Shown here: positions 1 to 64,000 of the stretch, piece by piece
Position numbering within the stretch: the stretch's first letter is position 1
Layout of the letters: every line of letters starts with the position of its first letter
NCBI GenBank assembly: GCA_016840405.1
Contig: JAEOSK010000008.1
Location: 1 to 64,000, forward strand
Source of the DNA: Candidatus Hermodarchaeum yapensis
Lineage (GTDB): Archaea > Asgardarchaeota > Hermodarchaeia > Hermodarchaeales > Hermodarchaeaceae
Direction: 5' to 3'
Length of the DNA: 64,000 nucleotides
Program-made: the position numbers and the translations under genes
The notes under the pieces: model-generated
What the model saw: only the letters and a program-made list of their open reading frames with translations
Told to the model about the DNA's origin: nothing
The model's database searches: none

Positions 1-290
1 CCAATGAAACCTGCAATCAGAACTACTGACAGAAAAACTAAGATCCGCAGATCAAAAAATCCAGTAACAAATATTCCGGCTAAAACAAAAAGAACAAGGC
101 TTCCAACAGTTACACCAAGGAGTATACCAACTCCACCCATTTCAGCGACTTTTGGTTTATCCACCTTATGAACATCAACACCAACAATGTTGCGCTTCTT
201 CATCGCCTTAATGACATAAGGCATCACAATAAAAGTAACAATGAATGTCACCAGTAGCCCGAAAACTGCTACGAGTATAGTTGGTATCAC
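1..290 (-). CDS. GlcNAc-1-phosphate transferase, glycosyltransferase family 4 (N-terminal part)
   Basis: N-terminal ~96 residues of a polytopic membrane enzyme; the gene runs off the left edge. Reading from a GTG at 290, a hydrophobic segment is followed by a loop with VDVHKVDKPKVAEMGG and then more membrane segments. That loop is typical of the MraY/WecA/Alg7 family, which transfers a sugar-phosphate from a UDP-sugar to a polyprenyl or dolichyl phosphate; the archaeal and eukaryotic Alg7-like branch starts N-glycan assembly. The GTG start is the only obvious one, because an in-frame stop lies just upstream. Substrate is inferred from the family. A polyprenol-kinase-like gene (57.8 kb) and a cis-prenyltransferase gene (62.6 kb) in the window fit the same lipid-carrier pathway. 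Confidence 0.75.
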   Translation of the reverse strand, partial: MIPTILVAVFGLLVTFIVTFIVMPYVIKAMKKRNIVGVDVHKVDKPKVAEMGGVGILLGVTVGSLVLFVLAGIFVTGFFDLRILVFLSVVLIAGFI

Positions 291-427
291 TGTTCTATGC
301 CCTCGTTTTCATTAAATGACAAACCCAGTGGAATTTCATTGTACCTTATAAAGTCATTTATCCACTTCTACGCAGGGGGGTGAAGGATAAAAAGACATTT
401 TGTTATTAAACGAGACGAGCTGCTCCG

Positions 428-1639
428 ATGATTATCCAACGCGGATTTAAAACAGAACTTGAACTCAATAATAGGCAACGTACACTATACCGAAAACATG
501 CGGGGTGTGCACGATTCGCCTATAACTGGGGACTCCGTCGAAAAATTGAGACTTACAAATTAACGGGTAAGGCTCCAAATGCCATGGAATTGCATCGTGA
601 ACTGAATCAGCTTAAACTCGGTGAGTTTTCTTGGATGTATGAGGTATCAAAATGTGCACCTCAAGAATCTCTTCGCAACCTCGACAAAGCATTCGAACAT
701 TTTTACCGTAGATTAAAAAACGGTCAAAAACCTGGATTCCCGAAGTTCAAATCGAAGAAACAAGGCTTAGGTTCATTTAGATTAACGGGAAAAATTCGAG
801 TGTTTGAACATTTTATTCAACTTCCACGATTGGGGCGAATCAAACTAAAAGAGCAAGGATACTTGCCTTCCAAATCGAATAGAGTACATATCTTATCTGC
901 AACAATCTCTGAAAAGGCAGGACGCTGGTTTGTATCACTTCAAGTTCGAGAAGAAATTAGTGTACCTAAAAATGTTGGTCCTATAGTCGGAGTGGACTTG
1001 GGAATTAATCGACTTGCTACAATATCCGACGGTTCAGTTATAGAAAACCCAAAGGCATTGAAACGATATGGAAGAAAATTAAAACGCTTTCAAAGATATC
1101 TTGCTAGAAAACAGAAGGGTAGTCGTAACTGGGAGAAAGCTAAACGCCGATTACAAAGATTGCACGTTCAAGTAACGAATATTCGTCGAGACGTTCTTCA
1201 TAAAACTACTACGATGTTAGCGAAAACCAAGTCAATCATCGTTATTGAAGAACTCAATATGAGTGGTATGTTGAAAAATCACCGACTAGCAAGATCCTTA
1301 GCGGATGTGGCATTCTTCACTTTTCGAAGTCAACTTGAATATAAAACCAAATGGTATGGATCCCAATTAATCATCGCACCTCGATTTTATCCATCTTCTA
1401 GATGTTGTTCAAAGTGTGGAAATATCAAAGAAAAGTTTTCACTTTCAACTCGAATCTTTAGATGTGAAAAGTGTGGATTATTAATTGACAGGGGCATGAA
1501 TGCAAGTTACAATTTAGAAACTGTCACCACGAGTTCCATGGAGACAGAAAACGCCTGGTCCGAGACGGGAGGTAACAGCCTTCTGGCAGTGCCCGTCGAT
1601 GAGACAGGAACCGAACAGAGAATAATCCAATTCTCGTAG
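428..1639 (+). CDS. tnpB: IS200/IS605-family TnpB RNA-guided nuclease
   Basis: 403-residue TnpB, the family of transposon-encoded nucleases guided by an RNA made from the element's right end. The N-terminal helix-turn-helix/OB part is followed by a RuvC-like domain with Asp190 (VGVDLG), Glu274/275 (IVIEELNM) and Asp354 (DRGMNAS), interleaved with a four-cysteine zinc finger (CxxC at about 327-330 and 346-349). All three catalytic acidic residues are present, so the protein may be active. No tnpA transposase lies beside it, so the element would need TnpA in trans to move. The 3' end of the gene would also form the guide-RNA scaffold. It sits between a glycosylation gene and a mutS-like gene. 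Confidence 0.93.
   Translation: MIIQRGFKTELELNNRQRTLYRKHAGCARFAYNWGLRRKIETYKLTGKAPNAMELHRELNQLKLGEFSWMYEVSKCAPQESLRNLDKAFEHFYRRLKNGQKPGFPKFKSKKQGLGSFRLTGKIRVFEHFIQLPRLGRIKLKEQGYLPSKSNRVHILSATISEKAGRWFVSLQVREEISVPKNVGPIVGVDLGINRLATISDGSVIENPKALKRYGRKLKRFQRYLARKQKGSRNWEKAKRRLQRLHVQVTNIRRDVLHKTTTMLAKTKSIIVIEELNMSGMLKNHRLARSLADVAFFTFRSQLEYKTKWYGSQLIIAPRFYPSSRCCSKCGNIKEKFSLSTRIFRCEKCGLLIDRGMNASYNLETVTTSSMETENAWSETGGNSLLAVPVDETGTEQRIIQFS
1618..1635 (+). repeat. Right-end hairpin of the IS605-type element (candidate)
   Basis: A perfect 6-bp palindrome (GAGAAT, 6-nt loop, ATTCTC) overlaps the last codons of tnpB. IS605-family elements carry subterminal hairpins at both ends that the transposase recognises, and the right-end hairpin lies near the 3' end of the guide RNA. 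The assignment rests on position and palindromy only; the exact element boundary was not determined. Confidence 0.35.
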
Positions 1640-1705
1640 GTATCGGGGAACGGTGAAGATTAAATAGCGGTTCAAAAATGCACTGTTAGAACGGGAGGAA
1701 ACTAT

Positions 1706-3907
1706 TTGCCAGAGCTAGAACGATTGGACCAAATTCCAGGTGTAGGCCCCCGCCTTGTTGAAAAACTAATTGATGTGTTTGGCTCCGAACGTGCTGCCCT
1801 TGAAATTATTAATAATGCACAAGTGGCAACACTTGCAAGCATTCCTGGTGTAGGAAAGAAAAAAGCCCTCGACATTGTACAGGATGCATACACAATACGC
1901 GAAGGCATCAGCGCACTTGAAGTTCTAAAAACCGATGATATTCGAACGATTTACCAACGTATTCTGAGTATCATTCAGTCATACGCGAATAGCCTTTTTG
2001 CTAAAGATAAGTTGTCTCTCTACCATCCCCTTCCTTCGTCAAAAATCGATGTGATCACTCAACGTCTAGATTGGTTTCAGCAGGCCCTTGAACTGGTCAA
2101 CCAGTGCTCAATGGAACAACTAACGCACATGGGTAATTTGCTCTCAAACGCTCGTCCTCTTCGTCGAGGAGCAACGTCCTCATTGGCAACATGGCGGGTT
2201 ATACTCACCGACAATGATGAGGCACATAATCTTATGAAACAGTACAAAGCAGGACAAACCTCACGGCTCATCCGATTGAAACCAGGAGAAAGATTGGACG
2301 AATATCTCAAATCATACGATTACATCATTGCAGCTCTAGAAGTGGGAGGGATGAGTGGAGTCGCAGAACATGCAGGTAATCTAGATTTATTAAAAACTGA
2401 ATTTACTCAGGCTGAGGTCTCACCCGAATCGATAATTGCCTTTTATGCAACAAATCGTGAAACTATTCTAGCAATATGTGCTGCTGCAGAGGCGCTCACT
2501 AAACTTCCTCCAACCACTGCTCTTCAAAGCTTTACTGAAAAACTCGATCTACCTGCCCTTACTGAACTCGCGTCAATGACTACTAAGATCACTAGTTCAG
2601 GAGAGATTTCTGAAGGAGCTGATTCCGATTACGACCGCCTTCGATTGGCTACTCAAAAATTCGAAACTATTCTAAGTGAAACAGAAATCTGGGCAAATGA
2701 CAGGATTCGTAATGAGGTTTCAAGTAGTCAGGTGGTCCTTGAAGGCGATCAAATAATCAGCATTCTTGAAGCATCCACTGCTGAATCCATTGGTGCAGAA
2801 CAGCTTCGCCAATATTTACCTCCTCAGGTCTTTGAAATATTAGTTTCAGCCCTGCAAGATTCTGAGGATCATCTGGCTCGCTTATTGCAACTTGAACGAA
2901 ATGAACTCGAATGGGTTGATGGAATATTTTCACAAAGCCTTGCATTGCCAATTCAAGCCAACCGTCAACATGCAAGTAATCTACAAAATAACCTAAGACG
3001 CGCTATGCATGCTCGAGAACACCGGTTGAAAACCGAAGTAGCTTTCAAACTTGAGCATTTTGATAAAATAATCAAAGATGCGGTGCAGATATTATTAGAC
3101 TTCGACGTTTTTCAAGCAATTGGACAATTTGCGAGGGACTATAAACTGTCAGTTCCGAAAGTAAAGGAGAATGGAGTTGGGTTAGCATTTCAAAATGGTC
3201 GAAACCTCTTTCTCACACATGAAGCATTATCAGGTAAGCTCGAAGTCGTTCCAGTTTCTTATACAATCGGACAAAATCACTGGACACCAGAACTAACTGA
3301 CGGAGAACGTGTGGTGTTACTATCCGGGGCAAATAGTGGAGGAAAAAGCTGTTTACTCCAAAATGTGACACAGATTGCGATTCTGGCGCAAATGGGCATG
3401 TTAGTGCCTGCTTCTCAAGCAGAGGTTGGTATCTTTGACGAACTGTATTATTATGCAAAAGCGACTGGCATGCTTTCTGCTGGAGCTTTTGAATCCTCAT
3501 TGACTAATCTGGCGAATATTGTACTAAGTGACGCGTCCAAACTTGCCCTCTTCGATGAATGGGAGGCGAGTACTGAACCGGGTGCTGCAGCAAAAGTGGT
3601 TGCTGCAATTCTCGAACTGTTTTCAGAAAATCCGAATTCTTGTGTAATATTCGTCTCTCATTTAGCAGAAGATATTATTCAAATGGCCCGCGTACCCATC
3701 CGTGTGGATGGTATTGAGGCTACAGGTTTAGATTCTCAACTCAATCTAATGGTCAATCGCTCACCTGAATTTGGTAAAATCGCAAAATCCACTCCAGAGT
3801 TAATCGTTGAACGGCTTTATCGTTCATCGCAAGATCGGCGAAAAGGTATCTTTCAAAGAATTCTCGAAATTGTAGGACGAGCGGATACTAAAAAGAAAGC
3901 GACCTAA
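1706..3907 (+). CDS. MutS-related ATPase with N-terminal helix-hairpin-helix
   Basis: 733-residue protein of the archaeal MutS-like family. Two helix-hairpin-helix DNA-binding motifs (IPGVG at 10-14 and 46-50) precede a long helical region and a MutS-type ABC ATPase domain with Walker A (GANSGGKS, about residue 541) and Walker B (ALFDEWE, about residue 613). The canonical MutS mismatch-recognition domain is not evident, so a role in junction, recombination or stress repair is as likely as classical mismatch repair. Start is TTG, supported by a GGAGG six bases upstream. Its 3' end overlaps the convergent nadM gene by 20 bp. Confidence 0.82.
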   Translation: MPELERLDQIPGVGPRLVEKLIDVFGSERAALEIINNAQVATLASIPGVGKKKALDIVQDAYTIREGISALEVLKTDDIRTIYQRILSIIQSYANSLFAKDKLSLYHPLPSSKIDVITQRLDWFQQALELVNQCSMEQLTHMGNLLSNARPLRRGATSSLATWRVILTDNDEAHNLMKQYKAGQTSRLIRLKPGERLDEYLKSYDYIIAALEVGGMSGVAEHAGNLDLLKTEFTQAEVSPESIIAFYATNRETILAICAAAEALTKLPPTTALQSFTEKLDLPALTELASMTTKITSSGEISEGADSDYDRLRLATQKFETILSETEIWANDRIRNEVSSSQVVLEGDQIISILEASTAESIGAEQLRQYLPPQVFEILVSALQDSEDHLARLLQLERNELEWVDGIFSQSLALPIQANRQHASNLQNNLRRAMHAREHRLKTEVAFKLEHFDKIIKDAVQILLDFDVFQAIGQFARDYKLSVPKVKENGVGLAFQNGRNLFLTHEALSGKLEVVPVSYTIGQNHWTPELTDGERVVLLSGANSGGKSCLLQNVTQIAILAQMGMLVPASQAEVGIFDELYYYAKATGMLSAGAFESSLTNLANIVLSDASKLALFDEWEASTEPGAAAKVVAAILELFSENPNSCVIFVSHLAEDIIQMARVPIRVDGIEATGLDSQLNLMVNRSPEFGKIAKSTPELIVERLYRSSQDRRKGIFQRILEIVGRADTKKKAT

Positions 3908-4400
3908 CTCGTTGAACGCCATCGAATTGCTGGATTAATTTAAACACCGTTCGAGGGACCAAAGATTCCCAATCTTCTCCCTGAATAATCCGTCGCCTTA
4001 TTTCGGTACCAGAAAGTATCTTCTTTTCACGCAAAACAATCTCCTTAACTTGATGATTTTGCGCAGAAAATAATTGGTGGGTCGTTTCTGAGCCTGTGTA
4101 CACTATACCAAATGGTGGCACATATTGTTTTACGTGGTTCACCCACTTTCGATAATTATGGATATCAGGAATCGGAATAATCTGAAAATGCGAACATGGA
4201 ACCTCTAATTCTTCTAAGACACTTTTTAACATCAGGAGGCGTTCTCCAGTTGTAAACGGATTATCCGGCGTATAAGATGCCTGCGCACTTCCGATAACCA
4301 TAATAACTTGTTCTTCTTGCGCAAAAACGTCTTTCAAGGCGTGTACATGTCCATTGTGAAGTGGTTGAAATCTCCCAATGAACAAGCCTGGCCGCCGCAA
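3888..4400 (-). CDS. nadM: Nicotinamide-nucleotide adenylyltransferase (archaeal NadM)
   Basis: 170 residues, the usual length. Transfers AMP from ATP to NMN to give NAD. The N-terminal nucleotidyltransferase signature GRFQPLHNGH (residues 9-18) and the C-terminal ISGTEIR-like motif (LSGTEIRRR) are both present, as is the archaeal spacing between them. It is transcribed just after, and in the same direction as, the alkylguanine transferase gene, with 11 bp between them, so the two are probably cotranscribed. Its 3' end overlaps the mutS-like gene. Confidence 0.93.
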   Translation of the reverse strand: MRRPGLFIGRFQPLHNGHVHALKDVFAQEEQVIMVIGSAQASYTPDNPFTTGERLLMLKSVLEELEVPCSHFQIIPIPDIHNYRKWVNHVKQYVPPFGIVYTGSETTHQLFSAQNHQVKEIVLREKKILSGTEIRRRIIQGEDWESLVPRTVFKLIQQFDGVQRVRSLSF

Positions 4401-4411
4401 AAGTCTCTCAC

Positions 4412-4993
4412 CTACTTTAGAATTGCCTTTCTTTGTACAGTTCCATTAGAATTGAAGGGCACTCCTTCTGCTTGTAAAATCCTTGCTTTCTCTTTAGTAC
4501 CGCTAGTAGTTCCTCCAAGTTTTCCGAGTGTTCCATTGGAGTGAATGACACGATGGCAGGGAATAGCCCACGGAACAGGGTTACTTCGCATCACAGATCC
4601 CACTCCACGAGGTGAAGATCTGCAGAGTGTTGCTAATCCTCCATAAGAGATGACGTTCCCTTTTTTTACCTGTAACAATTGTTTTGAGATCGCTAGACGT
4701 GCAGGGGACCAGTTTTTCTGGGAAATTTCTTCAAGGCTAAATGGGTGTCCTATCCCATATGAGAGCTGACCAAGCCTGTTTCCTATCTCATCCATTCGGG
4801 AAGATTTGAATGACTCATCCAACTCTTTTAATCGCTTTAGCCGTTGGAGGATTCCTTTAAGGCTATTTTCTGCTTCCTGCGCAGAATTCTGAGATGAGGT
4901 ACAGGCAACAAGTTTGTCACCTATTTGTTCAAGAGCCAATGCAAGCCATTTCTTTGAATGAACCTGCACCGTACTAATACCAATTCCTGTCAT
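4412..4993 (-). CDS. ogt: Methylated-DNA--protein-cysteine methyltransferase
   Basis: 193 residues. Repairs O6-alkylguanine by moving the alkyl group irreversibly to its own cysteine. The active-site motif PCHRVI and the downstream Gly-rich loop (NGTLGKLGGT) are clear in the C-terminal half; the N-terminal ~90 residues are poorly conserved, as usual for this family. It precedes nadM on the same strand. The 5' end is close to and divergent from the rtcA gene. Confidence 0.93.
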   Translation of the reverse strand: MTGIGISTVQVHSKKWLALALEQIGDKLVACTSSQNSAQEAENSLKGILQRLKRLKELDESFKSSRMDEIGNRLGQLSYGIGHPFSLEEISQKNWSPARLAISKQLLQVKKGNVISYGGLATLCRSSPRGVGSVMRSNPVPWAIPCHRVIHSNGTLGKLGGTTSGTKEKARILQAEGVPFNSNGTVQRKAILK

Positions 4994-5044
4994 TGCATAT
5001 GCACTTTAATTCAACCAGTATATAGCAATTTCAGTGACGGAAAA

Positions 5045-6130
5045 ATGGTTGTCGAAATAGATGGCTCGGTTCTCGAGGGAGGAGGGCAAATTCTCCGCTC
5101 AGCTGTTGCATTTGGGGCGGTTTTAGGGAAAACGGTGGTTGTCGAGAAAATCCGCGCTAAGAGGAAAACACCTGGACTCCGCCCTCAACATCTTCATGGA
5201 ATTTTAGCTGTCAAAGAACTAACGCGTGCTCAAGTAAAAGGAACGCACGTTGGTTCAAACCGAATCGAATTCATTCCCCAAAATCGCAAGGGAGGACAAG
5301 TTACAGTTGATATCGGCACTGCAGGGGCGATTACGCTTGTGTTGCAAGGTGTCATGATTGTTGCGCCCTATTGTGAACAACCTGTCCGTGCGCAACTTTC
5401 CGGGGGCACCAATGTCGCCTGGAGTCCTCCCATAGAATATCTACAACATGTATTACTTCCTCGTTTACAGCAAATGAACTATCAGGGTATGGTGGAAATA
5501 GAAAAACGAGGTTACTATCCACGAGGTGGAGGTCGCATCAACACCAATCTTCTCCCTGTAAGAAAATTAACCTCCTTATGCTTGAAGAAGGCTCAAGAAA
5601 CCCCTAAGATATTTGGCCTGTCTCACTGCGGATTTTTACCTCGTCATGTGGCCGAACGACAAGCCAACGCGGCCACAAATACTCTCTCGCAGGGAGGCTA
5701 TATGATCGAAACCATTGAAATCGAACACCGCTCAGATACTCTGTCTCCTGGCAGCGGCATCAGCCTATGGACTAGCAAGCAAAACAATCGCATAATAGGA
5801 GCAGATGCTCTCGGCCAGCGGAAGCTGAAGGCTGAAGTTGTTGGTGAACAAGCGGCTACATCATTAATTCAAGAGCTAAAAACATCTGCTCCGGTCGATG
5901 TTCACCAAGCTGATATGATCATCCCCTATATCGCGCTAGCAGAAGGTGAATCCTCACTTTTTGTTTCTGAACTTGCTATGCATACTCTAACAAACATTCA
6001 TGTTGTAGAAAAGTTCCTCAATATCAAATTCGATGTGAAAGGTGAAGTAGGCACTCCTGCACACATTTCAGTCAAAGGGATCGGCTTTGAAGGAGACGGA
6101 GTTTCTCCTGAACCTTCTCAGATTGATTAA
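5045..6130 (+). CDS. rtcA: RNA 3'-terminal phosphate cyclase
   Basis: 361 residues, normal for the family. Converts the 3'-phosphate of RNA to a 2',3'-cyclic phosphate through an adenylated histidine. The N-terminal signature (DGSVLEGGGQILR) and the region GTAGAITLVLQ match the family, and the C-terminal half contains the expected His segment (SELAMHTLTN). I chose ATG 5045 because homology begins at its second residue; the frame is open further upstream without family similarity. The 3' end overlaps the convergent NOG1-like gene by 59 bp. Confidence 0.92.
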   Translation: MVVEIDGSVLEGGGQILRSAVAFGAVLGKTVVVEKIRAKRKTPGLRPQHLHGILAVKELTRAQVKGTHVGSNRIEFIPQNRKGGQVTVDIGTAGAITLVLQGVMIVAPYCEQPVRAQLSGGTNVAWSPPIEYLQHVLLPRLQQMNYQGMVEIEKRGYYPRGGGRINTNLLPVRKLTSLCLKKAQETPKIFGLSHCGFLPRHVAERQANAATNTLSQGGYMIETIEIEHRSDTLSPGSGISLWTSKQNNRIIGADALGQRKLKAEVVGEQAATSLIQELKTSAPVDVHQADMIIPYIALAEGESSLFVSELAMHTLTNIHVVEKFLNIKFDVKGEVGTPAHISVKGIGFEGDGVSPEPSQID

Positions 6131-7142
6131 CAACCTTCTGAAAAGCCTGTTTCACTCCTTCCTTTGTCAATGTGCTAATAACTAGAAGATCATGCCTATC
6201 AATGGAATCGCGGGCAGTCATAATTTCAGTTTTTGAAGCAATATCACCTTTATTTAATATTGGAAATATGTCAAAATTAGGGAACGTACTGGTTATTTCG
6301 GCAAGTAATGCAATTTGACTGGAAAGTTCATAACCACAGTTCAAAGTTGGGTCAATGAGGAAAATTATGGTATCCGCTAAATATTGAATTGCTGCAATAG
6401 CTCTTTGTTCAATCGGATTTCTTTTCGCCATCGGTCGGTCTAAAAGTCCCGGAATATCGAGAATTTGTCCCTCTTCTGAATCCAAGGGAATATGACCTAC
6501 ACTAATTTTTTTAGTAGTGAAGGGATATTCAGCAATTTCAGGCGTTGCGGAGGAAAGTAGGGCAACAAGCGAGCTTTTGCCAACATTAGGATAACCCGCA
6601 ACAACAATAACCGGTAACTCCAGATTGATTGAGGGAAATCGACGATATTCTAAGGCAGCTTGTCGGATAACTGCGAGGCGGGGTTTTATGCGTTTTATTA
6701 CGGAAGAGATTCTCCCATAAGCCGCGGATCTCAACTTACGTGCTGCAGATGGCGATTCTGCTTTTCGTAATTTTCGAATGTTATCCTGAATTATTCCTCT
6801 AATGATTCGAGTGGCTGATGATACCGAGGCGAGAGCCTGTCGTATCTCATCAATTGTAACAACAGTATCAGCAAGATTACGATAAAAAGGATGAATTTCA
6901 TCAAAATTGGGAAATCGTGAGACAATGTCCTCAAGTCGAAAAGCCAGAACGTCATTAACTTTTTTTAGTTTAGCAATTTCTTTGTCTCTTGCCCGTACGT
7001 GGGCGGGTTTCTTTGACTTGGGCAATGTTAGTTTTGAAGCACGAGCAAAGGCTACGTCTAGCAGTTCTTTGCTACTTTGGATGTACTTCAATTTGGTGAA
7101 TGGGTTCAAGATATATTCCAGCCCAAATAAGAAGCAAGTCAA
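6072..7142 (-). CDS. NOG1-like GTPase
   Basis: 356-residue GTPase of the OBG/NOG1 class. A helical N-terminal domain (about 170 residues, rich in Lys/Arg) precedes a G domain with P-loop GYPNVGKSSL, G2 region around EYPFTT, G3 DIPGL and G4 NKGD. In eukaryotes NOG1 acts in 60S ribosome assembly; archaeal homologues are presumed ribosome-associated. The start is uncertain by a few codons, since family similarity begins near the motif NPF at residue 13. Convergent with rtcA and divergent from the proteasome gene. Confidence 0.85.
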   Translation of the reverse strand: MTCFLFGLEYILNPFTKLKYIQSSKELLDVAFARASKLTLPKSKKPAHVRARDKEIAKLKKVNDVLAFRLEDIVSRFPNFDEIHPFYRNLADTVVTIDEIRQALASVSSATRIIRGIIQDNIRKLRKAESPSAARKLRSAAYGRISSVIKRIKPRLAVIRQAALEYRRFPSINLELPVIVVAGYPNVGKSSLVALLSSATPEIAEYPFTTKKISVGHIPLDSEEGQILDIPGLLDRPMAKRNPIEQRAIAAIQYLADTIIFLIDPTLNCGYELSSQIALLAEITSTFPNFDIFPILNKGDIASKTEIMTARDSIDRHDLLVISTLTKEGVKQAFQKVVNQSEKVQEKLRLLQSRSL

Positions 7143-7191
7143 AAAGGTTTTTTAATTGCTTCCCTACGATAGCTGAGGCAGGTAATTAATC

Positions 7192-7806
7192 ATGAGTGGA
7201 CAAACAGATATCACCCCCTTCTTTGGTGCCGCAACCGTTGGAATAACCTTTGAAAACGGAGTTGTGATCGGAGCCGAAAAGCGAGTTCTATGGGGTTATA
7301 CCGTTGTCAGTAAAACAGGAAAGAAAGTCTTTCCGATAACCGATAACATCGTTGTCGGAAGTGCAGGTGTAAGTGGAGACTATCAAATGCTTTCGTCATT
7401 CTTAATGGCTGAATCCAATCTTTTTGAGCTTGAAAATCGAAGGGCGATTACAGTCAATGCGGCAGCACAATTGCTTTCCAACATTCTCTTCAGTCGCAAG
7501 TACATGCCATATCTTACTCAAACTTTGATTGGCGGTGTAGATTCTGATGGATCACATCTATACAGCCTTGATTTGGCTGGATCCCTTATCAAAGAAACTT
7601 ATGCAGCAGTTGGCACTGCTACATCTCTAGTGCTAGGTGTGTTGGAAGCGAATTATCGCGAAGACCTTACCAAAGAAGAAGCAGTTCAGCTTGCAGTTAA
7701 GGCAATCCGTTCAGCTACGCGACGAGATGCCATGTCAGGAGAAGGCATCGACCTTCTTATTGTAACGCCTGAAGGGATAGAATCAAAGCACTTCCCATTG
7801 GCTTAA
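7192..7806 (+). CDS. psmB: Proteasome beta subunit, catalytic threonine replaced by alanine
   Basis: 204-residue 20S proteasome beta-type subunit. It aligns without gaps to the Thermoplasma beta subunit over the first 35 mature residues: the equivalents of Glu17 and Lys33 (TGKK) are kept, as are the RD..SG residues of the active-site region. The nucleophile is not: the stretch that should read G-TTTVG reads G-AATVG, so residue 13 (mature position 1) is Ala. The subunit should therefore be non-catalytic, like the structural beta subunits of eukaryotes and some other archaea. A separate active beta gene is expected elsewhere in the genome. An upstream leader of 12 residues is retained. Confidence 0.88.
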   Translation: MSGQTDITPFFGAATVGITFENGVVIGAEKRVLWGYTVVSKTGKKVFPITDNIVVGSAGVSGDYQMLSSFLMAESNLFELENRRAITVNAAAQLLSNILFSRKYMPYLTQTLIGGVDSDGSHLYSLDLAGSLIKETYAAVGTATSLVLGVLEANYREDLTKEEAVQLAVKAIRSATRRDAMSGEGIDLLIVTPEGIESKHFPLA

Positions 7807-7819
7807 TGATAAGCAAACC

Positions 7820-8779
7820 TTAGGGACTTTTCGATAGTAGTACCACTCGACTAACGGTGTCTTCATTAGTAACCAAATAGCTAGTCTCCTTAGCGAGGTC
7901 TTCTGCAAATTCTCTAATTGACTTCATAGAAGGCATATTTTCACGGGATAATCGTTTCATGCTTCCACCAACATGCATGTATGATTTGCATTCAATGAAA
8001 TCGGGTTCTGCTTCAATTAGCATTTGCCCATATTGTGAAACTTTCTGCATATTACGTCCTGCAACTAGAGTCATTCGCACAACCGTTGGACAGGACAGTG
8101 TAGAGAACAAATCTAATGATTCTTGCAAACGCTCCCAAGCTCCTTTCACTAAAGGCCGACAGAGTTCTTGGTGAGTTTTCTTATCAGGTGCAACAAGAGA
8201 AATATACAGCTGCGTAGGCTCATCAATTTGCTTTAGAACTTGTGGGTTTGTACCATTGCTAACAAGATAACTCGTCCAACCGCGATGTTCAATTTCTTGA
8301 ATCAAATCAGAGAGGCGTTCATACAATGTTGGCTCTCCTACTAAACTAATAGCAACATGACGCGGATTTCGTGCTTCTTCATACATTTTCGGCGTTACCT
8401 TAGGATGGCATACTGGATTATATCCATCGAGAATTTTTCTTTGTGCAATCACGGCGTTATCCAAAATTTCAGCTGGTTCATCTGGAATCTCTCGCTCTTG
8501 GGTGATAGGAATTCCCTCATCACCGGGCATAGTCCGCCAACAGAAGAGGCAGGCTTGAGTACAATTAAAAGTTGGAGAAAGTTGCATACATCGATGAGTT
8601 GTAATCGTTCCATAGAAAGTTTGTTTATAACATGGACGTTGCTGAGTTAACGCTTTGTGAAGATGATAACACTTCTTCAGCACACTATTCTTGCCTATGA
8701 AGCGGTACCGTTGTTTTCGATAAACTTTCGCTAGTTCAGTTGAAACCACAAAATCGACCGGTTCTTCACTCAAAGCCAA
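7820..8779 (-). CDS. taw1: S-adenosyl-L-methionine-dependent tRNA 4-demethylwyosine synthase
   Basis: 319-residue radical SAM enzyme of wyosine synthesis; forms the tricyclic base imG-14 at G37 of tRNA-Phe from N1-methylguanosine and pyruvate. The radical SAM cluster motif is CTQACLFC (Cys73, Cys77, Cys80), and upstream cysteines (37, 50, 64) fit the second iron-sulfur cluster of this family. The following stretch WRTMPGDEG is typical of Taw1/TYW1. There is no flavodoxin domain, as expected for the archaeal form. Convergent with the proteasome gene, divergent from the translin gene. Confidence 0.93.
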   Translation of the reverse strand: MALSEEPVDFVVSTELAKVYRKQRYRFIGKNSVLKKCYHLHKALTQQRPCYKQTFYGTITTHRCMQLSPTFNCTQACLFCWRTMPGDEGIPITQEREIPDEPAEILDNAVIAQRKILDGYNPVCHPKVTPKMYEEARNPRHVAISLVGEPTLYERLSDLIQEIEHRGWTSYLVSNGTNPQVLKQIDEPTQLYISLVAPDKKTHQELCRPLVKGAWERLQESLDLFSTLSCPTVVRMTLVAGRNMQKVSQYGQMLIEAEPDFIECKSYMHVGGSMKRLSRENMPSMKSIREFAEDLAKETSYLVTNEDTVSRVVLLSKSP

Positions 8780-8846
8780 TCATTTAAATGATTGCTTTTC
8801 ACAGCAGCTTCCGGCGAAAAATTCACCTTAGAAGGAGCGATAAATT

Positions 8847-9476
8847 TTGAACCTCGAAGGAATTGGCAAGAATATCTATGCAAAACTTGCTAAACAAAAC
8901 GAAGCACGTGATCTTCTCATTAATGAAATGCACGAAGTTCTGAAAGTAACACGAGAAGCAATTTCAGCAATTCATCGTAATGAACTAAAGAAGGCTGAAA
9001 AATCCATTGAAAATGCCCAAACAAAGATGAAAGGCGCTCAAATTCATCTTGAAAAATTAAGTCAACTCCCCGTGATAGGTTTGGTTCATGATGCAGAAGG
9101 CGAAGTAGCTGAAGCCGCTCTTTTTTTGGCATTTCGCCAACAACAAACTCTACCACGACCGGAAGAGATAGGTGTCACTGAAGTGGGATATCTTCATGGA
9201 TTGGGAGATTTAGTTGGAGAACTACGAAGATACGCCTTAGACTCTTTAACAAATGATAATTTAGAAGAAGCCAAACGTGCTTTTTCAGTAATGGAGCTAA
9301 TTTATGCTACGTTACTTAACTTTGATTTTCCACGTGGTTTAACTAAAGGAGTACGAAGAAAAACAGATGTAGCTCGAGGATTAATTGAGAGAACCCGCGC
9401 AGATTTGAGTTCCGCGATTGAAAATCGTAGGTTACTTACTGGAATTTCATCGCTCCAAAAAACGCTCGGAGATTAA
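8847..9476 (+). CDS. Translin-family RNA-binding protein
   Basis: 209-residue all-helical protein. The C-terminal segment with DVARGLIERTRADL and the central EAALFLAF and VGYLHGLGDLVGEL segments match the translin/TRAX family, which forms ring-shaped nucleic-acid-binding oligomers; eukaryotic translin-TRAX processes RNA. Whether this copy has TRAX-type nuclease residues was not resolved. Start is a TTG about 10 bases after a GGAG. The endonuclease V gene begins 7 bp downstream on the same strand, so they are probably cotranscribed. Confidence 0.8.
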   Translation: MNLEGIGKNIYAKLAKQNEARDLLINEMHEVLKVTREAISAIHRNELKKAEKSIENAQTKMKGAQIHLEKLSQLPVIGLVHDAEGEVAEAALFLAFRQQQTLPRPEEIGVTEVGYLHGLGDLVGELRRYALDSLTNDNLEEAKRAFSVMELIYATLLNFDFPRGLTKGVRRKTDVARGLIERTRADLSSAIENRRLLTGISSLQKTLGD

Positions 9477-9483
9477 ATGGGAT

Positions 9484-10158
9484 ATGGCGTCCCCATCACA
9501 GAAGTTCTCCACTAGTAGAGCCCGACAGGTTCAAGAGAGTTTGGTAAGCCGCATGATCGAGAAAGACGATCTTAAGGGTCCAATAAAAACGGTTTGTGGT
9601 CTAGATGTAGCTTACCTTCATCAAACAGCGATTGGTGCTGCGGTGCTTCTGAGTTTTCCTCAGCTAGAGGTGCTTGAACAAAAAATCGTGTATTCCCATG
9701 TAACTGTACCCTACATACCCACTTTTCTTTCTTTTCGGGAATTTTCCCCACTTTCCCTTGCATATGCCTCGCTCCAAAACCAATCAGACATATGCTTTGT
9801 TGATGCACATGGACGAGCACATCCACGGAAGTTAGGTGCTGCAAGTCATTTCGGTATCTTGAAAGACATCCCAACAATTGGTGTAGCAAAACGATTACTC
9901 TGTGGAGAAATTAATTCCACTTCACATCCATACGAAACAATAACACTAGACGATGAGGTGATTGGAGCAAGAATAAACTCCAAATCAGGATGTAACCCAA
10001 TTTATGTTAGTGTAGGTCACAGAATTTCCCTTGAAACGGCTGTGAAAATGACTTTGCAATGCGTTACAAAATATCGGCTTCCTGAGCCAACTCGGCATGC
10101 CCATCGATTAGCTACAAAAGCCCGACTGGAACTAAAACAAAAGGAGAAGATGGCTTGA
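9484..10158 (+). CDS. nfi: Endonuclease V
   Basis: 224 residues from ATG 9484. Cuts DNA at deaminated bases, mainly hypoxanthine; some family members act on inosine in RNA. Catalytic acidic residues are visible: Asp41 (CGLDVAY), Glu86 (FLSFRE) and Asp107 (FVDAHG), followed by the family motif ASHFG. I preferred the ATG at 9484 over the earlier in-frame ATG at 9418, which would overlap the translin gene and adds no similarity. The stop overlaps the start of ribK by 3 bases (TTGA), indicating translational coupling. Confidence 0.93.
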   Translation: MASPSQKFSTSRARQVQESLVSRMIEKDDLKGPIKTVCGLDVAYLHQTAIGAAVLLSFPQLEVLEQKIVYSHVTVPYIPTFLSFREFSPLSLAYASLQNQSDICFVDAHGRAHPRKLGAASHFGILKDIPTIGVAKRLLCGEINSTSHPYETITLDDEVIGARINSKSGCNPIYVSVGHRISLETAVKMTLQCVTKYRLPEPTRHAHRLATKARLELKQKEKMA

Positions 10159-10844
10159 AGGATCAGTTGTGGTTTACTCTTCTAACACTGGCTCAACTTG
10201 GTGCAGTGAACAACAGTATCCGCACCTCAACCTCACGTCTAGCACATCTACTGAAAACCAGTCAACAAACTGCGTCACGGAGAATTGCTGCACTTGAACG
10301 CATGGGTTGGATTCGACGCACCCTGAATACTCGTGGGCAATTAATTCGCATAAGACAAAAAGGAGTTGAAGAATTAACACAGATACAATCCATCTTAGAA
10401 CTTGCGATGACAAAAAAACGGGTTTTGAGCTTTCAAGGGCGCGTTTTTACTGGTTTAGGCGAAGGAGCATACTATATCCAATTAGAAGGATATCGAAAAC
10501 AATTCAGAAAAAAATTAGGCTTCAATCCCTATCCTGGAACTCTCAATATCCAGCTGATTTCTAATTCGGATGTTAACGAGTTTCAGTTGCTTAGGGCAAC
10601 AATAGGAATCGAAATTCACGGTTTTGCTAGTGGAGATCGCACCTTTGGTCCAGTAACGTGTTATCCTGCAACAGTTAATGATCAACAAAAAGCAGCTATA
10701 CTCATAATTGAACGAACCCATCATCACCCTAATGTTGTAGAAATAATTGCACCGATAAATCTTCGCGAGAAACTTAGCGTATCAGATGAAGATATTATCA
10801 CTGTGAAATTCGATCTTTCCGATTCATATACGCTTTCTCAATAA
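10155..10844 (+). CDS. ribK: CTP-dependent riboflavin kinase with N-terminal winged helix
   Basis: 229 residues. The first ~90 residues form a winged helix-turn-helix (residues about 25-60, with QQTASRRIAALE as recognition helix). The rest is the archaeal RibK domain with GLGEGAYY near 100 and FNPYPGTLN near 130, which phosphorylates riboflavin with CTP to make FMN. The fusion suggests an FMN- or riboflavin-responsive regulator-enzyme, as known for several archaea. TTG start overlaps the nfi stop. Its 3' end overlaps the convergent FAD synthase gene by 47 bp, placing two consecutive flavin steps face to face. Confidence 0.93.
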   Translation: MKDQLWFTLLTLAQLGAVNNSIRTSTSRLAHLLKTSQQTASRRIAALERMGWIRRTLNTRGQLIRIRQKGVEELTQIQSILELAMTKKRVLSFQGRVFTGLGEGAYYIQLEGYRKQFRKKLGFNPYPGTLNIQLISNSDVNEFQLLRATIGIEIHGFASGDRTFGPVTCYPATVNDQQKAAILIIERTHHHPNVVEIIAPINLREKLSVSDEDIITVKFDLSDSYTLSQ

Positions 10845-11247
10845 TTCTCGTTGTGCTGCTTAACGGGTATTCAGTGAATAGCTGATCCAGCCGCATCACC
10901 TTGGTTTTCAGGCCGCGTTGGCGTAAACGGTCTTGCACCTCGTCAACTGACATTTGTTGATTAGGGCCTAGTAATAGTATGTCTGGGTTTAATTCCTCAA
11001 CAATGCTAAGGAAATCTGGTCCCGAATTACCAAGTATCGCCTTGCTAACTCCTTTCAGAGCCTGAACCATGAAGAGGCGTTGCTTTGCTGGAACAATCAC
11101 AGGATGACCTTTAGCACGAAGAACATTTTCATCCCGCGCAATAACCACGGTCACTTCACCAAGCTTTGCAGCTTCTGAAATCAGAAAAACATGTCCTGGG
11201 TGAAGAATATCAAAAGTTCCAGCAATTACAACTTGTTTTGCAGTCAT
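10798..11247 (-). CDS. ribL: FAD synthase (archaeal RibL)
   Basis: 149 residues from ATG 11247. Adenylylates FMN to FAD. The nucleotidyltransferase signature GTFDILHPGH is at residues 10-19, and the C-terminal motif STTRII is present. A GTG at 11268 would add seven residues, but a TATA-like TTTATACTT at 11274-11282 is then too close, so ATG 11247 fits better. Convergent and overlapping with ribK, which makes its substrate. Confidence 0.92.
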   Translation of the reverse strand: MTAKQVVIAGTFDILHPGHVFLISEAAKLGEVTVVIARDENVLRAKGHPVIVPAKQRLFMVQALKGVSKAILGNSGPDFLSIVEELNPDILLLGPNQQMSVDEVQDRLRQRGLKTKVMRLDQLFTEYPLSSTTRIIEKAYMNRKDRISQ

Positions 11248-11311
11248 CCTATTTTGCCTTTGTAACACATGTAAGTATAAAATCCTACGGCTCAGCCATT
11301 CTTCAGAAAGC

Positions 11312-11319
11312 TTTAAAGT
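11312..11319 (+). promoter_or_regulatory. TATA box of tRNA-Lys
   Basis: TTTAAAGT preceded by a purine-rich BRE-like GAAAGC lies 27-34 bases upstream of the first base of the tRNA, the expected archaeal spacing. Confidence 0.55.
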
Positions 11320-11345
11320 AAGTGCTAGAAAAACTGCACAAACAC

Positions 11346-11466
11346 GGGCTCGTAGCTTAGCCAGGCAGAGCGTCGGGCTCTTAAGCCGAATGTATCGGAG
11401 ACACCCGATTGTCGGGGGTTCGAATGATCGTGTACTACGATACCGAAAGTCCCCCCGAGCCCGCCA
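11346..11466 (+). tRNA. tRNA-Lys(CUU) with two introns, CCA encoded
   Basis: Acceptor arm GGGCTCG/CGAGCCC is perfect and CCA (11464-11466) is encoded. Exons are 11346-11383, 11403-11424 and 11450-11463, giving a 74-nt tRNA before CCA. Intron 1 (11384-11402, 19 nt) is at the canonical 37/38 site next to anticodon CTT; removing it restores the TCGGG/CCCGA stem. Intron 2 (11425-11449, 25 nt) is in the T-loop at 59/60. It has a textbook bulge-helix-bulge: TTCG pairs with CGAA, flanked by 3-nt bulges AAT and AGT, the outer helix being the T stem GGGGG/CCCCC. Removing it restores a normal T-arm. Confidence 0.93.
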
Positions 11467-11472
11467 TTTCTC

Positions 11473-12471
11473 TTATTCTAAAAAATGCTCATAACCTCTA
11501 GGCTCAATAGAAATTTCCTTACCATCCTTTAGTAACACCTTCTCAGGCGCTTCAACGATTTTTCCAATCGGAATTAGATTTCCACCCACCTTATTTACTA
11601 CTTGAAGTGCCTTCGACCATCGGTCGGGAGGGATGGTTACAACGAGTTCGAACTCTTCGCCGCCGTAAAGGGCGAAGTCAACCACATCTAAATCATGAGC
11701 CGCTGCGAATTTTGAGCAAATTGACGGTATTGGAAGGTTGTCAATATGAAAGCCTACGTGGCTTGCTGCTGCAATTTCATGCAATGACCAGGCTAAACCA
11801 TCACTGCTATCTATTGCAGCAGATGCTGCACTCGTTTTTGCTAGTGCATTACCTTCTGGAATGCGAGCCCGTGGATGGAGCGCTTTTTCTCGAATCTCCT
11901 CGACAACTTTCGCAGGCTTTTTTCGATCATTTAGAACCGATTCAAACAGGGCACCTGTATATCCAAAATCACCTGTTACAGCAATAATATCCTCAGGAGA
12001 GGCTCCCCTTCTTCTAATGAGCTTGTCCTGAGGAACCCTTCCGAAAGCTGTACAATCAATTACTAATTCCAAGCACTGATTTGTATCTCCACCAAGATAG
12101 TATGTTCCATGTTCTCGAATCACACAATTTAATCCACCCACAAGTGCTGCAGCAAAATTTGCCTCTGTATCTTTGGGAAGCCCCAGTGAAACAATCATTC
12201 CCAATGGTGTAGCTCCTTTTGCTGCTAAGTCACTTAATCCCATAACTCCTGCTTTCCACCCAATTTCAGCAGGAGTCATTCCCGGCAAAACGTCTGTTGA
12301 GGCAACAAGCATATCGCAATTCACAACAAGCGCATTACCATCCCACGGTATTGCAACTGCATCTTCCATTCCAGATAGTAATGCCTCATCAAATTGGGTG
12401 ATTAAATCCTGAAACCATCGAATCAAACCACGTTCACCAAGGTCACGGACGGTGTTAGCCTTATCTGTCAT
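11473..12471 (-). CDS. thiL: Thiamine-monophosphate kinase
   Basis: 332 residues, the usual length. Phosphorylates thiamine monophosphate to thiamine pyrophosphate. The N-terminal EDAVAIP, the substrate-binding segment DMLVASTDVLPGMTPAEIGWKA, the GDTNQ segment, VTGDFGYTGAL and the SSDGLAWSL and YGGEEFELVV motifs of the AIR-synthase-like fold are all in order. The gene is convergent with tRNA-Lys and divergent from tRNA-Thr. No THI-box-like element is obvious upstream. TPP made here would serve the IorAB oxidoreductase encoded at 33.6-36.1 kb. Confidence 0.93.
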   Translation of the reverse strand: MTDKANTVRDLGERGLIRWFQDLITQFDEALLSGMEDAVAIPWDGNALVVNCDMLVASTDVLPGMTPAEIGWKAGVMGLSDLAAKGATPLGMIVSLGLPKDTEANFAAALVGGLNCVIREHGTYYLGGDTNQCLELVIDCTAFGRVPQDKLIRRRGASPEDIIAVTGDFGYTGALFESVLNDRKKPAKVVEEIREKALHPRARIPEGNALAKTSAASAAIDSSDGLAWSLHEIAAASHVGFHIDNLPIPSICSKFAAAHDLDVVDFALYGGEEFELVVTIPPDRWSKALQVVNKVGGNLIPIGKIVEAPEKVLLKDGKEISIEPRGYEHFLE

Positions 12472-12547
12472 GAAAAATCCCTTCTTCTCTACTATACACT
12501 CCTATGACGAAATCTTTTTGGGTGTCCCCACTCAACCCACTATCAAC

Positions 12548-12644
12548 GCCTCGGTAGCTCAGTGGTAGAGCGACAGCCTCGTAAACAGTCATTGACTTTC
12601 GAGATAGCTGCTGGTCGCGGGTTCAATCCCCGCCCGAGGCTCCA
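12548..12644 (+). tRNA. tRNA-Thr(CGU) with a canonical intron, CCA encoded
   Basis: Acceptor GCCTCGG/CCGAGGC and T-arm GCGGG/CCCGC are perfect, and CCA is encoded at 12642-12644. Exons are 12548-12583 and 12606-12641. The 22-nt intron (12584-12605) sits at 37/38; CTCG of the anticodon loop pairs with CGAG in the intron, flanked by 3-nt bulges TAA and ATA, a canonical bulge-helix-bulge. The anticodon is CGT. The anticodon stem is ACAGC/GCTGC, with one A-C mismatch at 27-43. Confidence 0.92.
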
Positions 12645-12659
12645 CTCCCCATTTTTCTT

Positions 12660-14246
12660 CTAATTAGGTTTAACTCGCGAATCGACGATTTCCTGGAATT
12701 TTAACCCGCCCGCCTGCTCTAAGAGCGATTCTAAATCCATGAAATGAATAACAGGAGTAATCTCTGTTTCAGTCTTCGTTATTTTTTGAATTGTTCTTTG
12801 CGTTTTGGTTTTATCTGATCCTGCCTTCAAGACCACATTCAACGAAAGGACATCCATCGAATACTGGTCACTAGGTTTCGCCTTACTCACAACAATTTGC
12901 ACTTCATCAGTTTCTTTCATAGCCAACAGTGATTCACGTAAAGCTGTCAGATTGACAGTTGCACCCTTAATTTTCTCCTCAGCAATTCCCATTACCTGCA
13001 TTTGAGCATCAATTTCAGATTCCCGAGAGATATTGAAGAAGCAAGGCATTTCTAGTCCACAATGTGGACACTTCCCAGTAATCACCTTATCAACATGGTC
13101 ACCCATGAGGTACCCTTCAAACATAGACGACCTACCATCCACATGAAAAATGGTGATATACCCGCCTTCTTCTGGGCTGGTAAATTCGTAATTTCCTGCG
13201 TCATCTGTGAATTTGACGAAACGGATGGCAAAGGCTAAAGGTGAGAGATTATGATAACCGCCCTTTTCCTGACACTGACACGCTACACCAATCTTAGTTT
13301 CACTTGCTGCCCAGCCACCAATTACTCGTGTTTCCGTCATTCCAGCCTCAGCAAAGTATTCTTTGATATCGTCAATCACTACATCGTAAATCCGTTCGCC
13401 AGCCAACAAAATGATTCCACGTTTCTCTAATTTCGGCTTCTGAACCAACATTTCACGACAAAAAATATTTCGTAAATAACCAGGCATTGCCGCAAATCCT
13501 GTCACCTTAAACAATTCAGCCAACTGAATTAGCTTATCTGTTGAAATCGCACCACCTGCAGTGGAACGGACAATAAAATCAGCCATTTGAAGCAATCCCC
13601 CGTCAACACCGAAGAAACCAAGGTGTGGTGCAGACGGAAAAAGATTCATGGCACGGAGTTCGAATCCCTCTTTGACAAAGGGGTCGATTGCCATTTTTCC
13701 CGATTTTGCCATGTTGTTAAGCATGAGTTCGTTATCGTAATGGGTTAAGAATACAGGTGAAGGGAGCCCAGAGGCACGTCCAGAGGAGAACCAGAAGAAA
13801 CGCGGGGAGTATTGGTGTTTGATGTGTTCTAAGAGCTCCTGTGTGGCTTTCTCTTTACCAATACGGAGTTTGACTTTGAGTCCTCGGTTGAATACATAGC
13901 TTCTCTCTTGTTTGTAACCTGCTTCTTTGTAATAATCGAGGAGGTTTCTGATGACTTCCGCCGGATCGCGATCCTTTCCTTCCACTTGTTGAGGGTTAAG
14001 GACAAATTCCCGAAGATTTTCCTTGTAATCAGATTTTTTAACAAGGGGAAGTCCGTATTTAGCCCAATCTGTCGGAGTCTGAAGATCAAAGGGATCGACA
14101 TTATGTTTTTTGAATAATCGTCGGTAGAAGGGATGATTTGGGTAGACCTGGTACCGGATAAACGCCCGGAATTTCCGGTTTTGCAGAGATTCTATTTCAT
14201 CATATTTCATTGTTTTTAAATCATCAAATGTCAGAAACCGCTTCAT
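12660..14246 (-). CDS. PaaK-like adenylate-forming enzyme
   Basis: 528-residue protein of the phenylacetate-CoA ligase/coenzyme F390 synthetase-like group. The phosphate-binding segment is SSGRASGLPSP (variant of the usual SSGTTGKP), followed by an acidic-aromatic core and a GDHVDKVITG segment near 390 that matches the hinge region, then a CPHCG pair and a C-terminal ~110-residue alpha/beta cap. Family members activate carboxylic acids with ATP, usually for CoA transfer; the substrate cannot be read from the sequence. It lies alone between tRNA-Thr and rpoK on the minus strand. Confidence 0.7.
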   Translation of the reverse strand: MKRFLTFDDLKTMKYDEIESLQNRKFRAFIRYQVYPNHPFYRRLFKKHNVDPFDLQTPTDWAKYGLPLVKKSDYKENLREFVLNPQQVEGKDRDPAEVIRNLLDYYKEAGYKQERSYVFNRGLKVKLRIGKEKATQELLEHIKHQYSPRFFWFSSGRASGLPSPVFLTHYDNELMLNNMAKSGKMAIDPFVKEGFELRAMNLFPSAPHLGFFGVDGGLLQMADFIVRSTAGGAISTDKLIQLAELFKVTGFAAMPGYLRNIFCREMLVQKPKLEKRGIILLAGERIYDVVIDDIKEYFAEAGMTETRVIGGWAASETKIGVACQCQEKGGYHNLSPLAFAIRFVKFTDDAGNYEFTSPEEGGYITIFHVDGRSSMFEGYLMGDHVDKVITGKCPHCGLEMPCFFNISRESEIDAQMQVMGIAEEKIKGATVNLTALRESLLAMKETDEVQIVVSKAKPSDQYSMDVLSLNVVLKAGSDKTKTQRTIQKITKTETEITPVIHFMDLESLLEQAGGLKFQEIVDSRVKPN

Positions 14247-14444
14247 TAGAGAGCACCCATTACAACCTGTTTTTTTTCAATTGTAATGCATAGCTTGTTC
14301 GTAAACCGCAAAAAGACTTTCGATGGGTTAAAATTCGGAGGCCGTTCGGTCGCCATATTCTATCCTTTTATCAATTTGAACGAACTATAGCTAAATTGGA
14401 ATGGTTTATCCTTCTAAGAAGAAAGAGAAGAAAAGCGGGGAATG

Positions 14445-14693
14445 TTAATCGACAAGGTCGATGAGTGCGACGTCTTCGAAAATCCCGGAGGGTAATTTTC
14501 GACGAATAGTGATAGGGAGTACTCGCTTTTCCAATTCTGCCTCTGCAATTCGTATAGGATCGTGAAAATCGGGACCAATGCGAGTTAGAATTGGTGCACC
14601 CATGGAAATTTGAAGGGCACGAGCTCCCACTACTCGGGATTTTTCATATCGGGTCATTCGTTTAGGACCGATTTCAGGTCCCTTCTTCGACAC
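14445..14693 (-). CDS. rpoK: DNA-directed RNA polymerase subunit K (Rpb6 homologue)
   Basis: 82 residues. The conserved block TRYEKSRVVGARALQISMGAP and the C-terminal LPITIRRKLPSG are diagnostic of archaeal RpoK/eukaryotic Rpb6, a small assembly subunit that clamps the C-terminus of the largest subunit. It lies 27 bp downstream of the thermosome gene on the same strand, so the two are likely cotranscribed. Confidence 0.95.
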   Translation of the reverse strand: MSKKGPEIGPKRMTRYEKSRVVGARALQISMGAPILTRIGPDFHDPIRIAEAELEKRVLPITIRRKLPSGIFEDVALIDLVD

Positions 14694-14720
14694 ATTCTCC
14701 GCCTCTTGTTGTTATGTTAT

Positions 14721-16346
14721 TTAATCTTCGAAATCTCCGCCACCTGGTGGGCCACCTGGTGGGCCACCAGCAGCCATACCCTTAGAAGCTATGACGTCAT
14801 CAATGCGAAGGAGCATTTGTGATACTTCACTTGCTGATTTGATGGCTTGACGTTTCACTACTAAAGGCTCCCAGACGTTAGCTTTTGCTAAGTCACCAAC
14901 TTTGCCTTTGATACCATCGACACCTGCACTGACTTCGTTCTTCTCATGGCGAGCTTTGAGATCGGCTAGAATATCAATAGGATCAAGACCCGCGTTCTCA
15001 GCAAGAGTCTTAGGGATGATTTCCATTGCCTCTGCAAATGCTATGACTGCCAATTGTTCACGTCCAGGAAGCTTTTCTGCGTAGTCATGTAATTGTTTCG
15101 CAACATGAACTTCCGGAGCGCCGCCACCTGCTACCACACGACCATCCTCAACCACGTTCCGAATAACGCAGAGAGCGTCGTGTAAAGCCCTTTCAGCTTC
15201 GTCTAAGACGAGATCGGTGCTTCCTCGAAGGAGAATACTAACTGCCTTGGGATTCTTAGCTCCTTCTACGAAGACCATCTTATCATCAGCAATTTTCCGT
15301 TCATCAAACAATTGAGCAGATCCTAGATCTTTCTTTGTAATATCATCAAGGTTTGAAATGAGCTTTCCACCTGTTGCACGGGCAAGCTTCTCCATATCGC
15401 TTTCCTTGATTCTACGAACTGCGACAATTCCTTCTTGTGCCATGAAGTGTTGTGCTACATCATCAATTCCTTTTTGACATAGAACGACATTAGCTCCAAC
15501 CTTTTTGACTTTTTCAACCATATCCCGAAGCATTCTCTCTTCTTCGTCAAGAAAAGCCTGCATCTGAGAGACCTCTCGAATGTCGATTTTAGCAGTAAAT
15601 TCAGTCTTCTCAACTTCAAAGGCGCTTTGGATGAGGGCAATTTTCGGATTCTTGACCCGCTTGGCCATTCCAGGATGAACTACTTCTTTGTCAAGGACTA
15701 TTCCTTCGATGAACATTGTGTCTCGAATGGTGCCGCCCTGCTTCTTTTCAACTTTCACGTTGTCAATATCAGCCTGGGTTGAACCATCGATAATATCGGT
15801 GATTCGCTGGATTGCAAGCACACCCAAATCAGCTAAAACTTTACGAAATTCAGAGACAACCTTTGATTGCATAGCCGTCATAGCGACCTTCTTTAACATT
15901 GTATCACTGGAATCTTCAACAGCAATTGAATCAAGTACGTTCAATGCCTTCTCCGTCGCTTTCCGAAATCCCTCAACAATCACTGTTGGGTGAATCTTCT
16001 GATCAATAAGCATTTCAGCTTGCTTTAGGAGCTCACCTGCCAACACAACTGCTGAAGTTGTTCCATCACCTACTTCATCATCTTGGGTTTTCGCGACTTC
16101 AACAATCATCTTCGCGGCAGGATGTTCCACATCGATTTCCTTCAGAATCGTGGCTCCATCATTAGTAATCGTAACATCTCCGAAGCTATCAACTAACATT
16201 TTATCTTGACCTTTCGGACCAAGTGCGGTTCTAATAGCCTCTGCAATTGCGACAGCCGCCATTATGTTATTACCTTGAGCATCGCGGCCTCGCTCACGTT
16301 TTGTACCTTCTTTCAATAATAATATTGGAGTTCCACCGAGTGACAT
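14721..16346 (-). CDS. thsA: Thermosome subunit (group II chaperonin)
   Basis: 541 residues from ATG 16346. ATP-dependent protein-folding subunit forming the eight- or nine-membered double ring. Signatures include the N-terminal [19 protein letters not shown], the ATPase motif [15 protein letters not shown], and the C-terminal glycine/proline-rich tail ending [11 protein letters not shown]. An open frame extends 40 codons upstream but is unlike the family and overlaps the next gene's 3' end, so I chose the M-S-L-G-G-T-P start. Other subunit genes are not in the window. Confidence 0.95.
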
Positions 16347-16425
16347 ATGGTGTGTCACCTTCTTTGAGTAATATTGGTGCTGTTGCACCTTACACTGACA
16401 TATAAAAATTTCGCTGCTTCCTATC

Positions 16426-17547
16426 CTAAAGTCGAAGACGTCCGGCAAGTAAATGTAGATTTCCAATATGCGGAGGCTTACCCAGTTCTCTTTTTACAGC
16501 ATCATAACAACGCTGAACTTGATCTAATGGTGTTGCTGGTAAATCCTTCATGAGATGATGTGGATGAAAAATCAACAAACTGTATTCAATAGAAGGTTGG
16601 TTCAGTTCCTTCAGAAATTGAGCTATTTGTGTAACCTCATGTTCATCAACATAGTGAGGAACTAGAAGAGTTGTTGCCATCAAAGGAGGATAATCTCGCT
16701 CCCCAAAAGAGAGGAAATCAGCTAACATCTTGAAATTATTAAAACTTGGCTTTTTTGGTACACCAGAGAGTGCCTGATATATCGGTTCAGAGAAGGCTTT
16801 CAAATCAAATTTAATGATTCCACCTGCTTCTTCTACAAGTCTTCCCATCCTCTTCATTAAACTTGGATTCCCGTGACCATTCATCTCAAAGCATTGTCTT
16901 AATAAACGATCCTCAAAACGAGTTTGACACTTTTCCATGACCCGAATTGTAAATGGTAGCTGTGGCTCAGGTGACCCACCAAAATAGCAAATACATGAAA
17001 TCTTCTGATTTTGCTCAATTACATTCAAAAAATCTTCAATATCAACCAAGGATCCTTGTGCAATCCTTTTGTGTGAAACATTCTGACAGAATAGACAATC
17101 CAAACTACACCCATAAAAAAAGACGGCAAGATTCGAAAATCCATATTCGGCACTTGGCTTTTTTGCCCATTGTGGATAGCCTACACCCGTCCCAGCCGGA
17201 CAGAAATACGATCCGCAACAATTGGTCACGTGAGGGTCAAAGTAATAGTGCATCAACGCTTTCGTTGCCGAAACCTTAGCTTCTAAACGGCTTTCAACAT
17301 TGCTGCGCAATCCACAATAGCCCAAACCATCGGGAGGGATGATGCACTCATTTGCGCAGACCTTGCATTTCAAGCCTTTTTCTTCTTTGGGTACTGTTTC
17401 TGGTAGCTCAAAGAGATATTGGCGCCAACTGTGTGCATTCCAAACAAAGCTTTTTGATAATTCAGTATCTTTCCGAAGACAAGCAGAGCAAATTGGGAGA
17501 ACTTCTGAAAGATTGAATTCTTTGTGGCAAATTTCACAGCGAGTCAT
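16426..17547 (-). CDS. Radical SAM enzyme, pyruvate-formate-lyase-activating-like
   Basis: About 373 residues from ATG 17547 (a GTG 15 bases upstream is also possible). An N-terminal zinc-ribbon-like cysteine pair set (CxxC near 4-7 and 20-23) and a CKVCANECIIPPDGLGYCGLR segment precede the radical SAM motif GCSLDCLFC (Cys147, Cys151, Cys154). This order resembles the COG1180 group that includes the radical SAM member of the AmmeMemoRadiSam set; AMMECR1 (38.6 kb) and MEMO1 (32.7 kb) homologues are both in the window but not adjacent. Substrate is unknown. Confidence 0.75.
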   Translation of the reverse strand: MTRCEICHKEFNLSEVLPICSACLRKDTELSKSFVWNAHSWRQYLFELPETVPKEEKGLKCKVCANECIIPPDGLGYCGLRSNVESRLEAKVSATKALMHYYFDPHVTNCCGSYFCPAGTGVGYPQWAKKPSAEYGFSNLAVFFYGCSLDCLFCQNVSHKRIAQGSLVDIEDFLNVIEQNQKISCICYFGGSPEPQLPFTIRVMEKCQTRFEDRLLRQCFEMNGHGNPSLMKRMGRLVEEAGGIIKFDLKAFSEPIYQALSGVPKKPSFNNFKMLADFLSFGERDYPPLMATTLLVPHYVDEHEVTQIAQFLKELNQPSIEYSLLIFHPHHLMKDLPATPLDQVQRCYDAVKRELGKPPHIGNLHLLAGRLRL

Positions 17548-17676
17548 AAATACGAACGTCACAGGACTTTTCTAGATTGAACTCCTACACACTGATGCAA
17601 AAGAATTCCGCTATTTCTGGCAATGTTCGAAATAGCTTTTTGTCCAATGATGTCAATTGAATAGTGGCGATAAATA

Positions 17677-19452
17677 GTGCAATATCGTGAGGTTTCCCAA
17701 TTTTATGATCGGTTAGAAAACACGACGAAACGACTTGAAATGATTGATATTCTCGCCGAATTATTCTCAAACTTGGTAGAAACATCTGATGCTGATACGA
17801 TGAATCGAGTCGTCTATCTGACCCAGGGCAAACTTTACCCGGACTGGACGGGTAAACCAGAAATTGGAATAGCGGAGAAAATGGCGATTAACGCAATTGC
17901 CATAGCGCTAGGAATTAATTCTAAACAAGTAACTAAAACAGTTAACACAACTGGTGATATTGGTATTGCTTGTGAACAGTTGTTAACCCAAAAGAGACAA
18001 ACTGCTCTTTTTCAGGTACCCCTTTCAGTTTTACAAGTGTATGAGTCGCTGGTCAAAATTGCTGCTGCACAGGGTACAGGAAGTGCAGACTTCAAAATTC
18101 GGACACTAGCAGGTCTAATCAACGCGGCTATTCCAATTGAAGCTAGATATTTACTCCGGACTGTGACAGGTGCATTGAGACTTGGTATAGCTGAAATGAC
18201 CGTACTCGATGCACTGGCTGTTGCCTTTGCTGGAGGCAAAGAAAATCGAGCAAAAATCGAACGAGCCTACAACATCACCAGCGATTTAGGATACATCGCT
18301 GGATTGATTTCCACAAAAGGGCTTCAGGCTATCGAGGATGTTCATGTATCTTTAGGGAAACCAATTCGAATGATGGCAGCCCAGAAATTATCCACTGCCC
18401 AGGAAATCATCGAAAAATTAGAAGGAAAACTCGCAGGTGAATGGAAACTAGATGGAGAGCGAATGCAAATCCATAAAAATGATCAAGAAATCACGATTTT
18501 TTCTCGCCGGCTTGAACAAATAACTGACATGTACCCTGACGTTGTACAATTAGCAAAAGAGCATTTCACATCTAAAACTTGTATTGTGGAAGGTGAAGCA
18601 GTGGCAGTTGATAAACAAGACACGGAAAAGCTGCTACCTTTTCAAGTGCTCATGCGACGTCGACGAAAATACAAAATTGATGAAATGGTCAAAGAGATAC
18701 CTGTTGCTATTTTCTTTTTTGATTGTCTTTACGTCGATGATATCGATCTCACACAGGAACCCTACTTGAAACGAAGAGCCCATCTCGAACAGATTGTCAA
18801 GAAGAGTAACTATACGCGTCTTGTACCCGCCAAAGAACTGGCTACTTCATCAGATGTAGAAGCTATGTTCCGTGATGCACTAGAACATGGTAGTGAAGGG
18901 CTAATCGTAAAATCTACTGGTTTGAATTCAATTTACCGTGCTGGGGCACGAAGCTGGCTGTGGGTAAAGCTCAAAGAATCTTACCAAGCTCAAGCCATAG
19001 GACCGGTCGATCTTGTTGTAGTAGGTGCGTTTTGGGGAAGAGGTCGACGAGCAAAAACCTATGGCGCTCTGCTTGCGGCGGTTCGTGATGAGGAAAGTGG
19101 TGAATTCAGAACGGTGTGCAAAGTTGGGACTGGCTTCAGTGACGAAGAACTTGAAAAACTTCCGGAACGCTTCAATTCTCTCATCCTTCCCCAGAAAGAT
19201 TCCTTAGTAGATTCTAAGATGAACGCCGATGTTTGGTTCCGCCCTGCCTTGGTCTTTCAAGTAGTGGGAGATGAGATAACTAGGAGCCCAGTTCATACCT
19301 GTGCATTCAATCAAGTGGCACCCAATGAAGGTCTTGCCATACGATTCCCACGATTTGATGGAACTTGGCGTTACGATAAATCACCTGAAGAAGCTACCTC
19401 AGTGAATGATATTATTACGGCATATAATGCCCAAACAAAAATCAGTAAGTAA
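17677..19452 (+). CDS. lig: ATP-dependent DNA ligase
   Basis: 591 residues, typical of archaeal replicative ligase. Seals nicks through an AMP-lysine intermediate. An N-terminal helical DNA-binding domain (about 1-230) precedes the nucleotidyltransferase domain with the active-site motif KLDG near residue 257, motifs around EGEAVAVD, FFFDCLYVD, EGLIVKS and WVKLK, then an OB domain. Start is GTG. The stop is 2 bp from the end of the convergent DUF167 gene. Confidence 0.95.
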   Translation: MQYREVSQFYDRLENTTKRLEMIDILAELFSNLVETSDADTMNRVVYLTQGKLYPDWTGKPEIGIAEKMAINAIAIALGINSKQVTKTVNTTGDIGIACEQLLTQKRQTALFQVPLSVLQVYESLVKIAAAQGTGSADFKIRTLAGLINAAIPIEARYLLRTVTGALRLGIAEMTVLDALAVAFAGGKENRAKIERAYNITSDLGYIAGLISTKGLQAIEDVHVSLGKPIRMMAAQKLSTAQEIIEKLEGKLAGEWKLDGERMQIHKNDQEITIFSRRLEQITDMYPDVVQLAKEHFTSKTCIVEGEAVAVDKQDTEKLLPFQVLMRRRRKYKIDEMVKEIPVAIFFFDCLYVDDIDLTQEPYLKRRAHLEQIVKKSNYTRLVPAKELATSSDVEAMFRDALEHGSEGLIVKSTGLNSIYRAGARSWLWVKLKESYQAQAIGPVDLVVVGAFWGRGRRAKTYGALLAAVRDEESGEFRTVCKVGTGFSDEELEKLPERFNSLILPQKDSLVDSKMNADVWFRPALVFQVVGDEITRSPVHTCAFNQVAPNEGLAIRFPRFDGTWRYDKSPEEATSVNDIITAYNAQTKISK

Positions 19453-19454
19453 CA

Positions 19455-19739
19455 TTATTTCTGCATCATTGCAAGCACTCTATCAGGCTCTAATCCTTCA
19501 ATCAGCAGGGTCTTTTTTTCCGACTTTCTGCCTGAAACAATACGCACATCTTCTATTGAAATTCCAAGGCGTTTCGCAATCACTTTAACAACCTCCGCGT
19601 TTGCCTGACCGCGAACTGGAGGCGCCTTGACGTACACTTGGCAATTTTTTCCCTCATTTAATTCGATGCCTTGCTTCTTTGATCGTGTTATTACTCGAAC
19701 AAAGAGTAAGGTTCCCTTATCGTGAGGCTCAATCATCAC
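19455..19739 (-). CDS. DUF167 (YggU) family protein
   Basis: 94 residues. Matches the small alpha/beta YggU family: the APPVRGQANAEVVKVIAKRL block and the following VRIVSGRKSEKKT are diagnostic. Function of the family is not established. It stands alone on the minus strand between the ligase and the profilin-like gene. Confidence 0.85.
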   Translation of the reverse strand: MMIEPHDKGTLLFVRVITRSKKQGIELNEGKNCQVYVKAPPVRGQANAEVVKVIAKRLGISIEDVRIVSGRKSEKKTLLIEGLEPDRVLAMMQK

Positions 19740-19823
19740 ATTCTGCCAGAACCTTTATCTGCCATATCAAAAATGTCTTACTAAACCAATTGTACTCCGG
19801 CAGTGAGAGGTGTAGGCACAAAA

Positions 19824-20195
19824 ATGTCAGATAATATTCAAGCCTGGGTCAACTATATGCAACAGGTTGATAGCACCATTATGGCTGTTTCCGTCATCCG
19901 AAATGATGGAACTGTAATGTTTACAACTCCAAATTGGACTATCGCTGGGGCTGAAATTCTTTCAGCAATTCAAAGCAAACCACCCAGTATCACAATTCAA
20001 GGAGTTAAATACAGCACAATTCAAGCAACTGATCATCATCTGGTTGCAACAAATGTTCGTGGTCAAGGTTCAATTGTTATCACTGCCGCGCGAGACAAAG
20101 GATATGTAATCGCCTACGTTTCTCCTCAAGGCGATGTGCAGGGCGCTTATGTCGAAATCGCCAAAGCGTCAGCTAACATTGGAGGCTTCATGTAA
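19824..20195 (+). CDS. Profilin-like actin-regulating protein
   Basis: 123 residues from ATG 19824. Size and secondary-structure order match profilin: an N-terminal helix with Trp8 and Tyr11 (AWVNYM, where eukaryotic profilins have W and Y that bind polyproline), a strand pair with NDGTVMF, the IQGVKYSTIQATD segment where profilins have a conserved glycine-rich strand pair, and a C-terminal helix after QGDVQGAYVEIAKAS, matching the profilin C-terminal helix. Profilins bind monomeric actin; Asgard archaea carry functional homologues. No actin gene is in the window. A roadblock/LC7 domain is the main alternative, but that family lacks the N-terminal Trp helix and this strand order. Confidence 0.68.
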   Translation: MSDNIQAWVNYMQQVDSTIMAVSVIRNDGTVMFTTPNWTIAGAEILSAIQSKPPSITIQGVKYSTIQATDHHLVATNVRGQGSIVITAARDKGYVIAYVSPQGDVQGAYVEIAKASANIGGFM

Positions 20196-20221
20196 CTCAG
20201 TCCTGGCAATCACCATCGCAA

Positions 20222-20710
20222 TTGTTCCCTCTTACAATAATACCAAAAATTCACTCTCGGAGTGTGTCCCTCATCAACCCGTCTCCACGTTCAAATAAAC
20301 GGGCATCGGACTCGAAAAACCCTAATGATAAACAAGACGAGCAGTGGATGCTCGATCTTCGACGAAAACGTGACCTCCAAGTGACAGGAAAACCAAAACC
20401 CACCCAACAGCGTAACCTCGAACGATTAAAACACATTCTAAAATCAGAAGGCTTCAAAATTCGTGGAAATCGACTTTTAATTGAGCGTGAAGAGGCAACC
20501 TTTGAAGTTGATCTTAAAATGGGAAATGTTCAAGCCCTGCAAGAGGGAAAAGAACCCCTAATACTCTGCGTTACCCAAGATTCTACACCTTGGGCTAACA
20601 TTGAAGATTTAGCTGACTTCGACCTGTTTCTTCTCTCAATCATCTACCTTCTCGCCCGTGAATCGCTTCCAGAAAGCATCACAGAACAGCTTGAAAATCA
20701 GGAGAATTGA
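20222..20710 (+). CDS. Uncharacterised protein downstream of the profilin-like gene
   Basis: 162 residues from TTG 20222; a GTG at 20264 is an alternative. I do not recognise a family. The N-terminal ~55 residues are polar, low in hydrophobics and rich in Lys, Asn, Ser and Pro, so probably disordered. A compact domain follows (ERLKHILKSEGFKIRG, then alternating strands and a C-terminal helix FLLSIIYLLARESLPE). It begins 26 bp after the profilin-like gene on the same strand and could be cotranscribed with it. Confidence 0.6.
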   Translation: MFPLTIIPKIHSRSVSLINPSPRSNKRASDSKNPNDKQDEQWMLDLRRKRDLQVTGKPKPTQQRNLERLKHILKSEGFKIRGNRLLIEREEATFEVDLKMGNVQALQEGKEPLILCVTQDSTPWANIEDLADFDLFLLSIIYLLARESLPESITEQLENQEN

Positions 20711-20824
20711 GACGGTTTCGGGTTCTGAATTTCTATTCCACGTTCCATCAAATTCTGATGAAACGGGCGGAAACACTTATAGCTAAAAACTATTGAATCG
20801 TCAAGCCCCGTGGAGGAATACCTT

Positions 20825-21829
20825 ATGGCTGTAAAAGTTGCCATCAACGGACTTGGACGAATCGGACGGAATTTTCTCCGTGGCGTGATGAAGGCCAAAG
20901 ATCTAGAAATCGTTGCAGCAAACGACTTAGGCGATACCAATATTGTTGCACATCTACTGAAATATGACTCAATTTATGGACAATATCCTGGAACCATTGA
21001 AGCTGCCCACAATGAAATCATAATCGACAATCACCCTATCAAAATGTTCCGGGAACGAGACCCCGCTAATCTCCCATGGAAAAAACTGGACGTAGCTATC
21101 GCCATTGAAGCTACGGGTGTTTTTCGTGACCGCGACAAAGCTGCATTACACCAAAAGGCGGGTGCACAAAAGGTGATAATTTCTGCCCCTGGAAAAGGAG
21201 AAGATGCCATGTTTGTTCTCGGCGTCAATGACCACACATATGATCCCGACAAGCATAACATCATCTCGAATGCCTCATGCACCACCAACTGTTTTGCTCC
21301 TGTCATCAAAGTTCTAATGGAAACCTATGGAGTCAAACGGGGGTTCATGTCCACCATACACGGATACACACTCGACCAACGAATGCTCGATGCCATCCAC
21401 AAAGACTACCGACGCGCTCGTGCTGCACCCATCAACATCATCCCCACAACAACAGGGGCTGCAAAAGCCATCATCCGATTGTTTCCCCAGCTTGAAGGTA
21501 AACTTGCTGCTATGGCCTATCGCGTACCAGTTCCGGACGGATCAATCATCGATCTCAGCGTTGAACTTGAAAAAACCACAACAAAAGACGAAATTAACCA
21601 AACCTTCCGCAAGGCGGCTCAAACGAATCTCAAGGGAATCTTACAATACAATGAAGATCCCATCGTATCAACCGATATTATCGGTAATCCCCATTCATCC
21701 ATTTTTGACAGTCAACTCACCGAAGTTCTCAGCAACAACTTTGCTCACGTCGTATCATGGTATGATAATGAAGCAGGTTTTAGCACACGGTTAATTGAAC
21801 TTACTCAATTAGTCGCCTCAAAGATGTAA
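20825..21829 (+). CDS. gap: Glyceraldehyde-3-phosphate dehydrogenase, class I (bacterial/eukaryotic type)
   Basis: 334 residues from ATG 20825, with GGAGG 8 bases upstream. Oxidises glyceraldehyde-3-phosphate to 1,3-bisphosphoglycerate. The N-terminal INGLGRIGRNFLR nucleotide-binding loop, Asp34 (NAD preference), the catalytic SNASCTTNC (Cys152), the following His region (TIHGYTLDQ) and the C-terminal SWYDNEAGFSTR all match class I GAPDH, not the class II enzyme most archaea use. This implies a bacterial-type gene acquired by transfer or retained in this lineage. Confidence 0.95.
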   Translation: MAVKVAINGLGRIGRNFLRGVMKAKDLEIVAANDLGDTNIVAHLLKYDSIYGQYPGTIEAAHNEIIIDNHPIKMFRERDPANLPWKKLDVAIAIEATGVFRDRDKAALHQKAGAQKVIISAPGKGEDAMFVLGVNDHTYDPDKHNIISNASCTTNCFAPVIKVLMETYGVKRGFMSTIHGYTLDQRMLDAIHKDYRRARAAPINIIPTTTGAAKAIIRLFPQLEGKLAAMAYRVPVPDGSIIDLSVELEKTTTKDEINQTFRKAAQTNLKGILQYNEDPIVSTDIIGNPHSSIFDSQLTEVLSNNFAHVVSWYDNEAGFSTRLIELTQLVASKM

Positions 21830-21894
21830 AAAAAGAAGGGACACGAGGACTATCTGCAAGAAATAATCCTCATAATCCTTCTCATGAGTATTGG

Positions 21895-22278
21895 TTACTC
21901 CAGTTTTGGTTCTGACAAGAGTTGAGCGAGAAGATGCCCGCCAAAGGTAAGACTTGCAGAGGTTCGCCGCCTACTCGCTGGTTTAGTTTCCAGTAATCCT
22001 GCCTCTTTGAGAACATTTAGGTTAAATTTTGTAGTACTTAGTGGCATACCTAATTTCTGCGAAAGACGATCTGCGAGCCCAGTGGGTGAAAGATCGGGAT
22101 AGTAACGTAGTGTTTGATTTGAAGCAAACAGTAACAGGCGTTGTTTTTCAGTTAATCGTGTTGACGCAAGCTGCGTGAATGCATTCGCTAGGTGTAGCAT
22201 AAAGCGTTCAAAAAGCGGAGTCGAACCCAAGTCATCGAAGAAGTAACCTTCGGTGGAGGATTTCGTAGCCAACCCCAT
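21895..22278 (-). CDS. Winged-helix transcriptional regulator
   Basis: 127 residues. The C-terminal half contains a helix-turn-helix: STRLTEKQRLLLF, then SPTGLADRLSQKLGMPLSTTKFNLNVLKEAGLLE, which reads as DNA-recognition helix plus wing. The family was not pinned down (ArsR/MarR-like in layout). No obvious effector domain. It is the last gene before the accessory region. Confidence 0.65.
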   Translation of the reverse strand: MGLATKSSTEGYFFDDLGSTPLFERFMLHLANAFTQLASTRLTEKQRLLLFASNQTLRYYPDLSPTGLADRLSQKLGMPLSTTKFNLNVLKEAGLLETKPASRRRTSASLTFGGHLLAQLLSEPKLE

Positions 22279-22461
22279 CAGGTTCAGTTGCCATGCATGA
22301 TACCTCCATAATTTATGAGACTTGAGTAAAAGGGCATTAGAAATAACAGTGTATTAACGTTTTGGTCAAGAATTCCTAGCCAGACTACTCACAAAAGCCT
22401 TGGGAATCTAACCGCTACACTAATTTTTTTACAAGGTTTTTTCAAGATTATATCAGGTGAA

Positions 22462-22641
22462 ATGCTCTTGTCGAAAGTTGAATTTGAATATGTTTGCATA
22501 CAAGTTGACCATCACAAAACAATTGCTAAAGCAATTACCCAATACCTACAGGAGGGTTGGCGGCTTCACACTTACCAAGCTGTAGGCTCACCAACCATGG
22601 TAAACCATTATCTGCTCTTCGAAAGGGGCTTGGATTGGTAA
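22462..22641 (+). CDS. Small DUF4177-like protein (copy 1)
   Basis: 59 residues starting at ATG 22462 after an AGGTGA ribosome-binding site. Contains FEYVCIQVDHH, EGWRLHTYQA and NHYLLFERG; the pattern of an N-terminal strand, helix, GW..., and final LLF strand resembles DUF4177-type small proteins of unknown function. A second copy at 26457-26630 has about two-thirds identical residues. The pair brackets the AbiE island. Confidence 0.72.
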   Translation: MLLSKVEFEYVCIQVDHHKTIAKAITQYLQEGWRLHTYQAVGSPTMVNHYLLFERGLDW

Positions 22642-23266
22642 ATCCGCGACAACGTTGGTGGCGTTTACTCAAAGGTCATTTACAATCAGGACTCTAGACA
22701 AGTCGATTTTTAGTCAAGACAATCTGATTTATTACAAAATTTATGAGAAAAGTACAAAATGACAGTTGATGATTCCTGACTTCTAAATTCAGCTCATTCT
22801 TTTCCCAAAGAGTAGTTTTATTTTACCTGCGGGTTTTTGCAGTTTTCATGTATTTTTTTATGGATCCAATTGCTGCAACACCAAACAAGATTAGCCATAA
22901 AATAAGAATGATTAGTGCATGAAGAATTAAATTCCAGAAAATACAATTGTAGTTCCATCTCTTACATTGCCTCTATATTTAAAACACGTAAGCTTTCTTT
23001 CACCGCCCAAAGTCAGGATTTTAGGCATTTGCCATCATATAAAATTCGCAAGAAGATTTCGAAATTTTTTCTTATTGGAGTTACCCTTGATTTTAAACAT
23101 GAAGTTCACCCACTCCTAAGATTAACACGTGAACAGACAAACTTCATACATTTTCAATGGATATCAATAACACATTATAAAAATTTCCGAGTATCTTAGT
23201 AAAATAAAATCTAAAACTAAGAAAAAGAGAAAAATTTATAACATTCTTGATGTCCTCTCCCTTCTG
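22642..23266. other. AT-rich gap ahead of the AbiE operon
   Basis: About 625 bp without a convincing gene. An open frame of 94 codons at 22915-23199 has no recognisable domain, uses many rare and aromatic codons and lacks a ribosome-binding site; I treat it as noise. A short hydrophobic stretch on the minus strand (about 22820-22915) has no start codon. The right end holds the abiE promoter. Confidence 0.5.
23236..23242 (+). promoter_or_regulatory. TATA box of the AbiE operon
   Basis: TTTATAA preceded by an A-rich BRE-like tract lies 25-31 bases upstream of the GTG start at 23267, the spacing expected for a leaderless archaeal transcript. Confidence 0.5.
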
Positions 23267-24496
23267 GTGAAGAGTATGGAGGGCACTTTAGAGGCTTATG
23301 TGTCTCGTGAGATCATCCGAATATATAGAGATCACTCTCTCGTGGCGGTAAACGAGGTTTTACCGGGTCGAATGATTGTCGACTTCCATTTTAAGAAGAG
23401 CGACGACACCGACGTTTTCGTGGAAGTTACTGCTAAGAAGATAGGGCGCACTATGCTCGATTGGATAATCAATATTTACGCGGCGATCTCCAACATTGAA
23501 CCCACATTGATGAGATTCGAGCTGATAGTGGTTGGCCCGGAAGTAGAGGACTCTTTGAGAAAGGAGCTTGAAAAGATTCCAGTGAAGTTGCTGACCTTCG
23601 AGCAGATCGGGATAACAAGTGAAGATGTTCTAAAATTAAGAGAATTTGAGCTACAGAGAAAACGAGAAACTCGGCGTCTTTCACCGGATGAAGCTAAGCT
23701 GGTTGCCACCTGGGAGTCTGAAAACGAGACTATTATCCGTTCTTCTAACGTTCAGGAGGCTTTGGGTTGTTCGCCAGATTATGCATATCTGTTGCTACAC
23801 AGTCTCGAAGAAAAGAAGTGGATAGAGCGAGTTTCCCAAGGTCTATATCAGTTCATCCCTTTAAGCTATGGCTACCCAGACAGAATACCACCTACAAATC
23901 CCTACGTTATCGGTGCCTCTCTCATCGAGCCATACTATTTCAGTTACTACACATCCAACAGTCATTACGGACTCACTACACAGATTCCCTACATGGTATT
24001 CATTGCGACCACTAAGAAGAAGCCAGATTTCGAGTGGTCAGGTAGCAATTTTAAATTCATAACGTTGTCTAAGAACAAGTTCTTTGGTTACAGGAAAGAA
24101 GTAATTTTCGATACGTTAGTGAACATAGCCGAGCAGGAAAAATCACTGGTAGACTCATTCGATAAACCGAGATATGCAGGTGGGGTAGAGCAACTGGCGG
24201 GGATTATGTGGCGAGGGCTCTCCCGAGTCAATAAGGATAAGCTTGTCAAGTATGCGGTAAAGATGAACTCCCATTCCCTTATCCAAAGATTGGGCTTCAT
24301 CATCTCTTTTCTTGCTGAGGAAGATCTCGTGAAGCCACTATCAACCAAACTAGAGAATATGTTACTAGACCATATAGGAAGAACGGTAATATACCTAGAC
24401 TCAAAGAGGCCGAAGTCAGGTAAGATTTCCAAGAAGTGGAGAGTAATCAACAACGTCCCTAGATCTCAGCTGCTAAGCGAAATCGAAATAAGGTGA
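23267..24496 (+). CDS. abiEi: AbiEi-type antitoxin with an extra N-terminal domain
   Basis: 409 residues from GTG 23267 (ATG 23276 possible). The middle and C-terminal parts look like an AbiEi antitoxin: a winged helix (about 155-195, with a Gly-Leu-Tyr-Gln wing as in AbiEi), then PSYGYP-like and YYVSYYTSNSHYGL-type segments and a long helical C-terminus. In front lie ~115 residues absent from ordinary AbiEi: an alpha/beta unit with IVDFHF and VFVEVTAKK that resembles a restriction-endonuclease-like fold, though the exact D...ExK spacing is off, so it may be degenerate. The gene ends 3 bp before the abiEii start. It uses more AGA/AGG arginine codons than the neighbours, suggesting transfer. 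Confidence 0.72.
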   Translation: MKSMEGTLEAYVSREIIRIYRDHSLVAVNEVLPGRMIVDFHFKKSDDTDVFVEVTAKKIGRTMLDWIINIYAAISNIEPTLMRFELIVVGPEVEDSLRKELEKIPVKLLTFEQIGITSEDVLKLREFELQRKRETRRLSPDEAKLVATWESENETIIRSSNVQEALGCSPDYAYLLLHSLEEKKWIERVSQGLYQFIPLSYGYPDRIPPTNPYVIGASLIEPYYFSYYTSNSHYGLTTQIPYMVFIATTKKKPDFEWSGSNFKFITLSKNKFFGYRKEVIFDTLVNIAEQEKSLVDSFDKPRYAGGVEQLAGIMWRGLSRVNKDKLVKYAVKMNSHSLIQRLGFIISFLAEEDLVKPLSTKLENMLLDHIGRTVIYLDSKRPKSGKISKKWRVINNVPRSQLLSEIEIR

Positions 24497-24499
24497 GCA

Positions 24500-25384
24500 A
24501 TGGTGCTGGAGCAAAGACACGTAACCTTTTACGCCCGCTCAAGTGGGATACCAGAAAATAGGGCTGAGCGGGACATAGTTCTAACCTATGTCTTACGCAT
24601 CATGTCTAAAACCATGCTTTCAAGACTAGCTTTCAAAGGTGGAACCTCCCTAAAGAAGATATATTTTGGGAAGACAGGCAGGTTCTCAATGGACCTCGAC
24701 TTTACAAGCATCGATATAAGTCCTAAGGAGTTCCGCGAAGAAATCAAGGGTCTTTTGAACAAAAAGAGCTGGTATGGCATAGACTTCACGGTAGTTGAAG
24801 AAAACCAGACTTCAGAATCCTATCTAGCAGTGGTAAGATACACCCACGAATGGAATCCAGGAACCCTCTTCGAACTCTAGGTTAGCTACCGAGAAGAACC
24901 TATCGTTCCTCCTGTAGAACTTCTTCTCCAGAGTGAGATTTACTTCAAGTATTGCGAGTTCCAAAGATTTCCTGTACAATGTATGCAAAGGGATGAGGTT
25001 CTATCTGAAAAAATTAGAGCAGCTTTCCAAAGAGCCAATAGTAGAGATCTGTACGACCTATACTTATTCTCCGAACTCCCTCATAATAGAGAAACCATCA
25101 AGGCGCTAGTGGCTGTAAAATGTTGGAATGTAAGAGACCCATTCGATTCAAAATTATTCTTTGAGAAGGTGGAAAAAGGTGACTACGACTGGGAAGATCT
25201 CAGAAACCTCGTTCGTAAAGAAAGATTGCCCCTAGAAGAAGAAGTTATCACAAAAGTACTAGACGGATATGAGTATTTAGGAGACATGGATAAAGATCTA
25301 TCTAAAATTATTAGAGATTCAAAGGCGCATAAGGAGAAGAATCTTGTAGCAAAAATATTAGCCCATTTGAGAGACAAGTGCTAA
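24500..25384 (+). pseudogene. abiEii: AbiEii-type nucleotidyltransferase toxin interrupted by an in-frame TAG
   Basis: The first 126 codons encode the toxin's nucleotidyltransferase core: FKGGTSLKK (GGTS at 47-50) and RFSMDLDFT (Asp65, Asp67). A TAG at 24878-24880 then interrupts the frame, but the same frame continues with SYREEP and on to EKIRAAFQRANSRDLYDLYLF, the usual C-terminal signature of AbiEii, and ends at 25384. Only this codon breaks the gene (294 codons in all). The toxin is therefore either inactivated by a nonsense mutation or needs readthrough. TAG ends ordinary genes nearby (tnpB, ileS, the kaiC-like gene), so a general recoding in the host is unlikely. Confidence 0.75.
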
Positions 25385-25607
25385 TCCTAAAAAATTGCTA
25401 ATCAGTCTTTTTAGATATTCTCACTATATACATAAGGCTTTAACCGACCGATTCAAGTTTTTAAGAACCTTTGAGTGAAAAATTCTTCCGGAGAGCTGTT
25501 CGAGGAAGAATAGGAACTAATATTTTTTGGATGAGTTTTATTTTACACAGCGATTCAGATAAGGGTGTGTGAATTTCCCTAGGAATAAAAAAATCAGTGT
25601 CTGAGAT

Positions 25608-25874
25608 GTGTTGCTACAAAAATTAGATTCGATTATAAAGAGAAAGAATGACCTCATTGAGAAAAATCTCACAGAAGAAGTATCTGAACAATACAATGAG
25701 CTTCTGGCTAGGCAAGTCAGCCTTGAAGAAAACCTCAAGAAGCACGACGATGAGTATATGAAGAAAGAAAGGGCGTTTGATCGAAGCAAGTGTCCAATAT
25801 CTACTCCCTTCAATGAGGAATGGAGTTCCTTTAAGCCCTCCCTCAAAGATTCCGGCGATTTTCTTGAGCCTTAA
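25608..25874 (+). CDS. Possible small coiled-coil protein
   Basis: 88 residues from TTG 25608. Highly charged with heptad-like spacing over the first 60 residues (LLQKLDSIIKRKNDLIEK and so on), then a short Pro/Ser-rich tail. No family recognised. It lies inside the accessory region downstream of the AbiE genes. Codon content and the weak start make it only a possible gene. Confidence 0.35.
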   Translation: MLLQKLDSIIKRKNDLIEKNLTEEVSEQYNELLARQVSLEENLKKHDDEYMKKERAFDRSKCPISTPFNEEWSSFKPSLKDSGDFLEP

Positions 25875-26022
25875 AAACATGAAGATTGCCTCGATGATTC
25901 TAACAGCCCGGGTAATAAAGAGCTCAGAAGAAACTGTTTATAGAAACTTAGGGTAAATTAACGAAGAATATTAGTTCCTCTGCTAAACTTTTGCTAACTG
26001 ACAGTTTACTGATCCTAAACTG

Positions 26023-26388
26023 TCATAATACCTTTTTCCAGACAATAAAGAGCAATGAGATTATTAGTCCAAATCCCAAAGAGCCAACCTAAATCATAAT
26101 GGTCAATAGCCAAGCTTGTTTTGTTAAAGGTGGACTCCGCCTAACTAAAAAAATTCCGCTAGTAGCGAAACCTGCTGCGACATATAACCAAATGCAAAAC
26201 AAGAAACCTAGAAAAAGCAAAACTACCTGCATTAGGGCACTGTATAGTTGCTCTGGTTGAAGTTGAGTAAGAAACAAGGTTATGCTTGTGAAAACAAAAC
26301 CGGCCATGAGAGAAGCCAAACTTACAATGGTTCCCGAGTGTTTTAGATAATCCGAATAGTCTGTACCCGATTCCGTCACTTCCTCCAC
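26023..26388 (-). pseudogene. Small membrane protein broken by an in-frame TAG
   Basis: From ATG 26388 the first 99 codons encode two to three membrane segments (VSLASLMAGFVFTSITLFL, LMQVVLLFLGFLFCIWLYV and AWLLTIMI). A TAG at 26089-26091 follows, but the frame continues for 21 codons with a further hydrophobic stretch (SLGFGLIISLLFIVW) and ends with Lys-Lys-Val-Leu and TGA at 26023-26025. The continuation looks like the natural last membrane segment. Family unknown. This is the second TAG interruption in the same island. Start is divergent from the second DUF4177-like gene. Confidence 0.5.
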
Positions 26389-26456
26389 CTAGTAACTCAA
26401 TGAGCTGCTAATCCTTTTATCCCTATTCTTGTTGTGTTATCATAGGTGAAAGCCAT

Positions 26457-26630
26457 TTGAAGGAAATTGATTTTGAGTATGTTTGTGTACAAGTTAACCA
26501 TCATAAGAACATCGCCAAGGTCATTACCGAATATCAACAAGAAGGCTGGCGACTTCATACCTATCAGGCAACCGGAGATCCCAACTGGGTCAATCATTAT
26601 CTGCTCTTTCAACGAGAAATCACATGGTAA
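26457..26630 (+). CDS. Small DUF4177-like protein (copy 2)
   Basis: 57 residues from TTG 26457, preceded by AGGTGA. Contains FEYVCVQVNHH, EGWRLHTYQA and NHYLLFQRE, so it is clearly a paralogue of the 59-residue protein at 22462-22641. DNA identity is only moderate, so the duplication is old rather than a fresh target-site copy. It ends the AbiE island on the right and lies upstream of the Fae-Hps gene. Confidence 0.72.
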   Translation: MKEIDFEYVCVQVNHHKNIAKVITEYQQEGWRLHTYQATGDPNWVNHYLLFQREITW

Positions 26631-26711
26631 GCAATTTAATTCTTATTTTTGTTTATCTAAAAAGGGGATTTTTTATATTATTTTCAAAATACTGAATGAA
26701 TGGAATAATTC

Positions 26712-26909
26712 ATGTTTGAGAATGAACCTCTGAAACTAAATTTCTGGCAACCTGAACCTGTTAATGAAAGAATGATACAGTTAAAGAAAAAAGGAACATC
26801 AAACGGCGCTATAATCGAACACATATTTGACGAATTTCAAATCTCACTTTCTAGAGGCAGGCTAAAAAATTGGCCGAAAGCTTTGCAAGCATTTTCAACA
26901 AAACATTAA
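26712..26909 (+). CDS. Small helix-turn-helix-like protein upstream of fae-hps
   Basis: 65 residues from ATG 26712, ending 7 bp before the fae-hps start. The core ERMIQLKKKGTSNGAIIEHI followed by FDEFQISLSRGRLKNW resembles the C-terminal module of the LAGLIDADG-like gene at 28.3-29.1 kb (EELMEYMMKQHQDGISYGEI). It may be a free-standing helix-turn-helix or a remnant of such a gene. Its position suggests it could be cotranscribed with fae-hps; function is unknown. Confidence 0.5.
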   Translation: MFENEPLKLNFWQPEPVNERMIQLKKKGTSNGAIIEHIFDEFQISLSRGRLKNWPKALQAFSTKH

Positions 26910-26916
26910 ATATTGG

Positions 26917-28149
26917 ATGAATGATTACAAACTCGTTGCTTTGAACAACAGAGGAAGCGATCCAATGGTGTATTTAGTTGGAGAAGCACTCATAGGTAAG
27001 GGACCAGAAATTGCTCACGTGGATATGATTATTGGAGATAAGTCTGGCCCGGTTGGAACCGCCTTTGCACACGGCATGACGAATGTTTCACATGGTCATT
27101 CCCCGTTATTGGCGGTGATTCGACCGAATCTTCCACCGAAACCGCATACGCTCATTATACCAAAAGTTACGGTTAAAGACATGGGTGATGCTGAGAAAAT
27201 CTTCGGCCCAGCTCAAGCTGCAGTAGCAAAGGCAGTCGCTGATGCCCTAGAAGAAGGAATTATCCCTAAAGGGAAGGCGGATGAATGGGTTGTTATCTGT
27301 AGTGTTTTTATTCATCCAGATGCGAAAGATTACCGGCGAATCTATCATTACAATTATGCAGCGACAAAGCTTTCGATTCAACGGGCTCTCTCTAACTATC
27401 CTCCTGTGGATAAAATTATGTACGATAAAGATCGGGCAACGCATCCAATCATGGGCTTTCGGGTACCACGACTGTGGCGTCCACCCTATCTCCAAATAGC
27501 ACTAGATGTTCCGGACCTTGAAAAAACAAAGAAAATAATTGCTGCACTACCACGAAGCGATAATTTAATTCTGGAAGCCGGAACTCCTCTCATCAAACGG
27601 TACGGTACTGCTGTCCTTAGTGATTTAAGAGAAGTTTCGAAGGACAAATTCTTGGTTGCTGATCTGAAAACGCTTGATGTAGGGAAGGTCGAAGTTGACT
27701 TAGCTTTTGACGAATCCGCAGATGCTGTAGTTGTATCTGGGCTAGCATCTCTAGAAACAATTGATCAATTCATCTATGAAACAAACCGGTTGGGCATATA
27801 CTCCTTTGTTGATATGATGAATGTGGAAGATCCTGTTGCAAAACTTCAAAGTCTGAAGATGCCACCAAATGTTGTAATTATGCATCGTGGTATCGACACC
27901 GAAGGTCGTGCAGAGCACAAATGGGATATTGTAAAGGCTGTGAAAACAGCCTTCAAGGGCAAACGCCTCCTCGTTTCGGTAGCTGGTGGCATCCGACCGG
28001 ATAATATTAGCGCTGCGCTCAAAGCCAAAGCCGATATCATCGTAGTTGGACGATATATTACGCAATCTCGCGATGTCGAAAGGTCAACTCGAGAATTCCT
28101 CACCCAAATGCAGGGTGATATTGATCTATTCCGAGTCCACACCGAATAA
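26917..28149 (+). CDS. fae-hps: Bifunctional formaldehyde-activating enzyme / 3-hexulose-6-phosphate synthase
   Basis: 410 residues. Residues ~1-165 are Fae ([14 protein letters not shown] with His34, THGMTN-like [22 protein letters not shown]), which couples formaldehyde to tetrahydromethanopterin. Residues ~175-410 are Hps, a TIM-barrel of the OMP decarboxylase superfamily ([10 protein letters not shown] with the catalytic Asp-Lys pair, VSVAGGI), which joins or releases formaldehyde and ribulose-5-phosphate. The archaeal fusion is thought to run towards ribulose-5-phosphate and formaldehyde, supplying pentose for nucleotides. It interrupts the accessory region, between the DUF4177-like gene and the LAGLIDADG-like gene. 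Confidence 0.94.
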
Positions 28150-28273
28150 TCACAATACTACGAGCTCTTTCCAAGGTGCACAATACTAAATGCGCTTAGG
28201 ATGAGTGCACTTATGTTGAGTTCTTTAACTTAGTTCTGAATGAAAAATTAGTTACAAGCACGGAGATTAACAA

Positions 28274-29088
28274 TTGGCGCGTCCTCCGCAAACAACAAAG
28301 AACCGCACAGCAATCCACATATGGCGCCCCATTATTAAAGGCGTCCAAATCACATCAAAAGAACAAATCCAAGAGATAATTAACACTGAATACCCTGGAC
28401 TCAAACGTAACCCTGATTTCTCAAATCTTCACCACGACGCCGAAATTCGCCTTGACCTCATTACTAAACTTGAAGGAAAAGCATATCTTGAAATCGAAAC
28501 CCGTAATTTGTTAATCGACGAATTTGGCATTAGCTATCGGAAAATGACCACTTGGGCTCAAGCAGCTCGCCAACCTCGTTTATACTACCTCATCAAAAAC
28601 AGTACTTCCAAAAAGGAAGCCTGAAGGCTCCAAAGAAAATTCGTCTGAAATTCCTTCAAGGTCTTAATGATGGTGATGGAAGCGCCTGTGCTAAGAATAT
28701 GAGACTAAGTATTGCTTGTGGAGTTAATCATAACTTCGTACAGAACCTTCTAAACACGTTCAACGTTGAATCGAACTTTTTGACCGAAGGTCGAGGTGTA
28801 AGGATCGACAAAGTTGAAAGCATTATTCGGGCATCAAAACTCCCCTTCTTCCTGCATGCCACAGGACGACAAGATACTGCTGAAACAATGGTTGAGATGA
28901 TTATTGCACGAAGAGTACATATGCACACACCTATCTCTGAAGAATTAATGGAATACATGATGAAACAACATCAAGATGGAATATCGTATGGAGAAATTGC
29001 TGTTCAGATTTTCGAAGAATTAGGAGTTTCATACTCTAAGGAAAGAGTGCGTATAAACATCAAAAAAAGAAGAATATTGAACATGTAA
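28274..29088 (+). pseudogene. LAGLIDADG homing-endonuclease-like gene, split by a frameshift
   Basis: Frame 2 (28274-28624) encodes 116 residues ending in the helix-turn-helix-like FGISYRKMTTWAQAARQPRLYYLIK. Frame 1 then carries the LAGLIDADG-type motif FLQGLNDGDGS, a following helix pair (NHNFVQNLLNTFNV), and a C-terminal module with SYGEIAVQIFEELGVSY. The two parts meet at about 28610 in the run TCCAAAAAGG, so a single-base slip joins them; a TGA ends frame 2 at 28622-28624. Either a pseudogene, a sequencing slip, or a frame-shifted expression. Codon use and position in the accessory region suggest a mobile origin. Confidence 0.5.
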
Positions 29089-29168
29089 TTACAAAATGGG
29101 GCAATGGATAGATTCAAAAAAACAATAGATAGAAAAGAGAGATACAATCTTCTTAATAGGAGAATTCT

Positions 29169-29468
29169 ATGCCTTCAGGTATTAAAAGACTCGTTCTCGA
29201 TGTCCTCAAGCCTCACGTCCCGAACCTTGTTGATATAGCAACGTTGGTAGGAAAGGTTGAGGGTGTTGTTGGTGTCAACGTCGCCCTTGTTGAAGTCGAC
29301 TCTCATACAGAGTCTATTAAGGTAACAGTTGAAGGTGATAATCTCGAATTTGAAGAGGTTAAAGCCGCACTCGAAGCCTGTGGAGCTTCTGTTCACTCAA
29401 TCGATCAAGTTGTTGCTGGACGCACTGTTGTAGAAGAAGTAAAAACCCATATGGAAAACGGTGGCTAA
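29169..29468 (+). CDS. DUF211 family protein
   Basis: 99 residues. The small ferredoxin-like fold family DUF211: the N-terminal IKRLVLDVLKPHVP and the KVTVEGDNLEFEEVKAALEACGASVHSIDQVVAG segment are diagnostic. Members of the family are oligomeric archaeal proteins of unclear role. The last bases overlap the convergent gene at 29465. Confidence 0.85.
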   Translation: MPSGIKRLVLDVLKPHVPNLVDIATLVGKVEGVVGVNVALVEVDSHTESIKVTVEGDNLEFEEVKAALEACGASVHSIDQVVAGRTVVEEVKTHMENGG

Positions 29469-30130
29469 ACGCCGATTGCCCATTTTGAATTTTCAATCAA
29501 TGCTTCTACATGAGGTGCTAAATGTTCGTATAGCGAGTTGTAAAAGACCTTTGGAAGCAATTGCAATACTGAAAAAATACGATTCAACAATCCGCTTATT
29601 ACGGGTTCAAGAAGCTCACGACGATTAGCAATGTGCGAAGTTAAAACAGCATCAATCGCCGTTTCTTCTGCTAACGCATCAATTAGCCGATATATTGGTC
29701 CCATTTTTTCAAGAAAATAGGGGAGCCCTCTTTCATCGTATAGAATGATTATCCCTAGCTTTTCGACAATTCGTTTAGTATACCAATCGATACTCGAATC
29801 TTTTGCGGCGAATGCATCTTGAAATAAAGGATCCGCGGGTTGTCGTTTTGTCCCCTCTGAAGTGTCAGATGAAAAATAGCTTCGCGGAACCAGATTCGGG
29901 TAGGTGTTAGGGTGTCGAAAAGCAATGTAAAGTGCTGCTGCAAACAGGGCCTCAGGTTCTCTTCCAAGGTCTTGGGTTCCTAAAAGGCTGGCAAGTATTC
30001 GTAGTGACGGAAGCATCAAATCCTGGCGAACTTGCTTAGACTGGTAAAGGCGATACGCATCTTTTAGATGAATGATAGGTGCTTTAACGTCCGACCTTGC
30101 TGCACCATTCACTCCAGTCTTCGACACCAA
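29465..30130 (-). CDS. Uncharacterised protein with a cyclin-box-like segment
   Basis: 221 residues, mostly helical. The stretch LREPEALFAAALYIAFRHPNT (from about residue 58) resembles the cyclin-box segment of TFB/TFIIB (AAAxLYIAxR), and further helices follow. Similarity is weak and could reflect only a shared helical style. No zinc ribbon or DNA-binding motif is evident. Convergent with the DUF211 gene. Confidence 0.5.
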   Translation of the reverse strand: MVSKTGVNGAARSDVKAPIIHLKDAYRLYQSKQVRQDLMLPSLRILASLLGTQDLGREPEALFAAALYIAFRHPNTYPNLVPRSYFSSDTSEGTKRQPADPLFQDAFAAKDSSIDWYTKRIVEKLGIIILYDERGLPYFLEKMGPIYRLIDALAEETAIDAVLTSHIANRRELLEPVISGLLNRIFSVLQLLPKVFYNSLYEHLAPHVEALIENSKWAIGV

Positions 30131-30315
30131 TTGTACTAAGCTCCGTAGAGAATAACTCTCTCATTTAAGATAAGTAGTCCTAAATATACTTTAGGCGAGT
30201 CTAGTTAGTTTCTATGGCATTCGCTTGAACGACCAAGCTAACATTTCTTTAATTCGCTGGAAATGTGTTTTCGTTCAGTAATTTTCTATCAAGAGCCCAT
30301 ATTAAACCAATTTTC

Positions 30316-30693
30316 TTAGGTCATATGACCCGAATCTTCTAAGAATTGCAATGATTCAGGTGAAAGTTCATTCTGAATGAATTCAGCTCCTTTTTCAGTA
30401 AGCGCGATTTGTGTTGCGAATTGGTGTTCTCCATAGATGACTACAAACCCTTTATCTTTCAATCGTTGGAGAGACGAAAATACAATCTGATTAAGTTCTT
30501 CGTCAGTAACATTGGGCTGTCCATCGGGTCGTTGGAACTCAGGAGTATGTTTGAGGACATGACGCAAAGATGCCATAGATCGGCGCCGTGTCTCATGAGG
30601 ATTCGAGTAGAGCCATAACAATAGGATGAAATCTATAAGCTCTCCAGAAAGATGACGTTGCATTTGGCGCGCAATATAATAGACGGCTGGCAA
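30316..30693 (-). CDS. Winged-helix regulator (PadR-like)
   Basis: 125 residues. Contains a helical N-terminus (ELIDFILLLWLYS) and a winged-helix segment ending KDKGFVVIYGEHQFATQIALTEKGAEFI, where the beta hairpin and KG-type turn are typical of PadR/ArsR wings. Target unknown; no ligand domain seen. Confidence 0.55.
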   Translation of the reverse strand: MPAVYYIARQMQRHLSGELIDFILLLWLYSNPHETRRRSMASLRHVLKHTPEFQRPDGQPNVTDEELNQIVFSSLQRLKDKGFVVIYGEHQFATQIALTEKGAEFIQNELSPESLQFLEDSGHMT

Positions 30694-30753
30694 TCTCTTC
30701 GCTCCATCTAATTGAGAATAGTTGTTTAAAACTTATCAATAGTTGCTCTCCGA

Positions 30754-31509
30754 TTAATCGCCAGTCCATTGGTAATTTCCTTTAGGTGTTTTAATCACAT
30801 ATCCTTGACTTCGAAGTAACGTAAGAGCTTCTTCACTATCCACTTCTGAAATTGATTCGTTCTCAAGTTGTTCAATTAGCTGAGTGTGATTAATCAGCGT
30901 GGACGATTTTCGGATGATATCAGCAATCTTACGGGCTAGCTTAGTAGGGCTCATTCTCGGTGTTGCCACTTCGTCAGTTTTGGCTTCATCTCCTACTAGA
31001 CATATTTGCCAAGGTTTGGGAGATATGAGATGACCTGAACGGATGAGTCCTTCGATTTGTCGCACCGTCCAATCCCAGGGAATCCCTGCCTTTTGACACT
31101 CCTGCTCTAGGTTCTGTAAATCAAGTGTTTTTGTCCGTGCATGTTGGTAAAGTATTTTTTCCAGTTCACGGCGTCTGGTTGAGACCGGTTGGTGAGGCGC
31201 TTCTTTTTCTTGAATTTGGTTCAAATCTACTTGCTCTTGGGGAATTAGCGGCTTAATATGTGCTCGTGCTTTCTCTACAGCAGCCATGAATTCCTGATGG
31301 TGTTTTCCGGTTTGATATAATTTAACACGAGTTCTAGCTGTTTTGGCGTCCTCGACAAAAATAGCATTTAGCGGATTTATTTTGAAGATACGTTGGCAGT
31401 AGACACAAAGTCGCGTTTTTTGGCTCGTTGGTGCATAAGTATATCGTCCACATTTTGGACATCGGATGATATAAAATCCGGATCGAGGCATCAGCACATT
31501 CACTGCCAC
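30754..31509 (-). CDS. Zinc-ribbon protein of unknown function
   Basis: 251 residues. An N-terminal zinc ribbon (RCPKCGRYTYAPTSQKTRLCVYC) is followed by a basic linker (KLYQTGKHHQEFMAAVEKARA) and two winged-helix-like segments towards the C-terminus (about 125-160 and 185-245). Similar ribbon-first proteins are widespread in archaea; DNA or RNA binding is likely, but the function is unknown. The gene stands alone, divergent from the gene at 31559. Confidence 0.55.
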   Translation of the reverse strand: MAVNVLMPRSGFYIIRCPKCGRYTYAPTSQKTRLCVYCQRIFKINPLNAIFVEDAKTARTRVKLYQTGKHHQEFMAAVEKARAHIKPLIPQEQVDLNQIQEKEAPHQPVSTRRRELEKILYQHARTKTLDLQNLEQECQKAGIPWDWTVRQIEGLIRSGHLISPKPWQICLVGDEAKTDEVATPRMSPTKLARKIADIIRKSSTLINHTQLIEQLENESISEVDSEEALTLLRSQGYVIKTPKGNYQWTGD

Positions 31510-31558
31510 AAGCCTAATTAGCCTTTCCTGTTTAAAGTCCTCAGTTGGGAATCACCAA

Positions 31559-31870
31559 ATGACCTTTGGATTAGATCGGTTTTTCCAGAAGGAAAAAGAA
31601 AAGAAAAAACCCGAAGAAAAAAAGGACGCACCAGAAGTGGAGATTAAGGAAGTGGAAACCGCTGAATCTCGTGATTGGCACTCAATCTTAGAAGAAACCG
31701 TCAAATCCATGGTTCTTTATCCTCACTTGTTGGATTATACGCGAACCAACATTCTCCCCAAACGGCCCTCCATTACACCTGAAGAATTAGCAGTTCAACT
31801 TCGGGTCCCCCTAGGCGTTGCCATGATCCTTCTTGATAAGCTTCAGAGTGAGACAAAAGAAACAAAATAA
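31559..31870 (+). CDS. Small charged protein with a helix-turn-helix-like tail
   Basis: 103 residues. A Lys/Glu-rich N-terminal ~40 residues is probably disordered; the C-terminal half (SITPEELAVQLRVPLGVAMILLDKLQ) reads as a helix-turn-helix. No family recognised. Convergent with the TrmB-like gene, 12 bp away. Confidence 0.5.
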   Translation: MTFGLDRFFQKEKEKKKPEEKKDAPEVEIKEVETAESRDWHSILEETVKSMVLYPHLLDYTRTNILPKRPSITPEELAVQLRVPLGVAMILLDKLQSETKETK

Positions 31871-31882
31871 CATATCAGAAAA

Positions 31883-32647
31883 TCATGTTAGGGGCTGTGC
31901 TGAATTATAGAGATATAAAAAGTAAATTTTTGCTAGTTCCACCAGTTCTGTATGGCTTGACCAAATTGCTAGCGGTTCAGCAGGTTCAGATGTCAACATG
32001 ATGACGGCTTGTTTATCATCAATAATTGCTCCCCCGCCATAGATCTCTTTCCTTTTACGACCTTCACCTACAGCTAGAATAAGACGATTCACTTTATCTG
32101 TCAATGTCTGTTCAGACGCAAGAATCTGGATTTTCACCCCCCGGTCCCGGAGATGTAACAAAGTGGGGCTAATGAAGTCAATATCGCTTTTACTCACAAT
32201 TCCCCAGGAAAGCAAGACATGCCGTTCTGCCTGACCTAATGCAATATTCAACTTAGCGCGAACGTTATTTGATCCGTGGAGAATATGAACTTCAGGCGCA
32301 GAAATCCGAGTCTTATCATCAAAAGAAGGTTGTAGGTCATCGACGACACGTTGTTCCCATTCAGTTAGACGTTCTTGGGCGTTAAGCACAGCCGCTTTTG
32401 ATGTTTCGCGGGGACTTTTCGGTACATATCGCTTTGGGCGTCCTTGTTCAATAGTTATCCAGCCTCCTCGCTCCAAAGCTGCTAAAACATCGTATACTCT
32501 GCTAAAGGGAATTCTTGACTGAGAACTAACTTCACTCGCAGTTAGTGCTCCACTTCGGACCAAGGTGACATAGACTCGCGCTTCATAACTACTCAGGCCA
32601 AGGTTTCTGAGAGCCCGCATAGTTCTTTCGTCCATTCGTTCGCTCAT
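31883..32647 (-). CDS. TrmB-like transcriptional regulator
   Basis: About 254 residues from ATG 32647. An N-terminal winged helix (LGLSSYEARVYVTLVRSGALTASEVSSQSRIPFSRVYDVLAALERGG) is the TrmB/HTH-11 type; the C-terminal part is a phospholipase-D-like effector domain. An open frame runs up to 32725, only 1 bp from the divergent memo1 start, so the internal ATG is preferred; intermediate starts are possible. Ligand unknown; some TrmB regulators sense sugars. Confidence 0.7.
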   Translation of the reverse strand: MSERMDERTMRALRNLGLSSYEARVYVTLVRSGALTASEVSSQSRIPFSRVYDVLAALERGGWITIEQGRPKRYVPKSPRETSKAAVLNAQERLTEWEQRVVDDLQPSFDDKTRISAPEVHILHGSNNVRAKLNIALGQAERHVLLSWGIVSKSDIDFISPTLLHLRDRGVKIQILASEQTLTDKVNRLILAVGEGRKRKEIYGGGAIIDDKQAVIMLTSEPAEPLAIWSSHTELVELAKIYFLYLYNSAQPLT

Positions 32648-32726
32648 ATCAACACCACTTCGAACGCTCATAGCACTCGGAAAAATCTTTTTGGTTACCA
32701 TGTGAATGTAATAACGGTGTGACATT

Positions 32727-33650
32727 ATGGGAAATGTCCGACAACCTTCAGCCTTTGGGTTCTATCCACCTGATAAAACTTCGCTAGAAAACGCAATCAA
32801 GGACGCTTTTTCCGATACACATGGTGCTGGCGATATCCCAACGGTGAGTTCAGAAAGATCTGAAAAAATCGTCGCTGGCATATCACCCCATGCCGGCTTC
32901 GTATATTCAGGTCCGATAGCCTCACATCTCTACAACGCTATCGCACAAGATGGGTTTCCTGAAACTTTCGTTCTTATTGGTCCAAAGCACGGTTACATGC
33001 GGTTTCAAGGTGCAGCTCTAATGGTAGAAGGAATGTGGGAAACACCACTTGGAAAGGTTCCCATTGATAATTCACTTGCGAAATCTCTACTCAAGGAAAG
33101 TGAAGAATCCAAAACCAACTGTATGATGGCTAGTTCCGAAGCTCATCTAGATGAACACTCATTAGAAGTCCAGTTACCATTTCTACAATTCTTGGCTGGG
33201 AAGCGACCATTTCAAATCGTACCCCTGGTTATCTCCTCACCCAATTATGCGATCTGCGAAAAAATTGGTAACATAATCGCGAACTCTATTCAAAAAAACA
33301 AACGTGATGTAATCATAATTGCGAGTACAGACTTTACACATTATGGCAAATATTTCTACAATTACGCACCCGTAGGAAGCGGACCCGTTGAAAAAGTGGT
33401 AAAATGGGTTCATGAAACCGATGGAGATCTTATTCACAAGATTGAACAATTGGATGGTAATGCACTTTTGGGTACTGTTGTGAATGAGCGCCGAACGATG
33501 TGTGGTGCAAGTGCAGTTGCTTCGTCTATTGTAGCTGCACAACGACTTGGGGCTGAAAAAGGCCAATTGCTCAAGTATGCAACAAGTTATGATGTTCGAG
33601 GTAGCTCAGAAGCAATAGTAGGATATGCATCGATTGCTCTTCAACGCTAA
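32727..33650 (+). CDS. memo1: MEMO1 family protein
   Basis: 307 residues. The nonheme-iron/copper-binding-like fold has PHAGFVYSG near 54, EHSLEVQLPFLQ near 140 and STDFTHYG near 195, matching the residues of the class III extradiol-dioxygenase-like site. In archaea and bacteria this family (system protein B) occurs with AMMECR1 and a radical SAM enzyme; both occur in the window at other loci. Biochemical role is not established. It overlaps the convergent iorB stop by 4 bp. Confidence 0.88.
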   Translation: MGNVRQPSAFGFYPPDKTSLENAIKDAFSDTHGAGDIPTVSSERSEKIVAGISPHAGFVYSGPIASHLYNAIAQDGFPETFVLIGPKHGYMRFQGAALMVEGMWETPLGKVPIDNSLAKSLLKESEESKTNCMMASSEAHLDEHSLEVQLPFLQFLAGKRPFQIVPLVISSPNYAICEKIGNIIANSIQKNKRDVIIIASTDFTHYGKYFYNYAPVGSGPVEKVVKWVHETDGDLIHKIEQLDGNALLGTVVNERRTMCGASAVASSIVAAQRLGAEKGQLLKYATSYDVRGSSEAIVGYASIALQR

Positions 33651-34249
33651 TCTGTTATTATCATTTTTTGAACTGTCATTCCCTTTTTGAAGGCTGTGAT
33701 ATTCATCTCATGGTAGCGAGCTGGTAATACGTCCTTAATTGCTTCAATAATTGAGCTCTCCTTCATAGGGATAAGGTCTAAATCGAATGCCGCACCAACC
33801 AACACGGTATTCATAGTCATTATTCCTCCAGCTTGTCGGGCCATACGTTCAGCATTAAACGTGATGACTCTTGCGAATTTACTCAATTCGTCAAAAATCT
33901 CATCTACAGTCGGATATTCGGATCGACCTAACATCACTGCTGTCGGTGTAATCTTATATTCACCAACGATTATCGTCCCGTTTGGCGAAATGAGATTGGC
34001 TTGTCGAAGGGCTTCAACGGGTTCAATGCTTAAGAGTAAATCAGCTTCTCCAATTGGGATAATCGGACCATAAACGGATTCTCCAATTCGAATCGCACAG
34101 TTCACAATTCCCCCACGTTGTGCCATTCCATGAATTTCTCCCATCCTGACTTTTTGTCCCTCAATAAGGGCTGCGGTTGCTAATACTCGAGCTGCAGTTA
34201 AGACACCGGATCCGCCGACACCGGTGAACATGATATTATGCGCTTTCAT
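33647..34249 (-). CDS. iorB: Indolepyruvate:ferredoxin oxidoreductase, beta subunit
   Basis: 200 residues. The gamma-domain of the pyruvate-ferredoxin-oxidoreductase family: GVGGSGVLTAARVLATAA and the following QRGGIVNCAIRIG are diagnostic. With IorA it decarboxylates aryl pyruvates from aromatic amino acid breakdown to aryl-acetyl-CoA, reducing ferredoxin. The start overlaps the iorA stop by 14 bp, so the pair is translationally coupled. Confidence 0.92.
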   Translation of the reverse strand: MKAHNIMFTGVGGSGVLTAARVLATAALIEGQKVRMGEIHGMAQRGGIVNCAIRIGESVYGPIIPIGEADLLLSIEPVEALRQANLISPNGTIIVGEYKITPTAVMLGRSEYPTVDEIFDELSKFARVITFNAERMARQAGGIMTMNTVLVGAAFDLDLIPMKESSIIEAIKDVLPARYHEMNITAFKKGMTVQKMIITD

Positions 34250-36128
34250 TGGGCTCTACCTCTCGAATAGCTTTGTAAGGGCAAATTTGTGCACAAACTC
34301 CACATCCTGAGCAAAGGGCTAAATCAATTGATGCATGCTCTCCTTCCCAAATGGTTGCTGCACAGCCCAATTTATCTGTACAAACCCTGCAACCTTGGCA
34401 TACCTCAGGATCTACCTGATAAGGAACAAGGGGCTCCTTTTCACGCCGTTTTCTAGCTCTTTCTATCAGAGCACATGGACTTTTTGAAATCACGACTGCA
34501 GGACCATCAAAAGCTACAGCTTCCCGGATTGTTCGGATTGATTCTTTGACCTGAAGAGGATCAATAGTTTTGATAAAAGGAACACCAATACCTCGAGCTA
34601 CTTCCTCAATGCTTATGGGTTTCCCTTCAACACCCATTCCAGTAATTCCAGTTCCTGGGTGTGGTTGGTGCCCTGTCATTGCGGTGGTTTCATTATCGAC
34701 TACAATGATTTTGACAGGGTGTTTATTGTAGACTGCATTCACTAAACCGGTTATTCCTGAGTGAAAGAATGTGGAATCTCCAATGGCTCCAATGATTGGT
34801 TTATCAAGAATTGCTGTTAGCCCGCAAGCTGTCCCAATACTTGATCCCATGCAAAGTAACAAATCTGCTAATTCGAGGGGAGGTTGAATTGCCAAAGTAT
34901 AACAACCAATGTCTGTTGGGTAAATTCCCTTTCGACCGGTAGCAGTTGCAACTTCGTAAAACGTTGCTCGATGTGGGCATCCAGAACAAAGGATTGGAGG
35001 GCGGGGTGGTAATTCGGACATTGGTTCGGATAGTTTCTCATTGATTTCAGTAAGATGTACAGGTATTTCTCTATCTAAGGCTCGGGCTATTCCCTCAGTA
35101 ACTTTGTGTGGGGTTAGTTCACCAATTTCTGAGAAAAATTCCTGACTTTTTCCTAAAATCGGTGTAACGATTCCTGCTTCTTGAGCGTAAGCTCTGGCAT
35201 GATATTCAAGGTAGGGCTTTAACTCTTCAACGATGACGACTTTTTCTTTTTGTGCAATGAACTTTTGAATTTTCTTCTTTGGAAGAGGATAACTCATACC
35301 GATCTTTAAGACCGCTGCCTTTACTTTCAGTGCCCTGATTACCTCTATTACATAGTTAAAACTAACACCAGATGTTATGATACCGATTTTCCCTTTTCCA
35401 TGAATCTGGTTCCATTCACTTTTTTCTGATATTGCAGTGGCTTGTTTAATTTTTTCAACTAAAATAGGGTGGCGTTTTCGTGCTACTGCTGGAATAGTAA
35501 CAAATCGAAAAGGATCTCTCTCAAAATTCGGGTTATTTCGGGGTGGTCGGATGGGACCAAGTTCAACATCAGCACGAGTATGACTTACTCGGGTTGTCAC
35601 ACGCAGTAAAATTGGCTGTTCAAGTTTCTCTGAAAGCTCAAAGGCTGCTACGGTCATATCCTTGGCTTCTTGAGGGTCTGCGGGCTCAAGCATAATTGTA
35701 TCACCAAGTAAAGCAAATATCCGGTTATCTTGCTCGTTTTGAGAACTCCAACAACCTGGATCATCTGCTGTCACAATGATCATACCGCCACGTACACCAA
35801 TGTAATTTAGAGTCATGAATGCATCTGAGGCTACATTAAGTCCAACATGCTTCATAGCAACAAGAGATCTTGCGTTTGCTATAGCTGCCGCACCAGCCAC
35901 TTCCATTGCCACTTTCTCATTTGTGCAATATTCGAAGTAGAACTTACCAACCTTAGCAGCTTGAAATAAACTATCACCAATCTCAGATGCTGGTGTGCCT
36001 GGATAAGTTGAAGCTAATTCTAATCCTGCTTCGATTGCTCCACGAGCTATCGCTTCATTTCCGAGAAGAAGGTAGCGCTTGCCCGGGGCCTCTTTTGTGA
36101 GAATCTCAGCGATATCCATTGAACTCAC
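34236..36128 (-). CDS. iorA: Indolepyruvate:ferredoxin oxidoreductase, alpha subunit
   Basis: 630 residues. Order of domains: pyrimidine-binding domain with the GLELASTYPGTPASEIG segment, thiamine-pyrophosphate-binding domain with GDSTFFHSGITGLVNAVYN (Asp and the Asn of the metal site), and a C-terminal pair of [4Fe-4S] motifs (CQGCRVC and CSGCGVCAQIC). The reaction needs the TPP made by the thiL product. Upstream gene on the other strand is 66 bp away. Confidence 0.93.
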   Translation of the reverse strand: MSSMDIAEILTKEAPGKRYLLLGNEAIARGAIEAGLELASTYPGTPASEIGDSLFQAAKVGKFYFEYCTNEKVAMEVAGAAAIANARSLVAMKHVGLNVASDAFMTLNYIGVRGGMIIVTADDPGCWSSQNEQDNRIFALLGDTIMLEPADPQEAKDMTVAAFELSEKLEQPILLRVTTRVSHTRADVELGPIRPPRNNPNFERDPFRFVTIPAVARKRHPILVEKIKQATAISEKSEWNQIHGKGKIGIITSGVSFNYVIEVIRALKVKAAVLKIGMSYPLPKKKIQKFIAQKEKVVIVEELKPYLEYHARAYAQEAGIVTPILGKSQEFFSEIGELTPHKVTEGIARALDREIPVHLTEINEKLSEPMSELPPRPPILCSGCPHRATFYEVATATGRKGIYPTDIGCYTLAIQPPLELADLLLCMGSSIGTACGLTAILDKPIIGAIGDSTFFHSGITGLVNAVYNKHPVKIIVVDNETTAMTGHQPHPGTGITGMGVEGKPISIEEVARGIGVPFIKTIDPLQVKESIRTIREAVAFDGPAVVISKSPCALIERARKRREKEPLVPYQVDPEVCQGCRVCTDKLGCAATIWEGEHASIDLALCSGCGVCAQICPYKAIREVEPNESA

Positions 36129-36203
36129 CGTATTTCCAAACGGTTTAAACGGAGTTACAATACACTATTTTACAGTTTGTAATTTTTAGAAAAGGTGAAA
36201 CCA

Positions 36204-36584
36204 GTGGGTGAGTGGCGACTTACGATCAAAGCCTCAGAGCGAGTTCTAACTGACGTTCTCGATAAAACTGGGGCATTAATGATTCGACCAAGGTACATCA
36301 ACCAATTGAAGGATATTTCACAAACACAGAAGGTCAAATTTAAGGTAAAATCTCCTGAGGGTGTGAATAAACTCCCTTCCAGTTTTGTCGTCGTTGAGAT
36401 GGATTATACTGATAATCAAGTGAAACAAGTGACTGGTTTATTTGAATATGCATACGGGGCAATACGGTTAGTAGCCGTAGATAATGAAAAACTGGCTGAA
36501 GGAAGTGGAGACGAATTAGTTGCTTTTTTTGAGGCTCCATTACAAAAGAGGACTGGAACCAATATTCGTGTCTATGAGTCATGA
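36204..36584 (+). CDS. Uncharacterised protein upstream of the CCA enzyme
   Basis: 126 residues from GTG 36204, with AGGTG 8 bases upstream; GTG 36195 is an alternative. Mixed alpha/beta, with a strand-rich N-terminus (RLTIKASERVLTDVL) and a C-terminal FEAPLQKRTGTNIRVYES. I do not recognise the family. It is convergent with the CCA-adding enzyme and follows the iorA start region. Confidence 0.5.
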   Translation: MGEWRLTIKASERVLTDVLDKTGALMIRPRYINQLKDISQTQKVKFKVKSPEGVNKLPSSFVVVEMDYTDNQVKQVTGLFEYAYGAIRLVAVDNEKLAEGSGDELVAFFEAPLQKRTGTNIRVYES

Positions 36585-36609
36585 CCAAATATTTTTAACT
36601 CCATTTCAT

Positions 36610-38031
36610 TTACGGAATGAAGGGCTGAACTGCTTTCTTTAGAATCCACAGTGCTTGTTTTCCAATTAATGTACTTCCTTGGTTTGAAACACTAATTGGT
36701 GTTAGTTTTGGTGAAAGCGTATTATTCGCTAGAAAGTGTTGAATAGCATTGCCCACATTTTTGAATCTCCGTTGGATTTCAACATGGTATCGACCATTTC
36801 GCAAGTAAGCGTTAGGGTGCTTTTTGGTAAATTTATCAACCTCATCAGGAAAATCAGATGGAGGACCTATTCGTGTGTAGGATTTGCTAATCTCATTTTT
36901 TTCTACATTAAGTGCTATAACAAATACGGGTGCTTCAAATACTTCTTCAAACACAATAGACCCAAATCGGGGTTCACCTGTGGCTTCCCGGCTCAAGAAT
37001 TTTTGTAACTTAGTAAAATATCGATAGAGTTTATCACGAGTCTTGGTATAATGCCACCCTGTCTCATCCTGAAACTCGATGACAAAATAATTATCACTCT
37101 CTATTTTGAGTTCATCTAAAGCTAAAACCGGAATTTGTGCCATTTTAAAAAACGCAAGTGAGGGCTCTCGCAATAACTGACATGCATTATGTTGAGCGAA
37201 ACGATAAGCACGTTCGGAGATACTTGATGCGATATTCCGATTAGGATCAGTGGGATCGGTAATAATCAGTTCTTCTCTTCGAAATTTTTGTAGGAGTTCA
37301 TCTGAGGGGCGAGAAAAATAATCAAGTGGTTTGGGTGGGGCCTGAGAAAGAAATTCAAAAACAGAATCTAGGCTCTGATTGTGATAAACTATCATTTCTG
37401 TGCTAAAGCCTGTGAATCCACTTCGGCCAACAGGGCTGGTATCTCCATATACATATACCGAATGAAAGAATGCTTTCAAAAGACGGACATCATCTCGTTG
37501 ATTTTTTGACAACTGAGAATCAACAAATTGACTGTGATGCGGGGTACGATCAACCGCCGTTATTGGCCCGGTTTTGAAAATATACTCCGGAGATAGGTCA
37601 AATCCAAAAACGATGTCAACTTTATAATTATCAAGTGTAGCTGAAGCATAGGGGTGTTCAGCATATTTTACTTGCCAAGAAGAGCACCCTGCTTCTTTAA
37701 TCGCTTCAACTGCGATTTCTTCTACCAATTGTTTGAAGAGTTTACGAAGTTTCGGTTTCGATGGTTTTTCTTTGTCAATTGGTTTTGGTAGTATCGACGT
37801 AGGCAACCCTATGAATATGTCCAACTCTCGCCAATTTCGTAGCTGAGTTTGTTTTCGTCCCGATGACCCTTCAAGGTTAATGAACGAGACTTCTACATTC
37901 TTCATCTCGGAAATGTGCAGGATTGCCCGTTTGATGCGGTTAAAGATCTGGAAACCTTCTTCAATTTCGGTTCGAGTTGGACGAATCTGATTGAGAATAG
38001 TACTCCGAATTTTACGTAACGTAGACATCAT
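36610..38031 (-). CDS. cca: CCA-adding tRNA nucleotidyltransferase, class I (archaeal)
   Basis: 473 residues. Adds or repairs the 3' CCA end of tRNAs. The nucleotidyltransferase motif GSSGRKQTQLRNWRELDIF gives catalytic Glu69 and Asp71, and Asp139 (KVDIVFGFD) supplies the third carboxylate, exactly as in the Archaeoglobus enzyme (Glu-Asp-Asp). Here the tRNA genes themselves encode CCA, so the enzyme acts mainly in repair. A second ATG lies one codon downstream of the start. Confidence 0.93.
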   Translation of the reverse strand: MMSTLRKIRSTILNQIRPTRTEIEEGFQIFNRIKRAILHISEMKNVEVSFINLEGSSGRKQTQLRNWRELDIFIGLPTSILPKPIDKEKPSKPKLRKLFKQLVEEIAVEAIKEAGCSSWQVKYAEHPYASATLDNYKVDIVFGFDLSPEYIFKTGPITAVDRTPHHSQFVDSQLSKNQRDDVRLLKAFFHSVYVYGDTSPVGRSGFTGFSTEMIVYHNQSLDSVFEFLSQAPPKPLDYFSRPSDELLQKFRREELIITDPTDPNRNIASSISERAYRFAQHNACQLLREPSLAFFKMAQIPVLALDELKIESDNYFVIEFQDETGWHYTKTRDKLYRYFTKLQKFLSREATGEPRFGSIVFEEVFEAPVFVIALNVEKNEISKSYTRIGPPSDFPDEVDKFTKKHPNAYLRNGRYHVEIQRRFKNVGNAIQHFLANNTLSPKLTPISVSNQGSTLIGKQALWILKKAVQPFIP

Positions 38032-38100
38032 CTGATTTCTGGGCGACTATGCTTTTAAGTCATAAAGCCTAAGCCCTAGTTTGAGGGAGCCCGAACTCCT

Positions 38101-38556
38101 ATGTTGGATGAAGTAGATTTACAAATACTCCAAGTCTTGCAATCAAATTCTCGAATCTCATTTTCTGAGCTTGGTCGAAGTGTTGGGCTAAGCGCGACCG
38201 CCGCTCGAAATCGCATCAATAATCTAGTCTCTCGTGGGATTGTAACAAAACTTGGAGCTGAATTAGATTGGGAAAAAATTGGTTGGTCGATTCAATCACT
38301 ACTTCTAATTCGTACAGAGCATGGAAAAACAGAGGCGGTCACAAAGCAACTACATAAGCTACCACAAATTTTGTCAATCACGAAAACGGCTGGAACTGTG
38401 GATTTGGTTGTTCGCCTTATTGCAAGTGACGTCGCTGATTTCACAAACCTCCTTCATAAATCCTTATCCAAAATTCCGGGCATAACTAGCATGAACACAC
38501 TTATGGTACTTGACGAGGTCAATAATACGCCGCCCCTCTCTTCAAGTATGAAATGA
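38101..38556 (+). CDS. Lrp/AsnC family transcriptional regulator
   Basis: 151 residues. N-terminal helix-turn-helix (LDEVDLQILQVLQSNSRISFSELGRSVGLSATAARNRIN) and a C-terminal RAM ligand-binding domain. Likely an amino-acid-responsive regulator; the effector is unknown. It ends 3 bp from the convergent AMMECR1 gene. Confidence 0.88.
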   Translation: MLDEVDLQILQVLQSNSRISFSELGRSVGLSATAARNRINNLVSRGIVTKLGAELDWEKIGWSIQSLLLIRTEHGKTEAVTKQLHKLPQILSITKTAGTVDLVVRLIASDVADFTNLLHKSLSKIPGITSMNTLMVLDEVNNTPPLSSSMK

Positions 38557-38558
38557 AA

Positions 38559-39209
38559 CTAGAAGATTCGCTCAATAATTTCTCCATTAACGCTAGTCTC
38601 TGAAAATATCTGAGCTTGGAATTTGTAGATTCTAACTTCTGATTTTAAGTAACTATCTGGAGGCAACCCTGCCTTTTGACAACATCCTTGTAGGAACTGC
38701 TCGGCATTCCAGCCTTGTTCTGGGGCTACTTGTGGAAGAAGAAGTCCTCGATGCCATCCTCGGCCTTCAATAATTAGTCCATCTTTTCCGACGGTAATGT
38801 GTTTTGCAAGTTTCTTCCGGTCCTGAACCTCAAGCTCTTCGGGAACCGTCAAAACACTGACTTCAACAAGGATTAATTCCAGCTCCTCTTCCTGAACAGG
38901 CGGGAATCTAGGGTCATCTAGGGCTGAACTCAAAGCGGCTTGACGTGTTGCTTCGAGAAGTGGAACAGGTTCAGCACGACTGATAGGACCTGGCGGTAAT
39001 CGACCAATACAGCCACGAAGCATCCACTTGTCTGCCTCCTCTCCTTGGCGTTTTTTCAGAGTTACAAATACTCCCCGGTTTTCATGCAGTGATTCAGAGT
39101 TAGTAGTTGGAATATCTAGTTGCTGTTTGTTTCGAATATACGTTTCAATAGTTTGCCGGGCGAATTTTGTTAACATGACCCCCTCTTCAAGTGTAAGCAA
39201 CCTAGACAT
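38559..39209 (-). CDS. AMMECR1 family protein
   Basis: 216 residues. The segment RGCIGRLPPGP is the signature of this family, followed by AALSSALDDPRFPPV and the LEVSVLTVP region. Often encoded with MEMO1 and a radical SAM enzyme (the AmmeMemoRadiSam set); here the three are dispersed. The activity is unknown. Immediately upstream on the same strand is a CBS-domain gene. Confidence 0.9.
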   Translation of the reverse strand: MSRLLTLEEGVMLTKFARQTIETYIRNKQQLDIPTTNSESLHENRGVFVTLKKRQGEEADKWMLRGCIGRLPPGPISRAEPVPLLEATRQAALSSALDDPRFPPVQEEELELILVEVSVLTVPEELEVQDRKKLAKHITVGKDGLIIEGRGWHRGLLLPQVAPEQGWNAEQFLQGCCQKAGLPPDSYLKSEVRIYKFQAQIFSETSVNGEIIERIF

Positions 39210-39227
39210 GGCTAAATCACCCTAATT

Positions 39228-40061
39228 TCAATCAGCTTTTTTATTTACTTTGAATCGGTTCGCGACCAAATCTACCAAATTACGCCTTATCAGAATATTT
39301 TCCATGATCTCTTTTTTCATAACTGGTAAGAGGTGTTGGCGTGGACGAAGAAGTAGCTCCGCGGCTTCGGCAACCGTTGAGTCTGGTGTAACCGTTAATT
39401 CAGTACTCGTCATAATATTCATTACAAGAAAATCTCGTAATCGTGTGCTTTGATATTTTGCTGGGATTTCTCGACGAAACGCGGCGAAACCCAAAGCTAA
39501 ACGTTTCTTTGTCACTAAACCAATGACTTTTCTTTCCTCAAAGACAGGAAGCCCGGGCATATCTTCTGCTAGCATCAACTGACGGGCATGTACAACCCGA
39601 TCTGTGGGGCTTAAACTAATTGGCTCTTCCAATCTGAGATCACGAACAGAGAGATTATCAATATCTGTGCATTGCTTAACAAAATGAGTATTTGTGACAA
39701 TCCCCACAATCTCATCATTGTCCACAACAGGTAACGCGCGTTCTTTCCGCTTGTAGAGTAAATTTGCAGCTTCGAACATATCGGTTGACGGTGTAATAGT
39801 CTTGGGATTCAACTCCATTACTGAACTGACATAGATGCTTGCAGGTGTTAGCTTCCCCGCTCGAGCTGATCCTAACTTATCAAAAATATCGACTTCGGTT
39901 ATCAGGCCAATCAGCTTTTTTCCTTCTGTAACTGGAATCGCTGAGATTCCAAGTTTATCCATTATATCAAGCGCAACGGAGACAACTTGGTCTTTATCAA
40001 TGGTCTTTACTGGGCTTGCCATGATTTTTTCAACATGCACCAACCTCACCTCGTCACACAA
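39228..40061 (-). CDS. Protein with four CBS domains
   Basis: 277 residues made of four CBS modules in two pairs (about 10-70, 75-135, 140-195, 210-270), with the typical IPV, GLI and ALPVVD motifs. CBS pairs bind adenine nucleotides or SAM and regulate partner domains; there is no catalytic domain, so it acts as a ligand sensor. Cotranscribed with AMMECR1 and upstream of the NFACT gene on the same strand. Confidence 0.88.
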   Translation of the reverse strand: MCDEVRLVHVEKIMASPVKTIDKDQVVSVALDIMDKLGISAIPVTEGKKLIGLITEVDIFDKLGSARAGKLTPASIYVSSVMELNPKTITPSTDMFEAANLLYKRKERALPVVDNDEIVGIVTNTHFVKQCTDIDNLSVRDLRLEEPISLSPTDRVVHARQLMLAEDMPGLPVFEERKVIGLVTKKRLALGFAAFRREIPAKYQSTRLRDFLVMNIMTSTELTVTPDSTVAEAAELLLRPRQHLLPVMKKEIMENILIRRNLVDLVANRFKVNKKAD

Positions 40062-40127
40062 CTGTTACCTCCAGGCTTCAAAATCCTTTGGCTCTTCCAC
40101 TTCGACCCTAATCAGCTTAAGCAAAAG

Positions 40128-42137
40128 TCATTCGAGTAACAAATCAACTGGTCCTGGTGGTAATACAGCAATAATCTCGTCGATAGTTAGTGTCTTAACC
40201 ATATCCTGTAACTCAGGTGACACGTTTTTTGCAAAATATGCACGTAATTGTTTTGCAGCATCAGAGACTTTCATTGTTCCAGGGATAATAGCTACCCAGC
40301 TCTGGGCTTTTTGTTGAACTACTGATTCTGGTCCTGCAAAAACCAAAGGAAATTCATCTTCTAACAATAAACCAATTGCTAAACGGACTGGGGCGTTTCG
40401 AAGATAGTTTCTCTCACCTCTAACCATTACAGAACCCTTAGGCAGAAACTCTCCAGAAGGTGCACTTAAAGAAACTTGGTCGCTCGATACCCAATATGCA
40501 TCTGCCGCAGGTCTTCCTGCTTTCCATGCTCGTGAATAACTCACAGCGAAAATGGCTATCTCTTCCAGCTCTTTTTCTGAAACTTCTCGTCCTTCAGTTT
40601 TTACCACAACAACTGGAGCCCCAGCGAAATCAGCGTGGAAAAATAAATCTGGGTCTTCTAGGTATTTCCGAATTAATTGTTGATTACTCCCAGCATCTCG
40701 TCCACCTATAACCATTAGATCTTGGGATGTTCTAAACCATCGAAATTTCTCATACCAACGCTTCTTTCGGCGAGGCATAAGTCTATCCGACTCAGCTTTT
40801 ACAAGAGCATCTTCATGTTTCTCTTCCAATTGGGTTATCTTTTGAAGAGTATCCTCGATGGCGATAGTTGCTCCTTTGACTTTCTTTTCAAGTTGCTTAC
40901 TTCGTTGAAACATTTGGTTCGCGTTATCTGTAGCTCCCAATCGCACATCAAGCGATATGGATAGCTCATTCAAAATGATTTGAATTCTTCCCGCCTGAGG
41001 GTTGATACTTTCCAGAATCATGGCTGCCGGGATCTGCTGTTTCTTTCCCTCCTCCAGGCGTTGAGAAATATCCTTCCAGGACACGCTTTGTTTCCTGGCA
41101 TTTTGGATTGTGAACAGCAACTCTTCAACGATATCCAAGTGTTGGTAAATCGCATTAGCTGCTGTTCGACTTTGTTCAGCGCGTGATTGCATTGTTTCAA
41201 GATGTTCTTGTTGCTGTCCTTGTAATCGTCGAAGTTTTGCCAATTCACGTTGATACTTCTCGTCAATTTCCTCTGTAGCAGTCTCCTCTCGAGATGTTGA
41301 ATAGAAGGTATCGAGAGCCTCATTGAAAGTTGAAAACTCACTTACCTTCACGTTCTGATATCGAACACTATTTGCAGGAAGTACTTGAATCGGTTCACCA
41401 TTCTCATCCATTATAATCTGAGGTTTAAGCTGCCCTTCAGCAAGAGTATCAAAATATGAAATCAGTGTTTGGTGCAAGGTTTTTCTCTGCTTCGAAGTCA
41501 GCTTCTTGGCTAAAATAGTTGAATCAATTTCTACTTTGGAAAGAACCTCTTCGGCTGTAGTGCCACTCATGTTCAAACTGCGGACTAGCGTTCGAACAAG
41601 ATCATGTTCAGAGCTATCAAGAATTGAATTCAAATCTTTCAGAGTAATCTCTCTCGGATCAGTTGCTCTTAAGGGTGGAAACTGAAAAGGAGCACCTCGG
41701 ACAATATCACGGTCCCTCATTCGACGATATGTCATTGCTGACACGATTCGATCCTTTGGATCGAGGAGAATTGCATTTCCGCCTCCAAACAACTCGATCA
41801 CAATGGTAAATCGTTTTTCTGGCGGGCCCGCTCGTAAGTAGACGACACGATCAAAATCATGTTGTTCAAGGTCAGTAATTTTGTGATCACGAAGATGTTT
41901 TCGAAGAGCTTTACAAAAGGCACGGAGTTTTGCTTCTCGTTCATAAGTAAGTGATGTAAGGTGCATGTGTTTTCCTGGTTCAATTAGAAGCCAAACCTTA
42001 TTCGGCGTATCACTACTAATTTTAAAAAGCAGCGTACCGTTAAGTTGATAAATATTCAGAATCCATCTCCCGACTACAACGTCCTTTATCTCTCGTAGCA
42101 TAACGAAAATCTCGGACGCTGTCATACTCCTATTCAC
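40128..42137 (-). CDS. rqcH: NFACT-family protein (RqcH / NEMF homologue)
   Basis: 669 residues. Order: NFACT-N domain (ASEIFVMLREIKDVVVGRWILNIYQLNGTLLFK), a long coiled coil (about 280-420) and a NFACT-R domain containing the family core ADAYWVSSDQVSL and LFFHADFAGAPVVVVK. Homologues bind the large ribosomal subunit with a peptidyl-tRNA and help rescue stalled translation. I chose GTG 42137, which has GGTGA 6 bases upstream; ATG 42125 is an alternative. Divergent from the EMC6-like gene, 12 bp apart. Confidence 0.9.
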   Translation of the reverse strand: MNRSMTASEIFVMLREIKDVVVGRWILNIYQLNGTLLFKISSDTPNKVWLLIEPGKHMHLTSLTYEREAKLRAFCKALRKHLRDHKITDLEQHDFDRVVYLRAGPPEKRFTIVIELFGGGNAILLDPKDRIVSAMTYRRMRDRDIVRGAPFQFPPLRATDPREITLKDLNSILDSSEHDLVRTLVRSLNMSGTTAEEVLSKVEIDSTILAKKLTSKQRKTLHQTLISYFDTLAEGQLKPQIIMDENGEPIQVLPANSVRYQNVKVSEFSTFNEALDTFYSTSREETATEEIDEKYQRELAKLRRLQGQQQEHLETMQSRAEQSRTAANAIYQHLDIVEELLFTIQNARKQSVSWKDISQRLEEGKKQQIPAAMILESINPQAGRIQIILNELSISLDVRLGATDNANQMFQRSKQLEKKVKGATIAIEDTLQKITQLEEKHEDALVKAESDRLMPRRKKRWYEKFRWFRTSQDLMVIGGRDAGSNQQLIRKYLEDPDLFFHADFAGAPVVVVKTEGREVSEKELEEIAIFAVSYSRAWKAGRPAADAYWVSSDQVSLSAPSGEFLPKGSVMVRGERNYLRNAPVRLAIGLLLEDEFPLVFAGPESVVQQKAQSWVAIIPGTMKVSDAAKQLRAYFAKNVSPELQDMVKTLTIDEIIAVLPPGPVDLLLE

Positions 42138-42149
42138 GGGTGTTCACCA

Positions 42150-42479
42150 TTGTCAGATGAAACGAAATCTTGGTTTAATCGGCTCTCTCCTGAGGATTTG
42201 ATTTATTATACGCGCCTAATCTTCGCTCTTATTGCTGCAGCTATTGCCCTAGGTTTAAACCTTTCTGGTCCACTTGGCATATTCGGTTTTGTCATAGGGA
42301 TAACGTTAGTAGTTATTTCTTACTTCATCGCTCTGTTCCTTTTTCGCATTTCTCCTGACCAGGTTGGCGGTCACCTGAGAGGGTTGATGAAGGGTTTGGG
42401 TACAGGCGTTCTCCTGTTTTTGGTTATCTGGCTGCTGGTGTATAACTTCATTTATTGGGCTACATTATCGATTCCCTAA
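42150..42479 (+). CDS. EMC6-like three-helix membrane protein
   Basis: 109 residues from TTG 42150. Three membrane helices. It parallels eukaryotic EMC6 (110 residues) along its length: IYYTRLIFALIAAAIALGLN and GIFGFVIGI match the first two helices, and MKGLGTGVLLFLVIWLLVYNFIYW matches the last helix with its Gly-rich entry and Trp-x3-Tyr ending. EMC6 is a core subunit of the ER membrane protein complex; archaeal homologues partner with EMC3/YidC-type insertases. Adjacent to a ribosome-quality-control gene. Confidence 0.62.
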   Translation: MSDETKSWFNRLSPEDLIYYTRLIFALIAAAIALGLNLSGPLGIFGFVIGITLVVISYFIALFLFRISPDQVGGHLRGLMKGLGTGVLLFLVIWLLVYNFIYWATLSIP

Positions 42480-42581
42480 CAGGATTGAAGAATCCTTTTA
42501 ATAGCTGGGCGTTCTTTGAGAAAACCTTAATAGGGGACCTCTTCTAAAGTTGTTTTAGGATTTTTTCGTCGAGGGAGTTTA

Positions 42582-43109
42582 GTGAAACTTGATGACAAGG
42601 ATATGCGTATCCTCTCTTTACTTCAAAAGGATGGGCGTGCAAAGTACACACAAATCGCACGAACGTTATCGAAAGCTATGAATCAGAATATTCCAGATAC
42701 AACCATTCTGTTTCGTATTCGGAAACTTCAGCAAGCTGGAGTTATCAAACGGTTTACAGTCAGCATTGATCAAGAGATGTTAGGGTACACTGTGTATGGC
42801 GTGTTGGTTGTTGAAATTGGTGGGCATATCCTTCGCGATATCACAGTAGAGCATACCCAAAAAATTAAGGCAGATCTTGAAAGCCGGGCGAATGTCATTT
42901 TTCTTGCATTGAATGAGAATGAAACCGGCATATTTGCGATAATTCTCGGTAAACAGCCATCAGACCTTGAAGAGATTTTTAACACGCTTAAAGACAACCC
43001 AGATGTTGTTGACGCAAAATTATGGTTCCTTAAGCAACCGACGAAAGGTGACGGTCTTATTGGAACAGGCTTGCCAATCATTGAAATGGAGGAAATCGAA
43101 GATGTCTGA
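42582..43109 (+). CDS. Lrp/AsnC family transcriptional regulator
   Basis: 175 residues from GTG 42582, preceded by GAGGGAG. N-terminal helix-turn-helix (KDMRILSLLQKDGRAKYTQIARTLSK) and RAM-type ligand domain. The stop overlaps the next start by 8 bp (GATGTCTGA), so it is coupled to the KaiC-like ATPase. Effector unknown. Confidence 0.88.
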   Translation: MKLDDKDMRILSLLQKDGRAKYTQIARTLSKAMNQNIPDTTILFRIRKLQQAGVIKRFTVSIDQEMLGYTVYGVLVVEIGGHILRDITVEHTQKIKADLESRANVIFLALNENETGIFAIILGKQPSDLEEIFNTLKDNPDVVDAKLWFLKQPTKGDGLIGTGLPIIEMEEIEDV

Positions 43110-43839
43110 AACATCAGAACGCGTGAAAACAGGAATTCCAGGATTAGATGGAATCCTTCACGGAGGGTTTATTCCTGGTAGTAATGTGCTCGTCTCCGGC
43201 GGGGCAGGTACAGGGAAGACCATTTTTTGTATGCAGTTTCTTCAATCTGGAGCAATGAAATTTGGAGATAACGGGGTCTTTGTTACGTTAGAAGAACGGC
43301 CAAAAGAGTTGCGACGCGAAGCCGAAAGGTTTGGGTGGAATTTTGAGAAGCTGCAAGAAGAAGAAAAGCTCATTATCGTGGATGCAGCTTCCAGTAAAGC
43401 AGGATTACCAACCACCGAACCACATGCAATTCGCACAGGTTTGGATATTAATGCTCTTGCACAAGAAATCTATCGGGTCACCAAACGAATTAATGCACGA
43501 CGCATTGTCATTGACTCTGTATCCGGTCTTGGTATTCGTTTCGAAGGAATAGCCGCGGTCAGGAACGCAATCTTCAAACTTTCAAGCCTTCTCCGAGAAC
43601 TTGGCGCTACTTCGATTATGACCTCGGAAGTTGCAGAGGGGTCAACGGGTTTTAGCCGATATGGAGTAGAGGAATTTATTGCCCAAGGGTTAATCATCCT
43701 CTCACTTACTGAGCAGGATAGAGAACTCCGACGAAGTCTAGTTGTTCGGAAAATGCGTCAAACTGGTCATAGCTTGAAACGATTTCCCTTTGAAATCAGT
43801 AGTTCCGGGCTTGTAGTCATGCCAGGTGGCGAACTATAG
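43102..43839 (+). CDS. KaiC-like RecA-family ATPase
   Basis: 245 residues from ATG 43102. A single KaiC domain: N-terminal GIPGLDGILHGGFIPGSNVLVSGGAGTGKT with Walker A, RVVIDSVSGL (Walker B) and a C-terminal LVVRKMRQTGHS segment. KaiC-like domains in archaea often act in signalling or motility regulation (FlaH-like). It is translationally coupled to an Lrp regulator and followed by a convergent prepilin-peptidase gene, which hints at a pilus or archaellum link, though no pilin is in the window. Confidence 0.85.
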   Translation: MSETSERVKTGIPGLDGILHGGFIPGSNVLVSGGAGTGKTIFCMQFLQSGAMKFGDNGVFVTLEERPKELRREAERFGWNFEKLQEEEKLIIVDAASSKAGLPTTEPHAIRTGLDINALAQEIYRVTKRINARRIVIDSVSGLGIRFEGIAAVRNAIFKLSSLLRELGATSIMTSEVAEGSTGFSRYGVEEFIAQGLIILSLTEQDRELRRSLVVRKMRQTGHSLKRFPFEISSSGLVVMPGGEL

Positions 43840-43840
43840 T

Positions 43841-44440
43841 TTAGCTTGGGATAAATATTGGTCCGCTTACTAAAATTAACAAGACTAGATAAGATACAAA
43901 AAAATACAAAATCAATGGAACGACAACAGGTTTCCACGCAATAAAATCTGGTGTGGTTGGCTTTCTCTCTAGTCGCCTTGTAACCCAGAACACCTTCTTC
44001 TCCGATTTAATGGCATCAATATGGTTAGGAGCAATATGCTTCCAAGTAATGAGATTCTGAATTAAGACAACTAGGCTATGTACTCCAACCAAGAGAAAAC
44101 CTCCTAACAAAATGAAAAACGGGACTAATAACAGCCAAACAATGTCAAGGATGATCCAAGGGTAGGTCAGAGAGATTATTAGGATGGCCTTACCATCGGC
44201 TCCGCCAATTATTCCGATTCGAAATCCAACAATTACTAGGATGAAAATCAACAATGTTTGCAATACGTAGGGGAGAAGAAAACCAGTAACAATCATTCGG
44301 AAACTGGCGATGGGTATCCCAAACAATCCAATAATCCATACCCAGTTTGTGACGATGTTAGTTTGAACATCTTTTATTGACGCAAATAGAAGTACAAAGA
44401 AAATTAAAATTACAGTAATAAAACCGAGAATGATCTCCAA
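43841..44440 (-). CDS. Prepilin peptidase, A24 family
   Basis: 199 residues, six to seven membrane segments. The two catalytic aspartates of the A24 family are visible: the first in KDVQTNIVTNW (about residue 25) and the second in GGADGK (about residue 77). Such enzymes process type IV pilins or archaellins. The upstream region (44441-44842) carries a shared repeat and a hairpin-rich insert. Confidence 0.82.
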   Translation of the reverse strand: MEIILGFITVILIFFVLLFASIKDVQTNIVTNWVWIIGLFGIPIASFRMIVTGFLLPYVLQTLLIFILVIVGFRIGIIGGADGKAILIISLTYPWIILDIVWLLLVPFFILLGGFLLVGVHSLVVLIQNLITWKHIAPNHIDAIKSEKKVFWVTRRLERKPTTPDFIAWKPVVVPLILYFFVSYLVLLILVSGPIFIPS

Positions 44441-44510
44441 TAGCTACCCTCAAGTTAACCTGACATAACAGAATATTTTACGTAAATATCGAATCTGTTC
44501 ACAAGTTGCT

Positions 44511-44819
44511 AAGAGAACTAGTACATAAAGTTAACAAAGAGTTGCTATCCCCTTTAAGCTCCTACATATGTTATCAAACCACTTATCGCCCTCTCTCCTC
44601 TGCCCATAATCCCCTTTATTACAAATAACTAATGGAAATCTCTAAACGAGGTATCCTATCGATCACTTGACCCAAAGTGGTCGAAAAGCAGTCCCGGAAG
44701 CCTTCGCAGTGGACGGGATAGAGGGTGTGGGGTTACACCCAGATTCGGTGACCGTTTGATGCAAATCGGTGATAGAATCAAATGAAAATTGTAGATTTAC
44801 ACTATTCTCGATAACCTAA
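44511..44819 (-). repeat. Split repeat shared with 57119-57178 (copy B)
   Basis: On the minus strand, TTAGGTTATCGAGAATAGTG (44800-44819) is identical to 57119-57138, and 29 bases at 44511-44539 match 57150-57178 with one mismatch. In the 57-kb copy the two blocks are 11 bp apart, here 260 bp. In both places the blocks lie upstream of a gene in the same orientation (about 48 and 70 bp from the start). Either a shared promoter/regulatory element or parts of a mobile element. Confidence 0.7.
44659..44779. ncRNA. Candidate structured RNA (four consecutive hairpins)
   Basis: Four hairpins follow each other: a 10-bp stem with 6-nt loop (44659-44684); TCCCG/CGGGA (44692-44718); GGGTGT/ACACCC (44723-44740); and GATTC/GAATC enclosing ACCGTTTG/CAAA-T-CGGT (44742-44779). 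The last contains GGTGA and GTGATA opposite each other, reminiscent of a kink-turn, as in box C/D or H/ACA RNAs. No open frame covers it. Strand and class are undetermined. Confidence 0.4.
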
Positions 44820-44842
44820 AGGTCCTAGAAAGTATCTGAGCA

Positions 44843-45103
44843 TTAGGTGTCAGCTACATTTCTTTGTCGAAGAAATCGGAAGTAGGCATAAAGGCCTATA
44901 ATTAATAGGCCGATGACTTCGACGCTGACACCGATTATGAGCAATAGCCATGTTGGTCCAATTTGTCCTGTGATTGTTCCCACGAAAATAACACCTACGC
45001 CACTAAATAGCAGGATGAAAATCAGTAGTGCTTCAAGGAAAGTTCCTAAACGGCTAACTATTGATCGAATACGGGTTCTTCCTGTTGACATAGTGGTCAC
45101 CAC
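44843..45103 (-). CDS. Small two-helix membrane protein
   Basis: 86 residues. A basic N-terminus with RTRIRSIVSRLG is followed by two membrane helices (FLEALLIFILLFSGVGVIFVG, LLLIIGVSVEVIGLLIIGLY) and an Arg-rich tail. No family recognised. Stands alone between the hairpin region and the ArsR-like regulator. Confidence 0.6.
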   Translation of the reverse strand: MVTTMSTGRTRIRSIVSRLGTFLEALLIFILLFSGVGVIFVGTITGQIGPTWLLLIIGVSVEVIGLLIIGLYAYFRFLRQRNVADT

Positions 45104-45237
45104 ATATGATTATCAGGTTAAGTTTTCGGGTTGGAAAAGAGCAGTATAAAGAATGGCATATAAATGTACTTTTAGGGCTAGGACTTGTTTTTTTCTTGGC
45201 ATGACTTGTTAGTAACAAATACGGTGAACGAATTATA

Positions 45238-45534
45238 TTATATGGCTTTAATTATGACTTGTTTAACAGCCAGCTCGCAAACCTTTCTGACACCATGCTC
45301 GCCTGGTTCATAGTGACTTTTAAGAAGACCTGCCTGTTCAAGGATTTTAACCTGAGCGCTAATATTCGCCTCCGTTTGTTTTAACGCTTCAGCAATTCGG
45401 CTAACATCCATACTCTTATCCCGAAGAAGAGAAATGATGCGCCATCTTGTTTGACTTGAAAGCGCTTTAGCCACACGAGGAACTTCTTCATCTGGAACTT
45501 CAAATCGTTCTTTCAAATTAACAGAACCTGCCAC
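45238..45534 (-). CDS. ArsR-type winged-helix regulator
   Basis: 98 residues. The segment VAKALSSQTRWRIISLLRDKSMDVSRIAEALKQTEANISAQVKILEQAGLLK is a textbook ArsR helix-turn-helix with wing. No metal-binding cysteine pair is visible, so the signal is probably not a metal. Divergent from the RIO2 gene. Confidence 0.85.
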   Translation of the reverse strand: MAGSVNLKERFEVPDEEVPRVAKALSSQTRWRIISLLRDKSMDVSRIAEALKQTEANISAQVKILEQAGLLKSHYEPGEHGVRKVCELAVKQVIIKAI

Positions 45535-45702
45535 AATAAATCAATTAGATAGCCCTTCTCATAGGCTCTCCTTAATATACGTTTCCCAGTGAAATAGTTC
45601 ACTAAGGTTTTTACCAATAATTTGGCTTTTTATTCAAAAAGGGGTTGACTCAATTGGCGACTTACTCCCAATAGGTTTTTGTCGGCATAACACAGATTTC
45701 AC

Positions 45703-46611
45703 ATGATTGATTTGCATCGACTAGCAAAAATTCTAAGGGAGCTCAAGCCGGATGAAGTATCAGTTCTTCAAACCATTGAAGCATTAGTACATCGGTTTGA
45801 ATATGTTCCAATTGAAGAACTTGAAAAGAAGATAGATCTTGAAGCGGATGACATATTGTTTCTTCTCGGGCAACTTAACAAAGTGCGTTTGGTGAAACGT
45901 CAAAAGGAACATTACTTGGGATACAGCATAACTCAGGCGGGATATGATGCTTTAGTTCTTTATGATTTAGCGATAAAAGATGTCATCGTTTCTTTAGGAC
46001 AACCTTACGGTGTTGGCAAGGAATCAACAGTATATCGTGCTCTTGATCCTAAAGAAACAGAAGTTGCCGTGAAATTTCTACGGTGGGGACGTTCAAGTTT
46101 TAAAAAAGTACGTCGACTTCGACGGCTTAAGGATGATACCATCTCTTCGTGGATGAATGTCAGTAAACAAGCGGCTGAACGAGAATTCAAAGCTTTGCGA
46201 GTTATGCACCGTTTAGGAGGTCTAGTGCCAGAACCAATAGCAATTAATCGGCATGTAATTGTGATGTCTCAGATGACTGGTGATCTCCTGCTTGATATGA
46301 TTGAATTAGAGCGCCCAGGAGTTATATTAGATCAGATATTATCCCAAGTTCAGCTAGCATACCATAAAGCAGAGCTAGTCCATGGAGATCTCAGTGAATA
46401 CAATATCTTTGTTGAAGAAAACGAACAGATCATAATTTTTGATTGGCCGCAGTGGCAACCAATTACTCATCCTAATGCTCATTGGTTACTCAAACGTGAT
46501 ATCACAAATATTCTTACATTTTTCAAACGCCGATTCAGAATTACTTATGATGTTGATGAAACACTAGAAAAATTAACGGCTGGGACGGATAGGAAGAACA
46601 AGAATGAATGA
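45703..46611 (+). CDS. rio2: RIO2-family serine/threonine protein kinase
   Basis: 302 residues. An N-terminal winged helix (residues 1-85) is the RIO2-specific addition. The kinase domain has the glycine-rich loop GVGKESTVY (103-111), catalytic Lys124, the HGDLSEYN loop (227-234) and the metal-binding Asp in IIFDWP (about 246). In eukaryotes RIO2 drives a late step in small-subunit maturation. The stop overlaps the start of the DUF460 gene by 8 bp. Confidence 0.93.
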   Translation: MIDLHRLAKILRELKPDEVSVLQTIEALVHRFEYVPIEELEKKIDLEADDILFLLGQLNKVRLVKRQKEHYLGYSITQAGYDALVLYDLAIKDVIVSLGQPYGVGKESTVYRALDPKETEVAVKFLRWGRSSFKKVRRLRRLKDDTISSWMNVSKQAAEREFKALRVMHRLGGLVPEPIAINRHVIVMSQMTGDLLLDMIELERPGVILDQILSQVQLAYHKAELVHGDLSEYNIFVEENEQIIIFDWPQWQPITHPNAHWLLKRDITNILTFFKRRFRITYDVDETLEKLTAGTDRKNKNE

Positions 46612-48676
46612 AACCCCTTTACTACGAATCATTGGTTTTGATATTCTACCTCAAAGTTCTCCTTCCTCTAAGAAATCCCCTCGATATGCTTCGGTACTAA
46701 TGGAAGGAGAACTCCTTGAAACTAACAGTTCGATTCGACGAAGTGAATTATTAAAGATGGTTCGTAGAGTTGAACCTGATATTATTGCAACCGATAATTT
46801 ATTTGAGCTATCTGCCACCGAGAAGGGCGTTATTGAATTTTTATCTAGAATCCCATCAAAAACACGCGTGATCCAAGTCACGGGTTCCCCTGTTCACGGA
46901 ATGACATCTCTCACAAAACTGGCACGAAGGCATGGCTTTCCTGTGAAGAAACATCCAATTCCAGTTGAGACAGCTATTCTGATCTCCCAACTAGCTTCAT
47001 TAGGTGTGGGTACTGAAATATCGGTTTTAGCCCGTGAAACTCGAATTGTTGTTTCCAGAGCCCGTAATGTCGGACCTGGTGGCTTTTCGCAAGCACGATT
47101 TCAACGACGAATGCATGGTTCAATTCAACAAACGGCTCGTAACATATTAGACAAATTGACCAAGGCTGAAATCGATTACGATCAGTATGAAACCCGAACC
47201 CAACATGGTTGGTCACGGTGTATGATTCATGTGTACGAATCCTATGACACTGTTTGCACTGTTGTCCAATCGGAAGTTAACCGAATCGCTGGCGTAGCCG
47301 TTAGAATAGCTCCTGTAAAACATCGATCAATTCTTTATCTTCCCCGGGATGACAAAAAAGAAGAAATCGGTCAACGACGATTACTGGTTGTAGGGATTGA
47401 CGCAGGAACTACAATAGGGATTGCAATAACAGATATTTCCGGAAACCTAGTAGCTCTTCGAAGTAGTCGAGGATTATCTCGTGGTGATGTTATCCGATAT
47501 ATCGTCGAGTTTGGGAAACCAATTCTACTCGCATCAGATGTATTTCCAGCACCCAGTTTTATCGAAAAACTAAGCACTACACTTCAAACACAGCTTTTTA
47601 CTCCAGACAAATTGATGGCCGTCGTTGAAAAAAGGAAATTGGCAAAATCCTTTACGGCAGACTCGCAATTTCGTTCAAGTAATGCTCATCAACGAGATGC
47701 CCTTGCGGCCGTTGCTAAGGTCTTCCAAGTTTATAGTAAGAAGCTTGAATTACTTAACAAGCGTTTGCAAGAAAGTGAACAACGCCATTCGGTTTCTGAA
47801 GCTACCGTCTTAGTCTTACAAGGCGGTTCAGTACATGATGCTCTTAGTCAATCTATAATACCTACAGAAATTGAAAAATTTCCATCGAAGCCCAGCAAAC
47901 CCATTGAACCGACTGAAAAACCCCGAACCCCGCAGGAACTTCAACAAATCGTTGATCGTTTAACACGCCAAGTTGAATCACTTCAACGTCAACTGGAATC
48001 TGAACGAAATCAACACCAACAGAGTGTAGAACACCAGAAAAAGCTTGAAAAGGAAATTCAGCAAATCCAGCGTCAATTGAATCGTTCGTTAAGCGCAGAA
48101 CAACGAGAACACCGTCGCGATGAACGAATTCTCCGGAAGGAAGCAGAGATTCACCGTCTTGAAAAGAAAATACGTACGCAAAGTTTTGAACTTGAACGAA
48201 TTAAACGCAATATAACAAATCTCAAATTAATGCGTCGACTGGAAATGCTCGGAGAAGTACAACCGGTAATCGTACTCTCACATTTTTCGCAAGAAGAAAT
48301 TCGACAGTTGGGTGAAAGGTATCCTCAGGATAAAAAACGCAAAGTCGTGTTCATTCAGGATCCTAGTGGGGGTGGAAGCTCAACCGCAAACCAACTTGTA
48401 CAGTTTGGTGTTCAAATTGTAATTACTCAAGGGACGATGTCCCATTTAGCGCTCCAGAAATTCAGTGCTGCACATATTCCAGTACTAGACGCAAAATCTC
48501 TGCGAATCACTATTGTTGATGAATTTGCAGTTGTCGATGTTGAACAATTGAGTTTAGAAATCACAAAATGGCAAGAACGTCATCAGGTTTCTGAACGTGA
48601 GGCCGCCGCCGACAATCTAGAACGCCTAATTGAAGAATATCGACAAGAGCGACGGAATAAAACCTCGGATAAATGA
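46604..48676 (+). CDS. DUF460 protein with an RNase-H-like domain and coiled coil
   Basis: 690 residues. N-terminal ~120 residues (predicted nuclease-like fold), an RNase-H-like segment with GIDAGTTIGIAITDISGN near 265 and HQRDALAAVAKV near 360, a ~120-residue glutamine/arginine-rich coiled coil, and a C-terminal alpha/beta domain. The family (DUF460) is archaeal and of unknown function; a nucleic-acid role is plausible. Coupled to rio2. Confidence 0.85.
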   Translation: MNETPLLRIIGFDILPQSSPSSKKSPRYASVLMEGELLETNSSIRRSELLKMVRRVEPDIIATDNLFELSATEKGVIEFLSRIPSKTRVIQVTGSPVHGMTSLTKLARRHGFPVKKHPIPVETAILISQLASLGVGTEISVLARETRIVVSRARNVGPGGFSQARFQRRMHGSIQQTARNILDKLTKAEIDYDQYETRTQHGWSRCMIHVYESYDTVCTVVQSEVNRIAGVAVRIAPVKHRSILYLPRDDKKEEIGQRRLLVVGIDAGTTIGIAITDISGNLVALRSSRGLSRGDVIRYIVEFGKPILLASDVFPAPSFIEKLSTTLQTQLFTPDKLMAVVEKRKLAKSFTADSQFRSSNAHQRDALAAVAKVFQVYSKKLELLNKRLQESEQRHSVSEATVLVLQGGSVHDALSQSIIPTEIEKFPSKPSKPIEPTEKPRTPQELQQIVDRLTRQVESLQRQLESERNQHQQSVEHQKKLEKEIQQIQRQLNRSLSAEQREHRRDERILRKEAEIHRLEKKIRTQSFELERIKRNITNLKLMRRLEMLGEVQPVIVLSHFSQEEIRQLGERYPQDKKRKVVFIQDPSGGGSSTANQLVQFGVQIVITQGTMSHLALQKFSAAHIPVLDAKSLRITIVDEFAVVDVEQLSLEITKWQERHQVSEREAAADNLERLIEEYRQERRNKTSDK

Positions 48677-48715
48677 TATATTCCTTCTAAAGGGCATTTT
48701 CCCTGAAATTTTGTA

Positions 48716-48967
48716 CTATTCTTTATTATCCCAAATAATCTGGGTTAAATCCGGTTTTATGTACAAGATGTTGTTACCCCGAATTAAGACTTCACCGAAC
48801 TTTGCTGTGGGGTTACCCTCCATCAGTTCTTCGGCCCCCTCTAACACAAGGTTCATGTACACATCAATTTCTTTAAGGCGACCTCGGTATTCCTTACCAT
48901 CCTTGAGCTTAATCAACACTAAGTTGCTTGTAGCCTTTTGAAGAATTTTTATAGGCTGATTTTCCAC
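48716..48967 (-). CDS. Lsm/Sm-like archaeal RNA-binding protein
   Basis: About 83 residues from GTG 48967 (an open frame continues to 49000). The Sm1 motif KDGKEYRGRLKEIDVYMNLVLEGAEEL and the Sm2 motif FGEVLIRGNNILYI are clear. Forms heptameric rings that bind U-rich single-stranded RNA. The start is inferred from a GAGGTCG seven bases upstream. Convergent with DUF460. Confidence 0.88.
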   Translation of the reverse strand: MENQPIKILQKATSNLVLIKLKDGKEYRGRLKEIDVYMNLVLEGAEELMEGNPTAKFGEVLIRGNNILYIKPDLTQIIWDNKE

Positions 48968-49053
48968 GATATTCGACCTCGGGGGTACACCTGCTAACAA
49001 TGAAATGCCACTTAAAGATAACGGTCAAAGGGATAGCTAAGGGGAAAAACGAA

Positions 49054-49593
49054 TTACTCTTTCAAGACTTTGATGATTAGTCCGTTATCTTCGTTGGCAA
49101 GATTGTGAAAACGAGTCAGGATGGCAAACTCCAGGTGAAGCATTTCTTCAATTTCTTGGAGTGAAAGGGTTTTTGCCAAGGTGGTTACTGCCAGTATTCC
49201 ATCAGCTTGAATGGCTCGTTCTAGTTCTTGAATGCCCTGTGAAATATCAGTCAAGTTTTGTAATACTGTAATACTAACAACGGTTGGAAACACATGATTT
49301 CGAAATGGTAACATTTCCGCTGAAGCAACTACTAACATAATTGATTCATCTCTGGGTTTGAAGTCTTTGATTAGTTCTAAAGCGATTCGCAGCATCTCAA
49401 CGGACCCATCAACACCAATTACCGGGCGAAAATCGAATAACGCTGACAGACCAATACCTGTTCCAATCCCTACATCCAAAACTGGGCTCTCAATTAGGTA
49501 GGTCACTATCGCTTGGTATTTTGTTTGCTGGATTTGTAGATATCGATTATGGTAACTTTTCGCTGATTCATCATACAGGCGAATTTTTTTCAC
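49054..49593 (-). CDS. SAM-dependent methyltransferase
   Basis: 179 residues. Class I methyltransferase fold: motif I VLDVGIGTGIGLS, a following acidic DGSVEML, and motif III VVSITVLQNL. The substrate is unknown; short length suggests a small molecule or a UbiE-like role. Divergent from nucS, 62 bp apart. Confidence 0.75.
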   Translation of the reverse strand: MKKIRLYDESAKSYHNRYLQIQQTKYQAIVTYLIESPVLDVGIGTGIGLSALFDFRPVIGVDGSVEMLRIALELIKDFKPRDESIMLVVASAEMLPFRNHVFPTVVSITVLQNLTDISQGIQELERAIQADGILAVTTLAKTLSLQEIEEMLHLEFAILTRFHNLANEDNGLIIKVLKE

Positions 49594-49655
49594 AATTCCA
49601 TACTACGAGTAAATACTTATTTAGAATTACGGGCTGACTTCGAAGGGAATCTAAG

Positions 49656-50459
49656 TTGTCATCTAGCAAATTCTCAGCCAGAAAAAAAATTTGGCTGCTC
49701 CAATCCCCAACCTTTGAACAAGCCCTTCAGCTGCTAGATAAAGCAATTTCCCAAAAACGACTTATCCAGATGCTTGGAAGCTGCTATGTTGAATATCACG
49801 GACGGGCACGATCAGTACTAACAGAGGGAGAACGGCTCATCATCATGAAACGGGATGGCGCCATTCTTGTTCACAAAGAAAGCGGCGTAGAACCTGTCAA
49901 TTGGCAACCACCCGGCGCAACCCTAAAAGTTACACAAGAAAATGATAAACTCGTTCTTTCCGCTAATCGTGCGAAACCGCGTGAAACTGTCCGCATTGAT
50001 TTTTCTGCCATTACCATGATCAGTGCAAGCCTTATTGATGACACTGGCGAGCTTAGCATGTACTTAACAGAAGATGAAATGCAACGTGTTCTAAGTGCAA
50101 ATCCTGACCTCATCGAGCTTGGTCTCCGAACCATACGGCGAGAACGTCATGTTGCTCCCGGGTTCATCGACATCTTTGCTCGCGACACCCAAGGACGGCT
50201 CGTTATTATCGAAGTCAAACGACGCCGGGCTGATAATGAAGCAGCCCAACAACTCCATCGTTACATTAAGAGTCTGCAAGGTGATGAAACCGCTGATCTC
50301 CGAGGAATATTAGTTGCTCCCAGCCTTACAAAGGGCACTCATGCGCTCCTTCAACAGTTGGGCTTAGAATACCGGAAAATTGAACCCCAACAATGTGCTA
50401 TTTATCTACAAGAATCGGATTCGCGAAAACTTACTGATTATTTTCCCGAATCACAATAA
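49656..50459 (+). CDS. nucS: NucS/EndoMS mismatch endonuclease
   Basis: 267 residues from TTG 49656. Cuts both strands near mismatches in archaea and actinobacteria. The C-terminal nuclease core FIDIFARD...LVIIEVKRRRAD contains the Asp and Glu-x-Lys of the PD-(D/E)XK site. The N-terminal half is the mismatch-recognition domain. It lies alone, with the small GTPase gene convergent 9 bp away. Confidence 0.93.
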   Translation: MSSSKFSARKKIWLLQSPTFEQALQLLDKAISQKRLIQMLGSCYVEYHGRARSVLTEGERLIIMKRDGAILVHKESGVEPVNWQPPGATLKVTQENDKLVLSANRAKPRETVRIDFSAITMISASLIDDTGELSMYLTEDEMQRVLSANPDLIELGLRTIRRERHVAPGFIDIFARDTQGRLVIIEVKRRRADNEAAQQLHRYIKSLQGDETADLRGILVAPSLTKGTHALLQQLGLEYRKIEPQQCAIYLQESDSRKLTDYFPESQ

Positions 50460-50467
50460 TAAGACAA

Positions 50468-51055
50468 CTAGCCGATGCAAGACCAAGCTATTTGACGAAA
50501 TCCTTCTGTAACGCCTTGGCCTTCTTTTGCGCTAGTCTCAAAATATCCCCAGCCCAGCTGTTGTGCATATCTCATTGCATCCTCTGATGAAACTTGACGT
50601 TGATCCACTAAATCGACCTTATTTGCTATCAACACTGATGGAATCGCACCAGTTACTTGAGCAACTTCGTCATACCATCCTGGAATATTATCAAAGGTAT
50701 GACGTCTTGTCACATCAAAAACTAAGATAATCCCTGCGGCTCCTCGATAAAAGACAGGACGTACCGAACTAAAATGCGGTTGACCTGCTAAGTCCCAAAG
50801 TTGTAATCGGACTAATGTATCACCAAAATTCAGTTCTTTCACCGCAAACGAAGTACCAACAGTCATGATGTATGATTCGCGGAAATGCCCCTCAGTGTAA
50901 CGGATAATGAGACTAGTTTTGCCGACGGCACCATCGCCAACGACGCAGACTTTGAGAACATACTGGCGTTGCGGTGTACTCATGTAGCCTTTCTCCTCGA
51001 GGGTTCGGTTTGTCTGACTTACGTTTGTGGCAATATATTGGTTTCGTTCATCCAT
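50468..51055 (-). CDS. Rab/Ras-type small GTPase
   Basis: 195 residues. All five G motifs are intact: GDGAVGKTS (40-48), a switch-I Thr near 65, WDLAGQ (87-92), NKVD (145-148) and TSAK (174-177). This is the eukaryotic Ras-superfamily layout, abundant in Asgard archaea. The end (SCIG) has a cysteine four residues from the C-terminus but no standard prenylation box. The first 24 residues before Met25 are weakly supported; a TATA-like tract upstream of 51055 favours the longer form. Confidence 0.9.
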   Translation of the reverse strand: MDERNQYIATNVSQTNRTLEEKGYMSTPQRQYVLKVCVVGDGAVGKTSLIIRYTEGHFRESYIMTVGTSFAVKELNFGDTLVRLQLWDLAGQPHFSSVRPVFYRGAAGIILVFDVTRRHTFDNIPGWYDEVAQVTGAIPSVLIANKVDLVDQRQVSSEDAMRYAQQLGWGYFETSAKEGQGVTEGFRQIAWSCIG

Positions 51056-51132
51056 GGGTTTTCTTTCAGTTAATTAATTTCGCCCAATGATTTTTATGGA
51101 CTTGAAGGATGTTAGGGGCAAGCTAGTCTAAC

Positions 51133-54123
51133 ATGGAGTGCGAATACGCAATGACGGTAACAGAGCTACCGAAGCAGTTCGATTTACCTTCTTTAGAAGA
51201 GGAAGTGCTACTCTTCTGGAAAAAGAATAAAGTGTATGAAAAGGTAACAGAACAGCTTTCGGGTCAACCAGTATTCAGGTTCTTAGATGGGCCCCCATAC
51301 ACTACCGGTGCAATCCACCTGGGAACGGCGTGGAACAAAATTCTGAAAGACATGGTATTACGTTTTCGTCGGATGCAGGGGTTCCGCGTTTTGGACACAC
51401 CTGGTTTTGATATGCACGGACTACCAATTGAAGTGCACGTAGAAAAAGCTCTGGGCATTAAATCGAAATTAGATATTGAAAGCAAGATTGGTGTTGATAA
51501 ATTCATAAAACAATGCCAGGATTTCGCCCTTTCTAACTTAGACCAGATGACAGAACAGTTCAAACGCACAGGAGTGTGGATGAACTGGAATCGCCCATAT
51601 CGCACGATTGATAATCCCTACATTGAAGGCACTTGGCACTTGATGAAACGAGCCTCTGAACGGGGATTGCTCTATCGCGGGTTACGATCAATAGATTGCT
51701 GCGTACGCTGTGAGACTGCAATTGCCAAACGAGAGCATGAATACAGAACAGTTGAGGATTATTCGATTTGGGTAAAGTTTCCAATAATCGGGAAAACTAA
51801 CGAGTATGTTGTGATTTGGACTACAACGCCATGGACACTTCCTGCTAATATGGCAGTGATGGTCAATCCCGAATTTGAATACCTTCGCGTGAAGGTTGAT
51901 AAGGAAGTGTGGATTCTAGCCAAAGGGCTAGCCAATATCATATTACAAGGGCTACTCAACAAACAATACGAAGTGGTTGAAGAGGTCAAAGGCACAAAGC
52001 TTCTGGGAATCCGTTATGAACATCCGTTGCTAGATGAGGTGCCCCGACAGGCAAAATTCCATGATGCTTCTGAGAAAGTTCATTCCGTCGTCTTAAGTGA
52101 GGAGCATGTGACCTTAGAGCAAGGAACAGGTCTGGTACATATGGCTCCTGGTCATGGTCCTCAGGACTTCGAGGTGGGTGAGCGTGAGGAAATTCCCATT
52201 TTTTGCCCAGTTACGCTTTCTGGCTCATTCTCGGAAGAGGGTGGAAAATATGCAGGAATGAAAGTTCAAGATGCAAATGAAGTTATTCTACAAGACTTAC
52301 GCCGAAAGAAGCTCCTAGTTCATCAAGATACAATTGAACATGAATATGCTCACTGTTGGCGGTGTGGTAGTCCTCTTGTATACCTTGCTACTGATCAGTG
52401 GTTCCTTCGCGTTAGCGAAATTCGAGAAGAAATTATTAAAAAGAACGAAGATGTCTACTGGGTACCTGATTGGGCGGGTCATACTTGGTTCCGCAATTGG
52501 GTACAAAATCTTCGGGATTGGTGTATTTCCAGGCAACGCTATTGGGGTGCTCCTCTACCAATCTGGAAATGTGAAAAATGTGAGGAAATTGAAGTCATAG
52601 GAAGCATAAACGAACTAAAAAAGAAATCAGGAAAAATCCCTGAGAACCTTCATCGACCCTGGATTGACGAACTCTCATGGCCCTGTTCGAAATGCAAAGA
52701 CACAATGAAACGGGTCTCTGATGTGTTAGATGTCTGGCTAGATAGCGGCGTAGCTCCATGGGCAAGTCGCTGGGCAACTTATGGCACAACAGACTTTGAT
52801 AATTGGGAAACAGCTGACTTCGTAATGGAAGGCAAAGATCAGATTAGCAGCTGGTTCAACACCCTCTTTAACTCAACAATGCTTGCAGATAACCGAGAAC
52901 CTTACAAAAGTGTCTATATGCATGGATTTACAGCTGATGAGCAAGGTCGACCAATGTCAAAATCAAAAGGCATTGGTGTCTTTCCCGAAGAGGTGGTGGA
53001 GAAATTTGGTGCTGAGACACTACGAATGTATTGTATCAAAAGCACCGGGCCCGGTGAAGATATGCATTTTCTCTGGAAAGATGTCGAAGATACCCGCCGT
53101 TCACTTTCAATTCTCTGGAACGTCTACGTCTTTGCAACAACTTTCATGAAAGCCGCGGGATATGATCCACAGGCTCATAAATTAAAACCTCAATCCTTAC
53201 AAAATGAAGATCGATGGATTCTCTCCCAGTTGCATCTATTAATCAAACAAGTTGGCGAGCGTCTTGAAAAATACGAACTACCATTTATACCACGGTTGAT
53301 GGAGTCCTTCATCGTCAAAGATTTGAGTCGTTGGTATATCAAGCTGATAAGACCACGAACTTGGGTGAGCTCTCAAGACGAAACAAAAACACAGGCATTT
53401 ACAACGCTTTACTACGTCTTACGAACCCTCTTAGCGGTACTAGCTCCCGTTCTACCTTTTCAGACAGAAAAAATGTATAAAGCCCTCGTTCGTTCTGCTG
53501 AGCCTGATGCCCCATTAAGCGTTCACATGCTTCCATGGCCCAAGGTCAACGAAAAGCTAATTGATCCTGAGCGGAGCCAAGAAATGGAATGGGTTTCTGA
53601 TATAGTAGAAGCAACTCAATTCATTCGCCAAGAGGAAGGTTTGAAGCTGCGTTGGCCCTGTCAACGTTTAGTCATTGTACCTTCAAAGAAAGAGTTCCAA
53701 CTTGAACATTTCAGCGACGTTGTAGCAAGTCAGACCAATGTAAAAACAGTTGAAATCCAAAAGAAAGCTAAAGGTGATTTACTCAAAAACAAAGAATTAC
53801 CTTTTGCTACGATATACCTCGACATCAGTGAAACTCCTGAAATTCGTGCTGAACGCCTTTCACGCGATCTTATTCGACAAATACAAGCAACCCGAAAGAA
53901 ACAAGGACTTCATGTTACGCAACGCATCAAACTGTATGTGGCGGCTAAATCATTGGAACTACGAAAAGCCGTAGAAATGACTCGAGATAGCATTGCTTCA
54001 AAAGTTGGTGCTATAACACTCGAAGTAGAGGAGAAAATACCTACCGTAAAGGGGCTTGCGGTTGGAAAACTCACATTTGCCAATAAGGAAGTTCAATTCG
54101 GCTTTATCGTCCAAGAGAAATAG
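51133..54123 (+). CDS. ileS: Isoleucine--tRNA ligase
   Basis: 996 residues. Charges tRNA-Ile. The HIGH-type motif IHLG at 61-64, the CP1 editing region with GLVHMAPGHGPQDF (hydrolysis of mischarged Val), a zinc-binding CWRC pair, and the KMSKS-type loop GRPMSKSKG near 606 are all present. The start at 51133 may be up to six residues too long. The tRNA-Ile gene begins 47 bp downstream on the same strand, so the enzyme and one of its substrates are linked. Confidence 0.96.
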   Translation: MECEYAMTVTELPKQFDLPSLEEEVLLFWKKNKVYEKVTEQLSGQPVFRFLDGPPYTTGAIHLGTAWNKILKDMVLRFRRMQGFRVLDTPGFDMHGLPIEVHVEKALGIKSKLDIESKIGVDKFIKQCQDFALSNLDQMTEQFKRTGVWMNWNRPYRTIDNPYIEGTWHLMKRASERGLLYRGLRSIDCCVRCETAIAKREHEYRTVEDYSIWVKFPIIGKTNEYVVIWTTTPWTLPANMAVMVNPEFEYLRVKVDKEVWILAKGLANIILQGLLNKQYEVVEEVKGTKLLGIRYEHPLLDEVPRQAKFHDASEKVHSVVLSEEHVTLEQGTGLVHMAPGHGPQDFEVGEREEIPIFCPVTLSGSFSEEGGKYAGMKVQDANEVILQDLRRKKLLVHQDTIEHEYAHCWRCGSPLVYLATDQWFLRVSEIREEIIKKNEDVYWVPDWAGHTWFRNWVQNLRDWCISRQRYWGAPLPIWKCEKCEEIEVIGSINELKKKSGKIPENLHRPWIDELSWPCSKCKDTMKRVSDVLDVWLDSGVAPWASRWATYGTTDFDNWETADFVMEGKDQISSWFNTLFNSTMLADNREPYKSVYMHGFTADEQGRPMSKSKGIGVFPEEVVEKFGAETLRMYCIKSTGPGEDMHFLWKDVEDTRRSLSILWNVYVFATTFMKAAGYDPQAHKLKPQSLQNEDRWILSQLHLLIKQVGERLEKYELPFIPRLMESFIVKDLSRWYIKLIRPRTWVSSQDETKTQAFTTLYYVLRTLLAVLAPVLPFQTEKMYKALVRSAEPDAPLSVHMLPWPKVNEKLIDPERSQEMEWVSDIVEATQFIRQEEGLKLRWPCQRLVIVPSKKEFQLEHFSDVVASQTNVKTVEIQKKAKGDLLKNKELPFATIYLDISETPEIRAERLSRDLIRQIQATRKKQGLHVTQRIKLYVAAKSLELRKAVEMTRDSIASKVGAITLEVEEKIPTVKGLAVGKLTFANKEVQFGFIVQEK

Positions 54124-54135
54124 ACGCCCCAACAC

Positions 54136-54142
54136 ATTTAAG
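54136..54142 (+). promoter_or_regulatory. TATA-like element upstream of tRNA-Ile
   Basis: ATTTAAG centred about 31 bases upstream of the tRNA, with a preceding A/C-rich BRE-like tract. It lies inside the 47-bp gap after ileS. Confidence 0.45.
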
Positions 54143-54170
54143 CCGCAGTAAAACATCACAAAATTCACAA

Positions 54171-54316
54171 GGGCACGTGGCTTAGCCTGATGGAGCGCCG
54201 AACTTCTGCGTCCTTGGCGCAGAGTGTGTATGCCTTATATGGTGTCGCTCCGAACATTCGATTGCGAAGCCTAGGTAAGCCGGAGGTCGCGGGTTTGAAT
54301 CCCGCCGTGCCCACCA
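54171..54316 (+). tRNA. tRNA-Ile(UAU) with two introns and an 8-nt middle exon
   Basis: Exons 54171-54200, 54232-54239 and 54278-54313 give a 74-nt tRNA with perfect GGGCACG/CGTGCCC, CCGGC/GCCGG and GCGGG/CCCGC stems; A73 and an encoded CCA follow. Intron 1 (54201-54231) is at 29/30: GCGC pairs with GTGT between bulges CGA and ATG, with an 8-bp inner helix. Intron 2 (54240-54277) is at 37/38: CTTA pairs with TAGG between bulges TAT and TAA, inner helix GGT-G-TCGC/GCGA-A-GCC. The 8-nt exon GCCTTATA carries anticodon TAT. Most archaea instead decode AUA with a C34-agmatidine tRNA. Discriminator A73 and the neighbour ileS fit Ile. Confidence 0.82.
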
Positions 54317-54327
54317 CTCTTCTACGG

Positions 54328-55854
54328 CTATTTCGATTGCCTTTTGTCATCAAATTTCTTTGCGGCAGTTTCGAAATCTATCCCAAATCCCGTTTCTTTT
54401 GTTAATCGAGTTCGTACCTGCATAAATACTGGAAACCGCGTAGCCTGACCGACAACAAGAGCTTCGCCTACAGTTAGACTTGAGATTGAAGTAAGAGTTG
54501 CCTTAGTAATTTTTTCTGACGTAGCTCGGATATGATCTAAATCATAAGGATTTGTGATTCGAAGGAAGATATTCGTACCGCATTGAGACAGAACAGTTGT
54601 TGACAGACGAACAGGGCGCTGCGAAATAATACAAAGTGACAAATTGTACTTACGCCCTTCACGTGCTACTGTTTCAAGAACTCCTTTAGAAAACGCAAGC
54701 GTGCGGCGTGCCTGAGGGCAGAATTGGTGGGCCTCTTCAAGAAACACAATGGTGGGAGGAATCGTTCCGTCTCTTCGCAGATCAAATAGATAGCGAAGAA
54801 CTGCATCAACAATAATCTGTTTCTTTTGTAAACTCACCGTTTCACTCATATCAAGAATGACCGCTTGTCCGGGTTTCATCAGTTTTGACCAATCAGGTGT
54901 AGGTGTTTTTCCAAAAAGTCGAAGACTTTGAAGATTATCTAACCAACCTAGAAGGGCATCGCGGGTCCTCACATTAATTGAAGGGTCTTGTTCGAGAGCA
55001 GTGATTAAATCCCCGATATCGTATGGCTGTCCTTTTCGCGTGCTTCGAAGGGTGCGGATTACCCGAGTAAGCTCTCGAACCTGAATGGTGCCCATATCTG
55101 GGGCATACGTTGCAAATGCTTTTGCACTCATTCGAGGTGTAGCAATTTCAACTAGTGGACTTTGGATGACAGTTATTTGGTCTTCGAAACTTTTTCCCTT
55201 GGCTCCACGCGATTCTGCTAGCCCCGTATATTCACCATGCACATCAATCACAAGTAACGCCGGACGACCTTGACTGGATTTTCGTGCAAGAAGCTCTTCC
55301 AACATTACAGATGCAGCGTAACTTTTTCCTGCCCCACTCATCGCAAGAAGCGCCACATGCTTTTGATACATTTTCGTCAAATTAAAGGTTGCAGGAATAT
55401 TATGGAATAATAACTGTCCGAGATGAACCCCATCTTTAGTAAAACCCAGAAATTCACCTAGAACCTTTGTATCTGGGGCCTTTACCTGAGTGCCAGGTGA
55501 AGGAGGGTAGGTAATCCTTCGAACATGGCCGTTTTCGAATATACCAAGGGGCTTAGCCTCAGCTAGCACATATTCCCATCGATCTATAGGAAAAATGGCG
55601 TTGAAAGCTTTCCCTGAGCGTGTAAACTCATGCACCGCATCAATTTGCGAAAAATACCGATTTGTCTTGTAAACTTGTTCAACATGAGCAAACACTGTCC
55701 CTTCCTCGGTCTCCATAGAGACATATTGTCCAACATGAATTGGGACTTGTTTATCCGATGGGGTATCATTGCGTTTTCCAATGACAAAGGAAACATTTTC
55801 CGTTGATGGACCATTTTCTGTGCAAACGACGGTTCCAATAGTTTCTGCTTTCAT
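54328..55854 (-). CDS. herA: HerA-type hexameric helicase/translocase
   Basis: 508 residues. N-terminal HAS-barrel region, then a RecA-like ATPase with Walker A AMSGAGKSY (first Gly of the consensus is Ala) and Walker B IVFLEEAHQF. Forms the DNA-end resection machine with NurA, Mre11 and Rad50. It lies 29 bp downstream of nurA on the minus strand, an operon common in archaea. Confidence 0.92.
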   Translation of the reverse strand: MKAETIGTVVCTENGPSTENVSFVIGKRNDTPSDKQVPIHVGQYVSMETEEGTVFAHVEQVYKTNRYFSQIDAVHEFTRSGKAFNAIFPIDRWEYVLAEAKPLGIFENGHVRRITYPPSPGTQVKAPDTKVLGEFLGFTKDGVHLGQLLFHNIPATFNLTKMYQKHVALLAMSGAGKSYAASVMLEELLARKSSQGRPALLVIDVHGEYTGLAESRGAKGKSFEDQITVIQSPLVEIATPRMSAKAFATYAPDMGTIQVRELTRVIRTLRSTRKGQPYDIGDLITALEQDPSINVRTRDALLGWLDNLQSLRLFGKTPTPDWSKLMKPGQAVILDMSETVSLQKKQIIVDAVLRYLFDLRRDGTIPPTIVFLEEAHQFCPQARRTLAFSKGVLETVAREGRKYNLSLCIISQRPVRLSTTVLSQCGTNIFLRITNPYDLDHIRATSEKITKATLTSISSLTVGEALVVGQATRFPVFMQVRTRLTKETGFGIDFETAAKKFDDKRQSK

Positions 55855-55883
55855 TCAAGTTTCATCCTACAATCAAATCATTT

Positions 55884-57062
55884 CTACTGAAATGGCATTC
55901 TTTCACGGCGTAATTTCAATACACTCTCCGGATAACCAATCCGGCTCGTCAGTTGGTTCAAGAGGAATTCTAGATCACGCTCGATTAACCGAGCTTGTGA
56001 ATCTGCATCAATTAATACAGAAGGAAGGGCAAATTCCTCGTTATCAGAAGACATAGGAAGCAACATTGCCCCAATTTTTTCAATTATACTCTTTGGGTCA
56101 TAAGATCCTGTAAATACCTCAACACGGAGCGGATAATCATATTCTGCCGTTCGTAAGTAAAAACAAACAAGCCCATTTTCTTGTTGGTTGGGCCCTTCAC
56201 CTTCAAGTGTATTTTCGATATTAGAATTATCTAGTCGCAGTATGGGTGATCGCTCACCTACATCGAGAATTCGGAAAAAGAAGTCTGAATCATAACTAAG
56301 CTGCAACACAGAGCGATAATCCAAATGAAGCATTGGTTCCAACTCAGGATGTCGAGTAATCAGATGTGGAAGTATCTCACCGAGAATGTGAATAAACCGT
56401 TGACTTCTGCTGTCTTTCACAACACCTGCTAGGAGCGTCCCTGTTTCCTCGCTCTTCGTGTACAGTTTTTCGAATAATTCGATAATTTCACCGTACTTTC
56501 TTGAGAATATGGATTGTTGTGATGGTCGATCATTAAGATGGGGCCTTAGCGAGCCATCCAATAACAACAACTCAGCAGGGTGATGATCTTGTACTCGGAT
56601 AGCCAATTCCAATTCGCCTTTCAATCGTTCAAGTGATGCATTAAGCTCTGCTTCTCGTCGAGATATTGGAGTTAGTTCTGCTTTCACAGTTGGCAGCGTT
56701 GTTTTTTCAGGAAAATAAATTGCAGAAACCCGATTAGAAGGTGTATATTCAAAAATGGTAGCATTAGCCCGAGTTATAACTAATTCCACACCGCGCAATG
56801 TATTTTTCAACAGTCCACCATCAACACCACACACGCGGAGACCGCTTAATTCCGTAGGAGTAACTTGACGGGCTAAATGATTATCAACAATGTATCGCTG
56901 AGCAAGCGGTAAGTCCGTTAAGAGATCAATCTTGTGGCGTTCACTTCGAAGAATAGAAGCAAAGGAATTTCTTTTCTCTTCTAACATTTGGATTTGTTGG
57001 ACAATTTTTTCTAATGCCTCATCCAACGCCCATAACTCGCGAATAGTCTTCATTCCTATCAT
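55884..57062 (-). CDS. nurA: NurA 5'-3' nuclease
   Basis: 392 residues. The conserved N-terminal Asp region (CGVDGGLLKN) is followed by the strand EIAQ-type core and LLLDGSLRPHL, which supplies the second acidic patch. Partner of HerA in resection of DNA breaks. Start is ATG 57062 or 57053. The coupling with herA supports the assignment. Confidence 0.9.
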   Translation of the reverse strand: MIGMKTIRELWALDEALEKIVQQIQMLEEKRNSFASILRSERHKIDLLTDLPLAQRYIVDNHLARQVTPTELSGLRVCGVDGGLLKNTLRGVELVITRANATIFEYTPSNRVSAIYFPEKTTLPTVKAELTPISRREAELNASLERLKGELELAIRVQDHHPAELLLLDGSLRPHLNDRPSQQSIFSRKYGEIIELFEKLYTKSEETGTLLAGVVKDSRSQRFIHILGEILPHLITRHPELEPMLHLDYRSVLQLSYDSDFFFRILDVGERSPILRLDNSNIENTLEGEGPNQQENGLVCFYLRTAEYDYPLRVEVFTGSYDPKSIIEKIGAMLLPMSSDNEEFALPSVLIDADSQARLIERDLEFLLNQLTSRIGYPESVLKLRRERMPFQ

Positions 57063-57118
57063 CCAAACTGAGCTTTTCTAAGCTAGTTCCAAGCTTGGAA
57101 TTAAAACTTGGTATAACG

Positions 57119-57178
57119 TTAGGTTATCGAGAATAGTGAAGGCATCCTTCTTTGTTACCTTTATGTACTAGTTCTCTT
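57119..57178 (+). repeat. Repeat shared with 44511-44819 (copy A)
   Basis: The two blocks 57119-57138 and 57150-57178 are only 11 bp apart. The first is identical to minus-strand 44800-44819, and the second differs by one base from 44511-44539. It lies about 48 bp upstream of the HD-domain gene, as copy B lies upstream of the prepilin-peptidase gene. Confidence 0.7.
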
Positions 57179-57225
57179 CGAAAATATCGAATACTACCAA
57201 TATTTCAAGACTATAAAAGATACCA

Positions 57226-57792
57226 ATGCCGGAAATCAAACTTTCTCTCAAACAGGCGCATATCTTTCTGAAACAACACATCCACGAGTCCAACATAATA
57301 AGACACAGTGAGGCCACGAAGCAAAAGGCTGTGCAAATCGCTCACCTCATTGCTCCAAAAGAATCTGTGAACATACAACTGATTGAACTTGGGGCTTTAC
57401 TCCACGATATTGGCCGAACACGAACACATGATATTACACATGGGTATGTTGGAGGGCAACTACTGCATCAAAATGGTTATCCATCAAGTGTAGTGAAAAT
57501 CGTTGAACGACACGTTCTTGGTGGGTTCACACCACAAGAAGCTCCTTTAGTCGGGCTTCCTAAACGAGATTTTGTTCCTCACTCTTGGGAAGAGATCATT
57601 GTATGTGTAGCTGACAAATTGGGGTCCTATGAATGGAACGGTATCAATCAGCCACAAAAATGGTTATCCAAAATGGATGCTCGTTTCGCACAACTTAAGA
57701 AACGGTATGACATTAGTGCACCATATCGGGCATCTATGCAACGTGCTAGGAACTTCGTCCGAATATTAGTCAATCTTGCTTCACACGACTAA
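57226..57792 (+). CDS. HD-domain phosphohydrolase
   Basis: 188 residues. The metal-binding motif HDIG is present (LGALLHDIGRTRTHD), with a His upstream (IRHSEATKQKA) and VERHVLGG downstream. Archaeal members of this TIGR00295-like group are predicted nucleotide phosphohydrolases. Ends 6 bp from the convergent kinase-like gene. Confidence 0.85.
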   Translation: MPEIKLSLKQAHIFLKQHIHESNIIRHSEATKQKAVQIAHLIAPKESVNIQLIELGALLHDIGRTRTHDITHGYVGGQLLHQNGYPSSVVKIVERHVLGGFTPQEAPLVGLPKRDFVPHSWEEIIVCVADKLGSYEWNGINQPQKWLSKMDARFAQLKKRYDISAPYRASMQRARNFVRILVNLASHD

Positions 57793-57798
57793 CGTCTG

Positions 57799-58584
57799 TT
57801 ATGGCGTTAGTATTATTGCAAGCATTGCCGGGTAGATAACCATTGCTGACAAGAAGATAATCAATGTAGTTAGAAGCGGGACAGTGAGATTATCAAACCC
57901 CGAGGGACTTATTGCTTCGATTAATGTGGCGCTTATAGCACAAATCACACTAAGGATTGCGATTTGTGTTGCATTAAAGACAGACGTTCCAGCAGTCGCA
58001 AACACGTCCAGGAAAAGCCAACAAACCCATGCACCCAGCAGTGAACTGATGAATACACTTATCGACCCCTCGAGGCTTCGAGTTGCGTTGCGAATGGTAT
58101 ACTTGTGTTTACCATATTTTGTCCCAATGATTGGGGCAATCCCATCACCCAAATACATCGCAGTCAAACCAAGAGCTGGGATGACAAAGAACGGTATGAG
58201 GTTTGGGAAGAAGGTAAATGTTGCGACTAATAAGTTAATAGAAATTGCATAAAGAAATGGACCCCAAATGTGACCCGACAGATAGTCTTCTTCTCTAGCC
58301 ATAACACCAAACATAGTTCTGAGACTTTTTACTGGGCTTCTTGGTGATGCTAAGAATATCAGAATTAACATCGGGAAGGATACTAGAAGGGCTATCCACG
58401 CTTGTGAGTAAAACGGGACTGTAAAAATGGAAAATCCTGCAAATAGATGAATGATTTTTCGTGTGACGGTGGTTGGAAGGTTCTGCCATCGACGTAGTAG
58501 TTCGCCCGTTACGATTACTCCAAATACCCATGCGTAAGCTATTGCAAGAATGATGAAATCTTGAAGAGTAAGAATGAACTGCAA
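57799..58584 (-). CDS. CTP-dependent polyprenol/phytol kinase-like membrane protein
   Basis: 261 residues, seven membrane segments. The conserved cytoplasmic motifs RKIIHLFAG (about 42), GDGIAPIIGTKYGKHKY (about 145) and EAISPSGFDNLTVPL (about 225) match the SEC59/VTE5 dolichol and phytol kinase family, which phosphorylates long isoprenoid alcohols with CTP. With the cis-prenyltransferase and GPT genes in the window it points to a dolichol-phosphate pathway. Confidence 0.8.
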   Translation of the reverse strand: MQFILTLQDFIILAIAYAWVFGVIVTGELLRRWQNLPTTVTRKIIHLFAGFSIFTVPFYSQAWIALLVSFPMLILIFLASPRSPVKSLRTMFGVMAREEDYLSGHIWGPFLYAISINLLVATFTFFPNLIPFFVIPALGLTAMYLGDGIAPIIGTKYGKHKYTIRNATRSLEGSISVFISSLLGAWVCWLFLDVFATAGTSVFNATQIAILSVICAISATLIEAISPSGFDNLTVPLLTTLIIFLSAMVIYPAMLAIILTP

Positions 58585-58639
58585 TCTGTATTCACCCGAG
58601 TTTGTACTCGACGCTTTGTCTTATCATCTATTTATCTTA

Positions 58640-58857
58640 ATCCACGAGAAGACCCTACCCTTCAGGAAGATGAGGACTTGTCGAGTTTAAATACATTCCC
58701 GGCCTGCTAAGGAGTGAGTTCCTAGTCCGCGATCCGAGAACCAAGGAAACCCGCGACTGGGCAACATCGCTGGAACGGCGAGTAGAGCCTGTGAACCAGT
58801 CGACATTGGTCGATGGGGTGAACCAGGAAACTCCCTCACTCAGGACGGGGTAGTTCA
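58640..58857 (+). mobile_element. Remnant of an IS605-type element (TnpB C-terminus and right end)
   Basis: Frame at about 58690-58854 encodes the tail typical of archaeal TnpB, ending VNQETPSLRTG and TAG, without the catalytic domains. A palindromic CTCCCTCAC...GACGGGGTAG follows, and another hairpin-like CCCTACCCTTCAGG lies at about 58652. This looks like a decayed element keeping only its right end, the part that forms the guide RNA. No tnpA or left end seen. Confidence 0.5.
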
Positions 58858-58917
58858 CACTCGGTGGGTTATTCATCAAAGAGTCTTTAAGGAGTGGTTT
58901 AACTCTTTATTGCTACA

Positions 58918-59655
58918 ATGGATCAAACCGCTCGGGAAAATTTGCTCAGAAGTATCGCTGGAGAAATCACTCTTGCAGAGACTCCTGGTCGAGTGATGCG
59001 AAAATGGCGTGAGCAATTTGGGGTAGCACAACATGATCTTGCTAAACAGCTTGACATCTCTCCGTCTGTAATTAGTGATTATGAAAGTGGAAGACGGAAA
59101 TCGCCACGGGTTGAGACGATACGAAAGTTTGCTGAAAGTCTCATCGTTATTGACGAAAGCCGTGGGGGACAAATAGTCAACGCGTTTATTCGCCTTTTAG
59201 GACAAGAAATTCCGTCTGATATTCTTCTGGATATTCGTGAGTTTCCTGCTTCTATTCCCGCAAAATTGTTGACAGATCATTTGGAGTGCAAAACAATTGT
59301 TGACGATGTTATTCCGGATAGGGAGATTTTCGGGTACACAACAATCGATAGCCTGAGAGTAATTCTTCAGCTGTCACCAGAACAAATGCTCAAACTATAT
59401 GGCGCTACACCAAATCGAGCTGCAATTTTTACTCATATCAGTACAGGGCGGTCGCCCATGGTAGCAATTCGAACATCTCAAATGGGCTTAGGTCCTGCTG
59501 TACGACCATCTGTTGTTATTTTACATGGTCCAAAAAAGGTTGATTCAGTCGCATGTAAAATTGCTGAAGTTGAAAAGATTCCACTTTATCTATCGATGGT
59601 AAAGGAAACTGAAGCCTTGATTCGTAAGCTTCGAAATTTCAAACCTGAGGTGTAA
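58918..59655 (+). CDS. XRE-family helix-turn-helix regulator
   Basis: 245 residues. Helix-turn-helix MRKWREQFGVAQHDLAKQLDISPSVISDYESGRRKSP at about residues 24-60 is typical XRE; the remaining ~180 residues resemble the effector-like domain of archaeal COG1395 regulators. Followed 8 bp downstream by the GPN-loop GTPase. Confidence 0.8.
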   Translation: MDQTARENLLRSIAGEITLAETPGRVMRKWREQFGVAQHDLAKQLDISPSVISDYESGRRKSPRVETIRKFAESLIVIDESRGGQIVNAFIRLLGQEIPSDILLDIREFPASIPAKLLTDHLECKTIVDDVIPDREIFGYTTIDSLRVILQLSPEQMLKLYGATPNRAAIFTHISTGRSPMVAIRTSQMGLGPAVRPSVVILHGPKKVDSVACKIAEVEKIPLYLSMVKETEALIRKLRNFKPEV

Positions 59656-59663
59656 AGTTCACG

Positions 59664-60431
59664 GTGCATACCCTCTACTTTGTTGGTACTGCTGGCTCTG
59701 GTAAATCAACACTCACCCATGCTTTTGCCAGTTGGTTAAAGAATGCTAACATCAGCGTGGGAACAGTAAATCTAGATCCTGGGGTTTTGCATCTTCCATA
59801 TGGGCCAGATATCGATGTTCGAGATTTTGTCTCTTTACAAGGAATTATGGAAAAGTATAATCTCGGTCCCAATGGAGGATTAATAGCGGCTATAGATTTG
59901 ATTAGCACACATCTTGAAACGTTACAAGAAGAAATCACTGACTTGGGCGTTGATTTTCTTCTTATGGATACTCCAGGTCAAATTGAATTATTTGCCTTTA
60001 GAGAAACCGGACCTTTAATCGTGTCTAGTCTTGGGGGAGAAAGCAGTATGTTAATCTATCTTGTAGATGCAGCCCTGGGAAAAACTCCCGCAGGATTAGT
60101 TTCTTCGCTTCTCCTTTCAGCTTCAGTGCTAGTCCGCTTTCATCTTTCTCAAGTCAATGTGCTATCAAGAGTCGATTTGCTGAGTGAGGAAGAATTAGAA
60201 AAAGTGAATAGTTGGCTGGATGATCCGATTCAACTGCTTCATGATCTCCAAGAGTCACGAAATGAATTACAGATTGAACTTTCAGGTGAGCTGTTCAATG
60301 CGATTCAGAACCTATTTTCAGGACTAGATCTTGTTCCTCTCTCTGCCGCGCGCCTGGAAACTCTTGAGTTACTATTTTCACATGTTTCGAATACACTGAC
60401 AGGTGGTGAGGGGTTCGAAACCTTTCGATAA
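59664..60431 (+). CDS. GPN-loop GTPase
   Basis: 255 residues from GTG 59664. P-loop GTAGSGKSTLTHAF, the diagnostic GPNGG insertion (about residues 72-76), DTPGQIE (G3) and a LSRVDLLS G4 region. Homologues (Npa3/GPN1) help assemble RNA polymerase II and III in eukaryotes; a polymerase-assembly role in archaea is inferred. Confidence 0.9.
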   Translation: MHTLYFVGTAGSGKSTLTHAFASWLKNANISVGTVNLDPGVLHLPYGPDIDVRDFVSLQGIMEKYNLGPNGGLIAAIDLISTHLETLQEEITDLGVDFLLMDTPGQIELFAFRETGPLIVSSLGGESSMLIYLVDAALGKTPAGLVSSLLLSASVLVRFHLSQVNVLSRVDLLSEEELEKVNSWLDDPIQLLHDLQESRNELQIELSGELFNAIQNLFSGLDLVPLSAARLETLELLFSHVSNTLTGGEGFETFR

Positions 60432-60494
60432 CCTTGTTTTACTAAAAGGTTTTAATTCAGACCTTCTTGTTGTATGACTCATTAGGTGAATTGA

Positions 60495-61199
60495 ATGCCC
60501 AAGGTCGATGATATAATAGCAACAGCCTGTTCCGAAAAACGAACCTATCTTTTGGAAAATGAATCCAAAACAATAATGCAGACCTATGAGATACCAGTAA
60601 CCAAATTCACGGTAGCTGAGACAGAGGATGCTGCTGTCAAAGCCGCAGAGAAAATTGGCTATCCCGTTGTCCTAAAGATTTTGAGCCCTGATGTGATTCA
60701 TAAAAGCGATGTCGGGGGAGTGCTAATCAACATTAATACTCCCGACGAAGTTCGAAAAGGGTATCAGTCAATCATTAACAATGTTCAAAAACACAAAACT
60801 AATGCGAGGATAAAGGGCATTTTCGTTGAGGAATTTGCACCCAAGGGAATAGAAGTAATCATTGGAGCATTAAAGGATCCACAATTCGGACCAGCGCTGA
60901 TGTTCGGATTGGGCGGAATTTTCGTAGAAGTGTTAAAAGACGTCAGCTTTCGAGTTGCTCCGATAACCAAATTCGATGCTAAGGAAATGATTCAAGAAAT
61001 CAAGGGTTACCCAATTCTCACTGGGATTCGTGGTCAAAAAGCATCAGATGTCACAGCACTAGAAAACATCCTTCTTCAAGTATCAAAATTAGTAATGGAT
61101 TATCCGGTCATCAATCAGCTCGATCTTAATCCAGTTTTCTCCTATCCTAAGGGAGCAAAATGTGTTGATGCACGTATTATTTTGGAAGAAAAATCATAG
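60495..61199 (+). CDS. acdB: ADP-forming acyl-CoA synthetase, beta chain
   Basis: 234 residues. ATP-grasp domain: KIGYPVVLKILSPDVIHKSDVGGV, VEEFAPKGIEVIIG and GLGGIFVE, the three family blocks. Converts acyl-CoA, ADP and phosphate to acid, CoA and ATP. The alpha chain, with CoA-binding and ligase domains, is not in the window. Confidence 0.92.
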   Translation: MPKVDDIIATACSEKRTYLLENESKTIMQTYEIPVTKFTVAETEDAAVKAAEKIGYPVVLKILSPDVIHKSDVGGVLININTPDEVRKGYQSIINNVQKHKTNARIKGIFVEEFAPKGIEVIIGALKDPQFGPALMFGLGGIFVEVLKDVSFRVAPITKFDAKEMIQEIKGYPILTGIRGQKASDVTALENILLQVSKLVMDYPVINQLDLNPVFSYPKGAKCVDARIILEEKS

Positions 61200-61326
61200 A
61201 TTCTCTAACTTTAGTATGTTTTTTTCTTCAAGGAGGGTAAAGGTCCGTTAGTTTTAAAAATCCCTCTTCTATACACCTTTTTACTCCCGAAACCGCAATA
61301 GACGTTTTCTAGAATAAGGTGGTATA

Positions 61327-62196
61327 GTGGCCGAGGAATCAGTTCTCAGGCTTGCGGAAACAAGCCGACTTACTTCAACGTTACGAGAGAAACGGGACGA
61401 GCTTAATACTGAAGCCCAACAGCTAGTCAAAGAAAGGGACAGTCTTAATGCCCAAGTAGCCGAATGGCTCTCTAAAGCTCGAGATCATCGTGAAAAACGT
61501 GATGAGTACAACCAAAAAGTATCTGAATTCAAGGCTGAACGAGATGAAATCTATTCTAAACTCAAGGGGAGAGTTGAGGATCATCAAGACACTGAGGGCG
61601 AAGCTGAAGAAATTCAGAAAAAAACTTCTGCTCCCTCTCATGTTCTTCGTCGAAAAGTTCGGGAGCTTGATTGGTCACTGCAAACTCAAGTGCTGGACTT
61701 AAAACGCGAGCGAGAGATCATTGAACAAATTGCAGAACTAGAAGAAGAGCTCAAGATAGCAGAAGACGCAGCTGCAATGCGAAAAGAAAGTGCAAAAGCG
61801 CGGTCTGAAATTGAAGACCTTCGGCTTCTCATGAATGCTCATCATAATTCAGTTCTTGAATTTGCTCGCCTCTCTCAAGAGGAAAATCAGCTTATGATTG
61901 AAGCCTATGCAGAAGTTGACACTCTGCGAAAACGAGCAGATGAAGCCCATCGCCGGTATCTCGAAACACGTCGTGAAGCCGACGAAACCCATCGTCGATT
62001 CATAGAAGCTAAGCAAGAGAATAGCCGTTTAAGGAAGGAATTAGGAGAAATCCGCGTAAGAAGACGTGTAGAAAAACTTCAGGAATTAGAGGATCGCCTT
62101 GAAGAAAAGGTTGCAATAGCACTGGAAAAGTTCAAACGTGGCGAACGTCTTACCATGGAAGAATTTTCACTGTTAATGAAACGCGGGTTATTGTAA
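61327..62196 (+). CDS. Archaeal coiled-coil protein (COG1340-like)
   Basis: 289 residues from GTG 61327 (GGTGG 6 bases upstream). Almost entirely coiled coil, with heptad Leu/Ile and strong Lys/Arg/Glu content. The family is archaeal; its cellular role is not established. It starts 127 bp after the acdB stop and ends 6 bp from the convergent NYN-like gene. Confidence 0.78.
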   Translation: MAEESVLRLAETSRLTSTLREKRDELNTEAQQLVKERDSLNAQVAEWLSKARDHREKRDEYNQKVSEFKAERDEIYSKLKGRVEDHQDTEGEAEEIQKKTSAPSHVLRRKVRELDWSLQTQVLDLKREREIIEQIAELEEELKIAEDAAAMRKESAKARSEIEDLRLLMNAHHNSVLEFARLSQEENQLMIEAYAEVDTLRKRADEAHRRYLETRREADETHRRFIEAKQENSRLRKELGEIRVRRRVEKLQELEDRLEEKVAIALEKFKRGERLTMEEFSLLMKRGLL

Positions 62197-62202
62197 AGAA
62201 TA

Positions 62203-62622
62203 TTACAAGCTCATTGGCAGAACAATATCTGCCGCATTTTGGAGTCCTCGATTAACATAATTTGCAGAGTGCAACAAAATGACTTCTTTTCCAATCTCTC
62301 TTGCTCGACTAAAAAGTGGTAATAATTTCTCATTTTCGGTGGCAAGAGCTAAGATTTCAATTTTCTCATTATAAATCAGTTCCATGGCTTCGAGGGCAAA
62401 TTGAATATCAAGGTCATTATGAACAATCACAGGAATGAATCCTTCTTGATTGATGTTGTTCGAATGTTCCAGTGCCTCTTGTTGTAGTAACACAATTTTA
62501 GCGACCTTAATGTCGCCTATCTCTTCCAGCAAAGGTCGAATTCGGATTAGAATATCGGGAAGAGGAGTCGAAGTGCTACTATCAATTAACAATGCAATTG
62601 CCTTACTCTTTTTTCTTCGTAT
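62203..62622 (-). CDS. NYN-domain-like protein with an apparent ATA start
   Basis: About 139 residues if started at ATA 62622; only 129 from TTG 62592. The LLIDSSTSTPLPDI strand, and ALATENEKLLPLFSRAREIGKEVILLHSA match the PIN/NYN fold (predicted RNase), where a leading Lys-x-Ile-Ala-LL-I-D is usual. That leader is encoded in frame between 62622 and 62592. An AGGAGG (62631-62636) lies 8 bases before ATA but 38 before the TTG, so the real start may be non-canonical. Acidic residues of the active site seem only partly kept. Confidence 0.6.
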   Translation of the reverse strand: MRRKKSKAIALLIDSSTSTPLPDILIRIRPLLEEIGDIKVAKIVLLQQEALEHSNNINQEGFIPVIVHNDLDIQFALEAMELIYNEKIEILALATENEKLLPLFSRAREIGKEVILLHSANYVNRGLQNAADIVLPMSL

Positions 62623-62634
62623 TGTTGTTTCCTC

Positions 62635-63402
62635 CTAATTCCCAAATCGCCGTTCTCTTCGCTGAAATGTACGGAGTGCACGCCAGAAATCAATCTTTCG
62701 AATCTCAGGCCAATATACATCTGCAAAATAGAGTTCAGAATATGCTGATTGCCATAATAAAAATCCGGACAAGCGTTCTTCTCCGGATGTTCGAATAATG
62801 AGCTCCGGATCTGCAATGCCTGCGGTGTATAAATGCTGTTCGATTATTTCATCAGAAATTGCCATTGGATTAATATCGCCGGTTTGAACTTTTTCTGCAA
62901 TACGTTTTACAGCATCTACAATTTCAGTTCGCCCGCCATAACCGATGGCTACATTCAACTGAAATTTGTCATATCCCGCGGTTACCTCTTCTGCTTCACT
63001 TATAGCAGCTAATAATTTGGGTGGTAGTAATGATAGTTGACCAATCGCCCGAACCCTGACTTGGTGACGATGAACAACCTCTGACCGTGCAACGGTTTCA
63101 AACCTATCTTGGGCTATTTCCATGATGTGTTGAACTTCTTCCTTTTTTCGAGAAAAATTCTCGGTCGAAAAAGCATAGATTGTAACGACGTTTATCCCAG
63201 CATCAAAACACCAATCGAGAACTTCATCGATACGTTCTGCACCCATTGTGTGCCCAAAATCTGCTTCTTGACTGCGTTGCTTGGCATAGCGGCGGTTCCC
63301 ATCTAGAATAATTCCTACGTGATTTGGCATAGAATTATCTTTGATTTGGCGCCAAAGATACCAGGAATATAGGTGGTAGATGGGTCCCATCATGTTTGCC
63401 AC
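62635..63402 (-). CDS. uppS: Cis-prenyltransferase (undecaprenyl/dehydrodolichyl diphosphate synthase)
   Basis: 255 residues. Adds isopentenyl units to make long cis-polyprenyl diphosphate. Catalytic Asp34 (IILDGNRRYAK), the following FSTENFSR-like segment AFSTENFSR and C-terminal RTSGEERLSGFLLWQ motif are all present. The N-terminal LYxWYLWRQIK is typical of archaeal members. Its stop precedes the NYN-like gene on the same strand by a ribosome-binding site. Confidence 0.94.
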   Translation of the reverse strand: MANMMGPIYHLYSWYLWRQIKDNSMPNHVGIILDGNRRYAKQRSQEADFGHTMGAERIDEVLDWCFDAGINVVTIYAFSTENFSRKKEEVQHIMEIAQDRFETVARSEVVHRHQVRVRAIGQLSLLPPKLLAAISEAEEVTAGYDKFQLNVAIGYGGRTEIVDAVKRIAEKVQTGDINPMAISDEIIEQHLYTAGIADPELIIRTSGEERLSGFLLWQSAYSELYFADVYWPEIRKIDFWRALRTFQRRERRFGN

Positions 63403-63801
63403 AGTCTAGTCCCCGGGTAGAGCCAAAAGGCAGCGATATTTAACCTTTCGTTTTACGAAGTATCTATTTAATTATGTTTGCGAGAAGTCCCTTGTCTTCG
63501 GGTAGAGAATGCCTCGTGGTGTTTATAAGACCTCTTGTATCAACTCTAGTATGCCCGACTGGAGCACTGTACACCAGGCATTACGTGGCAGGGCGGCATC
63601 TACGCAGATGAAGCCCCCTCCGGCATGTGCAAGAAATTCCCCTGCCTAAGGGGCCGGTGTGGGGCGGAACAACGTCAGAACCTAGCAAGTTACGGGCCAA
63701 ACGCGCCTCGGCGACGAGCGTAACCCGAAGGAACAGTCCGAAACCCCTTCCTTCAGGGAGGGGAGGATGTCATGCTCTCTCATCATTCCTAAAAGATTTG
63801 G
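63403..63801. other. Intergenic region with an IS605-type right-end remnant
   Basis: About 400 bp without a complete gene. The left 150 bp shows nothing I can assign. The right part is a decayed element, described separately. Confidence 0.5.
63590..63780 (+). mobile_element. Remnant of an IS605-type right end
   Basis: Frame at about 63627-63768 encodes a tail ending RRNSPKPLPSGRGG, which is the style of archaeal TnpB C-termini, directly overlapping the palindrome CCCTTCC...GGGAGGGG (about 63747-63764). No catalytic part remains. This resembles the remnant at 58.6 kb. A cellular RNA (RNase P, SRP) was considered and rejected, because the conserved motifs of neither are present. Confidence 0.45.
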
Positions 63802-64000
63802 TTAGAACACTTGGCGGGCAAATTGTAACGACAGTTGTATTTCTCGTTGACCACCTTTTAATGCAATACCCATGTGTCCGGGTAACAGCATTTCTACCGG
63901 CAGCTCTGCTAGTCTGGCAATTGATTGGGTCAGCTGCTTCCCATTACCTGTAGGTAAATCGGCACGACCAAAGGAGCCATGTCGAAATACTACATCACCC
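63802..64000 (-). CDS. Metallo-beta-lactamase fold hydrolase (C-terminal part)
   Basis: C-terminal ~65 residues; the gene begins beyond the right edge. GDVVFRHGSFGRADLPTG and VEMLLPGHMGI match the third and fourth metal-binding motifs of glyoxalase-II-like enzymes (the GDxxF Asp and the PGH His). Substrate unknown; TAA at 63802-63804. Confidence 0.8.
   Translation of the reverse strand, partial: GDVVFRHGSFGRADLPTGNGKQLTQSIARLAELPVEMLLPGHMGIALKGGQREIQLSLQFARQVF

Follow-up and report, generated by a model that had tools for sequence, protein, structure and literature searches.

The distinction between the codons AUA and AUG is solved by agmatidine in archaea, by lysidine in bacteria, and by inosine or a pseudouridine-containing UAU anticodon in eukaryotes. 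The usual archaeal reader of AUA is a CAU tRNA carrying agmatidine that is made by TiaS; without TiaS, tRNA-Ile2(CAU) would be charged with methionine and read as methionine. An archaeal UAU anticodon is listed only for Korarchaeum cryptofilum and Nanoarchaeum equitans (PMC6000648, 167 genomes; PMC8450103, 217 genomes). The yeast enzyme Pus1 depends on the intron of tRNA-Ile(UAU) to pseudouridylate U34 and U36 (PMC4090602). Positions 29/30 and 59/60 are listed sites of archaeal tRNA introns (PMC4090602), close introns in one archaeal tRNA are removed sequentially (PMC8450103), and multiple introns and a high intron load are described for the tRNAs of Atabeyarchaeia and Freyarchaeia (PMC11291895). 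In the open-access literature searched, there was no report of an Asgard UAU tRNA and no paper joining Asgard with TiaS or Lokiarchaeota terms with agmatidine; subscription papers were not covered.

The window analysed here, a stretch of 64,000 nucleotides from Candidatus Hermodarchaeum yapensis (window genome G000: contig C76 of 77, 2.7 Mb, 86% complete), contains a tRNA-Ile(UAU) gene with three exons at 54171-54316 on the forward strand, 47 bp downstream of ileS (Table 1). We propose with high confidence (probability about 0.92) that this locus is a functional gene standing in for the TiaS/agmatidine route, with expression, splicing and isoleucine charging inferred in the absence of RNA data.

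Table 1 Features of the tRNA-Ile(UAU) locus, in window coordinates.
Feature	Coordinates	Strand	Support
ileS, isoleucyl-tRNA synthetase, 996 aa	51133..54123	+	Pfam PF00133 and PF08264
ACATTTAAG, a possible TATA-like element 29-37 nt before the tRNA (inferred, no promoter data)	54134..54142	+	Conserved in four g1 genomes
Exon 1, positions 1-29	54171..54200	+	RF00005 match; no difference among four congeneric genomes
Intron 1, 31 nt, position 29/30	54201..54231	+	BHB helix GCGC/GUGU and inner hairpin; pairing kept in relatives despite sequence divergence; missing in G007
Exon 2, 8 nt, GCCTTATA, G30 to A37	54232..54239	+	Sole BHB-consistent reading; fused to exon 1 in G007
Anticodon UAU (34-36), cognate to AUA	54236..54238	+	Lies in exon 2; no variation among six Hermodarchaeota genomes
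Intron 2 (38 nt) at the canonical site 37/38	54240..54277	+	BHB helix CUUA/UAGG; mean identity 89% (five relatives)
Exon 3, positions 38-73	54278..54313	+	RF00005 match; T-loop UUUGAAU
CCA, genome-encoded	54314..54316	+	Direct sequence reading

The Rfam tRNA model RF00005 matches 54171-54313 with 40 bits against a gathering score of 29, and the match contains a long insert within the anticodon arm. ARAGORN, run on the window, missed the gene at 54171-54316, and a first look at the whole genome with RF00005 missed it likewise. Because ARAGORN and rapid initial scans overlook genes with multiple introns, such genomes can end up annotated seemingly without a tRNA for AUA. Direct reading of the exons gives the acceptor stem GGGCACG/CGTGCCC, the D-stem GCTT/GAGC, the anticodon stem CCGGC/GCCGG, the T-stem GCGGG/CCCGC, A73 and an encoded CCA, while the D- and T-loops are atypical, with A19 (54190) opposite U56 (54296). 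Both introns form a 4-bp helix with flanking 3-nt bulges and thus meet the bulge-helix-bulge (BHB) criterion. A miscalled tRNA-Ile2 is ruled out since the anticodon is UAU and not CAU. In the unspliced precursor (window 54179-54283), pairing across the 3' splice site is predicted between GGCUUAGCCU of exon 1 and AGGUAAGCC; this pairing is present in the folds of the same genus and is not clear in the sister genus. The window contains just one further tRNA, tRNA-Thr(CGU) at 12548-12641, which has an intron at 37/38. Elsewhere in the genome, the tRNA L021 (1501-1606, minus strand) was called Cys(GCA) by ARAGORN; by eye, Asn(GUU) interrupted at 30/31 by an intron is the better reading.

All two-intron readings between the D-arm and the variable loop were enumerated exhaustively, with 2000 dinucleotide shuffles as control and a full 5-bp anticodon stem together with Y32, U33 and R37 as the stem criterion. 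The stem alone is poor evidence, because without the BHB rule it allowed 21 readings at the locus and at least one reading in 1709 of the 2000 shuffles (85%). When a BHB was demanded at both junctions, exactly one reading was left, in which a 31-nt intron sits at 29/30, a 38-nt intron at 37/38, and the anticodon is UAU; any double-BHB reading occurred in 4/2000 shuffles, and one of comparable stem score in 1/2000. Readings with one intron reached at most four of the five anticodon-stem pairs, and a single-intron reading is thereby ruled out. Splicing in another way to another anticodon, either with one canonical intron or with the 38-nt intron shifted to give UGU or GGU, draws its only support from the 21 readings allowed without the BHB rule. 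Against it, no alternative has both BHBs, a related genome (G007) joins CTTATA straight to exon 1, and CTTATA is likewise read in families f18 and f6, where a single anticodon-loop intron is present. We therefore regard this alternative as practically excluded.

Orthologues of the UAU tRNA gene were found in three genomes of the same genus (G001, G003, G004) and two of the sister genus (G005, G007), which makes six Hermodarchaeota genomes together with the window genome. The exons are identical across the four same-genus genomes, whereas intron 1 has drifted to a mean identity of 63%; the corresponding value for intron 2 is 89% over five genomes. In the inner helix of intron 1, pairing is preserved by two-sided changes (A-U to G-C, U-A to C-G), and acceptor pair 5-68 is A-U in the window gene and C-G in the sister genus. 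All six orthologues carry the tertiary pair A19-U56 instead of G19-C56, a two-sided replacement as expected for a tRNA under selection. G007 does not have the intron at 29/30, and its uninterrupted GGAGCGCCGGCCTTATA equals the predicted splice product, so that the junction is supported by a natural exon join. Further introns occur at 59/60 in G005 and G007 (UUUG paired to either CAAG or CAAA) and in the D-loop of G007. Thus, with extra introns in both and none at 29/30 in G007, the arrangement of introns keeps changing, but the mature tRNA is retained. The pair G007 (L040) and G005 (L039) offers a clean case of gain or loss of the 29/30 intron.

The first-pass annotation, made from sequence alone, had claimed a tRNA-Ile(UAU) in three exons with an 8-nt middle exon, two BHB motifs at 29/30 and 37/38, and a perfect cloverleaf. 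The exon structure held (Rfam, enumeration, G007), as did the motifs, which give the unique double-BHB reading; the cloverleaf held for the secondary structure, with the reservation of the atypical D- and T-loops. Its statement that archaeal UAU tRNAs are known only in a few lineages fits the surveys (PMC6000648, PMC8450103). The interpretation as a whole, including the absence of TiaS, is supported, and the pattern extends well beyond the window genome.

TiaS was sought solely through its FLD domain, PF08489. The window genome gave no match at E<=1, an absence that is weak by itself because the genome is 86% complete. However, the domain was found in none of the eight Hermodarchaeota genomes (family f1), with control archaea positive. 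Over the phylum it is present in 64 of the 163 Asgard genomes searched, and the loss is family-wise: in addition to f1, no f2 or f18 genome tested has it. PF08489 was also not found in the searched genomes of f4, f6, f8, f10, f13 and f25-f28. In f29 it occurs in one of five genomes; this lone genome, G199 (L215), might be contaminated or a genuine exception. Most of the remaining families are positive. The CAU tRNA that would belong to TiaS is more difficult to assess. Among intronless genes, a pattern search for CAU tRNAs returned the initiator tRNA-Met only and, with one mismatch allowed, tRNA-Ile(GAU) too. The intron-tolerant CAU pattern also misses elongator tRNA-Met in most genomes, and the absence of tRNA-Ile2(CAU) therefore cannot be demonstrated directly. 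AUA accounts for 18.6% of isoleucine codons (13.8 per 1000) in 25 ORFs of the window, with 13 occurrences within ileS, so that a reader of AUA is required.

These data bear on the possibility that the locus merely resembles a tRNA gene, through decay or by chance, and that AUA is decoded by a CAU tRNA whose modification comes from a divergent TiaS that escaped detection or from an acquired TilS. In favor of it, the genome is incomplete, TilS lay outside the search, elongator-type CAU tRNAs are hard to detect, and a cloverleaf is possible in most shuffles if BHBs are ignored. It does not account for exons that stay invariant next to a drifting intron 1, for the compensatory changes, for the double BHB, for the loss of an intron at the exact junction in G007, or for the lack of TiaS in all eight genomes of the family and in several related families bar one of the five f29 genomes. 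We consider this explanation highly improbable.

UAU tRNAs were surveyed in 228 genomes of the phylum with a pattern of D-stem (RAGC), CTTATA and T-loop, and acceptor and D-arm of the hits were checked by script and by eye. The RAGC pattern returned 23 true UAU genes in families f2 and f18, which to judge by family size and genome size are probably Lokiarchaeia, and a second pattern added G163, G085, G073 and G012. A GRGC version gave chance hits only. Hits in G123, G009, G071, G063 and G165 and a second hit in G044 were discarded because they had no acceptor or D-arm, and the covariance model R1 was functional, yet it did not rank UAU tRNAs above other tRNAs. In total, 33 genomes including the six Hermodarchaeota encode a UAU tRNA, in at least four families (Hermodarchaeota, f2, f18 and f6). 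With the patterns used, none was found in the TiaS-less families f4, f8, f10, f13 and f25-f29 (with the one TiaS exception in f29).

TiaS (PF08489) was found in none of the 33 UAU genomes: a true UAU tRNA is present in 33 of 99 TiaS-negative and 0 of 64 TiaS-positive genomes (Fisher p=8e-9, uncorrected for shared ancestry). Because of the shared ancestry and of patterns that are far from complete, this p-value is best read as the agreement of at least four families. Failure to find UAU in TiaS-positive genomes is weak evidence, since the patterns miss many intron layouts. The UAU tRNA could also be a minor extra beside an intact agmatidine system, in line with the fact that tRNA-Ile2(CAU) is not directly excluded. 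Against this stand the failure to find both TiaS and a UAU tRNA in any of the 33 UAU genomes tested and the misreading as methionine to be expected of tRNA-Ile2(CAU) without TiaS, and we judge it to be a remote possibility.

Each Asgard UAU gene found has an intron immediately 3' of its anticodon, at 37/38. For f2, the sequences as read match an anticodon-loop BHB at 38/39 (UUAU paired with either GUAA or GUAG); these genes have a D-loop intron too (21/22, helix UGGU/GCCA), and some have a third. The f6 gene of G012 contains three introns, including those at 37/38 (CUUA/UGAG) and in the variable loop (GCCG/CGGC). The anticodon-loop intron of f2 (L190-L214, L225, L245) carries a covarying stem (for instance CGGACA/TGTCCG, CAATCA/TGATTG or TGAACA/TGTTCA) as well as a conserved CA.ACA, which together exceed what a BHB needs.

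The window IleRS is 87% identical to that of the Hermodarchaeota record JAEOTO010000032.1 and 86% identical to that of a second Hermodarchaeota MAG record, and in both records tRNA-Ile(UAU) follows right after ileS. In G012, whose IleRS is only 48% identical to the window IleRS, the tRNA lies 52 bp after ileS. The linkage is hence old or recurrent, being present in Hermodarchaeota and in this distant f6 genome; in f2 and f18, ileS was not found within the examined flanks of the UAU tRNA. The 47-bp spacing behind ileS given in the first-pass annotation held, and the linkage is conserved among relatives, but the co-regulation suggested there remains unproven, because the TATA-like ACATTTAAG in the gap would permit separate transcription. 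On its other side, ileS adjoins a gene for a Ras-family small GTPase (50468-51055, minus strand), an Asgard protein of the eukaryotic-signature type, and a HerA helicase and NurA nuclease pair (54328-57062, minus strand) is oriented towards the tRNA.

In our model, the transcript of the UAU gene would lose its two BHB introns, presumably via the archaeal tRNA splicing endonuclease and the RtcB ligase; since the genome has many more tRNAs with introns, cleavage by an EndA-type endonuclease and joining are implied. The three exons (30, 8 and 36 nt) would be joined to a 74-nt tRNA, whose cDNA would contain CCGGCCUUAUAAGCCGG. IleRS would charge this tRNA, and AUA would be decoded directly by U34-A pairing, both of which are inferred. 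Modification of U34, or an adaptation of IleRS or the ribosome, may keep AUG from being read. In this way tRNA-Ile(UAU) would replace the agmatidine pathway of CAU tRNA and TiaS, and TiaS would have been lost. Due to the occurrence of UAU together with loss of TiaS in at least four Asgard families, the archaeal rule fails in a portion of the archaeal group that is closest to eukaryotes. The locus offers a direct, sequence-ready test system for how an archaeal U34 avoids misreading of methionine codons. A bolder hypothesis, formed by analogy to eukaryotes and in our view unlikely, is that the UAU system is ancient in Asgard archaea and that the constant anticodon-adjacent intron directs modification of U34 and U36 before splicing. 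If this were true, eukaryotic AUA decoding would have Asgard roots.

The closest known systems include the archaeal tRNA-Ile3(UAU) described for Korarchaeum cryptofilum and Nanoarchaeum equitans, in which the same UAU anticodon is found in place of tRNA-Ile2(CAU)/TiaS (PMC6000648, PMC8450103) and of which the Korarchaeum gene is likewise intron-bearing (PMC6000648). The Asgard genes differ in that they span several families, often with two or three introns, and in the 8-nt internal exon, the A19-U56 pair in Hermodarchaeota and the link to ileS. The agmatidine-modified tRNA-Ile2(CAU) also serves AUA, but TiaS is absent here as far as tested. Eukaryotic cytosolic tRNA-Ile(UAU) shares the anticodon and an intron next to it, but has only this one intron, which no BHB of the strict archaeal type defines; we have no evidence for common descent of the Asgard and eukaryotic tRNAs. 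The multi-intron tRNAs of Thermoproteales, Atabeyarchaeia and Freyarchaeia (PMC4090602, PMC11291895) likewise carry BHB introns at non-canonical sites, several per gene. Those reports are not about AUA decoding, whereas here the intron layout conceals a tRNA that explains the loss of TiaS. Each component is thus known; the use of all of them together as the standing means of AUA decoding in Asgard families is apparently unreported in the open-access literature searched.
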